A DNA stretch of 54,456 nt from Acidimicrobiia bacterium (GCA_017882905.1 JADGOO010000043.1:1-54456), one strand, 5' to 3'; numbered from the stretch's first letter, positions 1-54,456 are shown. The notes: generated from the sequence alone by a model not told the origin. Translations and numbers: made by a program.

Positions 1-393
1 ATCATGTGGGACTACTGCGGCATGGCCCGCGACCGGGCCGGGCTCGAGAAGGCCCTCTCGGAGATCCCCGCCCTGCGTCAGGAGTTCGAGAAGGACGTGC
101 GGGTGCTGGGCTCGGCCGAGACCGTGAACCAGTCGCTCGAGAAGGCCGGGCGCGTTGCCGACTTCCTGGAGTTCGGCGAGCTGATGGTGCGGGACGCGCT
201 GCACCGCAAGGAGAGCTGCGGCGGCCACTTCCGCGAGGAGTACCAGACCGAGGAGGGTGAGGCGCTGCGCGACGACGAGCACTTCGCCTACGTCGGCGCC
301 TGGGAGTTCACCGGAGTCGGCAACGAGCCCGTGCTGCACAAAGAGCAGCTCGAGTTCGAAGAAGTGCACCTTGCGACCCGTTCCTACAAGTGA
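1..393 (+). CDS. sdhA: Succinate dehydrogenase flavoprotein subunit, C-terminal part
   Basis: This is the last 130 codons of the flavoprotein subunit, which oxidises succinate to fumarate in the TCA cycle. The gene is cut by the window edge and the frame is open from base 1. The visible part matches the C-terminal domain of SdhA: a helical region with a WDYCGM segment near the edge, the motif [11 protein letters not shown], and a final segment ending in LATRSYK. The FAD-binding and active-site domains lie outside the window. The gene is followed after 18 bases by sdhB, as expected for one operon. The CGGHFREE segment and adjacency to sdhB make the assignment firm although only a fragment is seen. 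Confidence 0.88.
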
Positions 394-411
394 TCGACGA
401 GGCACGCGGCA

Positions 412-1191
412 ATGGCTGAGGCGATGAAGATCAAGCTCACGGTGTGGCGGCAGGCGGGCCCCGACGCGTCCGGCCGCTTCGTCGATTACGAGCTCGACAG
501 TGTGAGCCCCGACATGTCGTTCCTCGAGATGCTCGACACGCTGAACGAGATGCTCACCCGCAAAGGCGAAGAGCCCGTGGCGTTCGATCACGACTGCCGT
601 GAGGGCATCTGCGGCAGCTGCGGCATGATGATCAACGGTGTGCCGCACGGTCCCGAGCGCGGCACGGCAACCTGCCAGCTGCACATGCGCAAGTTCTCGA
701 GCGGCGCGCACGTGACGATCGAGCCGTTCCGCGCCGCAGGCTTTCCGCTGAACAAGGACCTGTCGGTCGATCGGAGTGCGTTCGACCGCATCATCGAGGC
801 GGGCGGCTACATCACCGCGCCCACCGGTTCGGCACCCGATGCGAACCTGATCCCCGTGCCGAAGGGTGCGAGCGACGTGTCGATGGACGCGGCGCAGTGC
901 ATCGGCTGCGGGGCGTGCGTGGCCGCGTGCCCGAACGGTGCAGGGCAGCTGTTCACGTCGGCGAAGCTGGCGCACCTGAACCTGATGCCCCAGGGCCAGG
1001 CCGAGCGCTACGACCGCACGGTGCGCATGGTCGACACAATGGAGACGTACTTCGGCACGTGCACGAACCACGGTGAGTGCGAAGCCGCGTGCCCGAAGGA
1101 GATCTCGATCGACTTCATCGCCTTGATGAACAAGGACTTCGTGAAGGCGCAGCTCAAGCAGCGGCGCCTCGCGGGCCAGACCTTCCCGTAG
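412..1191 (+). CDS. sdhB: Succinate dehydrogenase iron-sulfur subunit
   Basis: SdhB passes electrons from the flavin of SdhA to the membrane quinone through three iron-sulfur clusters. The 259-aa protein has the ligands in the normal order. C62, C67, C70 and C88 ([10 protein letters not shown], then TATC) bind the 2Fe-2S cluster. C163, C166, C169 and C173 ([11 protein letters not shown]) together with C217, C223 and C227 serve the 4Fe-4S and 3Fe-4S centres. The N-terminus is a plant-type ferredoxin fold and the C-terminus an alpha-helical ferredoxin domain. A second ATG at codon 5 is also a possible start. No membrane-anchor subunit follows, so sdhC/D must lie upstream of sdhA or elsewhere. 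The ligand pattern resembles the actinobacterial fumarate reductase/succinate dehydrogenase type. Confidence 0.94.
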
Positions 1192-1218
1192 CCCGAGATC
1201 GCGTGGCATCCTGGCCGC

Positions 1219-2190
1219 GTGGTTCGGCGTGGGGTGAGGCTGGTCGCCGCGGTGGTCGCGCTGGTCGCGACCTCGTGCGCTTCGACCGCTGCATCTTCGA
1301 CTTCGGCCCGCGCCGGCACGCTGCTGCTCGACGGCTTCCGTGTGCCCACCGGCTCGCATCGCATGATGCCGATGATGCCCTGCTCGCTCCTCAGCGATCG
1401 GTCGTTGTGTGCCGACATCGTGGGCGTCGCGGTGCTCCAGATCGACGGGCGTCCCGACCGCACCCTCAACGCGTTGCTCGACGAGGGCCGGCGCCTCGGC
1501 TTTCGCGGCGGTGTCGACTGCTCCCGCAACGACGACGGCGTCACGTGCAACGGCGAGGTCCACGAAGGCCGCAACGTCGCGCCGCCGACCACTTCTGTTC
1601 CTGACACGAGTCCGACCACCGTGGCCTCGGTGGCGCCGCCGAGCACGACGACACTGCCCGTCGCTCCCGGGCGCGATGTGCGCATCGAGCTGCACTACGG
1701 CGTGGGGAACGACCCGCGTCTGGCGACCGCGGCGCTCACGCTCCGCTTCGCCACGATCCGGCCCGCCGACGGTTGCGAGACAAAGCCGACGTGCACGGAT
1801 CATGTCGCCGACTTTCACGTTCCCGTGCCGGCGCTGCCGCGACTGCCTCGCGTCGGCGAGATCATCGATCCGCTCGGCCGCTCGACAGCGCTGACCGTGG
1901 TCGCCGGCACCCGCGTGATCGCGCGGCTCCCCGACGACGGCTCGCGCGGCGGCGGGCTGACGGTCATCGGCGCGAGCGGCGACCTCGACCGCGCCGCGGC
2001 GCGGTATCGAGACCAAGCGGCGCACAATGACTTCTTCCGTCCGGCGAGCGGGCACGAGACATGGAACGACTCCGGCTGGAGCATCGACCAGTCGTCGTGG
2101 GGTGGCAGCGAAGGCCCAACGGTCTACGTGATGACTGTCCACCGCGGTCCGGATGCATTCCTTGTGATCACCGTCGTGCCGTACGGCTGA
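1219..2190 (+). CDS. Putative secreted lipoprotein with Pro/Thr linker
   Basis: I do not recognise the family. The 323-aa product starts at GTG and has a basic N-terminus, a hydrophobic stretch and a lipobox-like VATSC, so C20 is the likely lipidated cysteine. A first globular part (about residues 35-118) contains C55, C64, C101 and C110, which could form two disulfides. A linker rich in Pro, Thr and Ser (about 121-150) joins it to a second part of about 170 residues with another close cysteine pair. This is the plan of an exported cell-envelope protein anchored outside the membrane. It lies 27 bases after sdhB on the same strand, but nothing suggests a link to succinate dehydrogenase. It is convergent with the next gene. 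Confidence 0.7.
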   Translation: MVRRGVRLVAAVVALVATSCASTAASSTSARAGTLLLDGFRVPTGSHRMMPMMPCSLLSDRSLCADIVGVAVLQIDGRPDRTLNALLDEGRRLGFRGGVDCSRNDDGVTCNGEVHEGRNVAPPTTSVPDTSPTTVASVAPPSTTTLPVAPGRDVRIELHYGVGNDPRLATAALTLRFATIRPADGCETKPTCTDHVADFHVPVPALPRLPRVGEIIDPLGRSTALTVVAGTRVIARLPDDGSRGGGLTVIGASGDLDRAAARYRDQAAHNDFFRPASGHETWNDSGWSIDQSSWGGSEGPTVYVMTVHRGPDAFLVITVVPYG

Positions 2191-2236
2191 TCAGTCGAGA
2201 GGTCGGCGGCGTAGCTGTCGTCGCGTCTGGGCGCAT

Positions 2237-2977
2237 TCAGGCGCGTCGCCAGTAGCTGCCGATTCCGTCGATGTCGACCAGGGGCTCGGTGATGGCCCGC
2301 GTCTCGCGGAAGTCGAGGACGGCTTGGCGACATCCGGGAAGTGCGTAGTCGTCGATGATGATGAAGCCCCTCGAGACCAGCCGCTCGTAGAGGGCGCTGA
2401 GGCTGTCCATCGTGGAGCCGTACATGTCACCATCGAGTCGCAGCACCGCGAACTGCTCGGCTCGCAGCGCATGCAGCGTGTCACTGAACCAACCCTTGAC
2501 GAACACGACCTGTTCGTCGAGCAGGCCGTACCTCGCGAAGTTCGCGCGCACTTCGTCGAGCGACACGCGGAGCGCTTCGAATGTGTGATGAGGGTCGTCG
2601 ATGTCGGCGGGATACTTTGCGACATCGGGAAGTGGCAATCCCTGGAACGAGTCCGCCACGTACACCGTTCGGCTCGTCTCATCGTGCGCCTTGAGGATCG
2701 CGCGCATGTAGATGCAAGCGCCGCCTCGCCACACTCCGGTCTCGATCAGGTCGCCCGGCACATGGTCTGCGATCACCGTCTCGACGATGCGGCGGAGGTT
2801 CGCCATGCGCTTGCGGCCGATCATCGTGTGCGCCTGCGAAGGCCAATCGAGACCACCGTCTCGTTTTGCGGCGTCGAAGATGCGATCCGACCAAGGATCC
2901 TGGGCCGGGTCTTCGTAGATCGTGTTGAGCAGGCATCGCTCCATGAGGTCGAGATACAGCGCCACTGCGTCAGTCAC
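2237..2977 (-). CDS. TylF/MycF-type O-methyltransferase
   Basis: This 246-aa protein belongs to the TylF (macrocin O-methyltransferase) family, which transfers methyl groups from SAM to sugar hydroxyls with a divalent metal. Visible motifs are the SAM-binding LIETGVWRGGACIYM (about 77-91), an acidic VADSFQGLP, the RLDGDMYGST segment (about 180-189) and IIIDDYALPGC (about 207-216). The last two carry the aspartates expected to bind the metal. Length is normal for the family. The start is GTG with a GAGAGGG ribosome-binding site in the complement just upstream. It stands alone between a lipoprotein gene and the transsulfuration operon, so the sugar substrate cannot be read from context. A target in surface glycan or a secondary metabolite is an inference only. 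Confidence 0.86.
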   Translation of the reverse strand: MTDAVALYLDLMERCLLNTIYEDPAQDPWSDRIFDAAKRDGGLDWPSQAHTMIGRKRMANLRRIVETVIADHVPGDLIETGVWRGGACIYMRAILKAHDETSRTVYVADSFQGLPLPDVAKYPADIDDPHHTFEALRVSLDEVRANFARYGLLDEQVVFVKGWFSDTLHALRAEQFAVLRLDGDMYGSTMDSLSALYERLVSRGFIIIDDYALPGCRQAVLDFRETRAITEPLVDIDGIGSYWRRA

Positions 2978-3056
2978 GAATCAGCCCTCTCGCCGAATGC
3001 GGCGACACAGCCGCGCGGTCTGGGGATGTCGTCGCGCTCGGCCCGTATGCGCCCGG

Positions 3057-4211
3057 CTATCTGACCCTCATCGCTTGGTCAAGGTCGCGCCACAGGTCGT
3101 CGACGCCTTCGATGCCCACGGAGAGGCGCAACAGATCGTTCGGGACCTCGAGCGTGGTGCCCGTCACCGACGCGTGCGTCATGCGCGCCGGGTGCTCGAT
3201 CAACGACTCCACTGCGCCGAGCGATTCGGCGAGCGTGAACAGCCGGGTGGCGCGGGCCACCTCGAGCGCGGCAGCTTCGCCACCCGCGCACCGAAAGCTC
3301 ACCATGCCGCCGAAATTGCGCATCTGCCGGCTAGCCACTTCGTGATCGGCATGACCCACGAGGCCGGGCCAGAGCACCTCGGTGACCGCATCATGCGCGG
3401 CCAACCGCTCCGCGATCACGCGAGCGTTCGCGCAGTGCCGTTCCATGCGCAGCGCGAGCGTCTTGACGCCCCGCAGCGCGAGGTAGCAGTCGAAGGGCGA
3501 CGGCACCGCGCCCACTGCGTTCTGGAGGAATCCCAGCCGCTCGGCGCGTTCGTCGTCGTTCATGGCGACGAAGCCTCCAACCACGTCGGAGTGCCCGCCG
3601 AGGTACTTCGTGGCCGAGTGGACCACGATGTCGGCGCCCAACGCGAGTGGTTGCTGGAGGTAGGGCGTGGCAAAGGTGTTGTCGACGACCACGAGTGCGC
3701 CGTGGTCGTGCGCGAACGCGGCCACCGCGGCGATGTCGACCACGCGCAACATCGGGTTCGTCGGCGTTTCGATCCAGACGAGGCGAGTCTCCGGGCGCCA
3801 CAGCGCGTCGAGCGCCGCGAGGTCGCGCAGGTCGCAGGCGCTCAACGACAACGTGCCCGTGGGCTCGTGCACCCGAGCGAGCAGCCGGTACGTGCCGCCA
3901 TACGCGTCGTTGCCCACGACCACGTGATCGCCCGGCGCGAGCAGGCGAACGACCGCATCTTCGGCGGCCATGCCGCTCGCGAACGCAAAACCGTGCGCGG
4001 CCCCTTCGAGCGACGCCACACAGGCTTCGTACGCCGAACGCGTGGGGTTGCCCGTGCGCGCGTACTCGAAGCCGCGATGCTTGCCCACCGCTTCTTGCGC
4101 GAAGGTGGTCGCCAGGCTGATCGGCGTGACCACCGCGCCGGTCGTGGGATCGGGAGGCTGGCCTGCGTGCACCGCACGCGTCTCGAACGACTGAGCCTCG
4201 CCGTCGCTCAT
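3057..4211 (-). CDS. metB: Cystathionine gamma-synthase (or gamma-lyase)
   Basis: This is a 384-aa Cys/Met-metabolism PLP enzyme. The PLP lysine is K202 in HSATKYLGGHSD. Other family signatures are YARTGNPTR (phosphate and substrate contacts), FASGMAAEDAV, WIETPTNPML and VVDNTFATPYLQ. The family makes cystathionine from an activated homoserine plus cysteine (gamma-synthase) or cleaves cystathionine (gamma-lyase); sequence alone does not settle which. It overlaps the cbs gene upstream by four bases (ATGA), so the two are translationally coupled. With CBS, which makes cystathionine from homocysteine and serine, a gamma-lyase role would complete reverse transsulfuration. The usual actinobacterial annotation of this partner is metB. 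Confidence 0.9.
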   Translation of the reverse strand: MSDGEAQSFETRAVHAGQPPDPTTGAVVTPISLATTFAQEAVGKHRGFEYARTGNPTRSAYEACVASLEGAAHGFAFASGMAAEDAVVRLLAPGDHVVVGNDAYGGTYRLLARVHEPTGTLSLSACDLRDLAALDALWRPETRLVWIETPTNPMLRVVDIAAVAAFAHDHGALVVVDNTFATPYLQQPLALGADIVVHSATKYLGGHSDVVGGFVAMNDDERAERLGFLQNAVGAVPSPFDCYLALRGVKTLALRMERHCANARVIAERLAAHDAVTEVLWPGLVGHADHEVASRQMRNFGGMVSFRCAGGEAAALEVARATRLFTLAESLGAVESLIEHPARMTHASVTGTTLEVPNDLLRLSVGIEGVDDLWRDLDQAMRVR

Positions 4212-5584
4212 ACGTCGCCGATCGTGCCGAGGAACGCGAGCACGTCGCTGCGCGTGAGCACGGAGCAGGGACGGCCACCGTCGAGCACGACCAGCGCGGC
4301 CGAGGTGTCGAGCATCTCCACCACGCTCGTGACCGATTCGCCGATGCCAACTGTCGGCAGTGGCGGGCTCATCACGTCGCCGATGCGCCGATCGAGCACG
4401 CTGCGATCGCGGAACACGAGATCCATGAGCTCGAGCTCGCGCACCGAGCCTTCGATCTCCTTCGGCTGCAACGGCGGCAGCTGACTCGCCACCACGAGCT
4501 GCGACACGTTGAGGTCGTGCATGATGGCGACGGCTTCACGCGCCGGCGCGTCGGGCGACATGCGCACCAAAGGCGGGATCTCAGTGCTGCGCGACTCGAG
4601 CACGTCGCGCGCGACCGGACCTTCCGCGTCGATGAAGCCGTTGTCGATCATCCAGCGGTCGTCGAAGATCTTCGAGAGGTAGTTGCGCCCTGAGTCGGGC
4701 AGGAGCACGACCACGAGACCGCTCTCGTCGAGCTCGCGCCCGATCTCGATGGCCGCGTGCACAGCCATCCCGCCCGACCCACCGATCAGCAGTCCCTCTT
4801 CACGAGTCACGCGGCGCGCCATCAGGAACGATTCGGCGTCGGTCACACGCACCACGCGATCGACGATGTTCGGGTCGTAGGTCTTGGGCCAGAAGTCTTC
4901 GCCGACGCCTTCCACCATGTACGGACGGCCGCTGCCGCCCGAGTACACCGAACCCTCGGGGTCGGCGCCCACGATCTGCACCGAGGCGTTGCGTTCCTTG
5001 AGTGCCTGGCCGACACCGGTGATCGTTCCGCCGGTACCGATGCCGGCCACGAAGTGCGTGATCCGGCCGTCGGTCTGGGCCCACAGCTCCGGGCCCGTCG
5101 TCTTCACGTGGGCGATCGGGTTGTTCGGGTTCGAGTACTGGTCAGGACGGAACGAGTTCGGTGTCTCGCGGGTGAGGCGATCGGCCGTGGAGTAGTAGCT
5201 GCGCGGATCTTCCGGCGCGACGGCCGTGGGGCACACGATCACTTCGGCGCCGTACGCGCGCAGCAGCGCGACCTTCTCCGCGCTCTGCTTGTCGGCCATC
5301 ACGAAGATGCACCGGTACCCGCGCTGCGCAGCCACGATCGCCAGCCCGGCGCCGGTGTTCCCCGACGTCGGTTCCACGATCGTGCCGCCCGGCACGAGCT
5401 TGCCCTCTCGCTCGGCCGCGTCGATCATCTCGATCGCGGGCCGATCCTTCACGCTGCCGCCCGGGTTGTACACCTCCACCTTGGCCACCAGGTCGCAACG
5501 CAACCGTTCCGCTTCGCGCAGCCGCTTGAGGCGCACCAGCGGTGTGTTGCCAACGAGATCGAGCACGGAATCGGCGATGTCCAT
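4208..5584 (-). CDS. cbs: Cystathionine beta-synthase with CBS-domain pair
   Basis: CBS condenses serine and homocysteine to cystathionine using PLP. The 458-aa protein has the fold-type II catalytic domain (about 1-320) with the PLP lysine K46 in GGSVKDRP, the substrate loop EPTSGNTGAGL and the phosphate cup GIGTGGTITG. A pair of CBS (Bateman) domains follows at about 335-458. That is the layout of mammalian and actinobacterial CBS, not of plain cysteine synthase. No N-terminal haem domain is present. It is the first gene of the cbs-metB unit. A TACCTT box in the complement ends 8 nt before the ATG, suggesting a leaderless transcript. The CBS domains may bind an adenosyl ligand such as SAM, which is known for the family but not visible here. 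Confidence 0.95.
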   Translation of the reverse strand: MDIADSVLDLVGNTPLVRLKRLREAERLRCDLVAKVEVYNPGGSVKDRPAIEMIDAAEREGKLVPGGTIVEPTSGNTGAGLAIVAAQRGYRCIFVMADKQSAEKVALLRAYGAEVIVCPTAVAPEDPRSYYSTADRLTRETPNSFRPDQYSNPNNPIAHVKTTGPELWAQTDGRITHFVAGIGTGGTITGVGQALKERNASVQIVGADPEGSVYSGGSGRPYMVEGVGEDFWPKTYDPNIVDRVVRVTDAESFLMARRVTREEGLLIGGSGGMAVHAAIEIGRELDESGLVVVLLPDSGRNYLSKIFDDRWMIDNGFIDAEGPVARDVLESRSTEIPPLVRMSPDAPAREAVAIMHDLNVSQLVVASQLPPLQPKEIEGSVRELELMDLVFRDRSVLDRRIGDVMSPPLPTVGIGESVTSVVEMLDTSAALVVLDGGRPCSVLTRSDVLAFLGTIGDV

Positions 5585-5592
5585 CGATGTCG

Positions 5593-5598
5593 AAGGTA
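5593..5598 (-). promoter_or_regulatory. Putative -10 box (TACCTT) of cbs
   Basis: A TANNNT hexamer lies 8 nt before the cbs ATG. If it is a -10 element, transcription would begin at or next to the start codon, giving a leaderless mRNA. No clear -35 element or Shine-Dalgarno sequence is seen. Confidence 0.4.
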
Positions 5599-5640
5599 CC
5601 CGCGGCCTTCTGCTTCCCGCGCTGTCGGGTCCTGTCGCCG

Positions 5641-7053
5641 CTACATCGTCTCGTGCCGGTAGCGCTCGCGGATGGACATCGCCTCAGTGGCGGGGAGGGT
5701 GGGCTCGATCGTGTTTGCTCGTTCGCGGAGGTTCCAGGCTTCGGCGATCTGGTCGGCCGACACCTGGTGCAAGACCATCGCGGCCTGCACCGCGGCGCCG
5801 GTCGCGGCGTGCTCTGTCCCGTCCGGCACGACCACCGGACGCTGCGCGAGGTCGGCCAACACGTGGCGGTAGGCAGCCGAACGAGCACCACCACCCACCA
5901 GCACGAGGTGCTCCGGGTCGGGAACGCCCGCAGCCAGCAGCGCGTCAAGGCCGTCGAGGAGGCCACAGACCACACCTTCGAACGCGGCCCGCGCGAGCTG
6001 CTCGCGCGTCACGTCGCTGCGCAGGTTGGCGATGGTGCCCGTGGCGTCGGGCCGGTTCGGTGTGCGCTCGCCGTCGAAGTACGGCACCAGCACCGTTCCC
6101 GCCGCGCCGGCCGGCGTGTCGAGCGCGAGCGCGTCGAGCCGCCCATGGTCCACGCCGAGCAGCCGCGCGATCGCGTCGGTGACCTTGGTCGCGTTGAGCG
6201 TGCACACGAGGGGCAGGAACTCACCGGTGGCGTCCGCGAACCCGGCGACGGCACCGCTGCCGTCGGCCGTCGGCTCGAGTGCCCGCGCGTACACGGTTCC
6301 CGACGTGCCGAGCGACACCGCGACCTCACCGGCGCGCAGCCCCACCCCGAGCGCGCCAGCCATGTTGTCGCCCGTGCCGGGCGCCACGATGCCATCGCCG
6401 TCGCACCGCGCGAGCGGCTCGTGCGGGCCGCACACGCGCGGCAGCATCGCGTTCCAGTCGAGATCGCCACTCACGATCCGCAACAGATCGAGCGCCCAGT
6501 CGTCGTGTTCGGGCGACCAGTAGCCGGTGCCCGACGCGTCGCCGCGATCGGTGACCCATTCACCCGTGAGCTTCCACGTGAGCCAATCGTGGGGCAGGCC
6601 CACCCGGGCGAGCCGCGCCCACGCGTCGGGCTCGCTGCGGTGCAGCCACGACAGCTTCGTGATCGTGAACGCCGCCACGGGCACGCTGCCGCACGCGTCG
6701 GCCCAGGCCTGCGCGGAACCGAGCTGCGTGATGAGCCAGCCCGCGTCGGCGGCCGATTCGGTGTCGTTCCAGAGCTTCGCGGGCCGGATCGGTGTGCCAC
6801 CCGCGTCGAGGGTGACGAGGCCGTGCTGTTGCGCACCGACAGCGACGGCGTCGGCGTCGTCGAGCGACACGCGAGCGTCGTCGAGTGCGTCCTGCAGCGC
6901 GTCCCACCAGGACTGCGGGTCTTGCTCGCTGCGCGGCGGGCTCGTGGGCGGGTGGGCGGCTCGTCCGACGGCCAGGAGCGCGCCGTCGTCGGCATCGCGG
7001 AGCTCCACCTTCGTGGCGCCCGTCGAGCTGTCGATCCCCAAGACCCTCGCCAC
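5641..7053 (-). CDS. xylB: Xylulokinase
   Basis: XylB phosphorylates D-xylulose to xylulose 5-phosphate for the pentose phosphate pathway. The 470-aa FGGY kinase has the N-terminal phosphate loop GIDSSTGATKVELRD, the central GTGDNMAGALGVGL and SLGTSGTVYA, and the C-terminal adenosine motif VLVGGGARSAAYRHVLADL. I place the start at the GTG at 7053. A GGAGG lies in the complement five bases upstream and the protein then begins directly with the conserved VARVLGIDSSTG. A TTG start four codons earlier would include the ribosome-binding site. The gene lies 91 bases downstream of xylA on the same strand and forms the usual xylAB pair. No xylose transporter or XylR-type regulator is in the window. 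Confidence 0.9.
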   Translation of the reverse strand: MARVLGIDSSTGATKVELRDADDGALLAVGRAAHPPTSPPRSEQDPQSWWDALQDALDDARVSLDDADAVAVGAQQHGLVTLDAGGTPIRPAKLWNDTESAADAGWLITQLGSAQAWADACGSVPVAAFTITKLSWLHRSEPDAWARLARVGLPHDWLTWKLTGEWVTDRGDASGTGYWSPEHDDWALDLLRIVSGDLDWNAMLPRVCGPHEPLARCDGDGIVAPGTGDNMAGALGVGLRAGEVAVSLGTSGTVYARALEPTADGSGAVAGFADATGEFLPLVCTLNATKVTDAIARLLGVDHGRLDALALDTPAGAAGTVLVPYFDGERTPNRPDATGTIANLRSDVTREQLARAAFEGVVCGLLDGLDALLAAGVPDPEHLVLVGGGARSAAYRHVLADLAQRPVVVPDGTEHAATGAAVQAAMVLHQVSADQIAEAWNLRERANTIEPTLPATEAMSIRERYRHETM

Positions 7054-7144
7054 CGTGGCCTCCAACTCTCAACCGGCGTGCCGAACCCACCACGACGGTC
7101 GGTTCGTCACGCAGGTTCGCACGTGAGCGGCCGTTTCGACGACG

Positions 7145-8326
7145 TCAGCGGGTGCCGAGGAGCAGCTCGGTCACCAGCTGATCGAGGCGCTCGAGGCCAT
7201 ACCCCACCTCGGCGAGCGCGGCGACGTCGTGCGGTCCGGCGCGCAGCGCGGTGATCGCGTCGGCACCCAAACCGCCGGGCGACGTGGGATCGGCGATGCG
7301 GGCCACCTGAGCCACCTCGAGCGCAGCCTGGATCTCCGGGTCGGCATGGAAGCGCGCGACCTTGTCGCGCAACATCAGGTAGGTGCGCATGCAGCCGCGC
7401 GCGAAGTCCCACACGCCGTCGATCGACTCGGTGCGGTAGGCATGCGCGTCGAAGTGGCGACTGCCGTCCCAGCCGGCATCCTCGAGCAGCTTCACCGTGT
7501 AGAACGCGTCGCGGATCCCTTCGGAACCGAAGCGGAAGTCCTGGTCGTACTTGCCGATCCGCTGCGCGTTCAGATCGATGTGGAACAGCTTCTCGGCCCA
7601 CAACGTCTGCGCCACACCGTGATGGAACGACAGACCGCTCATCGTCTCGTGGGCGAACTCCGGGTTGAGTCCCACCATCTCCGGCCATTCCAACGCGTGC
7701 ACGAACGCGAGCGCATGTCCGACCGTGGGCAGCAAGATGTCGCCGCGCGGCTCGTTCGGCTTCGGCTCCAACGCGAAGCGCACGTCGTAGCCGCGATCGC
7801 GCACGTACGCGCAGCACAGGTCGACCGCTTCCTTGTATCGGTCGAGTGCGAGACGCACGTCTTTCGCGGCGTCGCACTCGCAGCCTTCGCGACCACCCCA
7901 CATCACATACACCGACGCGCCGAGCTCCACGCCCATGTCGATCGAGTCGAGCGTCTTGGCGACGGCGTACCGGCGCACTGCCGGATCGTTCGCGGTGAAC
8001 GCGCCCTCCTTGAACACGGGCTGCGAGAAGAGGTTGGTGGTGGCCATCGGAACACGCAGCCCGGTGTCGTCGAGCGCGCGGCGGAAGCGCTTCATGATCG
8101 CTTCGCGTTCACCGGCTGTCGATCCAAAGGGCACGAGGTCGTCGTCGTGGAAGTTGACGCCGAACGCGCCGAGGTCGGCGAGTGCGTACACCGCGTCGAC
8201 CGGGTCGAGTGCCGGGCGCGTCTCGAATCCGAACGGGTCTCGGCCACGATTGCCGACCGTCCAGAGACCGAACGTGAAGCGGTCGGCCGGCGTGGGCGCG
8301 TACGCGCCGATCGAGTCATCTGCCAT
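7145..8326 (-). CDS. xylA: Xylose isomerase
   Basis: XylA interconverts D-xylose and D-xylulose in a TIM barrel with two divalent metals. The 393-aa length and [17 protein letters not shown] near the start match the shorter actinobacterial class. Active-site motifs are [12 protein letters not shown] (catalytic histidine), [12 protein letters not shown] and [11 protein letters not shown] (metal glutamates), and [10 protein letters not shown] (metal aspartates). The ATG at 8326 is chosen because the conserved protein begins here. The open frame extends upstream, but its added sequence overlaps the divergent gene and is not xylose-isomerase-like. No TANNNT box is evident close upstream. xylA is first in the xylA-xylB unit and diverges from the GGCT-fold gene across about 55 bases. 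Confidence 0.94.
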
Positions 8327-8366
8327 GGGGCCATGATGCCCGACGCGCCGCCGCGAGTGGTTCTCG

Positions 8367-8372
8367 TACACT
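8367..8372 (+). promoter_or_regulatory. Putative -10 box (TACACT) of the GGCT-fold gene
   Basis: A TANNNT hexamer lies 9 nt before the CTG proposed as start of the next gene. The spacing is the same as in other genes of this window that look leaderless, so it supports a start at 8382 rather than at the later TTG or ATG. Confidence 0.4.
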
Positions 8373-8381
8373 CGCGCTCGC

Positions 8382-8798
8382 CTGACCGAGCGACTGTTCC
8401 TGTACGGCACCTTGATGCCGGGGCACGGAGCGTGGGCGCTCGTGGAGCGTGCGGTGGTCGGTGTGACTCCGGCCCGAGCCGACGGTCGCCTGTACGACAC
8501 GGGTCTCGGGTATCCGGCCGCGTGCTTCGCCCCAGCCACGAGCACCGACGGCGACAACACCACCGACGCGGCGCGGGTGCACGGTGTGGTGGTCGTGCTC
8601 GATCCCGCGCACGCGTCGACCACGCTGCGTCGCCTCGACCGCTACGAAGGCCCCGGATACCGCCGCATCGCGCTCACGCTCGACGACGGCACCCGAGCCC
8701 ACGCGTACGACTGGATCGGACCGCTCCGGGATCTCGTCGCCATCGAGTCGGGACAGTGGCCAAAGCCGAAACCCGAGGACCTGCCCGCCGATCAGTAG
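8382..8798 (+). CDS. Gamma-glutamylcyclotransferase-fold (AIG2-like) protein
   Basis: The family has a small beta-barrel domain and includes enzymes that cyclise gamma-glutamyl amines. The hallmark [28 protein letters not shown] and YRRIALTL are all present. The YGTL motif that forms the substrate pocket lies before the first ordinary start codon (TTG at 8412, ATG at 8415), and the frame is open back to 8337 with no ATG, GTG or TTG. The coding region must therefore begin at a CTG, most likely at 8382 ([12 protein letters not shown]), where a TACACT box sits 9 nt upstream. The product is 138 aa. It diverges from xylA and is followed after four bases by the NlpC/P60 gene. The substrate is unknown. 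Confidence 0.75.
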
Positions 8799-8802
8799 TG
8801 CG

Positions 8803-9648
8803 ATGACGTTCGACGGCATCGCCGCCATTCAGGCGCGCATCGACGCGATCCAGCAGCAGTTCGGCGCGGCGACCGCATCGTCCGGCGGCTCCGGGGCGTC
8901 GGGCTCGACCGCGAACCCCGACTTCGCGCAGGTGCTCGCGCAGGTGAGCGCGAACAGCAGCGCGACGTCGGCGCTCGGACTGCTCGACGGCTCGTCGAGT
9001 GACCCCACGAGCAGTGCGAGCAGCGGCAGCGGCACCGGCGGCCTCGACCCCAGCCTCCTGAGCGCCCTCACCGGCAGCAGCGCCAACACCGGCGGCCTCG
9101 ACCCCAGCCTCCTGAGCGCCCTCACCGGCAGCAGCGCCAACACCGGCGGCCTCGACCCCAGCCTGCTCAGCGCCCTCTCCAACCTCACCGGCCGCGGCGG
9201 CATGGCCCCGCCGGCACCGTCGTCGACCGCGCCCACGGGCTTCGTGGCGACCGCGCTCGCCGAGGCCGGCAAGCCGTACCGCTTCGGCGCCGAAGCCTCC
9301 CCCAACGACCCGAACCCACCCGCGTTCGACTGCTCCGAGCTCGTGCAGTGGGCCGCGGCCCGCAACGGGGTGAACCTCGTCGACGGCGCCGCCCACCAGT
9401 ACCTGGCCGCCAAGCAGGCCGGCGAGGTCGTGCCCGTCGACGTGGCCATCCGCACGCCCGGTGCGCTGCTGTTCTCGTTCTCGAGCGAGCCCGTGCCGGG
9501 CCAGGGAGAGCCGCCCCATGCCCACGTGGCGATCAGTCTCGGCGACGGTCGCACGATCGAGGCCAAGGGCCGGGCCTACGGCGTAGGCGTCTTCTCGGCG
9601 GCGAACCGCTTCACGTACGGCGCGATCGTTCCGGGCCTCGCGCGCTGA
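8803..9648 (+). CDS. NlpC/P60-type peptidase with internal tandem repeats
   Basis: The C-terminal half of this 281-aa protein is an NlpC/P60 domain, a papain-like peptidase class that cuts peptidoglycan stem peptides. The catalytic cysteine is in PAFDCSELVQW and the histidine in HAHVAISLGDG, with GRTIEAKGRAYGVG after it. The N-terminus, FDGIAAIQARIDAIQQQFG, is a short amphipathic helix and shows no signal peptide or membrane segment. Between the two lies a Ser/Gly/Ala-rich region with two perfect and one partial copy of an 18-residue repeat containing GGLDPSLLSALTGSSAN. Similar N-termini occur on murein hydrolases linked to flagellar systems, so non-Sec export is possible, but no flagellar gene is in the window. 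Confidence 0.86.
   Translation: MTFDGIAAIQARIDAIQQQFGAATASSGGSGASGSTANPDFAQVLAQVSANSSATSALGLLDGSSSDPTSSASSGSGTGGLDPSLLSALTGSSANTGGLDPSLLSALTGSSANTGGLDPSLLSALSNLTGRGGMAPPAPSSTAPTGFVATALAEAGKPYRFGAEASPNDPNPPAFDCSELVQWAAARNGVNLVDGAAHQYLAAKQAGEVVPVDVAIRTPGALLFSFSSEPVPGQGEPPHAHVAISLGDGRTIEAKGRAYGVGVFSAANRFTYGAIVPGLAR
9034..9179 (+). repeat. 54-bp tandem repeat inside the NlpC/P60 gene
   Basis: Two identical 54-bp units (9034-9087 and 9088-9141) are followed by a third partial copy (9142-9179) with two base changes. The period is a multiple of three and each unit encodes 18 residues, so copy number can change without breaking the frame. Identity at third codon positions indicates recent duplication or ongoing homogenisation. 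Confidence 0.92.
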
Positions 9649-9656
9649 TCGCGCGA
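9638..9656 (+). terminator. Hairpin over the stop codon of the NlpC/P60 gene
   Basis: TCGCGCG and CGCGCGA form a perfect 7-bp stem around the loop CTGAT, which contains the TGA stop. No T-run follows. It may end transcription or simply be GC-rich structure. Confidence 0.35.
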
Positions 9657-9678
9657 TATCCCCCCGCCTGTTGTTATT

Positions 9679-9876
9679 GTGGTGCATGTTGCTGCAGTGA
9701 ATCGCTGGGTGGCCGGACTCCTCGGCTGGTGTGCGGCTTCTGTACCGATTGCGCTCATCTGCGGCGCGATGTTGCGTGGCGGTCGACGGCGCCGGGCACC
9801 CGCCACCCCGAAGGTGCGAGCACTGCACCCCGACGGCGCGCCGTCGGGCCAACCCATCCGCCCGCTCGCGGGCTGA
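9679..9876 (+). CDS. Possible small single-pass membrane protein
   Basis: A 65-codon frame starts at GTG (9679; another GTG at 9697). It has a short N-terminus, a hydrophobic stretch WVAGLLGWCAASVPIALIC long enough to cross the membrane, then a basic RGGRRRR and a polar tail. That plan fits a small membrane protein with the tail inside the cell. No family is recognised, no ribosome-binding site is clear, and overlapping frames in the same stretch are also open. If it is not a gene, the 290 bases between the NlpC/P60 gene and the acyl-CoA synthetase hold nothing else that I can support. Confidence 0.35.
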   Translation: MVHVAAVNRWVAGLLGWCAASVPIALICGAMLRGGRRRRAPATPKVRALHPDGAPSGQPIRPLAG

Positions 9877-9938
9877 ATTCTCGGCGCCTACTTCGTCCGG
9901 CGTGAGTCCGGCTCGGAGTCGTGCGTGACGCGGCGAAT

Positions 9939-11576
9939 ATGTTGACCCGCGTGACCGACCATTCGTTCGCGCGGGCGTGGCGCACCGTGGCCGAGCTCGC
10001 GCCCGAGCGGGTTGCGATCGAGTGCGGCGAGCAGCGTCTCACGTTCCGTGACTTCTACGACCACGCCACGCGGCTCGCCGGTGTGCTGCACGACGCGGGT
10101 GTGCAACCCGACGACAAGGTCGCGATCGAGCTCGTCAACTCGCCCGAGTACCTCGTGACGTTCTTCGCCACGCAGCTCCTCGGTGCCGTGCCCGTGAACG
10201 TGAACTACCGCTACGTGGGCGCCGAGCTCGCCTACCTGCTCGACAACTCCGACGCCGTCGCGCTCGTGTTCCACGACGAGTTCGCGCCGACGGTGCGCGA
10301 CGCGCTCGCCACGCTCCCCGCCGACCGGCGACCGCGCGTGCTGCTCTCGGCCCGCCACGACGGCAGCGACGCCGACGCCGACGCCGTGGAGGGCGCACGC
10401 GACTTCGCCGCCACCGTCGCGGGGCGCGACCCGTTCATCTCGACGCGTGAGCCCACGGGCGACGATCTCATCTTCTTGTACACAGGCGGCACCACCGGCG
10501 CGCCCAAGGCCGTCATGTGGCGCAGCGACGATCTCTACGTCGCGCTCTGGCAGATGAGCCGTCCCGGTACGCAACCGCCCGACCCGGCGACCACGATCTC
10601 GAAAGGGCATGCGGCAGCCACGCTGCTCCCGGCGTGCCCGCTCATGCACGGAACCGGCCTGTTCATCACGCTCTCCACGCTGTCGGGCGGCGGTCGCGTC
10701 GTGCTCATCGACACGCAGCGGCTCGATGCCGAACGCACGTGGCGCGAGGTCGCCGAACGCGACGTCGCAGTCGTCACGATCGTGGGCGACGCGTTCGCCC
10801 GCCCGCTCCTCGAAGCGCTCGACCACGCGCCCAGCCAGTACGACCTGAGCAGCTTGCGCGCGATCACGTCGTCGGGTGTCACCTGGAGCCCGCAGATCAA
10901 AGCGGGTCTGCTGGGTCACCTCCCCGACGTGACGCTTGTCGACTCGCTCGGCGCGTCGGAAGGCATCATGACCCGCAACGTCTCCGATGCCACGAGCGAC
11001 ATCAAGCCCGCCAGCTTCAAGCTCTCCGACCGCATCGTCGTGGTCGCCGACGACGGCACGCGCTGCCTGCCCGGCGACGAGCGCGTGGGCCTGCTCGGCG
11101 TGGGCGGCCCGATCCCGCTCGGCTACTACAAAGACGACGCCAAGACGGCCACCACGTTCCGTGTCGTCGAAGGCACCCGATACTCGGTACCCGGCGACTA
11201 CGCGATCGTGGAAGCCGACGGCACGATCCGACTCCTCGGACGCGGCTCCGCGTGCATCAACACGGGCGGCGAGAAGGTGTACCCCGAAGAGGTGGAGACC
11301 GCGCTGCGCTCGCACCCGTCGGTCGCCGACTGCGTCGTCGTCGGCGTACCTGACGATCGTTGGGGCGAGATGGTCGTCGCGCTCGTGAGCCCGGCGCGCG
11401 GTGCTGCGATCGACAGCGATGCACTCCGCGCACACTGCCGCTCGAGCCTCGCCGGATACAAGGTGCCGAAGTCGATTGTCGCGCTCGACTCGTTGCAACG
11501 ATCACCGTCGGGCAAGGCCGACTACGCACTGCTGCGCGGCATCGCCGCCGAGCAGCTCACGGAGGTGAAGCAGTGA
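9939..11576 (+). CDS. Acyl-CoA synthetase (AMP-forming, FadD-like)
   Basis: This is an ANL-superfamily enzyme of about 545 aa that activates a carboxylic acid to its acyl-AMP and then the CoA thioester. The AMP-binding P-loop is YTGGTTGAPKAV, the adenine region includes DSLGASEG, and the C-terminal domain has LLGRGSACINTGGEKVYPEEVE with the catalytic lysine in SPSGKADY. The substrate is not evident. Closest character is with actinobacterial FadD enzymes for medium or long chains or steroid side chains. I chose the ATG at 9939; a GTG at 9921 and a GTG at 9951 in the same frame are alternatives. Its stop overlaps the GTG of the rhodanese gene (GTGA), so the two are coupled. Confidence 0.87.
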   Translation: MLTRVTDHSFARAWRTVAELAPERVAIECGEQRLTFRDFYDHATRLAGVLHDAGVQPDDKVAIELVNSPEYLVTFFATQLLGAVPVNVNYRYVGAELAYLLDNSDAVALVFHDEFAPTVRDALATLPADRRPRVLLSARHDGSDADADAVEGARDFAATVAGRDPFISTREPTGDDLIFLYTGGTTGAPKAVMWRSDDLYVALWQMSRPGTQPPDPATTISKGHAAATLLPACPLMHGTGLFITLSTLSGGGRVVLIDTQRLDAERTWREVAERDVAVVTIVGDAFARPLLEALDHAPSQYDLSSLRAITSSGVTWSPQIKAGLLGHLPDVTLVDSLGASEGIMTRNVSDATSDIKPASFKLSDRIVVVADDGTRCLPGDERVGLLGVGGPIPLGYYKDDAKTATTFRVVEGTRYSVPGDYAIVEADGTIRLLGRGSACINTGGEKVYPEEVETALRSHPSVADCVVVGVPDDRWGEMVVALVSPARGAAIDSDALRAHCRSSLAGYKVPKSIVALDSLQRSPSGKADYALLRGIAAEQLTEVKQ

Positions 11577-11908
11577 CCGTGCCCGAAGTGAGCGTCGACG
11601 AAAGCGCCCAGCTGGCGCGTGAGGGCGCGCTCCTGCTCGACGTGCGCAACGACGACGAGTGGACCGCAGGCCACGCGCCCGACGCTACGTACATGACGTT
11701 GTCGCAGGTTCCCGCGCGGTGCGGCGAGCTGCCCCGCGACCGGCGCATCGTCGCGATCTGCCGGGTCGGCGGTCGCTCGGCGAAGGCCACCGAGCTGCTC
11801 GTGGCCCAGGGCTACGACGTGGTGAACATGGTGGGCGGCATGCAGGCCTGGGCCGCGGCCGGACTCCCCGTCGTCACCGATGCCGGCGACCCCGGCACCG
11901 TGATCTGA
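11573..11908 (+). CDS. Single-domain rhodanese-like sulfurtransferase
   Basis: The 111-aa protein is one rhodanese domain. The active loop CRVGGRSAKA carries the cysteine that would hold a persulfide. LLDVRNDDEWTAGHAPDA and NMVGGMQAWAAAG are the other signature segments. It starts at a GTG that overlaps the stop of the acyl-CoA synthetase gene. Single-domain rhodaneses move sulfur or sense redox state; the sulfur acceptor is not known. Why it is coupled to an acyl-CoA synthetase is not clear. A hairpin begins at its stop codon. Confidence 0.88.
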   Translation: MTVPEVSVDESAQLAREGALLLDVRNDDEWTAGHAPDATYMTLSQVPARCGELPRDRRIVAICRVGGRSAKATELLVAQGYDVVNMVGGMQAWAAAGLPVVTDAGDPGTVI

Positions 11909-11926
11909 CCACCCCGGTTGGGTGGT
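11908..11926 (+). terminator. Hairpin after the rhodanese gene
   Basis: ACCACCC and GGGTGGT form a perfect 7-bp stem around CGGTT, beginning at the last base of the rhodanese stop codon. Only a weak T content follows. It sits before the putative -10 box of glpD, so it could separate the two units. Confidence 0.45.
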
Positions 11927-11939
11927 TGCTACTCATGGG

Positions 11940-11945
11940 TAGCCT
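11940..11945 (+). promoter_or_regulatory. Putative -10 box (TAGCCT) of glpD
   Basis: A TANNNT hexamer lies 9 nt before the glpD ATG, consistent with a leaderless transcript. No Shine-Dalgarno sequence precedes the gene. Confidence 0.45.
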
Positions 11946-11954
11946 GGTCGGCTC

Positions 11955-13583
11955 ATGAGCTTCGACCGGGCCGGCGCGCTCGAGCGCCTCGCCGAACAGC
12001 ACTTCGACGTGCTCGTGATCGGCGGCGGGATCACCGGCATGGGCTGCGCGCTCGACGCCGCCACCCGCGGTCTCTCGGTAGCACTCGTGGAGCGCGACGA
12101 CTTCGCCAGCGGCACATCGTCGAAGAGCTCGAAGCTCGTGCACGGGGGCCTGCGCTACCTCCAGCAAAAGGAGATCGCGCTCGTCTACGAAGCCCTCGCG
12201 GAGCGCCAGGTTCTGCGCCACACCGCACCCCACCTCGTGCGCATCCTGCCGTTCCTCCTCCCCGTGTTCAGCGGCAAGGACGGCTTGTTCGACCGGCGCA
12301 TCGCGCGCATCGTGGGCACGTCGATGTGGCTCTACGACTTCACCGGCGGGCTGCGCATCGGCAAACTCCACGAGCGCATCAGCACGCAGCAGGCCCTCGA
12401 CCACGTGCCCACGCTGCGCGCCGAGCGCATCGCCTACGCGTATCTCTACTACGACGCCCGCACCGACGACGCGCGTCTCACGCTCACGATCGGCCGCACG
12501 GCCGCCGATTACGGCGCGGCCCTCGCGAACTACACCCGCGTGGTCGAGCTCACGCGCGACGGCGATCGCGTGTCGGGCGCGATCGTGGAAGCCGACGGGA
12601 ACCGATTCGCGGTACGGGCGCGCACCGTCGTGAACGCGACCGGCGTGTGGGCCGACGACGTGCGCGCGCTCGACGAAGCCACGCATCCGTCGTCGATCCG
12701 TCCGGCCAAGGGCGTGCACATCACCGTGCCGTGGTCGAAGGTGCGCAACGACATCGCCGCGGTCGTGCCCGTGCCGAAGGATCGCCGTTCCGTGTTCGTG
12801 GTGCCGTGGGGCGACGACGGCCAGGGCAACCCGCAGTTCACCTACATCGGCACGACCGACACCGACTACGACGGTCCGGTCGACGATCCGCAGTGCACGC
12901 CCGACGACGTGGCGTACCTGTTGCGGGCGATCAACTTCTCGTGCGACTCCGACATCACCGAAGCCGACGTGGTCGGCACGTGGGCGGGATTGCGGCCGCT
13001 CGTGAAGGCCGCCGCCAGCGGACGTACCGCCGACCTGTCGCGCAAGCACTCGGTGCGCACGTCGGCGAGCGGACTGGTCACCGTCACGGGCGGCAAGCTC
13101 ACCACCTATCGGCGCATGGCCGCCGACACGATCGACGACGTGATGGGCCTGCTCGATCGGCGCGGTCGCAGCACCACGCGCAAGGTCGCGTTGCTCGGCG
13201 CGACCGGATGGGACACCACCGGATGCAGCGACCACCTCTCGGGGCGCTACGGCAGTCTGGCGCGCGAGGTCGGTGCACTGGCGGCGAGCGATCCCGATCT
13301 GGCCCGGCCACTCGTACCCGGTCTGCCCTACACCCGCGCCGAGGCGCTCTACGCGGTGCGCGAGGAGATGGCCCAGACGCTCGACGACGTGCTCGCCCGC
13401 CGAACCCGGGCCCGGTTGCTCGCACGCGACGCGTCGGCCGCGGCCGCCGACGACATCGCCGCGCTGATCGGCCCCGAGCTCGGTTGGGATGCCGCCCACG
13501 CGGCGGCGCAGGCGGCTGCGTACCGCGCCGCGACCGCGCACGAGCGCGAAGCAGCCGACCTGCCGCTCACGATCATCGCCTGA
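11955..13583 (+). CDS. glpD: Glycerol-3-phosphate dehydrogenase, FAD-dependent
   Basis: GlpD oxidises glycerol 3-phosphate to dihydroxyacetone phosphate at the membrane and feeds electrons to quinone. The 542-aa protein has the FAD dinucleotide-binding motif VIGGGITGMGCALDAATRG, followed by SSKSSKLVHGGLRYLQ, typical of GlpD. Later motifs include VNATGVWADDV and the C-terminal VTGGKLTTYRRMA. The C-terminal helical domain (about 400-540) is present. The start is fixed by the conserved N-terminus and the TAGCCT box upstream. The downstream DLH, AGPS-like and kinase genes on the same strand suggest a glycerol or glyceryl-lipid region, although one minus-strand gene lies in between. Confidence 0.93.
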   Translation: MSFDRAGALERLAEQHFDVLVIGGGITGMGCALDAATRGLSVALVERDDFASGTSSKSSKLVHGGLRYLQQKEIALVYEALAERQVLRHTAPHLVRILPFLLPVFSGKDGLFDRRIARIVGTSMWLYDFTGGLRIGKLHERISTQQALDHVPTLRAERIAYAYLYYDARTDDARLTLTIGRTAADYGAALANYTRVVELTRDGDRVSGAIVEADGNRFAVRARTVVNATGVWADDVRALDEATHPSSIRPAKGVHITVPWSKVRNDIAAVVPVPKDRRSVFVVPWGDDGQGNPQFTYIGTTDTDYDGPVDDPQCTPDDVAYLLRAINFSCDSDITEADVVGTWAGLRPLVKAAASGRTADLSRKHSVRTSASGLVTVTGGKLTTYRRMAADTIDDVMGLLDRRGRSTTRKVALLGATGWDTTGCSDHLSGRYGSLAREVGALAASDPDLARPLVPGLPYTRAEALYAVREEMAQTLDDVLARRTRARLLARDASAAAADDIAALIGPELGWDAAHAAAQAAAYRAATAHEREAADLPLTIIA

Positions 13584-13610
13584 ACCAACGCGCTTCCCCG
13601 CGCCGCCGGA

Positions 13611-13628
13611 TCGGCGCTGTCGCGCCGA
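13611..13628. terminator. Bidirectional hairpin between glpD and the convergent gene
   Basis: TCGGCGC and GCGCCGA form a perfect 7-bp stem with a TGTC loop. It lies 28 bases after the glpD stop and four bases before the stop of the convergent minus-strand gene, so it could terminate both. No long T-run is seen. Confidence 0.5.
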
Positions 13629-13631
13629 CGT

Positions 13632-14216
13632 TCAGGCGTGCCGGCCGAGCATCGCGAGCAGCACGGCTTGGGGACCGTCGCCGTCGGGAGCGGTCTCGGT
13701 GCCGAACATCCCGCTCGCCGCGAGCATCGCGGCCTGGGGTCGCACCACTTCGAGGCACGCCTCGGCCAGCGCGGGATCGAGCCGCGCGGGCTGGCCCGTC
13801 GCCACCGCGAGATCCCAGCCGTGCACGAACACATCGAGGAAGCGGTGCCCGCAGTACACCGAACCGGGTACCGGTCCGTACGACACGGCGCAGGGCGCGT
13901 CCATCGCGCCCGGCGCTTCGAACGCGGCCCGCGCCGCGACGGCCGAAGCCTCGTAGGCACCGAGCGCATCGACGCCGAGCACGTCGCCGTCGAGGCGGTC
14001 ACCGACGTCGGCGATCGTGCGGCCGGCGGCGAGCTCCGCGGCCCACCAGTTGCCGCTCACCACGTGGTTGAGGAGCGCGCGCACGTCCCAACCCGCACAC
14101 GGCGTGGCCTTGGCGAGCTGGTCGTCGCTCACCCCCGCGACGATCGCATGCGTCGCGTCGAGCGCCTCCGCGTGCCACCGCACCACGCCCTGCACCGATG
14201 CGTCGAGCTCCACCAT
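13632..14216 (-). CDS. DinB-like / TIGR03086-type metal-binding protein
   Basis: The 194-aa protein has the helical-bundle signature of the DinB/mycothiol-dependent maleylpyruvate isomerase group: TPCAGWDVRALLNHVVSGNWW near residues 38-58, with a candidate metal histidine in NHV and others in CGHRFLDVFVHGWDLA. Proteins of this kind are common in actinobacteria, and several use mycothiol or bind zinc. The actual reaction is not known. The ATG at 14216 is supported by GGAGG in the complement 8 nt upstream. A much longer frame runs further upstream but is antisense to the next two genes. It diverges from the dienelactone hydrolase gene and converges with glpD. Confidence 0.82.
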   Translation of the reverse strand: MVELDASVQGVVRWHAEALDATHAIVAGVSDDQLAKATPCAGWDVRALLNHVVSGNWWAAELAAGRTIADVGDRLDGDVLGVDALGAYEASAVAARAAFEAPGAMDAPCAVSYGPVPGSVYCGHRFLDVFVHGWDLAVATGQPARLDPALAEACLEVVRPQAAMLAASGMFGTETAPDGDGPQAVLLAMLGRHA

Positions 14217-14280
14217 CGCGACCACCTCCGGTGGGCATCTTGGTTCGCGGCGGCCCCGGTGTCGAGCGCGGCGACCGTCG

Positions 14281-14286
14281 TACGCT
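14281..14286 (+). promoter_or_regulatory. Putative -10 box (TACGCT) of the dienelactone hydrolase gene
   Basis: A TANNNT hexamer lies 8 nt before the ATG at 14295. This suggests a leaderless transcript for the DLH gene and possibly for the following flavoprotein and kinase genes. Confidence 0.45.
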
Positions 14287-14294
14287 GTCGCCCA

Positions 14295-15011
14295 ATGAGC
14301 ATCACCACGAGATACGAGAAGATCACCGCCCACGACGGCGGTCGGTTCGAGGCGTACTGCGCCATCCCCGACGGTGGGCACGGGCCCGGAATCCTCGTCT
14401 TCCAAGAGATCTTCGGCATCAACGACAACATGCGCGGCTTGGCCGAACGACTCGCGGGTGAAGGGTTCGTGGCCCTCGTCCCCGACATGTTCTGGCGGCT
14501 GCAGCCGCGCTTCGAGAGCAAGGACGAGTCGGGCATGGCCGATGCGTTCGCCCTCGTGCAACAGTTCGACCGTGAGCTCGGCATGGCCGACATCGCCGCC
14601 ACGCACGCACATCTCGTCGCGATGCCGGAGTGCACCGGCAAGGTCGGCGCGGTCGGGTTCTGCCTCGGAGGTGCGTTGGCGTTCGCGTGTGCCGCCACCA
14701 GCAGGGTCGACGGGCGCGGTCCCGACGCCGCAGTCTGCTACTACGGCTCGGCGATCAACGACATGCTCGCACTCGCCGACGCCCTCGAGTGCCCCACGAT
14801 GTACCACTATGGCAACGACGACGCGTTCATCCCACCTGAGAACATCAACGCCGTCGAACAAGCCGTCGACGGTCGAGAGGGCGTCGAGTTCCACCGCTAC
14901 GAGGCCGGCCACGCGTTCAGCAACTGGGATGCGCCGTCGTTCTACCGGCAGGAGCCGGCCGACATCGCGTGGGAGCGAACCCTCGCGTTCTTCCACCGCA
15001 CGCTCGACTGA
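14295..15011 (+). CDS. Dienelactone hydrolase family protein
   Basis: The 238-aa protein is an alpha/beta hydrolase of the DLH family. The nucleophile is the cysteine in VGFCLGGALAF, the acid is an aspartate in YGNDDAFIPP and the histidine is in EAGHAFSN. ILVFQEIFGIND near residue 36 contains the glutamate that DLH uses to control its cysteine. The type enzyme opens dienelactone in chlorocatechol breakdown, but many family members act on other esters and no aromatic-degradation genes are nearby. It is followed after 12 bases by the AGPS-like flavoprotein, so these genes may be co-transcribed. Confidence 0.9.
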   Translation: MSITTRYEKITAHDGGRFEAYCAIPDGGHGPGILVFQEIFGINDNMRGLAERLAGEGFVALVPDMFWRLQPRFESKDESGMADAFALVQQFDRELGMADIAATHAHLVAMPECTGKVGAVGFCLGGALAFACAATSRVDGRGPDAAVCYYGSAINDMLALADALECPTMYHYGNDDAFIPPENINAVEQAVDGREGVEFHRYEAGHAFSNWDAPSFYRQEPADIAWERTLAFFHRTLD

Positions 15012-15023
15012 TCGGCGACCATC

Positions 15024-16526
15024 ATGGCGACCACTCCGCGGCGCGGCGCGCCGACCCCGCCCATCGCGCTCGCGGCCGGCGCGATCACCGATCACGTCGT
15101 GGCGCAGCGCGTCGAGGTCGACGACGCGTTGGCCACCCGATTGCGGGCCGCGTGCACCGAGGTCATCGACGACGCAACCGCGCTCGCCGAAGCCAGCCGC
15201 GACTGGTGGCCGCTCGCGATGCACTGGGCCCGCGCCGGCGAGGTGGGCATGCGAGCCGCGTTGATCGCCCGGCCCGGTTCCGCGGCCGAAGTCGCGAACG
15301 TCGTACGGGTGTGCAACGAAGCGCGCGTGCCGCTCACCACGGCAGGTGGGCGCAGCGGCGTGTGCGGCGCCAGCATCCCACTCCACGGCGGCGTCGTGCT
15401 CGACACCACCGCACTCGGCGGCATCCGCGGCGTCGACCGCACCTCGTTGCTCGTCGACGTGCGCGCGGGCACGTTCGGCGACGTGTTCGAAGACACCCTG
15501 CGCGATGAGCACGACCTCACGTGCGGTCACTGGCCACAGTCAATGGCGCTCTCCACGGTGGGTGGGTGGCTCGCGTGTCGCGGCGCCGGACAGCTCTCCA
15601 CTCGCTACGGCAAGATCGAAGACATCGTCGAGGGCCTCGACGTGGTGCTCGCCGACGGCACCGAGATCCACACCGGCGGCGCACCGCGGGCGGCGGTCGG
15701 ACCGGATCTCACGCAGCTGTTCGTGGGATCCGAAGGCACGTTGGGCGTGATCACCGGCGCGCGGTTGCGCGCGCATCCGACGCCAGTGGCGGAACGGCGC
15801 GCGGCGTACACGTTCGCAACATTCGCCGACGGCATCGACACGATGCGCCGCATCGTGCAACGGGGCGCCACACCCGCCGTGTTGCGGCTCTACGACTCCG
15901 TCGAAGCTGATCGTTCGTACAAGACCGGAGACCGGCACCTGCTGCTCGTGCTCGACGAAGGCGATGCGGCGATCGTCGACGCCGTGCTCCACATCGTCCA
16001 CGACGAGTGCGCGCGACGCGGCGCGGAACCGGCCGACGTCGCGCTCGTCGAACAATGGTGGGGACATCGCAACGACGTGAGCGCGCTCGAAGCGCTCGTG
16101 TCGCGCGACATCGTCGTCGACACGATGGAGATCAGCGCACCGTGGGCCGCGCTCCCCGCGATCTACGACGCCACGCGCGCGGCGATCCTGGCGGTCGATC
16201 ACGCCATGGTCGCTTCCGCGCACCAGTCGCATTCGTACCTCGATGGCGGCTGCCTCTACTTCACGTTCGCGGCGCGACCGCCCGTCGACGAGAAGGACGC
16301 GTGCTACCGCGCGTTGTGGGACGCCGGGCAGAACACCGTGCTCGAACACGGCGGCGCGCTGAGCCACCACCACGGCGTAGGTCTCAACCGAGATCGATTC
16401 GTTGCCGGCGCGCTCGGCGCCGGCTTCGAGGTGCTCGCCGCGCTGAAGCGCACGCTCGACCCCAACGGGATCCTCAACCCGGGCAAGCTCGGCCTCGCGT
16501 CGCCCTGGGGTCCGGCAACGTGGTGA
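15024..16526 (+). CDS. FAD-binding oxidase, alkyl-DHAP synthase-like
   Basis: The 500-aa protein belongs to the VAO/PCMH flavoprotein family. The FAD domain has TTAGGRSGVCGASIPLHGG near 105-125 and FVGSEGTLGVITGARLRAH. The C-terminus carries LSHHHGVGLNR, the histidine-rich active-site motif of alkyldihydroxyacetonephosphate synthase (AGPS), and ends with LDPNGILNPGKLGL. AGPS exchanges the acyl chain of acyl-DHAP for an alkyl chain in ether-lipid synthesis, but bacterial relatives also include D-lactate and glycolate-type dehydrogenases. Its stop overlaps the GTG of the kinase gene by four bases, and glpD is close by, so a substrate related to glycerol or DHAP is a reasonable inference. Activity is unproven. 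Confidence 0.87.
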   Translation: MATTPRRGAPTPPIALAAGAITDHVVAQRVEVDDALATRLRAACTEVIDDATALAEASRDWWPLAMHWARAGEVGMRAALIARPGSAAEVANVVRVCNEARVPLTTAGGRSGVCGASIPLHGGVVLDTTALGGIRGVDRTSLLVDVRAGTFGDVFEDTLRDEHDLTCGHWPQSMALSTVGGWLACRGAGQLSTRYGKIEDIVEGLDVVLADGTEIHTGGAPRAAVGPDLTQLFVGSEGTLGVITGARLRAHPTPVAERRAAYTFATFADGIDTMRRIVQRGATPAVLRLYDSVEADRSYKTGDRHLLLVLDEGDAAIVDAVLHIVHDECARRGAEPADVALVEQWWGHRNDVSALEALVSRDIVVDTMEISAPWAALPAIYDATRAAILAVDHAMVASAHQSHSYLDGGCLYFTFAARPPVDEKDACYRALWDAGQNTVLEHGGALSHHHGVGLNRDRFVAGALGAGFEVLAALKRTLDPNGILNPGKLGLASPWGPATW

Positions 16527-18010
16527 GCTCCGCCGTGAAGGTGCTCGTGGTCGACGTCGGCACGAGTGGCGTGCGCGTGGCCGTCATCGACGGCGACGGC
16601 CACTTCGTCCTCGATCGCTACGAGGAGCTGCTGCCTTCGTCGCCCGCCGACGGCCTCGTCGAGATCGACGGCGCGGCGCTCGCAGCCGCGGTCATCAGAC
16701 TCGCGCTCGCGGCCGTCGACACGGCCGGGCCGGTCGACGGCGTCGGCATCACGAACCAGCGCGCGTCGGTGGTCGTCTGGGACGCGGCGACGGGTGAGCC
16801 GATCGGCCCCGGCCTCGGCTGGCAAGACCTGCGCACGATCGGCGCGTGCCTCGCGGCGCGCGAGCACGGATTGCGACTCGCGCCGAACCAGAGCGCCACG
16901 AAGGTGCAGTGGCTGCTCAACGCTCATGCCGGTGGCCGAGACCGCGAAGCGCTGCGGGTGGGCACGATCGACACGTGGGTGATCGCCGCGCTCAGCCGGG
17001 CAACGGCGCACGTGACCGATGCGAGCAACGCCGCGGTCACCGGCCTCACCGACGGAGACGCCCGCGACTGGTCGCCTACCGCGCTCGACGCGCTCGGTAT
17101 CCCGCGCGCCACGATGCCCGCGCTCGTGTCATCAGTCGGCGAGTGCGCGCGCGCCGAGGTGCTTCCCGGCGCGCCACCGATCGTCGCGGTGCTCGGCGAC
17201 CAACAGGCGTCGCTCGCCGGGCAGAGCTGCGTGCGGCCGGGGGTCGCCAAGATCACCTTCGGCACGGGCGGCATGCTCGACACCGTGGTCGATGCTCCAC
17301 TCACGGTGCATCAGCGCATGGGTCACGGGACGTTTCCGATCGTCGCGTGGCGCGCGCCCGGCGGAGCCACGAGCCACGCGGCCGGCCCGGATACGACCAC
17401 CACGTGGGGCATCGAAGCGATCATGCTCGCCGCGGGCACCAACGTGCAGTGGCTCCGCGACGGCCTCGGTCTGGTCACCACGAGCGCCGAGACGCACGAG
17501 GTCGCCGCGCAGTGCCGCGACTCGGGAGGCGTGGTCTTCGTCCCCGCGCTCATGGGCCTCGGTACGCCCAACTGGGACTACGGGGCGCGCGGCACGCTGC
17601 TCGGCGTCACGCGCGGCACCGGGCGCGCCGAGGTCGTGCGGGCCGTGCTCGAAGGAATCGCGCACCGGGGCGCCGACCTCGTCGACGCGGCCGTCGCCGA
17701 CGCGGGCATCAGCATTGATGCGCTGCGGGTGGATGGTGGCATGAGCGACAACGCCACGTTCGTCCAAGCGCTGGCCGATGCGACCCAGCGCACCGTCGAG
17801 GTTGCGCCCGTGCGCGACGCCACCACGCTCGGCGCCGCGCTCATGGCCCTCGTCGCACTTGGCCATCACCGCACCATCGACGACCTCGCAACAACGTGGC
17901 GCCCACGCGTGCGGGTCGCGCCGCAGTCGGTGCTCGACCGCGAGCGTTGGCGCGCCGCGGTCACACGCGCCGAACGATGGCTGCCCGAGCTGTCGTCGAT
18001 CGAGTTCTGA
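16523..18010 (+). CDS. FGGY-family kinase, glycerol-kinase-like
   Basis: This 495-aa protein resembles glycerol kinase. It has VVDVGTSGVRVAV at the N-terminus, GITNQRASVVVWD, GLGWQDLRT, LGDQQASLAGQ with FGTGGMLD, and the C-terminal VDGGMSDNATFVQALAD. The WQD-R and GDQQ motifs fit GlpK. However, the residue after the arginine in ITNQR is alanine where GlpK normally has glutamate (a glycerol contact), and the phosphate loop is GTSG rather than GTTSS. The substrate could be glycerol or a related polyol. The start is the GTG at 16523, coupled to the flavoprotein stop. The neighbouring glpD favours glycerol; confidence in the family is high and in the exact substrate moderate. Confidence 0.85.
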   Translation: MSSAVKVLVVDVGTSGVRVAVIDGDGHFVLDRYEELLPSSPADGLVEIDGAALAAAVIRLALAAVDTAGPVDGVGITNQRASVVVWDAATGEPIGPGLGWQDLRTIGACLAAREHGLRLAPNQSATKVQWLLNAHAGGRDREALRVGTIDTWVIAALSRATAHVTDASNAAVTGLTDGDARDWSPTALDALGIPRATMPALVSSVGECARAEVLPGAPPIVAVLGDQQASLAGQSCVRPGVAKITFGTGGMLDTVVDAPLTVHQRMGHGTFPIVAWRAPGGATSHAAGPDTTTTWGIEAIMLAAGTNVQWLRDGLGLVTTSAETHEVAAQCRDSGGVVFVPALMGLGTPNWDYGARGTLLGVTRGTGRAEVVRAVLEGIAHRGADLVDAAVADAGISIDALRVDGGMSDNATFVQALADATQRTVEVAPVRDATTLGAALMALVALGHHRTIDDLATTWRPRVRVAPQSVLDRERWRAAVTRAERWLPELSSIEF

Positions 18011-18019
18011 ACCAGCCGG

Positions 18020-18071
18020 ACTCAGGCGCTTGACTCAGGCACTCGACTCAGGCACTCGACTCAGGCGGTGG
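18020..18071 (+). repeat. 13-bp tandem repeat, four copies
   Basis: Four adjoining 13-bp units begin with ACTCAGGC; the middle two are identical (ACTCAGGCACTCG). They fill the junction between the stop of the kinase gene and the 3' end of the convergent gene. The last unit contains that gene's stop codon. Each unit holds TCA, a TGA stop on the minus strand. Confidence 0.85.
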
Positions 18072-18459
18072 GCTCCGCGCGCCGCTCGGCGGCGAGATCA
18101 CGGCTCAGCTTCAGGAGCGTGCCGCCGGTGGCGAGCGCGCCCACACCCAGCACTCGCGACCGCCACGGCAAACCACGAGATGCCAGTGACGTGACACCGT
18201 CGACCACATCGCTGATCGCGCCCATCGACACCCACTCGGCATCGTCGCCACGCTCTTTGAGGTTCGTGAGTGCGCCCACACCGAGCGCCAGGTCGCGGAT
18301 GCCGGCGAAACGGGTGAGCGCCTTGGCTTCCGGCGTGCTCGTGGCGAAGAACAGCCGCGTCACGAGACCGGGTAGAAGCACACACGAGAGGCCGATCACG
18401 CAACGGCCGCGCGACATGATGATGGCGATCTGGCGGGAATCGAGGTCACTCAGGTCCAC
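18061..18459 (-). CDS. Small membrane protein, DUF4267-like
   Basis: The 132-aa product has hydrophobic stretches around MSRGRCVIGLSCVLLPGLV and LALGVGALTNL, and a further one near RVLGVGALATGGTLLKL. The segment FAGIRDLALGVGAL resembles the motif of DUF4267-type small integral membrane proteins, for which no function is established. I place the start at the GTG at 18459 (VVDLSDLDSRQ), 11 bases after the stop of the upstream gene. It is the last gene of a six-gene minus-strand run, and its stop codon lies within a 13-bp tandem repeat. Confidence 0.65.
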   Translation of the reverse strand: MDLSDLDSRQIAIIMSRGRCVIGLSCVLLPGLVTRLFFATSTPEAKALTRFAGIRDLALGVGALTNLKERGDDAEWVSMGAISDVVDGVTSLASRGLPWRSRVLGVGALATGGTLLKLSRDLAAERRAEPTA

Positions 18460-18470
18460 GACGGGCGACG

Positions 18471-19409
18471 TTAGGTGACCTGCAGCCATTCGGCCCAGCC
18501 ATGGCCCACGCCGCCGTCGGCGCGATCGAAGCGGCACAGGGCTCGGGCGAGTCGAGCCCGGCGACCGTCGGGCGCGTCGAGGGGTACCGGGGCGAGCGCG
18601 AGCGGAACGACGCGCACCACGAGCTGCGGGTCGTCGCCGGCGTCGAACCCGGCACCGAGCCGGTACTCGGCAGCACCGGCCTGCCCGTCGCTGGCCGCGC
18701 GGCTGTGCACCGCGCCCCGACCATCGGCGCGCTCACGGCGATCGCCGCGCCACAGCGCGGCTTCATCGGCGGTTGCGGTTCCGGCCGTGCCGGCGTCGAA
18801 CCCGAACACGCGCACCGCCATCGCGTCGTCGAACGCCACCGCGCCCTGATGCCAGTCGGCCGCCCACCAGTGAACCGGACCCCACGAGTGGTCGCGCACG
18901 CCAGACCCGGCGAATGTGAGCACGTCGGCGCCGAGCAGGATCTCGCCCTGCACAGTTCCTGGTTGCGCGTACCCGACGCTGGGCTGCGCGTGCTCGCACG
19001 GCGCGGCCGTCGCCTCCCAATCGAGCTCCAGGCCGACCGCGATTCGGTGGCCGATCTCGCCGTGATACGCATCGAGCGGGTCGTCGAGGCGCACGCCGAA
19101 CGCCTCCACGTTCACGGCCCAGTGCTCCATGGGCGTCTCGCACACCAGCTCGCACCACAGCCCTTCGGATCGAGCGAGCAGGTGCGCGGGCGGCAACGTC
19201 GGCACTTCGTGGTCGCGCACCACGACGGTTCCCTCCGGTGTCACGAGATGCACCCAGCACCAAACCCGACGCTGATTGGGCAACGCGGCGACACGAACGA
19301 AGCCACCGAGTGAGCCGTCGGTCGCCGCGAAATCGACGTACCAGCTCTCGGTCCACCACGGATCGGGGCCGGGCTCGTGCGCGGCGCCGTCACCCGCGCG
19401 CTCGATCAC
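18471..19409 (-). CDS. Lipocalin-like protein related to CrtC/AttH (DUF7064-like)
   Basis: The 312-aa protein looks like the two-lobed lipocalin-like fold of the CrtC (hydroxyneurosporene hydratase)/AttH superfamily. Features are PWWTESWYVDFAATDGSLGG at the start, the motif SGVRDHSWGPVHWW in the second lobe (the RDHSWG core is typical) and many tryptophans. No signal peptide is seen, so it is probably cytoplasmic. CrtC members hydrate carotenoids, but most actinobacterial relatives have no known reaction. Near residues 215-245 there is a run rich in Arg, Ala and Asp (GDRRERADGRGA) that may be a family-specific insertion. It sits between the 383-aa unknown gene and the small membrane protein. 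Confidence 0.68.
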   Translation of the reverse strand: MIERAGDGAAHEPGPDPWWTESWYVDFAATDGSLGGFVRVAALPNQRRVWCWVHLVTPEGTVVVRDHEVPTLPPAHLLARSEGLWCELVCETPMEHWAVNVEAFGVRLDDPLDAYHGEIGHRIAVGLELDWEATAAPCEHAQPSVGYAQPGTVQGEILLGADVLTFAGSGVRDHSWGPVHWWAADWHQGAVAFDDAMAVRVFGFDAGTAGTATADEAALWRGDRRERADGRGAVHSRAASDGQAGAAEYRLGAGFDAGDDPQLVVRVVPLALAPVPLDAPDGRRARLARALCRFDRADGGVGHGWAEWLQVT

Positions 19410-19433
19410 CGGACCGCGTTCACCGGATCGGGC

Positions 19434-20585
19434 TCACGGTATCTGGGGGTAGTACACGGTCGGGTCGACCACCTCGGGTGCCTCGACCGAACCGTCGATC
19501 ATCTCGAGGAACGGGTAGAGGTCGAGCGAGTCGCGCGGCACCGTCCAGTCGAGGTCATCGGCAATGCCGGCCGCTACCGCGAACGGCCGCAAGAAGGAGA
19601 AGTACACGTAGGCGCCGCAGTTGATCTTGTCGCGCCGTTCCATCGCGGCGATGTTGCGATACTGCGCGCGTTGGGCTGACTTCGCGGCGGCTGCAAGCGA
19701 GTCGATCGCATCATCGCCGAGCGGCACGAGCCTGGCCGCGCTCGTGTCGAACAACGCGAAGGCTTCGACGTGGGGCAGGTAGTCCTCGGGGTCGGTGACG
19801 GCCGTTCCGAAGTCGGACACTCCGAACCGCACGTCATCACCGAGCACGAAGGCAGCCAGCACCGTCGTGTACGGCATGTCGCCGGCAATCGCGCTGCTCC
19901 ACGCGAAGTCGGAGGAGCCGAGCTTCACGAAGTGACGGAGCAGCAACGTTCTGCCGTCGGGCAGCTGGTACGGCCCGCTGTCCTGATAACCCGACCGCGT
20001 GTCGAACCACAACAGGAACTCGTACGACGTGAGCAACGCGTTGAGGCGCGTGACCCGAGCCCGGTGTGCGTCGTCACGGATCGGTACGCAGGCCCGGCTG
20101 ATCTCGTCGACGTACTCGGCATACGGCGTGACGCGGCCGTCGGCATCAGCCGCTTGGTGCGTGCCGTCGGCGCGATACGCGCCCGATGCGCGCTCCCAGA
20201 AGTCGAACACGGTTGCCATGCGCGCCACGTCGGCGTCCCAATCGAGCATGCCGGCACCGGCGAGCACGTTGCGCCCGACGAGCGGGAAGTTCGCGATGCT
20301 CCAGAGGCGCACGGTGTCGATCTCGTTGCCGACGCGGTGTCCGGCGGCACCGATCTCTTCCGGCGGGCACGCCGCGCTGATCTCCACCATCAGCTCCGGG
20401 TAGCGCCGGTACGCCTCGACGCACGCCACCACGATGTACGCCGTGATCGGGATCAGGGCCGACTCGAGCGCGGTGCGCTGCGCCGTGAGACGGAACGAGA
20501 TCTCCGAGTGGTAGCGGAGCCACCGGTTCACCTCGTCCTTGCCCCACGCCGCGGGGATCGTCAAGCCGCCACCGGCATCAGTCAT
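19434..20585 (-). CDS. Conserved-looking protein of unknown function
   Basis: I do not recognise this 383-aa protein. It is soluble in character, with helical N-terminal parts (RLTAQRTALESALIPITAYI) and aromatic-rich segments such as LLTSYEFLLWFDTRSGYQ, LPDGRTLLLRHFVKLGSSDF and INCGAYVYFSFLRPFAV. It lacks an ATP-grasp glycine-rich loop, a P-loop, a Rossmann motif and a signal peptide. Many internal Trp, Tyr and Phe and several charged conserved-looking patches (KLGSSDFAW, MERRDKINCG) suggest an enzyme or a binding domain. It starts 16 bases after the stop of the swivel-domain gene, so the two are almost certainly co-transcribed and may work together. The frame is long and unbroken and shows normal GC-rich codon use. 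Confidence 0.78.
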   Translation of the reverse strand: MTDAGGGLTIPAAWGKDEVNRWLRYHSEISFRLTAQRTALESALIPITAYIVVACVEAYRRYPELMVEISAACPPEEIGAAGHRVGNEIDTVRLWSIANFPLVGRNVLAGAGMLDWDADVARMATVFDFWERASGAYRADGTHQAADADGRVTPYAEYVDEISRACVPIRDDAHRARVTRLNALLTSYEFLLWFDTRSGYQDSGPYQLPDGRTLLLRHFVKLGSSDFAWSSAIAGDMPYTTVLAAFVLGDDVRFGVSDFGTAVTDPEDYLPHVEAFALFDTSAARLVPLGDDAIDSLAAAAKSAQRAQYRNIAAMERRDKINCGAYVYFSFLRPFAVAAGIADDLDWTVPRDSLDLYPFLEMIDGSVEAPEVVDPTVYYPQIP

Positions 20586-20601
20586 CGAGCTCGCCGAATC
20601 G

Positions 20602-20958
20602 TCATCGTGTGCGCTGCACGCGTGCCGGCTCTTCGGAACAGTCGACCGTGATCTCGTCGCCGTCGCTCGGCCATTCGCCGGCGTGCAGCACCGCGCCCAT
20701 CACGCACGGCACTTGGTACTCGCGGCTCACGATGCCGATGTGACTCAGCGGCGTGCCCGAGAGGCACACCACCGCGGCGAGGTCGTCGAAGATCGGGGCG
20801 AGGAACGTCGCGCCGGCATCGGCCACACACGCGATCACGCCGACGGCGCTGTCGTCCATCAAGGCGAGCACGTCGTCCGGTGCGTCGAGGCGGCGCCAGC
20901 GGCCGTGCACCGGCTCGGCCGCGAACACGCGTGTACCAGTGGCGATCTCGTCACTCAT
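20602..20958 (-). CDS. Standalone PEP-utiliser phosphohistidine (swivel) domain
   Basis: The 118-aa protein is a single PEP-utilising enzyme mobile domain. In PPDK, PEP synthase and rifampin phosphotransferase this domain swings a phosphorylated histidine between two active sites. The core CLSGTPLSHIGIVSREYQVP followed by CVMGA carries the histidine, H73, in the expected SH-x(4)-SRE-x(3)-P context. PSDGDEITVDCS is the usual closing strand. The ATP-grasp nucleotide domain and the PEP/pyruvate barrel that normally flank it are absent from the protein and from the operon. A TAGCAT box lies 9 nt before the ATG, although the gene also overlaps the CDF gene by eight bases. Function in this reduced form is unknown; the 383-aa neighbour is the first candidate partner. 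Confidence 0.82.
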   Translation of the reverse strand: MSDEIATGTRVFAAEPVHGRWRRLDAPDDVLALMDDSAVGVIACVADAGATFLAPIFDDLAAVVCLSGTPLSHIGIVSREYQVPCVMGAVLHAGEWPSDGDEITVDCSEEPARVQRTR

Positions 20959-21898
20959 CGGGCGGCGATGCTACCGGCGCGACATCCTTGGCCGCCTCGT
21001 AGAGGTCGGGTTCGATGAAGATGAAGTGTGCCGCGGCCCGAACCGCGCGGATCTCCACCTCGACGGCGTCGATGCAGCGGGCGAGCTGCGCCACCGTGAG
21101 GTTCGCGTCGAACTCCACCTTGGTGGCGATGATGATGTCGTCGGGACCGAGGTGCACCGTGCGCAGGTGGATGATGCGCCGCACGCTCGGTCCGCGCAGG
21201 ATCGCTTCGCGAATCGCGATCTCGTCCTCGGGCGCCACCGATTCACCGATCAGGAGACTCGACATCTCGTACGCGAGCAGGCCGGCGATGAGCACGAGCA
21301 GCACGCCGATGGCGAGGCTGCCGAGCGCGTCCCACCGGCTGTTCCCGGTGACCGACGCGAGCGCCACTCCGGTGAGGGCGAACACGAGGCCGACGAGCGC
21401 GCCGGCATCTTCGAGCAACACCACCGGGAGCTCCGGACTCTTCGTGTGCCGCACGAAGGCGAGCAACGAGCGCCCGCCACGTCCGGGCCGCGCCTCGTTG
21501 AGCGCGGTGCGAAACGAGAAGGACTCCATGGCCACCGCCACGAGCAGCACGGCGATCGCCCACACCGGCGAATCCACCTTGTGCGGCGTGCGCAGCTTGT
21601 CGATCCCTTCGACCACCGCGAACAGGCCGCCCGCGCTGAAGAGCACGAGCGCCACCATGAACGACCAGAAATAGCGCACGCGCGCGTACCCGAACGGGTG
21701 CTTGGCATCGGGCGCACGCGTGGCCCGATGCGACCCGAACATGAGCAGGCCCTGGTTGACCGTGTCGGCGGTCGAGTGGATCGACTCGGCGAGCATCGAC
21801 GCCGCGCCGGTGAAGGCGAACGCGACCAGCTTCGACAGCGCGATACCGAGGTTCGCGCAGAACGCGGCGACGATCGCGCGCCTGCTGCCCTCGTGCAC
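20951..21898 (-). CDS. Cation diffusion facilitator family transporter
   Basis: The 315-aa protein is a CDF exporter, a proton-coupled antiporter for divalent metals such as zinc. It has about six membrane segments and a cytoplasmic C-terminal domain (about 230-305). The first half of the transport site is intact: H41 and D45 in AESIHSTADTVNQ. The second half, normally HxxxD in the fifth segment, is replaced by E163-D164 (VVLLEDAGALVGL), as in SLC30A9-like members, so metal choice may differ or transport may be weak. A GTG start lies 6 nt after a TAGCGT box. It is nine bases after fumC and overlaps the swivel-domain gene. Confidence 0.9.
   Translation of the reverse strand: MHEGSRRAIVAAFCANLGIALSKLVAFAFTGAASMLAESIHSTADTVNQGLLMFGSHRATRAPDAKHPFGYARVRYFWSFMVALVLFSAGGLFAVVEGIDKLRTPHKVDSPVWAIAVLLVAVAMESFSFRTALNEARPGRGGRSLLAFVRHTKSPELPVVLLEDAGALVGLVFALTGVALASVTGNSRWDALGSLAIGVLLVLIAGLLAYEMSSLLIGESVAPEDEIAIREAILRGPSVRRIIHLRTVHLGPDDIIIATKVEFDANLTVAQLARCIDAVEVEIRAVRAAAHFIFIEPDLYEAAKDVAPVASPPDE
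20968..20973 (-). promoter_or_regulatory. Putative -10 box (TAGCAT) of the swivel-domain gene
   Basis: A TANNNT hexamer lies 9 nt before the ATG, inside the 3' end of the CDF gene. It could give the swivel-domain gene and the three genes after it a transcript of their own. Confidence 0.4.
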
Positions 21899-21904
21899 CC
21901 TTCG

Positions 21905-21910
21905 ACGCTA
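21905..21910 (-). promoter_or_regulatory. Putative -10 box (TAGCGT) of the CDF gene
   Basis: A TANNNT hexamer lies 6 nt before the GTG start of the CDF gene, between it and the fumC stop. A leaderless start here would add an internal promoter to the run. Confidence 0.38.
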
Positions 21911-23284
21911 CCCGTGAGGATGCGTCATTGCGGCCACGTCGAGCAGCTCGTCGAGGGTCGCCGCGTCGAGCACGCCGCGCTCCAAGGCGACTTCGCGAAT
22001 CGTGCGCCGCTGCCGTACCGCTTGCTTGGCCACTTCGGCGGCGGCCTCGTAGCCGATGCGCGTGTTCAGCGCCGCGACGATCGCCGGGCTCGACTCGGCA
22101 TAGGTGCGGCAACGCTCCACGTCGGCCTCGATCCCGTCGATGCAGCGCTTGGCGAACAGCACGCTCACGTTGGCGAGCAGGCGAATCGACTCCAGCACGT
22201 TGCGCGCGATGACCGGCACCGTCACATTCAGCTCGAACGCGCCTTGCGCACCGCAGAAAGCGACCGTCGCGTCGAATCCGAACACCTGTGCAGCTACCTG
22301 GACCACGGCTTCCGGGATCACCGGATTCACCTTGCCGGGCATGATCGAGCTGCCGGGTTGGAGGTCGGGGAGGTGGATCTCGGCAAGGCCGGCGCGCGGG
22401 CCGCTGCTCATCCACCGCAGGTCGTTGGCGATCTTCACGAGGGCCACGCCGAGCGCCCGAAGGTCTCCGCTCGCGGCCACGAGCTCGTCGCGTGCCGCCT
22501 GCGCGGCGAAGTGGTCGCGCGCCTCGGTGAGGGGCAAGTCGGTGCGGCGGGCAACGGCACGGATCACCCGCCCGGCGAAGCCCTTGGGCGCGTTCAGGCC
22601 CGTTCCGACCGCCGTGCCACCGAGCGCGAGCACACCGACGCGCGGGAGATCCGTCTCGAGGCGCAACGCGGCGTCGTGCACCTGCGTTGCGTAACCACCG
22701 AGCTCTTGGCCGAGCGTGATCGGCACGGCATCCATCAGGTGTGTGCGCCCCGCCTTCACCACATCGGCGAGCTCACGCTGCTTGCGGCGCAGCGACCGCT
22801 CGAGCGTGCGGAGGGCGGGCAGGAGGTCGTGTTGCAAGGCATCGGCCGTGGCGATGTGCACCGCCGAGGGGAACACGTCGTTCGACGACTGCGACGCGTT
22901 GACCTGATCGTTCGGATGCACCGCGTATCCGAGTGAACGGCCGGCGAGCGTGGCGATCACCTCGTTGGCGTTCATGTTCGACGAGGTACCCGACCCGGTC
23001 TGGAACACATCGACGGGAAACGCGTCGTCGTGCGAGCCGTCGACGATCTCGTCGGCCGCCGCGGCAATGGCGCGCGCCACGGGCCGGTCGATCACGCCGA
23101 GCGCGCTGTTCGCTCGCGCGGCCTCGGCCTTGACCAACGCGAGGGCACGGATCAGGCGACGCTCGATGCGCAGACCGGAGATCGGGAAGTTCTCGACGGC
23201 ACGCTGAGTCTGCGCGCCCCACAGCGCGTCGCCCGGCACCCGTATCTCACCAAGTGAGTCGTGCTCCACCCGGAACTGGGTCAT
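21908..23284 (-). CDS. fumC: Fumarate hydratase, class II
   Basis: FumC hydrates fumarate to L-malate in the TCA cycle without an iron-sulfur cluster. The 458-aa protein shows the superfamily signature [11 protein letters not shown], the catalytic [14 protein letters not shown] region, [17 protein letters not shown] and [33 protein letters not shown] is the usual N-terminus, which fixes the ATG at 23284; a TACGGT box is 7 nt upstream. The open frame extends further upstream, but that part is not fumarase-like. It heads a run of six close minus-strand genes. The neighbouring CDF transporter has no evident metabolic link. Confidence 0.96.
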
Positions 23285-23291
23285 GGCCCGA

Positions 23292-23297
23292 ACCGTA
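23292..23297 (-). promoter_or_regulatory. Putative -10 box (TACGGT) of fumC
   Basis: A TANNNT hexamer lies 7 nt before the fumC ATG, suggesting a leaderless transcript from the 130-base gap behind MGMT. Confidence 0.45.
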
Positions 23298-23353
23298 CCG
23301 ACGGCGCGCTGTCGCGCCGCGCCACGACGGAAACCTCGGTTCTGGTGAGCGTG

Positions 23354-23372
23354 CGGGTCGCTCAGCGACCCG
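23354..23372 (-). terminator. Hairpin downstream of the MGMT gene
   Basis: CGGGTCG and CGACCCG form a perfect 7-bp stem with loop CTCAG, about 42 bases after the MGMT stop on the minus strand. No T-run follows. It separates the MGMT unit from the fumC promoter region. Confidence 0.45.
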
Positions 23373-23414
23373 TGCGCTCGAGCAAGCGCAGCTTGGGCAG
23401 GAGGGCGCGGTTGG

Positions 23415-23915
23415 TCAGAGCAGGGTGACCCCTTCGTGGGCGAGGAGCCAGCGCTTGGTCTGCAAGCTGCCGCCGGTGTGGAGTCCGCCGCCGTAACCGC
23501 CGAGCCGGCCACCCGCGCCCACCACCCGGTGGCACGGGATCACGAACGGCACCGGGTTGCGGCGCATGATCGAACCGACGGCGCGCGCCGCGCCGGGACG
23601 GCCCGCCATCGCGGCCAGCTCGCCGTAGGCGACCGTCTCACCCCACGACACTTCCTTGCCCAGCGTGCTGTACACGTGCCGCGCGAGGGGCGGCAGGTCG
23701 TGGTGACCGAGGTCGAGATCGAGATCGAAGTCGTGGCGCCGGCCGCGGAACCAGTCGTCGAGCTGGCGGGCGACGGCCCGGTCGGCGCGGCCGCCGTCGC
23801 GCCCACCTTCGAGGGCGGCCGCGAGCTCGTCGCCGAAGCGAATCTCGCGCACCCCGCGTTCACCCGCTTCCACGACGATGGGCCCGATCGGTGTGTCCTG
23901 ACTCCAGAAGCTCAC
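23415..23915 (-). CDS. ogt: Methylated-DNA--protein-cysteine S-methyltransferase
   Basis: This DNA-repair protein transfers the alkyl group of O6-alkylguanine to its own cysteine. The 166-aa sequence has the active-site motif [11 protein letters not shown] with acceptor C128, the DNA-binding [20 protein letters not shown] and a C-terminal [15 protein letters not shown]. The start is the GTG at 23915, which overlaps the molybdopterin oxidoreductase stop (GTGA). The length matches the Ogt type, without an Ada regulatory domain. Linkage to the oxidoreductase is probably only transcriptional. Confidence 0.93.
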
Positions 23916-25879
23916 AGTGCGGTCACCTCCACCCGAGTGTCGTTGAAGCACGCTCCGCCGGCCACATCGGAGAGCGTGTCGGGCACGAGCGCGTTGGCGG
24001 TGAGCCCACCGTCGAGCTCCCTGCACCACAGTCCCTTGGGCATCGACGCCACGCCGGGCCGGAGGTCGGCGTCGATGCGCAACGTGGTGACGATCTGCGC
24101 ACGGTCGTTGCCCACGCGCACGCGGGCGCCGTCGACGAGGGCGCGCGCCTCGGCGTCGACGGGATGCATGTGGATCGCCGGGTCGGCGCTCTGGAACTCG
24201 CCGAACATCGAGTTGATGGTCTTGTGGGTGGCCGGCGTGAGCAACGTGATCGGATGCGGATCGTCGAGCGGCGCGAAGCGCGGCGCGCCGAGACCCGGTA
24301 GCCCGGCCAAGTGGGCGCGGCGGCCATCGTGCGACGGGAACGTGTCGCGGAACTGCACGGTGGTGCCATCTGCCCGTAGCTCGCGCGCGCCTTCGTAGGT
24401 GCCGTCGTCGGTGAGGCTGCGCGCCAGCACCTGTTCGCGCGACGGGTCGTAGCGCGTGATGTCGAAGCCCAGCCGTGCCGCGAGATCGGCGGCGACTTCG
24501 TTGTTCGAACGACTCTCCCCCACCGGGTCGATGACCGGTGTCACCTCTTGCAGCGCGTACGCGCCGTACGACGCGGCGAGGTCGTGCACTTCGAAGTGCG
24601 TCGTGGCCGGCAGCACCACGTCGGCGTAGCGAGCGGTGTCGGTGAGCACTTGGTCATGCACCACGGTGAACAGGTCGTCGCGGGCGAGTCCGCGGAGCAC
24701 CGCGCCCTGATTCGGGTTCGTGGCCGCAAGGTTCGAACCCTGCACGAACAGCACGGCGATGCGAGGATCGAGGTTCGGGTCGCAGAGCGCCGTGCCGAAC
24801 GTGTTCATGTTGAAGTGGCGGGCCCGGCGTCGTTCGGGCGGCGTGTCAGGATCACGAGGATCGAACGCGAGCGGCGTGGCATTGCCCAAGCTCGCGAGCA
24901 CGCCCGAGCCGCGCACGCCGAACTGTCCGGTGAGCGCGGGCAGCGCGAACACCGCACCACACGCCGACCCGCCGTTGCGGTTGCGCTCGAGGCCCCAACC
25001 CACGCGGATCAGACCGGGACGGATCGTGGCGAGGTCGCGAGCGAACGCGGCGATGTCGTTCGCGGCGAGCCCGCATTCGCTCGCGGCACGGTCGAGCGTG
25101 AACGGTTCGGCGGCGGCGAGCAGCTCGTCGAGACCCTCGGCGTGCGCGGCGAGGAACTCGCGGTCGAGCAGATCGTTGCGGGCGAGCTCCCGCGCTACCG
25201 CGAGCGCGAGCACCACGTCGGTGCCGGGGCGTATGGGAAGGTGCAGATCGGCGCGCTTGGCCGTTGCGGTGGCGCGCGGGTCGATCACGACGACGCGCGC
25301 GCCGTGCTCACGTTGCGCTCGCGTGATGAGCGGCGCCACGTGCACGTTCGTGATGGCCGGGTTCGCGCCCCACACGACGATCAGGCGCGAGTGCAACAGG
25401 TCGCGGGGATCGGCCGACAGCATGTCGCCGTACACCGCGTGGTAGGCGACGCTGAACGTGGCCGCACAGATGGTGTGGTCGACACGGCTCGCTCCGAAGC
25501 GGCGCCACAACCGCATGCCTACCTCGTCCTGCAGCACCGGCGCCGACGAGTTGTACACGTAGGGCACCACCGACTCGGGCCCGAAGCGCTCAGCCGCGTC
25601 GGTCATGCGCGCGGCCACGACATCGAGCGCCTCCGCCCACGACGCGGCGCGGAACTGACCAGCGCCCTTGGCGCCCGTGCGCACGAGCGGTGTCAGCACG
25701 CGCTCGGGCGCGTACACACGCTGCGCGTGGTGCTTCACCTTCTGGCAGATGAAGCCGTCGGTGATCGCGTTCCCCGCCGCGGCGTCGACAGCGACGATGC
25801 GCCCGTCGTCGACCGTGACCGTGAGCGAGCATGTGTCGGGACAGTCGAGCGGGCAGGCCGTCACGTGCTCGGTGGTCAC
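23912..25879 (-). CDS. Molybdopterin-dependent oxidoreductase
   Basis: The 655-aa protein belongs to the DMSO-reductase superfamily. C9, C13, C17 and C45 (ACPLDCPDTC, then GFICQK) form an N-terminal 4Fe-4S site. YVYNSSAPVLQDEVGMRLWRR, VVWGANPAITNVHVAPLI and QGSNLAATNPNQG follow the molybdopterin-binding pattern. The C-terminal dinucleotide-binding domain (about 540-655) contains HPVDAEARALVDGARVRVGN. No Tat signal precedes the cluster, so the enzyme is cytoplasmic. Substrate and electron partner are unknown; no ferredoxin or small subunit is adjacent. The GTG start lies 6 nt after a TACGCT box. It is coupled to MGMT downstream and lies 22 bases after mdh. Confidence 0.9.
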   Translation of the reverse strand: MTTEHVTACPLDCPDTCSLTVTVDDGRIVAVDAAAGNAITDGFICQKVKHHAQRVYAPERVLTPLVRTGAKGAGQFRAASWAEALDVVAARMTDAAERFGPESVVPYVYNSSAPVLQDEVGMRLWRRFGASRVDHTICAATFSVAYHAVYGDMLSADPRDLLHSRLIVVWGANPAITNVHVAPLITRAQREHGARVVVIDPRATATAKRADLHLPIRPGTDVVLALAVARELARNDLLDREFLAAHAEGLDELLAAAEPFTLDRAASECGLAANDIAAFARDLATIRPGLIRVGWGLERNRNGGSACGAVFALPALTGQFGVRGSGVLASLGNATPLAFDPRDPDTPPERRRARHFNMNTFGTALCDPNLDPRIAVLFVQGSNLAATNPNQGAVLRGLARDDLFTVVHDQVLTDTARYADVVLPATTHFEVHDLAASYGAYALQEVTPVIDPVGESRSNNEVAADLAARLGFDITRYDPSREQVLARSLTDDGTYEGARELRADGTTVQFRDTFPSHDGRRAHLAGLPGLGAPRFAPLDDPHPITLLTPATHKTINSMFGEFQSADPAIHMHPVDAEARALVDGARVRVGNDRAQIVTTLRIDADLRPGVASMPKGLWCRELDGGLTANALVPDTLSDVAGGACFNDTRVEVTAL

Positions 25880-25885
25880 ACCCCG

Positions 25886-25891
25886 AGCGTA
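25886..25891 (-). promoter_or_regulatory. Putative -10 box (TACGCT) of the molybdopterin oxidoreductase gene
   Basis: A TANNNT hexamer lies 6 nt before the GTG start, in the short gap after mdh. It suggests a leaderless start independent of mdh. Confidence 0.4.
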
Positions 25892-25901
25892 CGCGCCTGC
25901 G

Positions 25902-26891
25902 CTATTGGATCAATCCGAGTTCACGCACCGCGTCGCGCTCCTCGCAGAGCTCGGCCACGCTCGCCTCGAACCGGGCTTGGGCGAACTCGTCGAGCTGCAG
26001 ACCGCCCACGATCGACCAGTCTCCGTTCGCCGTGGTGCACGGGAAGCCGCAGATCAGGCCTTCGTCGACGCCGTAGGAGCCGTCGGAGCACACGCCCATG
26101 CTCACCCAGTCACCCGCCGCCGTGCCGAGCGCCCAGTCGCGCACGTGGCCGATCGCCGCATTGGCCGCCGAGGCCGCCGACGAGAGCCCGCGCGCCTCGA
26201 TGATCTTGGCGCCGCGCTGCTGCACGGTGGGGATGTACGTGTTCGTGTACCAGTCGTGATCGCCGACGGTGTCGTAGGCGTTCTTGCCCTTGACCTCGGC
26301 GTGGTACAGGTCGGGGAACTGCGTGGCGCTGTGGTTGCCCCAGATCGTGACGCGCGTGACGTCGGCGACCGGCACAGCAAGCTTCTGCGCGAGCTGCGCC
26401 TTGGCGCGGGTGTGGTCGAGGCGCATCATCGCCGTGAACCGCTCGCGTGCGATGCCATCGGCGTTGTTCATGGCGATGAGGCAGTTCGTGTTGGCCGGGT
26501 TGCCGACCACCAAGATGCGCACGTCGTCGGCCGCGCCGGCGGCGAGCGCCTGGCCCTGCGTGGTGAAGATGCCGCCGTTGATCTTGAGCAGATCGCTGCG
26601 CTCCATGCCGGCCTTGCGCGGCACCGAACCCACGAGCAGCGCGTAGTTCACGCCCTCGAACGCGCGGTGCGCGTCGTCGGTGGCGATCACGCCGGCGAGC
26701 AGCGGGAATGCGCAGTCGTCGAGCTCCATGACCACACCGCCGAGCGCACCGAGCGCGGGCGTGATCTCGAGCAGGTGCAGGATCACGGGTTGATCGGGAC
26801 CGAGCATCTCGCCGCTCGCGATGCGGAACAAGATGCTGTAACCGATCTGCCCGGCGGCGCCGGTGACGGCCACATGCACGGGTTGCTTCAT
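25902..26891 (-). CDS. mdh: Malate dehydrogenase
   Basis: Mdh oxidises malate to oxaloacetate with NAD. The 329-aa protein has the nucleotide motif [19 protein letters not shown], the substrate loop [15 protein letters not shown] with its arginines, [13 protein letters not shown] and the catalytic histidine H187 in [12 protein letters not shown]. This is the cytosolic-type malate dehydrogenase found in actinobacteria. A TAGCGT box 8 nt upstream overlaps the stop codon of the J-domain gene. With fumC about 2.6 kb away on the same strand, the window covers succeeding TCA steps, but they do not form one operon. Confidence 0.96.
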
Positions 26892-26899
26892 GTGCGCGG

Positions 26900-26905
26900 A
26901 CGCTA
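26900..26905 (-). promoter_or_regulatory. Putative -10 box (TAGCGT) of mdh
   Basis: A TANNNT hexamer lies 8 nt before the mdh ATG. Its first three bases are the TAG stop of the preceding J-domain gene. Confidence 0.42.
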
Positions 26906-27694
26906 CTCGCCGGCGCTCACCACGACCGAAGCGTCGTCGTCGCCGAGGTCGTACAACAGCAGGTCACGGGCCTCGGACAGCTCGGCGATGCGCTCGGCCG
27001 CCGCGTCGCGCGCTCCGCCGCTGTCGGGATGCGCGGCACGCAGCAGCCGTCGGAAGCGACGGTTGATCTCGTCACGGTCGAAGTCGAGGTCGGCGCCCAG
27101 ACCGAGCACCTCCATCGCCCAACGGCGGTCGGACGGCACGCCCGACCACACCGACTCCGTGAGCGGGCTTCCCCGCTTCCACGACACGTTGGGCGCCCAC
27201 GGTTCCTCGGGGGGGAGACCGTCGAGGAGGCGGCGCACGAGCACCCCCCGCGGGAAGCGGAAGCGGCCGTCGACGGCGCGCCGGATCGCGCCGAGCGCCT
27301 CGATCCGCGGCGTGGGCGGGAGCTCGCCGGCGGCGATCACGGCGCCCAGGATCTGCGGCACACGACCCCCGTGCACGTCGATCTCGACGATCACCTTGCC
27401 GAGCTCCTCGACCACACGGTGCCGGCTGCGATCGAGACCGTGCGTATCGGTCTGCAGGCGGTGGCGCAACGCAATGCGAGGGATCAGCAGGCCGCCGGCC
27501 GCGTATTCGAGCAGGCGCGGCAGCTCGTCGCGCTGCTCCTCGTCGAGCGCGTCGAGGTTCTGGTGCACCACCGCGCCGAGCAGCACCGCGCCGTGGCCGG
27601 CGCCGCTCATCGGCAGGTACGCGCTCCCGACCGCGACACGGCGCGTCGGCATGTGCCGTCGCGTGTGTCGGATCAGCAGCTCGGCAAGCACCAC
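26903..27694 (-). CDS. J-domain-containing protein with unknown N-terminal region
   Basis: The last 60 or so residues of this 263-aa protein resemble a DnaJ domain: [20 protein letters not shown] followed by DSGG, with the HPD tripeptide needed to stimulate DnaK ATPase. The preceding 200 residues match no family I know. They contain a [20 protein letters not shown] stretch and [14 protein letters not shown]. No membrane segment is seen. A C-terminal rather than N-terminal J-domain suggests an adaptor that brings DnaK to a specific client. It lies 61 bases after the small zinc-ribbon gene and 11 bases before mdh. Start codon is GTG. Confidence 0.76.
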
Positions 27695-27755
27695 GCAGTT
27701 CCTCTCGAACGTTGTTCGGTGCCAACCATCGTCGCGGCCGACCGGTTCCCGGCTG

Positions 27756-27992
27756 TCATCGAGCCGCGAGCACGACGAGCAGGACCACGACCCAAAGCAC
27801 AGCCAGCGCCCCGATGAGCGTCCAGAGCACCGTCCCGGCGAACGGGTTGGGGCGGCCGGGGCCCAACGTCTGGCGCAGACCGCACTCCGGGCAGCGCCGA
27901 TCGTTGGGGCCGAGCGGCACCTCGCAGATCGCGCACACTCCGGGCGCAGGCGGCGGCGGAGCCGCAGCCGGCGGCACCGGCGCGGCGCTCAC
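27756..27992 (-). CDS. Small zinc-ribbon membrane protein
   Basis: The 78-aa protein has a Pro/Ala-rich N-terminus, a zinc ribbon [19 protein letters not shown] and a single membrane segment [20 protein letters not shown] near the C-terminus. The four cysteines are in two CxxC pairs. Its GTG start overlaps the folD stop by four bases (GTGA), so it is translationally coupled to the purine/folate genes. Function is unknown. A larger zinc-ribbon membrane protein is encoded divergently at the other end of this operon. Confidence 0.77.
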
Positions 27993-28852
27993 GCCGCGCC
28001 GGCCTGACGCTCGGCAGCCTCGACTGCGTTGCGGAACAGCATTGCGATCGTGGTGGGGCCGACACCGCCAACGCGCGGCGTGATCCATCCGGCCACTTCC
28101 TCGCACCGCTCATCGACGTCGGGGAGCAGCTTGCGACCCTCGTAGCGCACACCGCCGCCGACGACCACCGAACCGGGCCGGATGTGCTCGGGCTGCAGGA
28201 TCCCGGGCACGCCGGCGGCGGCGATCACGACATCGGCCCGCTGGGTGTAGCGGGGCCAGTCGGGCACGCCGGTGTGCACCACGGTCACCGCCGCGTTGGC
28301 AGTGGTCCGCTTCTGCGACAACAGCAGCGCAAGCGGCCGTCCGAGTGTGAAGCCGCGCCCGAGGATCACGACCTCGCGACCCGACACCGGGATCTCGTAG
28401 TGCGCGAGCAGCGCTTCGATGCCGGCGGGCGTGCACGGCACCGGGCCCGGAACGCTCAGTGCAAGACGACCGAGGTTGAGTGGATGCATGCCGTCGACGT
28501 CTTTGTCGGGGTCGAGGGTGAGCAGCGCGGCTTCGTAGTCGATCTGCGGCGGCGTGGGATGCTGCAGCAAGATCGCGTGCACGGTCGGGTCGTCGTTGGC
28601 GCGCCGGATCGCGGCCACTACATCAGCTTGGGTCGCGTCGGCCGGCAAGTGCGCGTGCGGCGCCGTGAAACCGAGCTCGATCGCCTTCGCCTGCTTCATC
28701 CCGACGTAGCGCGCGCTGGCGTCGTCGTCGCCGACGAGGATCGTGGCGAGCCCTGGCGTCTGGCCCGCATCGATCAACATCTTGATGCGTGGCGCGAGAT
28801 CGGCGAGCACGGCCTCCGCGACCGGCGCACCCGGCATGAGCACGGCGGTCAA
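27989..28852 (-). CDS. folD: Methylenetetrahydrofolate dehydrogenase/cyclohydrolase
   Basis: FolD converts 5,10-methylene-THF to 10-formyl-THF in two steps. Signatures are [16 protein letters not shown] (catalytic Tyr and Lys), [39 protein letters not shown], the nucleotide loop [16 protein letters not shown] and [15 protein letters not shown] place the start at the TTG at 28852, which overlaps the purH stop (TTGA) and gives [19 protein letters not shown], aligning with the first strand and helix of FolD. The ATG at 28837 would cut off this strand. FolD makes the formyl donor used by both upstream genes, so the operon is metabolically coherent. Confidence 0.93.
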
Positions 28853-30384
28853 TGGAGGAAGTGCCTTTCGCCGGTGAAGATCATCGCGAGACCGAGCTCG
28901 TCGGCGCGCCGGATCACGGCCTCGTCGCCCACCGACCCGCCGGGCTGGATCACAGCTGCGACACCGGCCGCCGCCGCAGCTTCGACACCGTCGGGGAACG
29001 GATAGAACGCATCGCTCGCGGACGCGCCACCGACCGCCCGGCCGTTGGCCTTCTTCGCAGCGATCTCGCCCGACTCGACGCGGTTCTGCTGGCCGGCTCC
29101 GATCCCGACGGCCTGACCGCCCTTCACCAACACGATCGCGTTGCTCTTCACATGACCCACGAGGCGCCACGCGAGCTCGATGTCGGTCCACAGCGCGTCG
29201 GTCGGCGCGGCGCGCGTCACGACCTTCCAGGTGTCGCGGGTCGCCGCGAAGTGGTGCGGCTCCTGCAACAGGAAACCGCCGGAGACCTGTCGCGCGTCGA
29301 TCGTCCACGGCGTGGGCGGCGGCGCCTCGAGCAGCCTCGTGTTCTTGCGGCGGGCGCGCAACGCGTCGACCACACCCTCGGCGAAACCGGGCGCGATGAC
29401 CACGTCGGCCTGCGGGCCGGCCACCATGCGCTCGACCGTCTCGGCGTCGATCGGCCGGTTGACGGCCACGATCCCGCCGAACGCGCTGCGCTCGTCGCCT
29501 TCCAGCGCGCGTTGATACGCGGTGGCAAGGTCGCCGGCCACGGCCGCGCCGCACGGGTTGGCGTGCTTGATGATCGCGCATGCGGGCACGTTTCCGGACG
29601 ACGCGCCGATGTCGAACGCACACCGCCACGCGGCATCGGCGTCGTAGAGGTTGAGGTACGAGAGCGCAACGCCTGCGTGTTGCACGACGCCGTCGAACCA
29701 GCTCGTGGTGTCGCGCAGGCGGTAGCGCGCGGCTTGCTGGTGCGGGTTCTCGCCGTAGCGAAGGCGCTCGTCGGCGCGCACGAGCGGAAGGACCACATGG
29801 CGCGGCAGCGTCTCGCCTTCTTGGAGCCAGCTCACGATGGCCGCGTCGTACGCACTCGTGCGCGCGAAGGCTTCGAGGGCCAGCGCGCGCCGCGTCTCGT
29901 CGCTGATGATGCCGTCTGCTGCACGCAGCTCCTCGAGCAACGGCGCGTACTGCTCGATGCTCGTGAGCACCGCCACGTAGGCATGGTTCTTCGCCGCGGC
30001 GCGCACCATCGCCGGGCCACCGATGTCGATGAGGTCGACCGACGGATCGGAGAGGAACGGATAGAGGTTCGACACGACCAGCTGGAACGGCTCGATGCCG
30101 TGCTCGGCCATGTCGGCGCGGTGCTCGGCCTTCGTGGGCTCCGCCAGCAGCCCACCGTGGATGCGCGGGTGCAGCGTGACGACGCGGTGATCGAGGATCG
30201 GCGGCACACCGGTGATGTCGGCCACGTCGGTGACGGGCAGGCCGGCGTCGGTGAGCGCCTGCGCCGTGCTGCGCGACGACACGAGCTCGACTCCCTGCTC
30301 GTGCAGGCCGCGCGCCAGATCGACGAGGCCGGTCTTGTCGTAGACCGACAGCAACGCGCGCTCGATCTTCACTCCAGCGGTCAT
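28849..30384 (-). CDS. purH: Bifunctional AICAR transformylase/IMP cyclohydrolase
   Basis: PurH carries out the last two steps of IMP synthesis. The N-terminal MGS-like cyclohydrolase domain (about 1-200) begins with [20 protein letters not shown] and contains HPRIHGGLL. The C-terminal transformylase domain has [14 protein letters not shown], the catalytic [10 protein letters not shown] and closes with [14 protein letters not shown]. The length of 511 aa is normal. It is preceded by purN with a 13-base gap and overlaps folD. Confidence 0.96.
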
Positions 30385-30397
30385 GTGGGCACTCCGG

Positions 30398-30979
30398 TCA
30401 TTCGGGCACGTTCGGGATGGTCAGCTCGCGGCGCACGATGCGCGCGAGCACGTCGGGATACAGGCGACGCTCCACGGTCTTGATGCGTTCGTGCAGCGTG
30501 ACTTCGGTGTCGCCGTCGAGCACCGGCACCGTCTCTTGCGCCACGATCGGGCCTTCGTCGACCTCGAGCGTGGCCACGTGCACCGTGCACCCGGTCACCT
30601 TCACCCCCGCGGCGAGCGCATCGCGCACGGCATGCCAACCCTTGAACGCGGGCAGCAGCGCAGGGTGCGTGTTGAGGATCCGGCCCGGATATGCATCGTG
30701 GATCGGTTTGTCGAGGATCGTGCCGAAGCCGGCGAAGGCCAGCACGTCGAGGTGGTGCGGCCCGAGGGCGTCGACGACGCGGTGCGTGTAGTCGACGCGG
30801 TCGAAATCGGGGCTGAAGTCGGTGCGGATGACGCGTTCGACCGGCACGCCCGCGGCCGTGGCCACGGCGATGGCCGCGCAGTCACGATCGACGAGCACGA
30901 CGGCAATGGGCAGGTCGCTGCGGTCGAGCATCGCCTCGAGGATCGTGCCGCGGCCCGAAGCAAGGACTCCGACCCGCAT
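30398..30979 (-). CDS. purN: Phosphoribosylglycinamide formyltransferase
   Basis: PurN formylates GAR with 10-formyl-THF in purine synthesis. The 193-aa protein has RILNTHPALLPAFKG with the catalytic Asn and His, and CTVHVATLEVDEGPIVAQ with the catalytic Asp. The N-terminal phosphate loop reads LASGRGTILEAML, where most PurN proteins have GSGTNLQA. This is a modest variation at the substrate-binding loop. The ATG at 30979 is preceded 8 nt upstream by a TAGGGT box. It is first in purN-purH-folD-zinc ribbon. Confidence 0.93.
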   Translation of the reverse strand: MRVGVLASGRGTILEAMLDRSDLPIAVVLVDRDCAAIAVATAAGVPVERVIRTDFSPDFDRVDYTHRVVDALGPHHLDVLAFAGFGTILDKPIHDAYPGRILNTHPALLPAFKGWHAVRDALAAGVKVTGCTVHVATLEVDEGPIVAQETVPVLDGDTEVTLHERIKTVERRLYPDVLARIVRRELTIPNVPE

Positions 30980-30987
30980 CGAGGCCG

Positions 30988-30993
30988 ACCCTA
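30988..30993 (-). promoter_or_regulatory. Putative -10 box (TAGGGT) of purN
   Basis: A TANNNT hexamer lies 8 nt before the purN ATG, suggesting a leaderless transcript for the purN-purH-folD operon. It lies within the 134-base region shared with the divergent zinc-ribbon gene. Confidence 0.42.
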
Positions 30994-31113
30994 GCCCGTG
31001 CCCTCGGGCCCACTCGGTGGAGACGGGGCGCAGCGCCGCTGAGGGGATCGTTGACATCCTGAGAGCCGCCCCCGACAATCGCGCAAACCTGGATAACGAG
31101 CAGAGGGCAGCCA

Positions 31114-32166
31114 ATGGACTCGTGTGCGCAGTGTGGCGCGCCGCTCGACGTGGGTGCCGTTTCGTGCGCCCGCTGCGGCGCGCCGGTCGTCTCGACCGCG
31201 GCGGGGGCGCCGACGACCTCGGGAGGACCGGGCGCTCCGCCAGCCGGCCCCGCCTCGAGCGCGCCATCGGCGGCCTCGTCGACCGGTGCGATCCCGCCGT
31301 TCGAGATCGTGCTGATGGCATCAGCCGCCCTGATGCTGATCGGCTCCTTCTTCGACGTGTACAAGGCCGGCCCACTGGCGTGGAGCTCGTGGTCGAATGC
31401 GCTCGACATCTTCCCGGCGTTGACGCTTGCGGTCCTCGGGGTGGTGGTCGTCGGCGCAGTCGTCGCCGTGAAGCGCTTCGCCGGCAACCTGACGCTGCCC
31501 GATGCCATCGAGCGCGACCTCCCGGCGATCAGCACCCTCGTCGTGGTGACGAGCGCACTCGTGGTCATCACCTTCGCGATCCGCGCCGGCGGCGACCTAC
31601 CACTGAGTCGCGGCGTGGGCGCCTACCTGATCCTCGTCGCGGCCGTCGGGATGGTGGTCGGCATCGTGATGCGAGCACAGGGTGCGCCCGCCGTGCGGCC
31701 GGCCGCCGGTTCGAGCGGAGGCACGCTGCAGCCGTTCGGCATCGTCGCGATCGCGGGCGGCGCAGTCGCGCTCATCGGTTCGTTCCTGCCGAACTTCGGT
31801 GGCAGCGGTTCGAGCGACTATTCCGCCTGGAGCACCACGCTCGGCCTTCCCGCACTCACACTTCCGGCGATCCTCGCAGTCGCGGCCGCCGTGCTCGTGG
31901 CACTCGATCAGCTGGGCACCCTGAGTGGCGACTCCGCAGTGCTCGGCATTCCGTTGCGACGGTGGGCACGTGCTCTGGGCATCGAATCGGGAGCGCTCAT
32001 GGTGTGCTTCCTCGTCGGCGAGAGCGGCGTGACGGGCGCGTCGTTCGATCACAAGATCGGATTCTGGCTGATGTTGCTCGGGACGATCGCGGTGGCGGTC
32101 GCGGTGATCATGGGGCCGAAGCTCACGTTCCCGACCGGTTCGTCGACGGCGCCGCCGCAATCGTGA
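31114..32166 (+). CDS. Zinc-ribbon polytopic membrane protein
   Basis: The 350-aa product begins with a zinc ribbon, CAQCGAPLDVGAVSCARCGAP, then a Gly/Ala/Pro-rich linker (about 27-60) and about eight hydrophobic segments in two similar sets of four (starting near IVLMASAALMLIGSFF and IVAIAGGAVALIGSFL). The duplicated GSF-containing segments suggest an internal repeat. A GAGGGCAG ribosome-binding site lies just before the ATG. Function is unknown. The frame ends at TGA (32164-32166) but continues open for 73 more codons of coding-like Pro/Gly-rich sequence in the same frame, so the stop may be a mutation, a sequence error or a leaky stop. It diverges from purN. Confidence 0.86.
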   Translation: MDSCAQCGAPLDVGAVSCARCGAPVVSTAAGAPTTSGGPGAPPAGPASSAPSAASSTGAIPPFEIVLMASAALMLIGSFFDVYKAGPLAWSSWSNALDIFPALTLAVLGVVVVGAVVAVKRFAGNLTLPDAIERDLPAISTLVVVTSALVVITFAIRAGGDLPLSRGVGAYLILVAAVGMVVGIVMRAQGAPAVRPAAGSSGGTLQPFGIVAIAGGAVALIGSFLPNFGGSGSSDYSAWSTTLGLPALTLPAILAVAAAVLVALDQLGTLSGDSAVLGIPLRRWARALGIESGALMVCFLVGESGVTGASFDHKIGFWLMLLGTIAVAVAVIMGPKLTFPTGSSTAPPQS

Positions 32167-32388
32167 CGGCGGCCGTGGCCGCCGGGGTTCGGTCCGTCGG
32201 GCGGCCCGCCTGGTCTGCCTCCCGATGGTCCACTCCCGCCGCGCCCGTTCCCCATCGCCGTACCGGGAGCCTTCGGTGCGCCGGCGCCCGACGTCTCGGC
32301 ACCACCCACGCCCACACGTCCGGGCATGGGCACACCTCCTCCGGCGCCACCCGACTCGCCACCTCAGGAGGGTCGGTCGCCGACCTGA
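32167..32388 (+). other. In-frame proline-rich extension behind the TGA of the zinc-ribbon membrane gene
   Basis: Directly after the TGA at 32164-32166 the same frame stays open for 73 codons to a TGA at 32386. It encodes a tail rich in Pro and Gly (WPPGFGPSGGPPGLPPDGP and later RPGMGTPPPAPPDSPPQEG). Codon choice and composition look like a real disordered cytoplasmic tail, common in actinobacterial membrane proteins. It is not counted as a separate gene because no start and ribosome-binding site are seen. Confidence 0.55.
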
Positions 32389-32408
32389 AGCTTGTGTCCG
32401 GGGCCTCC

Positions 32409-32414
32409 TAGGCT
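32409..32414 (+). promoter_or_regulatory. Putative -10 box (TAGGCT) of the FKBP gene
   Basis: A TANNNT hexamer lies 6 nt before the ATG at 32421, consistent with a leaderless transcript. Confidence 0.45.
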
Positions 32415-32420
32415 GGCCGC

Positions 32421-33002
32421 ATGCTTCGCGTTCCTGCCCGTTCCTTCGTCGCGCTCGTCGGTTCGGTGGTGATCGGTGCACTGATCGCCGGGGCCTGCGG
32501 CAGCGACAAGATCCCGCAGGCGGTGCACGCCGACGCGGGCAGCACGATCGCGCTCGCCTCCACGACGGTGCCGTCGACCGTGAGCGCGCAGGCCCAGAAA
32601 GAGGCGCAAGCGATGTACGAGACGATCACCAAGCGCGGCAAGCCCAAGATCACGGTCCCCGCCGCACCGGCCACGAAGCTCGAGATCACCGACCTGGTCG
32701 TGGGCACGGGCGAAGTGGTCAAGCGCAGCGCGACGGTGCTCGCCCATTACGTGGGCGTCGACCAGAAGACCGGCAAGCAGTTCGACGCGTCGTGGGATCG
32801 CGGCCAGCCGGCCACGTTCCCGCTCAATCAGGTGATCGCCGGCTGGACGAACGGCATCCCCGGCATGAAGGTCGGCGGCCGCCGCGAGCTCGTGATCCCG
32901 GGCGATCAGGCCTACGGCGCGAGCCCGCCCTCGGGCTCAGGCATCGGTCCGAACGACACCCTCGTGTTCGTCATCGACCTCATCGCCGTCCAACAGGGAT
33001 GA
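32421..33002 (+). CDS. FKBP-type peptidyl-prolyl isomerase, lipoprotein
   Basis: The 193-aa protein has an N-terminal signal with a lipobox-like LIAGAC, so C26 is probably lipidated and the protein faces outside the membrane. A Ser/Thr/Ala-rich and coiled region follows, then an FKBP domain at about 85-193: VLAHYVGVDQKTGKQFDASW, NQVIAGWTNGIPGMKVGGRR, GDQAYGASPPSGSGIGPNDT and LVFVIDLIAV. These include the expected aromatic pocket residues. It probably helps exported proteins fold by isomerising proline bonds. It is a single-gene unit between a putative -10 box and the convergent sucD. Confidence 0.91.
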   Translation: MLRVPARSFVALVGSVVIGALIAGACGSDKIPQAVHADAGSTIALASTTVPSTVSAQAQKEAQAMYETITKRGKPKITVPAAPATKLEITDLVVGTGEVVKRSATVLAHYVGVDQKTGKQFDASWDRGQPATFPLNQVIAGWTNGIPGMKVGGRRELVIPGDQAYGASPPSGSGIGPNDTLVFVIDLIAVQQG

Positions 33003-33084
33003 CGTAGGCACACATCAAGGGCGGCGGAGCCGTCAGGCAACGCGGTGGCGCAGTCAGCCCGGTAGCGACGGAGGAGCGACACGG

Positions 33085-33096
33085 GTGGCTAGCCAC
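33085..33096. repeat. Perfect 12-bp palindrome between convergent genes
   Basis: GTGGCTAGCCAC reads the same on both strands and lies in the 124-base gap between the FKBP gene and sucD. It could be the stem of a bidirectional terminator or a protein-binding site. I see no gene in the gap. Confidence 0.6.
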
Positions 33097-33126
33097 TCGC
33101 CGCGGTAGGCGAAGCCGTCGCAGTAG

Positions 33127-34023
33127 TTACAGCTTCTTGACGATCTCCACCATGAGCTCGCCGGCTTCGGTGGGGTTGCGGCCGACCTTCACGCCCGCGG
33201 CCGCGAGCGCTTCCATCTTCGCCGCCGCCGTGCCCTTGCCGCCGGAGACGATGGCGCCCGCGTGGCCCATCTTCTTGCCGGCCGGCGCGGTCTGACCCGC
33301 GATGTAGGCCGACACCGGCTTCGTCATCGAGGCGGCGATGAACTCGGCCGCCTCTTCTTCGGCTGACCCGCCGATCTCACCGATCATCATCACCGCGTGC
33401 GTCTCGGGATCGGCTTCGAAGGCGCGCAGGCAATCGATGAAGCTCGTGCCCGGAACCGGGTCACCGCCGATGCCGACGCACGTGGTCACGCCGATGTTCT
33501 GCGCCTTCAGCTCGTAGAGCGCCTGGTAGGTGAGCGTGCCGGATCGGCTCACGATGCCCACGTTCTTGGCACCCGGAACGGCTTCCTTGGTGATGTGGCC
33601 GGCCGTGATCCCGATGTTGCACTTGCCGGGGCTGATGATGCCCGGGCAGTTCGGTCCGAGCAGGCGCACCTGCGGGAAGTCGCGCCGCAGCTTGTTGTAG
33701 AACCACGCCTCGTCGTGCGCGGGCACGCCTTCGGTGATCACAGCCACGAACGTCACGCCGCCCTCAGCCGCCTCCATCACCGCGTCGCGCACGCCGGGCG
33801 CCGGGATGAAGATGCAGCTCGCGGTGGCGCCGGTGGCCTGCACCGCGTCGGCCACGCTGGCGAACACCGGGATGCCCTCGATGTCGGTGCCGGCCTTCTT
33901 CGGGTTCGTGCCCGCGACGACCTGCGTGCCGTACTCGCGGTTGAGCAGGCCGTAGTAACGACCCTGCGAGCCGGTGAGGCCCTGGTAGACGACCTTGGTC
34001 GTCTCGTCGACGAAGATGCTCAT
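33127..34023 (-). CDS. sucD: Succinyl-CoA ligase alpha subunit
   Basis: SucD with SucC turns succinyl-CoA to succinate and makes a nucleoside triphosphate. The 298-aa protein has the CoA-binding [61 protein letters not shown], and the phosphohistidine in [18 protein letters not shown]. Length is normal. It lies 12 bases after sucC. Its convergent neighbour is the FKBP gene, with a palindrome in between. Confidence 0.97.
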
Positions 34024-34035
34024 CGCAGCCCTGCC

Positions 34036-35178
34036 TCAGCGAGTCGCGAGCTCGACGGCCTTGCGGGCCGCGTCGAGCATGGTGGGGGCCATCTGCAGCG
34101 TGTCGCCCAGATGCGGTTCGAGGATCTTGCGACCCTCCTCGGCATTGGTGCCGTCGAGGCGGATCACGATCGGGCTCTTCAGATCGATCTGGCCGATTGC
34201 CGTCACGATGCCGTTCGCCACCTCTGCGCCGCGCGTGATGCCGCCGAAGATGTTGATGAAGATCGACCGGACGCGCGGGTCGTTGTCGATGATCGTCAAC
34301 GCGCTCACGAACTTCTTCGCGTCGGCGCCCCCGCCCACGTCGAGGAAGTTCGCGGCCGTGCCACCGGCTTGGTTCACCACATCGAGCGTGCTCATCGCGA
34401 GACCGGCGCCGTTGGCGATGATGCCGACCGAACCGTCGAGGCCGACGTACTGCAGGCCTGCCTCGTAGGCAGCCTGCTCGCGCACGTCGCGTTCCTGGGT
34501 GAGCTCGTAGTCGGCCCAGTCGGCGTGACGGAACTCGGCGTTGTTGTCGAGGCTCACCTTGGCGTCGAGCGCGTGCACCCGGCCGTCGGGCGTGACGATC
34601 AGCGGGTTGATCTCGGCGAGATCGCAGTCGCCTTCCACGTAGAAGCGGTACAGCGCGACCAGCACGTCGACGGCAGCATCGGTGACCGACGCGTCGAGCT
34701 GTGCGGCCACGACCCAGTCGCGGCATTGCGCGGCCGTGAGCCCGTCGACGGGGTCGATGTGGATCTTGGCGATCGCGTCGGGGTTCTCCTCGGCGACGGT
34801 CTCGATCTCCACGCCACCTTCGGCGGAGAGCATCCCGAAGTACTGCTTGGCGGCCCGATCGAGCGTGAAGCTCGCGTAGTACTCGTGGGCGATGTCGGAG
34901 GCATGCTCGATCCACACCACGTTCACGGTGTGACCCTTGATGTCCATGCCGAGGATGTTGGTGGCATACGTGCGGCACTCGGCGGCGTCGGCAGCGAGCT
35001 TGATGCCGCCCGCCTTGCCGCGCCCGCCCACCTGCACCTGCGCCTTGACCACGACCGGGTAGCCGATCCGGTCGGCTGCCGCGACCGCAGCATCCACATC
35101 GGTGACCGCCTCACCGGGCGAGACCGGGATGGCGAACCGGGCGAACAGCTGCTTGCCCTGGTACTCGAAGAGATCCAC
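34036..35178 (-). CDS. sucC: Succinyl-CoA ligase beta subunit
   Basis: SucC is the nucleotide-binding subunit. The 380-aa protein starts with MDLFEYQGKQLFARF, has the ATP-grasp segment VVVKAQVQVGGRGKAGGIKLA and metal-binding LAEINPLIVTPDGRVHALDAK. The C-terminal flavodoxin-like part includes GVEIET region motifs and FINIFGGITRGAEVANGI. The GTG start is preceded by a GGGGAG ribosome-binding site. Nothing in the sequence decides between ATP and GTP. It is the first gene of the sucCD unit and diverges from a small membrane-protein gene. Confidence 0.97.
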   Translation of the reverse strand: MDLFEYQGKQLFARFAIPVSPGEAVTDVDAAVAAADRIGYPVVVKAQVQVGGRGKAGGIKLAADAAECRTYATNILGMDIKGHTVNVVWIEHASDIAHEYYASFTLDRAAKQYFGMLSAEGGVEIETVAEENPDAIAKIHIDPVDGLTAAQCRDWVVAAQLDASVTDAAVDVLVALYRFYVEGDCDLAEINPLIVTPDGRVHALDAKVSLDNNAEFRHADWADYELTQERDVREQAAYEAGLQYVGLDGSVGIIANGAGLAMSTLDVVNQAGGTAANFLDVGGGADAKKFVSALTIIDNDPRVRSIFINIFGGITRGAEVANGIVTAIGQIDLKSPIVIRLDGTNAEEGRKILEPHLGDTLQMAPTMLDAARKAVELATR

Positions 35179-35270
35179 CGCTCCCCTTTTTGGACGGGAT
35201 TTCGAGGGCTCCGCGCCTGCAGATCCCGGCCGATGCGGGCCGAGCCCGGAGCGGGCGCAACCATAGATGC

Positions 35271-35708
35271 ATGGCCGACGACGCCTCCAAGCGGAACGAC
35301 GTGCGCCTGGCCCTGATCACGGCCTCGGTGATCGTGGGGATCGGGCTGTTGATCGCAAGCGGGTTGTGGCTCTCACTTCGGGCTACGACCGGCGGCGCCC
35401 TGGCCTGCAGGGGCAAGATCGTGGTCGGCTGGCGACCCGATTACGTGACTCGCGCGAAGCCCGGCCCGTTCTACGAGCCGCGCGCGCCGGGTTGTGACTA
35501 TTGGGTCGCGTATCACGACGGCCAGCTGCTTGCGATCAAGACGCACCTGCCCGGGCGCACGTGCACCGTCGACTGGAAGGGATCGAAGAACACCTTCGTG
35601 TGTGGCGCCGACCGCATCGCCTGGAACGAGCTGTCCACCTGGCCGAGCGCCGAGGTGCATGCCGGCCCGAAGAACCAGGGCTGGCAGATCGACTTCGGCT
35701 CCGGCTGA
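35271..35708 (+). CDS. Single-pass membrane protein with four outer cysteines
   Basis: The 145-aa product has a charged N-terminus, a membrane segment LALITASVIVGIGLLIASGL (about 13-32) and an outer domain of about 110 residues. Four cysteines in that domain (ALACRGK, APGCDYW, GRTCTVD, TFVCGAD) could form two disulfides. No known domain is recognised. The ATG at 35271 gives a natural N-terminal anchor; earlier starts in the frame are antisense to the sucC start. It diverges from sucC and converges with the helicase gene after 24 bases. Confidence 0.72.
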   Translation: MADDASKRNDVRLALITASVIVGIGLLIASGLWLSLRATTGGALACRGKIVVGWRPDYVTRAKPGPFYEPRAPGCDYWVAYHDGQLLAIKTHLPGRTCTVDWKGSKNTFVCGADRIAWNELSTWPSAEVHAGPKNQGWQIDFGSG

Positions 35709-35732
35709 TCCTGCACCGACGCGCGCGGTCGA

Positions 35733-38060
35733 CTACCCGCGCTTCAGCGGCGCCCAGGCGAGGAGCAACGTCTTGTCGCCGACGTCTTTGAAGTGCACAG
35801 TGGCTTCCGCCTTCTCGCCCTGGCCGCGGATCGACAGGATCACGCCTTCGCCGTAGGTGGCGTGCACCACGTCGTCGCCCATGGCCAGGCCGAGCGAGTC
35901 GGCGCCGCTCGCACTCGGCGCAGTGGGTCGCGCGGTGGTGCCGGTCTCGCGGCGCATGGCGGTCGTGACGAGCGACTCCCGCCGGCCACCCATGCCCTCG
36001 CCGCGCGCGCGGCGCTTGGCGCCGCCGATCTGCTGCACGAGCTCCTCGGGGATCTCGTCGAGGAACCGGCTCGGAGGGTGGTAGTCGGTGGCGCCGAACA
36101 GCATCCGGCTCCACGCGTGGCACAGGTAGAGCCGCTGCTCGGCGCGGGTGATGCCCACGTAGCAGAGCCGGCGTTCCTCTTCGAGCTCGTCAGGTTCCGA
36201 CAGGCTGCGAAAATGCGGGAACACGCCGTCTTCCATGCCGAGGAGGAACACGACCGGGTACTCGAGACCCTTGGCCGCGTGCAGCGTCATCAGCGTGACC
36301 GAGCTCGACTCGCCATCGCCATCGTCCATGTCGGTGACGAGCGAGACCGCTTCGAGGAACGCCTGCACCCGATCGAGGCCCGCGGGCGGCGTCACGGCGC
36401 CGCCCTCGCCCCCGGGATCACCGAAGCCCACGCCGCCGATCGACACGAGCCCGCCGAGGTCGCCGCGATCGACCTGTTCGTCGAACTCCCGCGCCACACC
36501 GACGAGCTCTTGCAGGTTCTCGATCCGGCCTTGTGCTTCGATGCTGTGCTCGGCCTCGAGCTCCGACACGTAACCCGTGCGCTCGAGCACCGCCTCGAGC
36601 ACCTCGGCCACGCCACCGTCGGCGGTGTCGCGCTCGATGTCGTCGAGCAGGTCGAGGAGGTCCTTGATGCTGCCGAGCGCCTTGCCCGTGACACCCGCCG
36701 CGGCCGCATGGAACATGCCCTCGCGGAACGTGGTGCCGTTCGACTTCGCGAACGCCTCGACGCGGCCGATGCTCGTGTCGCCCACGCCCCGCTTGGGCAC
36801 GTTGACGATCCGCTTCCAGCTCACCTCGTCGTCGCTGTTCACCAGCGCGCGCAGGTAGGCGAGCGCGTCCTTCACCTCGCGCCGGTCGTAGAACTTCACG
36901 CCGCCGAACACGCGGTACGGGACGCCGGCGCGCACGAGCGCTTCTTCCATCACGCGGCTCTGCGCGTTGGTGCGGTAGAAGACGGCCACGTCGCCGTAGC
37001 GATGGTCGGCGCCGTCGACGAGACGGCGGATCTCGCCCAGCACGAACGCGGCCTCGTCGTGTTCGTCCTCGGCCTGGTAGCGCACGATCGGCTCGCCCGA
37101 ACCGCGGTCGCTCCAGAGGTGCTTCGGGCGGTGCGACGGGTTGTTGGCGATGACGGCGTTGGCGGCATCGAGGATCCGCTGCGTCGAGCGGTAGTTCTGG
37201 TCGAGCACGATCACCGTGGCCTCGGGGAACGCTTCCTCGAAGCGCATGAGGTTGCGGAAGTCGGCCCCGCGGAACTTGTAGATCGACTGATCCATGTCGC
37301 CGACTGCCATCACGGAGCGGTGCTCCTCGGTGAGCATCCGCACCAGCTCCCACTGGGCGATGTTCGTGTCCTGGAACTCGTCGACGAGCACGTGCTGGAA
37401 GTGGTCCCGCCAGCGGGCGAGGGCGCTCGGGTGCTCGCGAAAGAGGCGCACGGCGAGCACGAGCATGTCGTCGAAGTCGACGGCGTTGGCGTCCTGGAGA
37501 CGGCGCTGGTACTCGGTGTAGATCTTGGCGATGCGCGTCTCGTGCGGGCCGAAGGCCATCTCGGCGTACTGCTCGGGGAGCACGAGCTCGTTCTTCAGTG
37601 CGGAGATGCGCCCGTGGATCGAGCGGGCCGGGAACCGCTTCGGGTCGAGGTCGAGGTCGCGGCGCACCCAGTCGACGAGCCGGGTCGCGTCGGCCTGGTC
37701 GTAGATCGTGAACGCGCTCCGGTAGCCGAGCAGCGACGACTCACGGCGCAGGATCCGCGAGCACGCCGAGTGGAACGTGCTCACCCACATGCGCCGCGCG
37801 ACGGGGCCGACCAGGTCGGCGACCCGGTCCTTCATCTCGGCCGCAGCCTTGTTCGTGAACGTGATGGCCAGCACCTGGAACGGTGAGACGCGCTGTTCGA
37901 GCACGAGGTAGGCGAGGCGGCGCGTGAGCACGCGCGTCTTGCCCGAACCGGCACCCGCGATGACGAGCACCGGCGCCGCAGCCATCGTGACGGCTTCGAG
38001 CTGCGCCGGGTTGAGATCGGCGCTGAGATCGCCGCTGAGGTCGCTCGCCACGTCGGTCAT
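35733..38060 (-). CDS. pcrA: UvrD/PcrA-type ATP-dependent DNA helicase
   Basis: This superfamily 1A helicase unwinds DNA 3' to 5' in repair and replication restart. The 775-aa protein has Walker A AGAGSGKTRVL with K41, motif Ia ITFTNKAAAEMK, the DEAD-box-like LVDEFQDTN, motif III GDMDQSIYKFRGAD, motif IV NYRST, motif V TLHAAKGLEYPVVFL and motif VI YVGITRAEQRLYL. The C-terminal VVHATYGEGVILSIRG matches the PcrA tail that binds RNA polymerase. The ATG at 38060 is supported by a TAGCCT box 10 nt upstream. It is not clustered with uvr genes. Confidence 0.96.
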   Translation of the reverse strand: MTDVASDLSGDLSADLNPAQLEAVTMAAAPVLVIAGAGSGKTRVLTRRLAYLVLEQRVSPFQVLAITFTNKAAAEMKDRVADLVGPVARRMWVSTFHSACSRILRRESSLLGYRSAFTIYDQADATRLVDWVRRDLDLDPKRFPARSIHGRISALKNELVLPEQYAEMAFGPHETRIAKIYTEYQRRLQDANAVDFDDMLVLAVRLFREHPSALARWRDHFQHVLVDEFQDTNIAQWELVRMLTEEHRSVMAVGDMDQSIYKFRGADFRNLMRFEEAFPEATVIVLDQNYRSTQRILDAANAVIANNPSHRPKHLWSDRGSGEPIVRYQAEDEHDEAAFVLGEIRRLVDGADHRYGDVAVFYRTNAQSRVMEEALVRAGVPYRVFGGVKFYDRREVKDALAYLRALVNSDDEVSWKRIVNVPKRGVGDTSIGRVEAFAKSNGTTFREGMFHAAAAGVTGKALGSIKDLLDLLDDIERDTADGGVAEVLEAVLERTGYVSELEAEHSIEAQGRIENLQELVGVAREFDEQVDRGDLGGLVSIGGVGFGDPGGEGGAVTPPAGLDRVQAFLEAVSLVTDMDDGDGESSSVTLMTLHAAKGLEYPVVFLLGMEDGVFPHFRSLSEPDELEEERRLCYVGITRAEQRLYLCHAWSRMLFGATDYHPPSRFLDEIPEELVQQIGGAKRRARGEGMGGRRESLVTTAMRRETGTTARPTAPSASGADSLGLAMGDDVVHATYGEGVILSIRGQGEKAEATVHFKDVGDKTLLLAWAPLKRG

Positions 38061-38070
38061 CAGCCCATCA

Positions 38071-38076
38071 AGGCTA
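38071..38076 (-). promoter_or_regulatory. Putative -10 box (TAGCCT) of pcrA
   Basis: A TANNNT hexamer lies 10 nt before the helicase ATG, directly downstream of the hairpin that follows the methyltransferase gene. Confidence 0.42.
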
Positions 38077-38081
38077 CCAGC

Positions 38082-38117
38082 GGGGTGCGACGAACACGCG
38101 CGTGTGTTCGGTGCCCC
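38082..38117 (-). terminator. Long hairpin between methyltransferase and helicase genes
   Basis: An inner perfect 7-bp stem (CGAACAC with GTGTTCG, loop GCGCGT) is extended by an outer 7-bp stem of GGGGTGC with GTGCCCC that includes two G-T pairs, with a two-base bulge between. It starts eight bases after the methyltransferase stop. No T-run follows, as is usual for actinobacterial terminators. Confidence 0.55.
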
Positions 38118-38124
38118 CCACGCG

Positions 38125-38814
38125 TCAGTGGCCGGCGCGGCCGTCGCCCGTGAACGTGAAGAGTCGCTGACCGAGCTCGAAGGGCGCCGGCGCGACCGCG
38201 AGCCGGTGCACGCCCACGCCGACGGCGTCGTGGCTGGCCGGGCTCTCGAACGCAACCTCGTCGAAGCCCGCGCCGGCGAACCAGTCGCGCACCCGTGGCG
38301 TCGCGTCGGGTGGCCGGCGGTGTCGAGTCCAGATCACGGTGGCGCCGGGCGCGCAGAGCGAGCGCGCCCCGGTGATCGTGGCCCGGATGTCGGCGTCGGA
38401 GATGTTGCCGAAGATGCCGCACAGCAGCAGGAGATCGACCGGTGCGATGCCGTCGGCGGCCGTGGTGCTCGACGCGTCGCCTTCGACGACCTCCACCTGG
38501 TCGAGACCGGCCGCCGCGGCCGCGGCCCGTGCGTCGACGACGAGCTGCGGGTCGAGCTCGACGAGCCGCGCCCGCACCACATTGCGGCGAGGATGATCGT
38601 GGAGCGCGCCGATCAGATCACGGCCTTGTCCGGCGCAAAGACTCAGCACGCGGAGCGCGTCGGAGCTCGGCGCGGCGTCGAGCGCACGCCCGATGTGGTG
38701 CTGCACGAGCGCGACGCGGGTCTGCAGTGCAGAACCGTCGATCTCGTAGGCGCGATGCCAGCGCACCCAGTGCGAACCTCCGTCGCCCTCGCTCGATCCG
38801 TGCGCGGCGGTCAT
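38125..38814 (-). CDS. Class I SAM-dependent methyltransferase
   Basis: The 229-aa protein has a Rossmann-like SAM fold: motif [19 protein letters not shown] (about 55-72), an acidic end of strand 2 in [18 protein letters not shown] and [17 protein letters not shown] leading [18 protein letters not shown] and trailing LFTFTGDGR resemble a family of actinobacterial methyltransferases with no assigned substrate. It starts at an ATG that overlaps the dtd stop (ATGA), so it is translated with dtd. Whether it acts on RNA, lipid or a small molecule cannot be told. Confidence 0.83.
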
Positions 38815-39263
38815 GGCACCTCCAGCATCAACGTCACGGGCCCATCGTTCACGAGCGCCACTTGCATGTCGGCGCGGAACCGCCCGGTCTCGACCCGCGC
38901 GCCCAGAGCGCGCAGCTCGGCGACGAACGATTCGACGAGCGGTTCGGCCATCCCGGGTGGCGCCGCCGCAGTCCACGACGGTCGACGGCCCTTGCGCGTG
39001 TCGCCGTAGAGGGTGAACTGGCTCACGACGAGCAGTTCGTGCCCGCACTCCGCGGCCGACCGGTTCATGACGCCAGCGTCGTCGTCGAACACGCGCAGGT
39101 TCCAGACCTTCTCGGCCAGCTTGGCGGCGACCTTCTCGTCGTCGCCATGCGCAACGCCGACGAGCACCACGAGCCCCGCACCGATCGCGCCGGTCGCCTC
39201 GGCGGCGCCGTCACGCACCACCGAGACCGACGCACTCGAGACCCGTTGCACCAGCGCTCGCAC
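38811..39263 (-). CDS. dtd: D-aminoacyl-tRNA deacylase
   Basis: Dtd removes D-amino acids wrongly attached to tRNA. The 150-aa protein has [13 protein letters not shown] at the start, the active-site motif [18 protein letters not shown] and the second motif [13 protein letters not shown], which carries the cross-subunit Gly-Pro that rejects L-amino acids. The GTG at 39263 is correct by homology and has a TACGGT box 8 nt upstream. It is coupled to the methyltransferase and diverges from the flavin reductase gene over a 43-base gap. Confidence 0.94.
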
Positions 39264-39271
39264 GCTCGCCG

Positions 39272-39277
39272 ACCGTA
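39272..39277 (-). promoter_or_regulatory. Putative -10 box (TACGGT) of dtd
   Basis: A TANNNT hexamer lies 8 nt before the dtd GTG. It faces a TAGCCT box for the divergent flavin reductase gene, only 15 bases away. Confidence 0.45.
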
Positions 39278-39292
39278 CCGGTTGATGGCTCC

Positions 39293-39298
39293 TAGCCT
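39293..39298 (+). promoter_or_regulatory. Putative -10 box (TAGCCT) of the flavin reductase gene
   Basis: A TANNNT hexamer lies 8 nt before the GTG at 39307. The two divergent promoters share 43 bases, so their -35 regions must overlap the opposite unit. Confidence 0.45.
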
Positions 39299-39306
39299 GC
39301 GCGACC

Positions 39307-39891
39307 GTGATCGACCCCAAGCTGAAGCGCGCCCTCGGCCAGATGATCAAGGGAGTGCAGGTGGTGGCGTGCACGCACGACGGCGTCACGCGCGCGTACA
39401 CGTCGCACTGGGTCACGCAGGTGGCGTTCGAGGAACCGATCGTGATGGCTTCGATCTCGCCGAAGCACGACACGCATCCGCTCATCGCGGCGGCCGGCTG
39501 GTTCACGGTGTCGGTGTGCGCAGGCGACCAGGTCGGCGCCGGGCAGTACTTCAGCTACCCCGGCCGGCGCTTCCGCTACATCGCCGACGAGCTGCTCACG
39601 ACCACCGACGACGGGTTTCCCGTGCTTGCCGATTGCATCTCATGGGTGCGCTGCGAGACGTTCGAACGCAAGCCGATGGCCGACCACGAGCTCTTCTTCG
39701 CACGCGTCACGCACCACGGATACGGCCGGCTCGACGAACCGCCTCTCGTGTACTCGGCGCGACACGGCTGGCGCATCGCATCGCAACGAGCACGCCAACC
39801 GGGCGAGTCGATCCGCGACCAGCTGTTGGAGCGGCTCGCCGCCGCCGGCTACGAGAGCACGCCCCCGACCACCGTCGACGACGAGGAGTGA
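39307..39891 (+). CDS. Flavin reductase-like FMN-binding protein
   Basis: The 194-aa protein has the split-barrel FMN-binding fold: [49 protein letters not shown] and [20 protein letters not shown]. Family members reduce free flavin for monooxygenases or are oxygen-insensitive reductases. No monooxygenase lies next to it. The GTG at 39307 fits the TAGCCT box upstream. It is followed by the beta-hydroxyacid dehydrogenase gene after five bases, so the two are probably co-transcribed. Confidence 0.88.
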
Positions 39892-39896
39892 CAACC

Positions 39897-40760
39897 ATGC
39901 GCATCGCGTTCATCGGTCTCGGGGTCATGGGCTATCCGATGGCCGGCCACCTCGCCACGGCCGGCCACGACGTCACGGTGTACAACCGCACGCGGGCCAA
40001 GTCCGCGCAGTGGTCGCGAGAGCACGCGGGAGTCGTCGCCGATACGCCGGCGGCCGCCGCGCGCGACGCCGATGCCGTGTGCACGATGGTCGGCGACGAC
40101 GCCGACGTGCGCGCAGTCGTGTTCGGCGAAGGTGCACTCGAGGGAGGCGGCGTGCTCTCGAGCCTGCGCGCGGACGCGCTGCTGATCGACCACACGACCA
40201 CTTCGGCGACGCTGGCGCGTGATCTCGCCGAAGCGCATCCGCACTTCGTGGATGCGCCCGTGAGCGGCGGTCAGGCTGGCGCGCAGAATGGCGCGCTGAC
40301 CATCATGTGTGGCGGCGACGAGACGAGCTACGCACGCGCAGTCGCGGTCATGAACGCCTATGCGAAGGCGACCACGCGTATCGGGCCCGTCGGGCACGGA
40401 CAGCTCGCCAAGATGTGCAACCAGATCTGCATTGCGGGCATCGTCGAGGGCCTCGCCGAGGCGCTCCACTTCGCCGATCGGGCGGGCATCGATCCGGAGG
40501 CCGTGATCGCCGCGATCTCGCAGGGCGCCGCGGGCTCGTGGCAGATGACGAACCGGGCCGCGACGATGATCGAAGGCCGCTACGACTTCGGGTTCGCGGT
40601 CGACTGGATGCGCAAAGACCTCGGCCACACGCTCTCCGAGGCGCGGCGCACCGGCGCACGCCTCCCCCTCACGGCCCTCGTCGACCAGCTCTACGCACAG
40701 GTGCAGGCAGAAGGCGGCGGCCGCCTCGATACGAGCAGCTTGCGGATGCTGCTGACCTGA
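39897..40760 (+). CDS. NAD(P)-dependent beta-hydroxyacid dehydrogenase
   Basis: The 287-aa protein belongs to the 3-hydroxyisobutyrate/6-phosphogluconate dehydrogenase superfamily. It has the dinucleotide-binding IAFIGLGVMGYPMAGHL, then DAPVSGGQAGAQNGALTIM and the catalytic lysine region GHGQLAKMCNQICIAG. The C-terminal helical domain includes FAVDWMRKDLGHTL, typical of the group. The asparagine or arginine residue after the Rossmann strand (VYNRTRAKS) suggests NADP use. The physiological substrate (3-hydroxyisobutyrate, tartronate semialdehyde or other) is not determined. Confidence 0.9.
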   Translation: MRIAFIGLGVMGYPMAGHLATAGHDVTVYNRTRAKSAQWSREHAGVVADTPAAAARDADAVCTMVGDDADVRAVVFGEGALEGGGVLSSLRADALLIDHTTTSATLARDLAEAHPHFVDAPVSGGQAGAQNGALTIMCGGDETSYARAVAVMNAYAKATTRIGPVGHGQLAKMCNQICIAGIVEGLAEALHFADRAGIDPEAVIAAISQGAAGSWQMTNRAATMIEGRYDFGFAVDWMRKDLGHTLSEARRTGARLPLTALVDQLYAQVQAEGGGRLDTSSLRMLLT

Positions 40761-40763
40761 GCG

Positions 40764-40781
40764 TGTCCGCGCGCGCGGACA
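40764..40781 (+). terminator. Palindromic hairpin after the dehydrogenase gene
   Basis: TGTCCGC and GCGGACA form a perfect 7-bp stem around GCGC, three bases after the stop codon. It is the end of the flavin reductase-dehydrogenase unit and separates it from the broken surface-protein gene. Confidence 0.55.
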
Positions 40782-40855
40782 TCGGTGCGTTGGCATGACA
40801 TTGTGCGCGGCGCTGGGCGGGAGGGGCCCGCTCCGGTCCGAAGGAGGCGCGCCAG

Positions 40856-41695
40856 ATGGCACGTTTGCGCAAGCTGTTCGGAAGCACGCACGTCGTGATG
40901 AAGGCCACGGTGCCGGCGTCGCCGTAGTGGCGCTCGTCGCGGGCGGCATCGCCTGGGCCGACGTGCCCGAGGGCGGCACGCTCACCGTGTGTTACAAGAC
41001 CACCGGCAAAGTGCCCGGCGCCATGCGCCTCATCGACCCGTCGGCTCATCAGACGTGCCGCTCCGGTGAGGCGCAAGTGCAGTTCAACTCGGGCCTTCGA
41101 CCGCGCGGCACGTGGGACGCCACGTCGCAGTTCCGGGCCAACGACGTGGTGACGGTGAACGGCACGAGCTACGTCGCGCTCGTCGACAACACGAACGTCG
41201 ACCGTCGGCCCCGTCGCCGGCCACGTGGCAGATGCTCGCCGGTCGGGGCCCGCAAGGCGTCCAAGGCATCCAGGGCGTGCAGGGTTCCAGGGGGTGCAGG
41301 GCCCGCCCGGCCTGAGCGACGCCTGGTCGACGAACGGAAGCTTTCCGATCGGATGCTTCACCAACTGCTTGACCGACACGATCACCACCGTGTCGCTGCC
41401 GGCCGGGAGCTACGTCATCAACGGCGACGTCGTGATCGCCAACACCACACCGAACCCGGCCTCGGGAATCTCGTGCAACCTCGTCAGCGGGTCGACGTTC
41501 ATCGGACGCACCATCTCGGTGGCGGCCGGGTCCACCAGCGTGGCCGCAACCGCCGAAGCTTCGTGGGCGCGGACGATCACGCTGACGGGCACGACTCCAG
41601 TGTCGATCCAGTGCAGCGAGGTCTTCTTCTTCTCGACCGGTGGCTTCACGGCCAGTGCCGAGCTGACTGCCACAGCCGTCGCGAACCTGCACTGA
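40856..41695 (+). pseudogene. Collagen-like exported surface protein, three frameshifts
   Basis: A strong AAGGAGG precedes the ATG at 40856 and the protein starts MARLRKLFGSTHVVMKATV, but the frame stops at 40925. The reading continues in a second frame (VAVVALVAGGIAWADVPEGG to LVDNTNVD), a third (PSAPSPATWQMLAGRGPQGV, IQGVQG) and returns to the first (FQGVQGPPGLSDAWSTNGS to the stop at 41695). Three single-base deletions, in CC at 40913-40914, CC at 41202-41203 and GGG at 41282-41284, would explain it. The repaired protein of about 280 aa has a membrane or signal segment, a TWDATSQ...TSYVALVDNTN carbohydrate-binding-like repeat, short G-x-x collagen-like triplets and a Ser/Thr-rich C-terminal beta domain. 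Either a young pseudogene or uncorrected base-calling errors. Confidence 0.78.
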
Positions 41696-41710
41696 TCTCA
41701 GCTGGTGACG

Positions 41711-41750
41711 AGGCGGGCCGTGGAAGCCCGGCGGCTTCCACGGTCCGCCT
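41711..41750 (+). terminator. 18-bp hairpin terminator of the collagen-like gene
   Basis: Positions 41711-41728 and 41733-41750 pair over 18 bp with a single G-T wobble around a CGGC loop. It begins 15 bases after the stop of the frameshifted gene and ends 12 bases before the next start. This is the strongest hairpin seen in the window. It lacks a T-run. Confidence 0.75.
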
Positions 41751-41755
41751 ACCCT
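41750..41755 (+). promoter_or_regulatory. Putative -10 box (TACCCT) of the serine hydrolase gene
   Basis: A TANNNT hexamer lies 7 nt before the GTG at 41763 and shares one base with the terminator hairpin. This suggests a leaderless transcript starting right behind the terminator. Confidence 0.42.
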
Positions 41756-41762
41756 CGCGGAG

Positions 41763-42929
41763 GTGATCGACGGTTTCGTGCACCCGGCGTTCGGCCCGCT
41801 CAGCGACGCGCTGCAAGCCACGACACGGCGCAAGCGCGGCGGCGCGGCACTCTGCGTGTACCACCGGGGCGAGAAGGTCGCCGACATGTGGTCCGGCACG
41901 AGCGACCGTGAAGGCACCCCATGGCGCTCCGACACGCTCTGCACCGCATTCTCGACCGGCAAGGGCGTGGCATCGACCGCGCTGCACATCCTCGCCGACC
42001 GCGGCCTCGTCGACTACGACGCACCGGTCGCCACGTACTGGCCCGAGTTCGCAGCCAACGACAAGTCGGCCGTGACCGTGCGGCACCTGCTCTGCCACGA
42101 GGCGGCCCTGCACCGCATCCGCGGCGTGGTGCCCGACGCGTTCGCGTTCACTGACTGGTCCGCCATGTGCGACGTGCTCGCGGCGCAGCCGTGTGCATGG
42201 CCGCCCGGAACTCGCAACGGATACCACGGCCTCACGTACGGCTGGTTGGTCGGCGGCATCATCGAGCGCGTGAGTGGCAAGTCGCTCACCGAGTTCATCG
42301 ACGCCGAGATCACCCGACCGCTCGGTCTCGACGGCGTGTTCTTCGGCGTCCCACCCGCCGAACGTCATCGGCTTGCGCTGCTGCTCGCCCGCGACCGCAA
42401 CGGGAACACCGACTCGCCGCGCGCCCTCGCGATGATCCAGCGCGTCGAGCGCTTCCGTCGCACCCGCGCCGCCATCGACGCCTTCTTTGTGCTGCGGTTC
42501 AACGAGCTGCTCGACTCCGACGCGTTGCAAGCGGCACCGATGCCGGCGTTCAACGGCGCGTTCACGGCCCGTTCGCTCGCCCGCCTCTACGCGGCGCTCG
42601 CGAACGGTGGCGAGCTCGACGGCACACGGCTGATGTCGGCCGAGACGGTGCGCGCCGCATCGACGGTGCAGAACACACGGCCCGATGCGGTGGTGTTCTT
42701 CCCGATGCGGTGGCGCCTCGGTTACCACCTGGCCGCGACGAGCCGCGGGGTGCTCCCCCGCGGCTTCGGGCACTTCGGCTACGGCGGCAGCGGCGCGTGG
42801 TGCGACCCCGACTCGCAGTTGGCGGTCGCGTTCACCACCAACACGTTGGCGGGCACGCCATTCGGCGACAGCCGGCTGTTGCGCCTCGGCGCGCTCGCCA
42901 TGGCGTGCGCCCGGCGCAGCACGCACTGA
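41763..42929 (+). CDS. Serine hydrolase, class C beta-lactamase/EstB family
   Basis: The 388-aa protein is a penicillin-binding-protein-fold esterase. The nucleophile S64 and base K67 are in AFSTGKGVAS, the tyrosine motif is NGYHGLTYGWLVGG, and the third element is GFGHFGYGGSGAW in place of KTG. No signal peptide is visible, so it is probably cytoplasmic, unlike true beta-lactamases. Such EstB-like proteins act on esters or lactones, and antibiotic resistance should not be assumed. The GTG start has a TACCCT box 7 nt upstream. It converges with the aldolase gene. Confidence 0.9.
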   Translation: MIDGFVHPAFGPLSDALQATTRRKRGGAALCVYHRGEKVADMWSGTSDREGTPWRSDTLCTAFSTGKGVASTALHILADRGLVDYDAPVATYWPEFAANDKSAVTVRHLLCHEAALHRIRGVVPDAFAFTDWSAMCDVLAAQPCAWPPGTRNGYHGLTYGWLVGGIIERVSGKSLTEFIDAEITRPLGLDGVFFGVPPAERHRLALLLARDRNGNTDSPRALAMIQRVERFRRTRAAIDAFFVLRFNELLDSDALQAAPMPAFNGAFTARSLARLYAALANGGELDGTRLMSAETVRAASTVQNTRPDAVVFFPMRWRLGYHLAATSRGVLPRGFGHFGYGGSGAWCDPDSQLAVAFTTNTLAGTPFGDSRLLRLGALAMACARRSTH

Positions 42930-42934
42930 ACCGC

Positions 42935-42954
42935 GCGTGCCCGACCGGGCGCGT
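42935..42954. terminator. Hairpin between convergent hydrolase and aldolase genes
   Basis: Positions 42935-42942 and 42947-42954 pair over 8 bp, two of them G-T, around GACC. It lies six bases after the hydrolase stop and 25 bases before the aldolase stop, so it could act in both directions. Confidence 0.45.
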
Positions 42955-42979
42955 CACCAGGCTTTCTACAAGGCGGCGA

Positions 42980-43999
42980 TCAGCTCGCTTCGCGCTCCAT
43001 CGCCGCGTCGTACTTGCCGTCGCGAGCGAGGCCGTTGAGCCGCGCCCGCTTCGAGAACGCGCCCTGGCCGGCGGTGGCGTTGGCGTCGCTGCCGCCCCAC
43101 GCGCCGAGCGCGGCGTGCTGGAGCGCACGTCCGTAGCTGAACGAGAACTCCCACGGGTGCGCGCCGCGCTTGTTGATCGCGTCGAGGTTCGCAGTGGCTT
43201 CCTCGTCGCTCTGGCCACCGGAGAGGAACACGATGCCCGGCACCGCCGCGGGAACGACGGCGCGGAAGCACGCGATCGTGGCCGCGGCCACGTCGTCGGG
43301 GCTCGCCTTGCCGCCGGCGAACTTCTTGCCGGGAATCACCATGTTGGGCTTGAGCAACATGCCTTCGAGATCGACGCGCTGGTCGTGAAGCGCGTCGAAC
43401 ACCGTGTGCAGCGTTGCGGTGGTGACCTCGAAGCAACGCTCGAGCGAGTGGTCGCCGTCCATCAGCACTTCGGGCTCGACGATCGGCACGATGTCTTCGT
43501 CCTGGCAGAGCGCGGCATAGCGCGCGAGCGCATGGGCGTTCACGTCGAGGCAGTACTGCGACGGGGTCGTGTCGCCGGCGATGTCGATCACCCCACGCCA
43601 CTTCGCGAAGCGGGCTCCGAGCTCGCGGTACTCGACGAGACGGGCGCGCAGGCCGTCGAGACCTTCGGTGACCAGCTCGCCGGGAGCACCCGAGAGCGGG
43701 CCGGTGCCCTTGTCGACCTTGATGCCGGGGATGACGCCGGCGCCCTCGAGCAGCTTCACGAGCGGTGTGCCGTCGGCCGCGTTCTGGCGGATCGTCTCGT
43801 CGAAGAGGATCACGCCACTGATCCGCTCGCCGATGCCGGGGGCCCGGAACAACATCTCGCGGTAGGCGCGGCGGCGGTCCTCGGTGCTGTCGCAGCCGAT
43901 GCTGTCGAAGCGCTTCTTGATGGTGCCGCTCGATTCGTCGGCGGCCAGGATTCCTTTGCCGGGCGCAACCATGGCCCGGGCAACGTCGCGAATGCTCAT
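42980..43999 (-). CDS. Fructose-bisphosphate aldolase, class I
   Basis: Class I aldolase cleaves fructose 1,6-bisphosphate through a Schiff base and needs no metal. The 339-aa protein has KGILAADESSGTIKKRF near the N-terminus, IVPIVEPEVLMDGDHSLERC, the Schiff-base lysine K217 in GMLLKPNMVIPG and IVFLSGGQSDEEAT. This is the eukaryote-like type found in some actinobacteria, in place of the common class II enzyme. The ATG at 43999 has a GGAGGGA ribosome-binding site about 6 nt upstream, so it is probably a leadered transcript. Confidence 0.94.
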   Translation of the reverse strand: MSIRDVARAMVAPGKGILAADESSGTIKKRFDSIGCDSTEDRRRAYREMLFRAPGIGERISGVILFDETIRQNAADGTPLVKLLEGAGVIPGIKVDKGTGPLSGAPGELVTEGLDGLRARLVEYRELGARFAKWRGVIDIAGDTTPSQYCLDVNAHALARYAALCQDEDIVPIVEPEVLMDGDHSLERCFEVTTATLHTVFDALHDQRVDLEGMLLKPNMVIPGKKFAGGKASPDDVAAATIACFRAVVPAAVPGIVFLSGGQSDEEATANLDAINKRGAHPWEFSFSYGRALQHAALGAWGGSDANATAGQGAFSKRARLNGLARDGKYDAAMEREAS

Positions 44000-44033
44000 G
44001 TCGGTCCCTCCGGTGTCGGCTACCGATTGTGCC

Positions 44034-46976
44034 CTATTCGCCCGGTCCGACCGCAACCGTGGGCGATGCGGCACGCGAGCGGCGCCGCCGGACGACCGGT
44101 ACGAACACCAGCCCGAGGGCCACGACGATGGCGCACAACGTGACGAGGATGCCGAGGTGCCAGCCCCGCGGGGTGGCCTGCAGCTCCACCACGTGGTGCC
44201 CCGGCGAGACGGCCACGGCCACGAGGGCGTGGTCGGCATCGACGAGCTGGGCGGCGTGGCCATCGACCGTCGCCGACCAGCCGGCCTGGATCGCGTCGGC
44301 CACGACCACATAGCCGCTCCCGGCCGCCGTGACGTCGGCGATCAGGTCGTCGCCGTTGTCCTTGCGGATCGCGATGTGCGCCGGAGCGCCGGATGCGGCC
44401 GGACCGGGCTGGTTGAGGATCGCGGTGTCGGCCGGCATCCCGTGGGCGAGCAGCCGCACCCGCCTGGCCGAGCTGGTCACCACGACGGTGTGCGCCGCCC
44501 AGCGCACGCGCGCAAGGGCGTGGAGCCGCTGGTAGATGGTGGAGCCCGGGTCGGCGAACACGAGCCGCAGACCGTCGGCTTGGGGCCGGACCGAACCGAG
44601 CACCGCGTCGCCGTTGGGGCCGATGCCGATGTGCGTCACATCGGGGCGGTCGGCCCGCAACCCGATCGTGACCTGCCACGGGGCCCCGGCCGCCAGGCCC
44701 TCGCCGGCGATCGCGACGGTGTAGTAGCGCGTGCCGGGTTGGTCGACGAAGCGCCGGCTCCCCTGGGCCACCACGTGGCCGGCCGTGTCGCGAATCGTGG
44801 CGACGAGATACGCCCGCTTGCTCGCGAGGTGCACGGGGCCGTCGACCCAGAACCCCACGGCACGCAACGGGCCGCCCGGCAGCTGGCCGGTGACGGTGGT
44901 CGAGGGTTTGATCGCGGCGTCGGCAACGGGGTTCGGCGCGGCGACGACCGCGCCGTACGGCGGCGCGTCGGCGACGTCGACGTAGTAGCGCGCTGCGAGC
45001 CGGTCGAACGCGGGCGCCGTGAGCACGCTCAGACCGCGGGCGAGCAGCTGGAGCGTGGGGCTGGGCGGCGTGGTGGGAGATCCGGCGGTGGTGAGGTCGC
45101 GCCACGCGGGCGGGCTGAACGCGTGCCCGCTCACGGACCGCAGCTTGTAGAAGCCGTTCGTGCTCGGGAACATCGTCCCGCCGTACGCCGCGTACCGCTC
45201 GTGTCCGATGTGCGCCTGCAAGAACGCGTGCGTCGGGGTGACCGGATAGAAGTCGGCGCTGGCCACGTTGCGGGGCCAGACCGTCATGGTCAGGAGCAGG
45301 CTCTCCACCGCCAGCAGCACGGGAAGCGCGAAGGCGACCACTTTCACCAGCCGATGGCGACGGGCGACCGCCACGATGCACACGATCGTGAGCCCGGCGA
45401 TGATCGCCGGGGCGATCGAGTGCGCAACCGCGTAGCGGCGGATGCCGGCCGTCTGATCGAGCCGCAGGGCCCGCTTCACCGATGCCACCGCGAGCACCGC
45501 GCCGACCAGTGTGATCACGAGCACCCGCCACAACCGGGCCGGCCGCGCGGCGCGCCGCGCGCTCGCCACCACGTGCTCCACGCCGAACGCACAAAGGATC
45601 GCGACGAAGAAGTCGAGCGGCATGCGGTCGCGTGTCACGGGGATCAGCTTCATCCCGGGCAGCTTGGTCACCGCGTTGTGGACCGGACCGCCGAAGTACA
45701 CGACGGCCGTGAGCACGACCGTGCCGAGGACGCAGTACCGGTAGAAGCTCGGCGAGATCTGCCGCGGCCGGCCCCGTACGAGCGCCCAGATCATCAACAC
45801 GACCGTGGCCGCACCCACATAGCCGAGCTGTTCGACGTAGTTGCCGCCCACGACGTTGTTCGCCGCCGGACTGCCGAGCATGTCGGGCGCGACGCTCGTG
45901 ATCAACGAGGCGAACAGAGGGTGGCGCAACGATTCGGTGAGGCGGTACGACAGGTCGTAGTTGCCGAGTGCCAACACGAACGGCACGATCTGGATCGCCG
46001 CGAGTGCACCGCCGAGCAGACCCGCCATCGCGAGCGCGCCGCTCGACCGCAGCGCATCGCGCCACTCGGCAAGTCGCTGGCGGGCGCGCGGGCGAACCCA
46101 GGGCGCGGCCTCGTCGGCGACGACGTCGATGTCGTCGATGTCGTCGCTCTCGCCATCGACCGTCGCGCGCACCGGCGCGTCGGGCGCCGGTGTGGAGGAT
46201 GCGCCGGCCGCGCGCTCGGCGCGGGCGCCGGAACCGGCATCCCACCACCGGATCACCACGAACGGCACGAGCACGTACATCGTGATCACGACCAGCGGCG
46301 GATAGCCCTCGAGCAACATCGCGGCGAACACGGCGCCGAGCGCCGCGACGTCGCGGGCGCGGCGGCGTTCGACCACACGATCGGCCACGAGGAACAACAG
46401 CGGGAGCCAGGCCGCCACGTTGGCCTGCGGCCAGTTGTTCCAGGCCACGAAGAAGCTGCACGTGCACCACGCGATCGCGCCGCACCATGCCGCGAGCGCC
46501 GACAGCCGCAACCGGCGCAACAAGAAGAACATGGCCAACGCGGTGACCATGAGGCGGAGCAGGGCCGACCAGGCGGCACCGACCCGGACCCCGAGGATGA
46601 TGTTGGGCAGGTCGAGGGGCCCGAGCACGCCGGGACCGGGCGTCGAGGCCAGCGGTTGGCCGCCGGCCGTATAGGGATCCCACAGGGCGAACTCGTGATC
46701 GTCGAGCAAGCGGGAGCGGAACGTCTGGTGCGCGGGCGCGCCGGCATCGATCGTGTCGTGGATCGGTCCGTGTTGATACACGAATCCGGCGGGCGTCGTC
46801 GCGGCCCACGGTTCGAACTCCTTGAGCAGGTCGACGCCGAGAAAGACACCGCGACCGAGGAGCGACATCCCGATCGACAACACGATCATGCTTGCGCAGA
46901 CGAGCGCGCCGAAGTGGCGGTAGAGCTGCGATCTGCGCGACGACGATCGGCCGGCGAGCAAGCGGTCCCGACCCAC
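44034..46976 (-). CDS. YfhO-like large polytopic membrane protein
   Basis: The 980-aa protein has about a dozen membrane segments in the first two-thirds and a soluble beta-rich C-terminal part with one closing membrane segment (GILVTLCAIVVALGLVFVPV). The early loop LGVDLLKEFEPWAATTPAG and LWDPYTAGGQPLASTPGPGV fits the YfhO/GT-C group, in which an acidic loop after the first segment lies near the active site. These proteins are thought to handle lipid-linked sugars. A cytoplasmic loop contains an acidic run (GESDDIDDIDVVADEAA). The GTG start is 9 nt after a TACGGT box. It diverges from the GT2 gene, which supports a role in surface glycan or lipoteichoic-type decoration. The exact reaction is unknown. 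Confidence 0.86.
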   Translation of the reverse strand: MGRDRLLAGRSSSRRSQLYRHFGALVCASMIVLSIGMSLLGRGVFLGVDLLKEFEPWAATTPAGFVYQHGPIHDTIDAGAPAHQTFRSRLLDDHEFALWDPYTAGGQPLASTPGPGVLGPLDLPNIILGVRVGAAWSALLRLMVTALAMFFLLRRLRLSALAAWCGAIAWCTCSFFVAWNNWPQANVAAWLPLLFLVADRVVERRRARDVAALGAVFAAMLLEGYPPLVVITMYVLVPFVVIRWWDAGSGARAERAAGASSTPAPDAPVRATVDGESDDIDDIDVVADEAAPWVRPRARQRLAEWRDALRSSGALAMAGLLGGALAAIQIVPFVLALGNYDLSYRLTESLRHPLFASLITSVAPDMLGSPAANNVVGGNYVEQLGYVGAATVVLMIWALVRGRPRQISPSFYRYCVLGTVVLTAVVYFGGPVHNAVTKLPGMKLIPVTRDRMPLDFFVAILCAFGVEHVVASARRAARPARLWRVLVITLVGAVLAVASVKRALRLDQTAGIRRYAVAHSIAPAIIAGLTIVCIVAVARRHRLVKVVAFALPVLLAVESLLLTMTVWPRNVASADFYPVTPTHAFLQAHIGHERYAAYGGTMFPSTNGFYKLRSVSGHAFSPPAWRDLTTAGSPTTPPSPTLQLLARGLSVLTAPAFDRLAARYYVDVADAPPYGAVVAAPNPVADAAIKPSTTVTGQLPGGPLRAVGFWVDGPVHLASKRAYLVATIRDTAGHVVAQGSRRFVDQPGTRYYTVAIAGEGLAAGAPWQVTIGLRADRPDVTHIGIGPNGDAVLGSVRPQADGLRLVFADPGSTIYQRLHALARVRWAAHTVVVTSSARRVRLLAHGMPADTAILNQPGPAASGAPAHIAIRKDNGDDLIADVTAAGSGYVVVADAIQAGWSATVDGHAAQLVDADHALVAVAVSPGHHVVELQATPRGWHLGILVTLCAIVVALGLVFVPVVRRRRSRAASPTVAVGPGE

Positions 46977-46985
46977 TGGCGGCGT

Positions 46986-46991
46986 ACCGTA
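46986..46991 (-). promoter_or_regulatory. Putative -10 box (TACGGT) of the YfhO-like gene
   Basis: A TANNNT hexamer lies 9 nt before the GTG start, in the 81-base region shared with the divergent GT2 gene. Confidence 0.42.
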
Positions 46992-47057
46992 GCAGCGCGA
47001 AGCGCTGAGTTCGGGCCCTCACCGGATAGGTTGTTCAGGTCACGAGGGGAGCGCTTG

Positions 47058-48056
47058 ATGGCAACGACCGAGCTCGCAGATTCGGGGATCACGAAGCGAG
47101 ACATCGTCGACGAGGGCGCCCCCGGAAGCATCACGGAGATCGAAGTGGTCGATACCGATGAGCCGGGCGTCGACGTCTCGGTCATCTTGCCGGTGCACAA
47201 CGAGGAGCTGAACCTCGAGCGCGAGGTCGCGCGCATCCGCTCGTCCCTCGAGGCCTCGCGGTACAGCTTCGAGATCATCGTGATCAACGACGCGTCCACC
47301 GATCGCAGCGCCGAGATCCTCGCCACGATCGACGACGTGCGCGTGATCACGTTTCGCACGAACCGCGGCACCGGCACCGGGCGCAAGGCCGGCACGCTGG
47401 CCGCGCGCGGCAAGGTCGTCGTCTGGACCGATTGCGACCTCACGTACCCCAACGACGCGATTCCCGCGCTCGTCGACTCGCTCGACGGCTACGACCAGGT
47501 GGTCGGCGCCCGCACCTCGGAAGAGGGCACCCTGAAGGCGCTGCGAGTGCCGGCCAAGTGGTCGGTGCGGATGCTCGCGCAGTTCCTCGTGGGCGAGAAG
47601 ATCCCCGACCTCAACTCGGGCTTTCGCGCCTTTCGCCGCGACGTTGCGCTCCAGTACCTGCACATGCTCCCGGCGGGCTTCTCGTGCGTCACCACGCTCA
47701 CCTTGTCGTTCCTCACCGGCGGTTACACGGTGGGATACGTGCCCATCGAGTACAAGCCCCGTTCGGGTCGCTCGAAGTTCCACCCGATCAAAGACACGCA
47801 GCGCTACCTCACCCAGGTGGTGCGCATGGTCCTGTCGTACAACCCGCTGCGGTTCTTCGGGCCGCTGTCGGCGCTCTTGCTCATCGCCGGTCTGGTCAAG
47901 CTCGGCTACGACATCTCGAGCAAAGACTTCCGGGTCGCCACGAATACGCTGATCGTTCTGTTCGCCGGTCTGCAATTGCTCGTCACAGGCTTGCTCGCCG
48001 ACCTCGTCGTACGCGTCACCCGACGCGATTCGAACGTGCCGGCTGCCTCGATGTGA
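47058..48056 (+). CDS. Family 2 glycosyltransferase, polyprenyl-phosphate type
   Basis: The 332-aa protein has a GT-A domain with VSVILPVHNEELNLEREV, VINDASTDRS, the metal-binding VVWTDCDLTYPND and SGFRAFRRDVALQYL. Two C-terminal membrane segments (near 263-281 and 295-318) place it with DPM1/GtrB-like enzymes, which move a sugar onto undecaprenyl or decaprenyl phosphate. A preceding GAGGGGAG is a good ribosome-binding site for the ATG at 47058, and the much longer open frame upstream is antisense to the YfhO-like gene. It is followed after 34 bases by the bi-domain oxidoreductase and probably starts the polysaccharide operon. Confidence 0.93.
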   Translation: MATTELADSGITKRDIVDEGAPGSITEIEVVDTDEPGVDVSVILPVHNEELNLEREVARIRSSLEASRYSFEIIVINDASTDRSAEILATIDDVRVITFRTNRGTGTGRKAGTLAARGKVVVWTDCDLTYPNDAIPALVDSLDGYDQVVGARTSEEGTLKALRVPAKWSVRMLAQFLVGEKIPDLNSGFRAFRRDVALQYLHMLPAGFSCVTTLTLSFLTGGYTVGYVPIEYKPRSGRSKFHPIKDTQRYLTQVVRMVLSYNPLRFFGPLSALLLIAGLVKLGYDISSKDFRVATNTLIVLFAGLQLLVTGLLADLVVRVTRRDSNVPAASM

Positions 48057-48090
48057 CGGGCTCCGGCCCTCGATCACAAGGATCCGCACG

Positions 48091-50277
48091 ATGAAGCAAG
48101 TGTTCCGGCGCGTCGTCGATCGGCGCGGCCGCGTCGTGGTGCTCGATCTTCCCGAGCCCCATCTCGGCCCCGACCAGATCCTCGTGCAGAGCTCGTACTC
48201 GCTGATCAGCTCCGGCACCGAGATGACGACCCTGTCGAAGACGCCGGTCGAGCTCGTCAAACAGACGTTGTCCGATCCGTGGATGCGCAACGTGGTCAAG
48301 CAGACCGTGTTCTCTGCCGGCCCGACCCAGACGGCGCGCCGCGTCTGGCACGAGATGATCACCCCACGCGAGATCGGTTACAGCGGGGCCGGAACCGTGC
48401 TGGCTGTCGGCGCCAATGCCCAAGGGTTCCAGGTGGGCCAGACCGTCGCGTACGCGGCAACGGGCCACGCCGAGCTGGCCGCACCGGCGATCAACCACGT
48501 GGTCGCTGTCCCCGAATCCGTCGACCTTCGCCACGCTGCGTTCGTGACCGTCGGCGGGATCGCCGTGCAGTCGCTGCGCCGCGCCGACCTGAAGTTCGGT
48601 GAGGTCGTCGCGATCTACGGGCTCGGGCTCGTGGGCCAGCTGTGCGCGCGCATCGCGCTCGCGGCCGGCTGCGTCGTGGTCGGCATCGACATCAACGAAC
48701 GAGCCAACCAGCTCCTGCGCGATGCCGGCGCATCGCTCGTGGTCGACCCGCGCGATCCCGAGTGGAAGCGCCGCATCGACGACTTCACCGACAAGCACGG
48801 TGTCGACGCCACCATCGTCTGCGCGAGCTCCGACTCGTCGGAGATCATCAACTCGTCGATGGAGATCACCCGCCGCCAGGGCCGAGTCGTGATCGTCGGC
48901 TACGTGAAGCTCGACATCCACCCGAAGAACTTCCTGTATCGCGAGATCGACCTGCGCTACTCACGCGCGTACGGTCCCGGCAGCTACCACACCGGCTACG
49001 AGAAGGGCCGCCTCGACTACCCCTTCGGCTACGTGCGCTGGACGGAGAACCGCAACCTCGCCGAAGTGATCCGGCTGCTCGCGGCCGAGCGGCTCGAGCT
49101 CGAACCGCTCATCGGCGGCGTCTACGACCTCAACGACGTGCAGACGGCGTTCGACGCCGTGCAGAACCGCACGCTGCCGGGCGTGGCCGCGCTCATCCGC
49201 TACAGCGACCCCGAACCCGACCGCAGCCGCACCCGTCAGGTGCACACCCGGCCGCGCCGAACCGGCAAGATCGGCATCTCGCTCATCGGCTTCGGGAACC
49301 ATGCGCTCGCGCAGCACGTACCGAACCTCCAGTCGATGAAGAACGTGGAGATCCGCGGCATCGCGTCGGCCACCGGCCGCAACGGCGCGGCGCTCGGCTC
49401 GCGGATCGGCGCCGCCTTCGTCACCACCGACGTGAGCGAGGTCCTGAAGGACCCGGGTACCGACGGCGTGGTGATCTGCTCCAGTCAGCCCGAGCACTAC
49501 GAGCACCTGCGCGCCGCGATCGAAGCGGGGGTGCCCGCGCTCGTCGAGAAGCCGATGGTCACCAGGCTCGAGCACTTCCGCGAGCTGCTGACGCTCATGG
49601 CCGACCGCGATCTCCTCGTCTCGGTCGGGTTGAACCGGCGCTACTCGCCGATCACGTTGCAGCTGCGCGACGCCTTCGCCGATGGCGTCGACTCCGCGAG
49701 CTACACGGTCACGCGCCCGTTCCTCCCGCCCGATCACTGGTCGCTCGACCCGATCGACGGCGGAGGTCGCCTCGTGAGCGAGGGCGAGCACTTCTTCGAC
49801 ATCTGCCACTTCCTGGTGCGCCAAAGGCCGGTCTCGGTCTACGCGCGTGGGCTCGGGCGCGTCCCCGAGGATCTGCGCACGCTGTGCAACTACGCCGTCA
49901 CGGTTCACTACGACCAGGCGGTCGCCAACGTCGTGTTCGACGAGAGCGGCGCCGCCGAGTTCCCGCAGGAGCGCGTCACGCTGCTGGCCAAGGGCCAGGT
50001 GGCCACGCTCGACGACTACTCGAAGCTCGCCATCCACGGACGCAAGGTGCAGCGCCACGGTGGCCACGGTGCGTCGATGGGCCACAAGGAGCAGCTGTCG
50101 GCATTCGTCGCCGCGCTCCGCGGTGAGCCGTCCCCGCTGCTCACGTGGGCCGACGCATCGTTGGCGACGCTCACCGTGTTCGCCGCGCAGGAGAGCATCC
50201 GTACCGGTGAGGTCGTGGAGCTCGAAGCGTTCCGTCAGTGGCTGTTGTCGGACGAAGGCATCGACGCGGAGTCGTAA
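48091..50277 (+). CDS. Bi-domain oxidoreductase: zinc-free MDR plus Gfo/Idh/MocA
   Basis: The 728-aa protein joins two oxidoreductases. Residues about 1-375 are a medium-chain dehydrogenase with the NAD motif IYGLGLVGQLCARIAL. The catalytic zinc ligands are missing, since SLISSGTEM and GYSGAGTV replace the usual Cys and GHE motifs. Residues about 391-728 are a Gfo/Idh/MocA domain with SLIGFGNHALAQHVP and VEKPMVTRLEH. This fusion is known from exopolysaccharide and O-antigen clusters, where it probably makes or modifies a nucleotide sugar or cyclitol. AAGGA lies about 10 nt before the ATG. Its last 43 bases overlap the end of the convergent acyltransferase gene. Confidence 0.92.
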   Translation: MKQVFRRVVDRRGRVVVLDLPEPHLGPDQILVQSSYSLISSGTEMTTLSKTPVELVKQTLSDPWMRNVVKQTVFSAGPTQTARRVWHEMITPREIGYSGAGTVLAVGANAQGFQVGQTVAYAATGHAELAAPAINHVVAVPESVDLRHAAFVTVGGIAVQSLRRADLKFGEVVAIYGLGLVGQLCARIALAAGCVVVGIDINERANQLLRDAGASLVVDPRDPEWKRRIDDFTDKHGVDATIVCASSDSSEIINSSMEITRRQGRVVIVGYVKLDIHPKNFLYREIDLRYSRAYGPGSYHTGYEKGRLDYPFGYVRWTENRNLAEVIRLLAAERLELEPLIGGVYDLNDVQTAFDAVQNRTLPGVAALIRYSDPEPDRSRTRQVHTRPRRTGKIGISLIGFGNHALAQHVPNLQSMKNVEIRGIASATGRNGAALGSRIGAAFVTTDVSEVLKDPGTDGVVICSSQPEHYEHLRAAIEAGVPALVEKPMVTRLEHFRELLTLMADRDLLVSVGLNRRYSPITLQLRDAFADGVDSASYTVTRPFLPPDHWSLDPIDGGGRLVSEGEHFFDICHFLVRQRPVSVYARGLGRVPEDLRTLCNYAVTVHYDQAVANVVFDESGAAEFPQERVTLLAKGQVATLDDYSKLAIHGRKVQRHGGHGASMGHKEQLSAFVAALRGEPSPLLTWADASLATLTVFAAQESIRTGEVVELEAFRQWLLSDEGIDAES

Positions 50278-50864
50278 CCCTCTGCCGCGAGCCGCGTGCC
50301 GATGCGCGCGCTCGGGACGCCGGCGACGATGTCGTACGGCGCGACGTCTTTCGTCACGACAGCGCCCGCCGCGATCACGGCACCTTCGCCGACGGTCACG
50401 CCGGGGAGCACGATCGCACCGGCACCGAGCCATGCGCCGTCGCCGATCGCCACCGGAGCCACGTCGAGCCCGGAGAACCGCATCGATTCACCCGCCGGCG
50501 GGATCCGGTGCCCGGCGGTGATGATCTGCGATCCGTAGCCGATCATCACTTCGTCGCCGATCGTGACCTGACCGATGCAGACCATCATGACCGACTTGCT
50601 GATCGAGACGTCGCGGCCGATCGAGAGGTTGCGGTAGTCGTCGATCCACACGTCGCGCCAGATCTTCGGGTTGGCGCCGACGCTCGCACCCCGCCAGCGC
50701 ATCAACGCACGCTTCAGCCGGCACGAGAGCGGATCGTGGGGCGCGACGGCCATCACGAGCTCGACGAGGTAGTGGCCGAGCGCCGTCTTCACGGGCACTC
50801 GAACGTGCACGCCGTGCTGCGCGCCGTCGGGCGGGGCCGGTGTCCCATCGGACGACGCCGTCAT
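50235..50864 (-). CDS. Hexapeptide-repeat (LbH) acyltransferase
   Basis: The 209-aa protein is a left-handed beta-helix acetyl- or acyltransferase. Hexapeptide repeats such as IGRDVSISKSVMMV, IGDEVMIGYGS, IGDGAWLGAGAIVLPGVTV and GEGAVIAAGAVVTKDV are visible. The catalytic histidine is probably in IITAGHRIP. Closest types are sugar O-acetyltransferases such as WbbJ/NodL. The ATG at 50864 lies 10 nt after a TAGCGT box; a GTG four codons earlier would overlap this box. It is the only minus-strand gene in the polysaccharide region and overlaps the oxidoreductase gene tail to tail by 43 bases. Confidence 0.9.
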   Translation of the reverse strand: MTASSDGTPAPPDGAQHGVHVRVPVKTALGHYLVELVMAVAPHDPLSCRLKRALMRWRGASVGANPKIWRDVWIDDYRNLSIGRDVSISKSVMMVCIGQVTIGDEVMIGYGSQIITAGHRIPPAGESMRFSGLDVAPVAIGDGAWLGAGAIVLPGVTVGEGAVIAAGAVVTKDVAPYDIVAGVPSARIGTRLAAEGYDSASMPSSDNSH

Positions 50865-50874
50865 CAGGGCCTTC

Positions 50875-50880
50875 ACGCTA
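50875..50880 (-). promoter_or_regulatory. Putative -10 box (TAGCGT) of the acyltransferase gene
   Basis: A TANNNT hexamer lies 10 nt before the ATG, in the 55-base gap to the divergent flippase-like gene. Confidence 0.42.
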
Positions 50881-50919
50881 GCCCCGTGGCCCGCCGGTAC
50901 GCTGCCGCGACCCGCCCAT

Positions 50920-51852
50920 ATGAATCGTCGCCGCCTGCTCCAGACCGTCCTGTTCGTCGTCGGGCTCGCCGGCATCGGCGTGGCGGCGGCAAAGGCCATG
51001 CACGACGCCAAGGCACACGTGCTCCCCTCGCCGGGCGCGCTCGTCACGGGCGCAGTGCTCGCGCTCGTGGCCATCCTCGCTTCGGCGCAGGCGTGGCTCG
51101 CGCTGTTCAGCGACCTGTTGCGGTCGCGAGCGGATCGCAGCGCGCTGCGGGGCACCTTCTTGCTGTCCCAGCTCACGAAGTACCTCCCGGTGGGCGGCGT
51201 GGTGCAGGCGGCCAGCCAGCTCGGCCTGGCCCGTGCGATCGGGATCCCGTGGCGGCGAACCGCAGTGGCGTTTCCCGTGTCGGTCGTCGGCGCCGTGGTC
51301 GGGGGCGCCACGATCGGCGGCGGGATCGTCTTCGCCAGCGATCTCCCGGCGTGGACGCGCGCTGTGGCGCTGCTCAGCGTCGGATCTGTGCTGCTGTTGC
51401 ACCGCGGTCTGATGGCCTGGGTGCTCGATCGCGCCCGGCGGTTCGTGCGCCGCATACCCGAATCGGATCAGCTGCCGACCCAGCTCGACATCGTGATGTT
51501 CTACGTGTGGGCACTGGTCACGATCGGCTCGCTCAGCGCGGCGTACGCGCTCCTGGTGCGGTCGCTCACGAGCCACGTGAACCCCTTGCTCGTGTTCAGC
51601 GCATTCGCGTTCAGCTGGGTGGTCGGATTTCTCGTGGTGCCCGTGCCCGCCGGGGTCGGGGTCCGCGAAGCCGTGCTCGTGTTCTTGCTCCCCGGAGTCG
51701 GCACGGCGCCACTCCTCGCGGCCTCGCTCGCGTTGCGACTGTTGAGCATCGGCGCCGAGCTCTCGGCGTTCCTGGGCAACAAGATCGCCACCCGGCGCCG
51801 GCCGGTACCAGCCGATCTTGCGCCGCAGATGCAGGGACCCGGCGCGCCGTGA
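50920..51852 (+). CDS. Membrane protein of the LPG synthase TM / UPF0104 family
   Basis: The 310-aa protein has seven or eight membrane segments and the hallmarks of the lysylphosphatidylglycerol-synthase N-terminal domain family: FLLSQLTKYLPVGGVVQAAS in the first half and VVPVPAGVGVREAVLVFLLP in the second. In MprF this part flips aminoacylated lipids; standalone relatives are common in polysaccharide and glycolipid regions and may translocate lipid-linked material. No aminoacyltransferase domain is attached. A TACGCT box lies 16 nt before the ATG, too far for a leaderless start. Given the neighbours, flipping of a lipid-linked sugar is an inference. Confidence 0.86.
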   Translation: MNRRRLLQTVLFVVGLAGIGVAAAKAMHDAKAHVLPSPGALVTGAVLALVAILASAQAWLALFSDLLRSRADRSALRGTFLLSQLTKYLPVGGVVQAASQLGLARAIGIPWRRTAVAFPVSVVGAVVGGATIGGGIVFASDLPAWTRAVALLSVGSVLLLHRGLMAWVLDRARRFVRRIPESDQLPTQLDIVMFYVWALVTIGSLSAAYALLVRSLTSHVNPLLVFSAFAFSWVVGFLVVPVPAGVGVREAVLVFLLPGVGTAPLLAASLALRLLSIGAELSAFLGNKIATRRRPVPADLAPQMQGPGAP

Positions 51853-51933
51853 CGACCGCAGCCCCGTCGTGCTCAGTCGGAGCCACTGGCCTCGCGCTAG
51901 CCTCGACTCCGATCCCGCCGTGCGCGTAGCGCG

Positions 51934-53223
51934 TTGCTCGGCGAGGCGCCGCCTGTCACCCGTCCGAGGTCCGGTCACGCCGCAGTGGTAGACGAAGCGA
52001 GCATCGCGGGCGCTCGCGCCGACGTCGCGGCAGTTCTCGACAAGGTGCTCGACACCGCGCGACGCGATCACTACGAAGGCTTCTCGAAACACGACGCGCT
52101 CAACGCGCCCTGGCTCGAGAAGCTCGCCGGCACCTCACGGAAGCGGCGCCTGGTGGCGATCCAGCTCGTGATGCGCAGCCCGATCCACGTGCGACCCCTT
52201 GTCGGCGTGCACAAGGCTCGCAACGCCAAAGGCCTCTCGTTGTTCGCCCGAGCGCTGCTCACGCAGTACCGCCTCACCGGCGCCGAAGGTGCCGCGGCCG
52301 AAGCGCGCGAGCTGCTCGATTGGCTGATCGCGCACCCGGCACCGGCAGTGACCGACGCGGCCGGTGCCGACCGGCTGCCCGGACTGGCGTGGGGCTACTC
52401 GTACCCGTGGCAAGACGTGGGGTTCTTCGCGCCGCGCGACTTCCCGAACCGCGTGGTCACCTCGTTCGTCGGCCAGGCCCTGCTCGATGCCTACGAGACG
52501 CTGCACGAGCCTCGCTACCTCGAGGCCGCTCGCCTCGTCGTGCAGTTCCTGCTCGAAGCGCCCAAGACGCTCTTCGACGACGATCGCCACCGCTGTGTGA
52601 GCTACGTGCCCGACGAAGCCGTCACGTGGATCGTGATGGACGTGTCGGTGCTCGTCGGTGCGCTCGCCGCCCGGCTGGCGGCAATCCTGCACGACGACGC
52701 CATGATGGTGGAAGGCGGCCGCCTCGTGCGTTACGTGGTGTCGAAGCAGACGGCCGAGGGAGCGTGGTTCTACGCGGAGCCACCGTCGGCGAGCCGCATC
52801 ACCCACGACAACTACCACACGGGCTTCATCCTCGACGCGATCCTCTGTTACAAGCAGGCAACCGGATCCGACGAGTTCGACGACGCCTACGCGCGTGGCA
52901 TCGACTTCTACCGCGAACAGCTCTTCCTTGCCGACGGCGCGGCGCGCTTCATGAGCGATCGCACGTGGCCGATCGACATTCACGGCTGCGCGCAAGGCGT
53001 GATCACGTTCTCGCTGCAGCAGCGTGCGCAGGGCGTCGGTGGCGACCAGGCTCGCAAGGTTCTCGACTGGACGCTCGCGAACATGTACGACCCGAAGACA
53101 TCGTGGTTCTACTACCAGAAGCGACGCGGCATGCGAACTCGCATCCGCGAGCTGCGTTGGTGTCAGGGCTGGATGTCGTGGGCCCTCGCATGCGCGCTCG
53201 AGACCGACGCGGTTGCACGATGA
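51934..53223 (+). CDS. (Alpha/alpha)6-barrel protein, putative glycan-processing
   Basis: The 429-aa protein shows repeated helical hairpins with aromatic and acidic residues: YSYPWQDVGFFAPRDFPNRV, FVGQALLDAYETLHEPRYLE, PDEAVTWIVMDVSVLVGALA, DNYHTGFILDAILCYKQATG and YQKRRGMRTRIRELRWCQGW. This is the style of six-hairpin glycosidases and polysaccharide lyases, and such proteins occur next to surface-polysaccharide genes. I cannot name a substrate or a certain catalytic acid. Two starts are possible, a TTG at 51934 and a GTG at 51985 (VVDEASIAGAR), with no good ribosome-binding site for either. Its stop overlaps the ATG of the methyltransferase gene (ATGA). Confidence 0.78.
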   Translation: MLGEAPPVTRPRSGHAAVVDEASIAGARADVAAVLDKVLDTARRDHYEGFSKHDALNAPWLEKLAGTSRKRRLVAIQLVMRSPIHVRPLVGVHKARNAKGLSLFARALLTQYRLTGAEGAAAEARELLDWLIAHPAPAVTDAAGADRLPGLAWGYSYPWQDVGFFAPRDFPNRVVTSFVGQALLDAYETLHEPRYLEAARLVVQFLLEAPKTLFDDDRHRCVSYVPDEAVTWIVMDVSVLVGALAARLAAILHDDAMMVEGGRLVRYVVSKQTAEGAWFYAEPPSASRITHDNYHTGFILDAILCYKQATGSDEFDDAYARGIDFYREQLFLADGAARFMSDRTWPIDIHGCAQGVITFSLQQRAQGVGGDQARKVLDWTLANMYDPKTSWFYYQKRRGMRTRIRELRWCQGWMSWALACALETDAVAR

Positions 53224-54014
53224 AGGGGCTTCGGGGCTGCGAGCTGTCACTCGACATGTCACGCAGCCGCTTCGAACGCGCCTACGCCCGCGTGCTCGGC
53301 GCACCCGCGAACGGCTTGCGCATCCGGCTCCGGCGAGTGCTGCCCGCCACGCGCGGCTCGTATCAGTCGATCCTCGACGCAGGCTGCGGTCGTGGTGTGT
53401 TCAGCTTCGAGCTCGCCAAGCAGCACCCCGAAGCGCAGGTGCTCGGCGTCGACATGGATCCCGATCTCGTCGAGCGCGCCAACGCCATCGCGCAGCGCGC
53501 GGGCCTGCGGAACTGCCGCTTCGAAGTCGGCGACGTGACCAAGCTCGATTTCGATGCCACGTTCGATCTCGTCGTGAGCGTCGACAACCTCGAGCACGTG
53601 GCCGACGACGTGACGGCGATGGGCGTGCTGTTGCGATCGTTGCGGCCCGGCGGCCGGCTCGTCGTGCACACGCCCGGCTACGACCGCCGCTGGCTCGTGT
53701 TCGGGCGTCGCGTCAACTTCGACGTCCCCGGCCACGTGCGGCCCGGTTACACCGCACCGGATCTCTCGACGAAGCTGGAGTCAGCAGGCTTCGTGGTGCA
53801 CAACGTGCACTACACGTACGGCATCACCGAGACGTTCACGAACAACATCTCGTATCTCATCACTGGCGCCGACCAACGCCGCAAAGGTCTCTACTCGCTC
53901 GTGTTCCCGATCCTGCTCGTCGTGTCGTACTTCGGACAGTGGTCGAAGCCCCGTTGGGGCGCGGGTGTGCTCGCCGCGGCCGAGCGTCCGGCGCGCGCCG
54001 CGGAAGGCGCCTGA
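53220..54014 (+). CDS. Class I SAM-dependent methyltransferase, polysaccharide cluster
   Basis: The 264-aa protein has motif I ILDAGCGRGVFSFELAKQ, LGVDMDPDLVERAN, VGDVTKLDFDATFDLV and SVDNLEHVADD followed by LRPGGRLVVHTPGYD. This is a UbiE/ArsM-like small-molecule methyltransferase fold. Near the C-terminus a hydrophobic stretch LYSLVFPILLVVSYFGQW may associate with the membrane, fitting a lipid-linked substrate. It is coupled by ATGA to the barrel protein and lies five bases before the DUF354 gene. Methylation of a sugar residue of the surface polymer is the likely role by context only. Confidence 0.92.
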   Translation: MKGLRGCELSLDMSRSRFERAYARVLGAPANGLRIRLRRVLPATRGSYQSILDAGCGRGVFSFELAKQHPEAQVLGVDMDPDLVERANAIAQRAGLRNCRFEVGDVTKLDFDATFDLVVSVDNLEHVADDVTAMGVLLRSLRPGGRLVVHTPGYDRRWLVFGRRVNFDVPGHVRPGYTAPDLSTKLESAGFVVHNVHYTYGITETFTNNISYLITGADQRRKGLYSLVFPILLVVSYFGQWSKPRWGAGVLAAAERPARAAEGA

Positions 54015-54019
54015 TCGCC

Positions 54020-54456
54020 GTGCGCATCATCATCGACGTGCTGCACCCGGCCCACGTGCACTTCTTTCGCAACTTCTACGGCGCGATGACCGAACGCGGT
54101 CACGAGCTGCGCATCACCGCGCGTGCCAAGGATCGCTCACTCGACCTGCTCGAGCGCTACGGCCTCCCCTACGACCACATCTCGGATCAACGCAGCGGCG
54201 GCGTGGGGGTGGTCACCGAGATGGCGCAACGCACCCCGCGCCTCATGAAGATCATGAAGGAGTTCCGGCCCGACGTGATGACCGGCATCATGGGTCCGTC
54301 GATCGCGATCGCCGGTGCGATCAAGCGGGTGCCGGCCGTCGTGTTCTACGACACCGAGTTCGCGAAGCAGACCAACTGGTTCGTGTATCCGCTCGCGTAC
54401 AGCGTGTGCACGCCCGACTGTTACCAGGGCAACGTGCGCGGGACGCACGTCACCTA
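54020..54456 (+). CDS. DUF354 family protein (GT-B-like), N-terminal part
   Basis: The gene is cut by the right edge; 145 codons are seen from a GTG at 54020. IDVLHPAHVHFFRNFYGAMT, ERGHELRITARAKDRSLDLL, YGLPYDHIS and GIMGPSIAIAGAIKRVPAVV match DUF354, a family with a GT-B-like fold related to UDP-GlcNAc 2-epimerases and found in polysaccharide clusters. The C-terminal nucleotide-binding half lies outside the window. The close spacing to the methyltransferase gene indicates one operon that runs on past this window. Confidence 0.84.
   Translation, partial: MRIIIDVLHPAHVHFFRNFYGAMTERGHELRITARAKDRSLDLLERYGLPYDHISDQRSGGVGVVTEMAQRTPRLMKIMKEFRPDVMTGIMGPSIAIAGAIKRVPAVVFYDTEFAKQTNWFVYPLAYSVCTPDCYQGNVRGTHVT

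Follow-up and report, generated by a model that had tools for sequence, protein, structure and literature searches.

The phosphohistidine swivel protein and the 383-residue protein (P383) encoded beside it in the window, the whole 54,456-nucleotide stretch of Acidimicrobiia DNA that was analysed, form a unit conserved far beyond chance and probably represent a new form, divided between proteins, of the small-molecule-phosphorylating enzymes. With a probability of roughly 0.55, the two are read here as subunits of a split small-molecule dikinase acting in the mode of HpeHI, PpsAB and rifampin phosphotransferase (RPH) but with another kind of acceptor subunit. Characterisation of split phosphohistidine kinases that initiate the breakdown of aromatics is still sparse, and the 2025 paper on the hydroxyphenylethanone dikinase HpeHI expects further members in other processes (PMC12167813).

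The swivel protein, P383 and their operon

On the minus strand, the genes run in the order CDF transporter, swivel, P383, DUF7065/7064 protein and small membrane protein (Table 1). The open reading frames, strand and lengths that the earlier note gave for the last four agree with the ORF coordinates, and its gaps of 16, 24 and 11 bases between them were recomputed with the same result. The 11-base gap implies a GTG start for the membrane protein gene at 18459; a start at 18537, which gives the longest ORF, runs into the preceding gene. Relatives of the membrane protein, often 131–135 aa long, agree with the start at 18459, and homologues occupy the same place in 11 loci. The DUF4267 value of this protein, below the Pfam cut-off, was obtained with the longer start, whereas the DUF7065 and DUF7064 matches in the third gene (47.1 and 35.9 bits) are each over the cut-off. 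The end of the CDF transporter gene overlaps the swivel gene by 8 bases, and the transcript may therefore begin further upstream. Several loci from the same family also have the transporter gene close to the pair; it may be co-transcribed with the swivel gene, its tie to the module being uncertain.

Table 1. Features of the operon and flanking genes in the window
Feature	Coordinates	Strand	Description
Swivel gene, 118 aa	20602-20958	-	Free-standing phosphohistidine swivel (PEP-utiliser mobile) domain, PF00391
P383 gene, 383 aa	19434-20585	-	Partner protein without Pfam family
DUF7065 + DUF7064 gene, 312 aa	18471-19409	-	CrtC/AttH lipocalin-like; Pfam 3.6e-12 and 1.1e-8
Small membrane protein gene	18061-18459	-	DUF4267-like (sub-threshold); Pfam 0.0011
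CDF cation transporter gene	20951-21898	-	PF01545, 4.8e-38
Converging genes	9921-18010	+	Acyl-CoA synthetase, GlpD-like, FAD-linked oxidase (GlcD/AGPS-like), glycerol-kinase-like
Further minus-strand ORFs	23415-25879	-	6-O-methylguanine DNA methyltransferase, molybdopterin oxidoreductase

The Pfam scan found neither an ATP-grasp domain nor a PEP-binding domain in the operon, so that the ATP-grasp domain and PEP-binding TIM barrel that accompany the swivel in the PEP synthase/PPDK class are both missing, as the earlier note had stated for the swivel protein and the operon. The window locus does not have the look of a catabolic cluster. The plus-strand genes listed in Table 1 converge on the operon, and the GlpD-like, FAD oxidase and glycerol-kinase-like genes among them adjoin the pair in about 14–16 relatives; as functional partners these three are no more than a lead, being syntenic, yet with the FAD oxidase also common in genomes without P383. 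Elsewhere in the window, the ORF for a 6-O-methylguanine DNA methyltransferase shares >100 bases with the end of the molybdopterin oxidoreductase ORF, and translation of the methyltransferase probably begins further downstream.

The swivel protein matches PF00391 over residues 41–109 (E = 2.7e-10, 40.1 bits against a cut-off of 23.1), with His73, in the motif GTPLSH, aligned with the catalytic histidine; it is thus the complete PEP-utiliser mobile domain with H73 that had been proposed. On this alignment, His73 is presumed to be the phosphoryl carrier. The family profile matches PEP synthase, RPH and enzyme I chains among PDB sequences and the HpeH swivel at 98.4% (1e-14, hhalign), and the window protein has matches to the PigC and RedH models as well. 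An AlphaFold model of the swivel reached a pLDDT of 58, and its top Foldseek matches, none of them below E 0.001, included a swivel-bearing pyruvate kinase and RPH.

P383 was found in 29 of 61 near-relative genomes, 36 of 247 genomes in the class sample and 6 of 396 in the phylum sample (own genome counted in each), as well as in nine plasmid records from Rhodococcus, Novosphingobium, Paraburkholderia and Methylibium, all nine with a swivel match. The hosts of the pair are members of the same class, other Actinomycetota, Rhodococcus plasmids and plasmids of Alpha- and Betaproteobacteria; no relative was found in the viral contigs searched. Taking as a pair a swivel that is on the same strand within 0.7 kb of P383 or fused to it, 50 distinct P383 sequences are paired, with the swivel first in 43 and the order reversed in 7, and three swivel-P383 fusions occur in Rhodococcus plasmid loci. 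Small overlaps and gaps between the two genes suggest translational coupling. Exceptions are a Novosphingobium swivel about 8 kb downstream of P383 and a P383 match at a contig end (L055). The histidine, the preceding serine, the arginine at +6 and the proline at +11 are present in 50/50 paired swivels, and the distance matrices of swivel and P383 are closely correlated (Mantel r = 0.91; 2000 permutations all gave lower values).

The earlier note had taken the two proteins for an undescribed conserved pair, which these 50 pairs from two phyla bear out; among the literature results listed, no paper describes the pair. It had also named two outcomes that would speak against this. Non-conservation of the genes as neighbours is ruled out by their adjacency or fusion in the 50 pairs. 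The other, that the swivel gene is the remnant of a full-length PEP-utilising enzyme decayed in relatives, would explain why just one domain of what is usually a large enzyme is present, but a free-standing form with the histidine intact in every one of the 50 pairs and a conserved partner in two phyla rules it out for practical purposes, leaving it a vanishingly small probability.

Of 23 P383 family members scanned against Pfam, 22 had no match and one a marginal match (E = 0.069); in NCBIfam, P383 had a single, sub-threshold match. Its invariant residues are S42, Y50, R105, F190, D195, R197, D202, G204, P205, Y206, G211, R217, W229, T261, P266, Y309, M315 and Y328. Comparisons with hhalign, in which the positive controls gave 100% (HpeH acceptor against RPH) and 98% (swivel against HpeH swivel), led to the rejection of homology to the HpeH/PpsA acceptor domain (0.3%, HpeH N-domain), to the RPH acceptor (0.1%), to the ATP-grasp or PEP-binding domains of PPDK and PEP synthase (at most 0.4%) and to the lipocalin-like or p202 proteins (at most 0.4%), although a comparison of profiles leaves room for a distant common fold. 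The P383 profile gave one chance match among PDB sequences, to viral glycoprotein B (E = 0.87); AlphaFold runs from three sequences reached a pLDDT of 52, and Foldseek was uninformative. From its context, P383 is presumed to be the acceptor-binding and catalytic subunit, and most likely it binds the acceptor.

Fuller loci and candidate phosphoryl donors

Relatives on plasmids carry a larger set of genes. The operon on pRB98 of Rhodococcus oxybenzonivorans begins with swivel, a P383-like protein of 525 aa (P525), an AMP ligase, a protein of ~200 aa (p202) and a PPDK-like protein, and continues with biotin carrier (BCCP), biotin carboxylase, carboxyltransferase, OB-fold, thiolase and phosphatase genes; upstream lie two more swivel/P383 units, one of them fused, and a DUF7065-like gene. 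The Hpe pathway uses a kinase-carboxylase-phosphatase set, the same set as in this operon (PMC9618137). Novosphingobium pSA1 combines the pair with p202, PPDK-like, carboxylase subunit, ligase and thiolase genes, and the pair, p202 and a PPDK-like gene are found together in Paraburkholderia PGU19, Rhodococcus 008 and two genomes of family f15 (G037 and G027). In the two f15 loci (L052 and L053, respectively), three tandem pairs match pairs A, B and C of pRB98 one to one, and L053 has a divergent fourth pair besides. Phosphatases near pairs comprise a HAD protein in L056, Y_phosphatase3 in pRB98 and homologues in R. opacus and Methylibium.

The window's own genome (G000, completeness 100) encodes three PF00391 proteins, namely the window swivel, a PEP synthase on contig C223 and a PPDK on C178, the latter two each with its own swivel and together the only PF01326 (ATP-grasp) proteins. 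The earlier note had envisaged phosphotransfer with an ATP-grasp protein lacking a swivel and encoded elsewhere in the same genome. No such free-standing partner was found there with PF01326, nor is there a dedicated ATP-grasp beta subunit of the HpeHI/PpsAB/CreHI class; the idea of a split PEP-synthase-like system stands, with a PPDK-like protein as the likely partner in relatives. In a single-contig genome with the pair (G028, 99% complete), the sole PF01326 protein is a canonical PPDK, and most pair-bearing genomes of the order have no dedicated ATP-grasp partner. PPDK_N, as a donor, does not co-occur significantly with the pair (28/29 genomes vs 28/32, p = 0.36).

A PPDK-like ATP-grasp protein in cis is a property of the relatives on plasmids and in family f15. 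These proteins match PPDK_N and the swivel family, with no match to PF02896, and contain none of the C-terminal PEP-site motifs of PPDK that were searched for, which the canonical PPDKs of G000 and G028 possess. Lacking the PEP-binding domain and its motifs, they are therefore unlikely to use PEP as a substrate. In the fuller relatives, the PPDK-like protein is likely the nucleotide-binding partner.

Alternatively, P383 could itself be a new donor-binding domain that takes ATP, PEP or another donor and phosphorylates the swivel, with transfer to a third protein or molecule and no need of a PPDK. Such a role, which we consider quite unlikely, would suit the majority of pair-bearing genomes of the order, in which the pair lacks a dedicated ATP-grasp partner, and several of the invariant arginines and aspartates could bind phosphates. 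It would, however, make the PPDK-derived ATP-grasp protein of the fuller clusters redundant, and RPH/HpeH-type swivel proteins replace the pair near p202.

A proposed split dikinase and its relation to known systems

As a dikinase, the system would turn ATP and an acceptor into AMP, Pi and a phospho-acceptor by way of phosphohistidine, in several steps. His73 of the swivel would receive its phosphate in the ATP-grasp site of a PPDK-type protein, the phospho-swivel would dock on P383, and P383 would hand the phosphoryl group to the organic acceptor that it binds, one bearing a hydroxyl or an enolisable carbonyl. In the plasmid clusters, the phosphorylated acceptor could then undergo CoA ligation or biotin-dependent carboxylation, followed by dephosphorylation. 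The weakest step concerns the window's genome, where the housekeeping PPDK or PEP synthase would need to serve as donor in trans.

HpeHI offers the closest precedent for this course: its ATP-grasp subunit phosphorylates the swivel histidine, which then phosphorylates a bound phenol, HpeH alone shuttles phosphate between phenols, and HpeHI requires the histidine (PMC12167813). Like the pair, HpeHI, CreHI and PpsAB consist of separate subunits; the HpeH swivel is homologous to that of the pair, and hpe clusters contain carboxylase and phosphatase genes, as do the plasmid clusters of the pair. In contrast to HpeHI, the swivel is here a protein of its own, P383 is not homologous to the HpeH acceptor by profile, any ATP-grasp partner derives from PPDK and carries a swivel itself, instead of being a single domain of the HpeI/PpsB type, and the module adds DUF7065/7064 and p202 proteins. 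Because neither the acceptor domain nor a dedicated ATP-grasp subunit was found in this genome, the pair is not filed as HpeHI/PpsAB-type. RPH follows the same logic of ATP-grasp, acceptor and swivel, but, unlike the pair, in one chain (ATP-grasp, RIF-binding, swivel), and its acceptor domain matches HpeH at 100% and P383 at 0.1%. PPDK and PEP synthase share the swivel family, and the PPDK-like partners of the pair derive from PPDK; the pair differs in having no PEP/pyruvate domain, and the PPDK-like partners have lost theirs or let it degenerate. Homology of the swivel domain extends to PTS enzyme I, whereas the module has neither a PEP-binding domain nor HPr.

Several points weigh against a dikinase. 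P383 has no similarity to acceptor, ATP-grasp or PEP-binding domains and its role is drawn from context, most pair-bearing genomes of the order have no dedicated ATP-grasp partner, the presence of PPDK_N does not follow that of the pair, and the window locus is unlike a catabolic cluster. Tentatively, and with some doubt, the proposal may be taken further: P383 might represent a new fold family of acceptor-binding subunits within an undescribed four- to five-part phosphotransfer system that also comprises the free-standing swivel, DUF7065/7064, p202 and a PPDK derivative blind to PEP. Such a system would phosphorylate organic molecules to activate them, and in the lineage of the window it would rely on the housekeeping PPDK or PEP synthase for its kinase. 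The set with its uncharacterised acceptor subunit is widespread, in plasmid clusters of Rhodococcus, Novosphingobium and Paraburkholderia, in Methylibium next to cobalamin mutase genes, and in numerous genomes of the class to which the window belongs. If the proposal is true, many annotations as 'hypothetical protein' or 'PEP-utilizing enzyme' would become a testable enzyme system, and it raises the question of whether a foreign swivel domain is accepted for phosphorylation by a housekeeping PPDK.

Companion proteins and alternative roles

DUF7065/7064-like proteins adjoin the pair in many loci, including the Rhodococcus, Paraburkholderia and Methylibium plasmids; no paper on DUF7065/7064 was found. 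Their recurrence, together with the PigC and RedH matches of the swivel, would be consistent with an activated ligation. In PigC and RedH, transient phosphorylation via the swivel drives condensation or dehydration; here a comparable reaction, in which the DUF7065/7064 protein may share, would release no phospho-product. The phosphatase genes close to several pairs point instead to a phospho-intermediate that is stable, and we regard this reading as distinctly improbable.

The second companion, p202 (A4), has a conserved C-terminus of the SxHxxWFExHE type and an N-terminus that weakly resembles a winged helix (wHTH), and is annotated as MarR family in Methylibium. It was found in 25/29 P383-positive against 4/32 P383-negative genomes (Fisher 4e-9, phylogeny ignored), and in 16 of 23 compared genomes its gene is upstream of the pair and divergent from it. 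From loci and co-occurrence, both p202 and the DUF7065/7064 gene belong to the module; the extent given in the earlier note is thus right for the swivel, P383, lipocalin-like and membrane genes but too small, since p202 belongs too. Near p202 in G021 and G027 is a protein with a C-terminal HpeH-swivel match and a remainder that is RPH-like by eye, so that, on these matches, an RPH/HpeH-type protein takes the place of P383. A DUF7065-like gene is also close to this protein in G027, the likeness of the G021 neighbour being weak (E = 0.009). In G017 (L200:5223-7679), a half PPDK with swivel and PEP-binding domains and no ATP-grasp in frame ends in a fused p202, possibly a PEP-dependent phosphorylation device.

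The strongest competitor of the dikinase reading is a role in regulation or in a phosphorelay, on the model of PTS-controlled regulators. PPDK or PEP synthase would phosphorylate the swivel as a read-out of PEP/ATP, P383 would be a ligand sensor and p202 the output regulator. The divergent position of p202, its MarR annotation and weak wHTH matches, the G017 fusion to swivel and PEP-binding domains and the lack of a dedicated ATP-grasp protein in most pair-bearing genomes of the order are all in keeping with such a device. On the other hand, the catabolic clusters have several copies of the pair, next to genes for PPDK-like proteins, carboxylases and phosphatases, a setting that suits an enzyme; p202 is within the operon in those clusters, and it can regulate without P383 as sensor; we therefore judge the role rather unlikely.

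In the window's own genome, p202 is encoded on contig C97 (10737-11414, L193), adjoining an acyl-CoA dehydrogenase gene, and the same contig bears a second DUF7065-like gene. On the plasmid of Methylibium petroleiphilum PM1 (L179, 17806-22555 and 38446-41871), DUF7065-like, P383, swivel and p202 genes are located near methylmalonyl-CoA-mutase-family/B12 genes, and the Y-phosphatase homologue sits beside Rieske oxygenase genes, about 16 kb further along.
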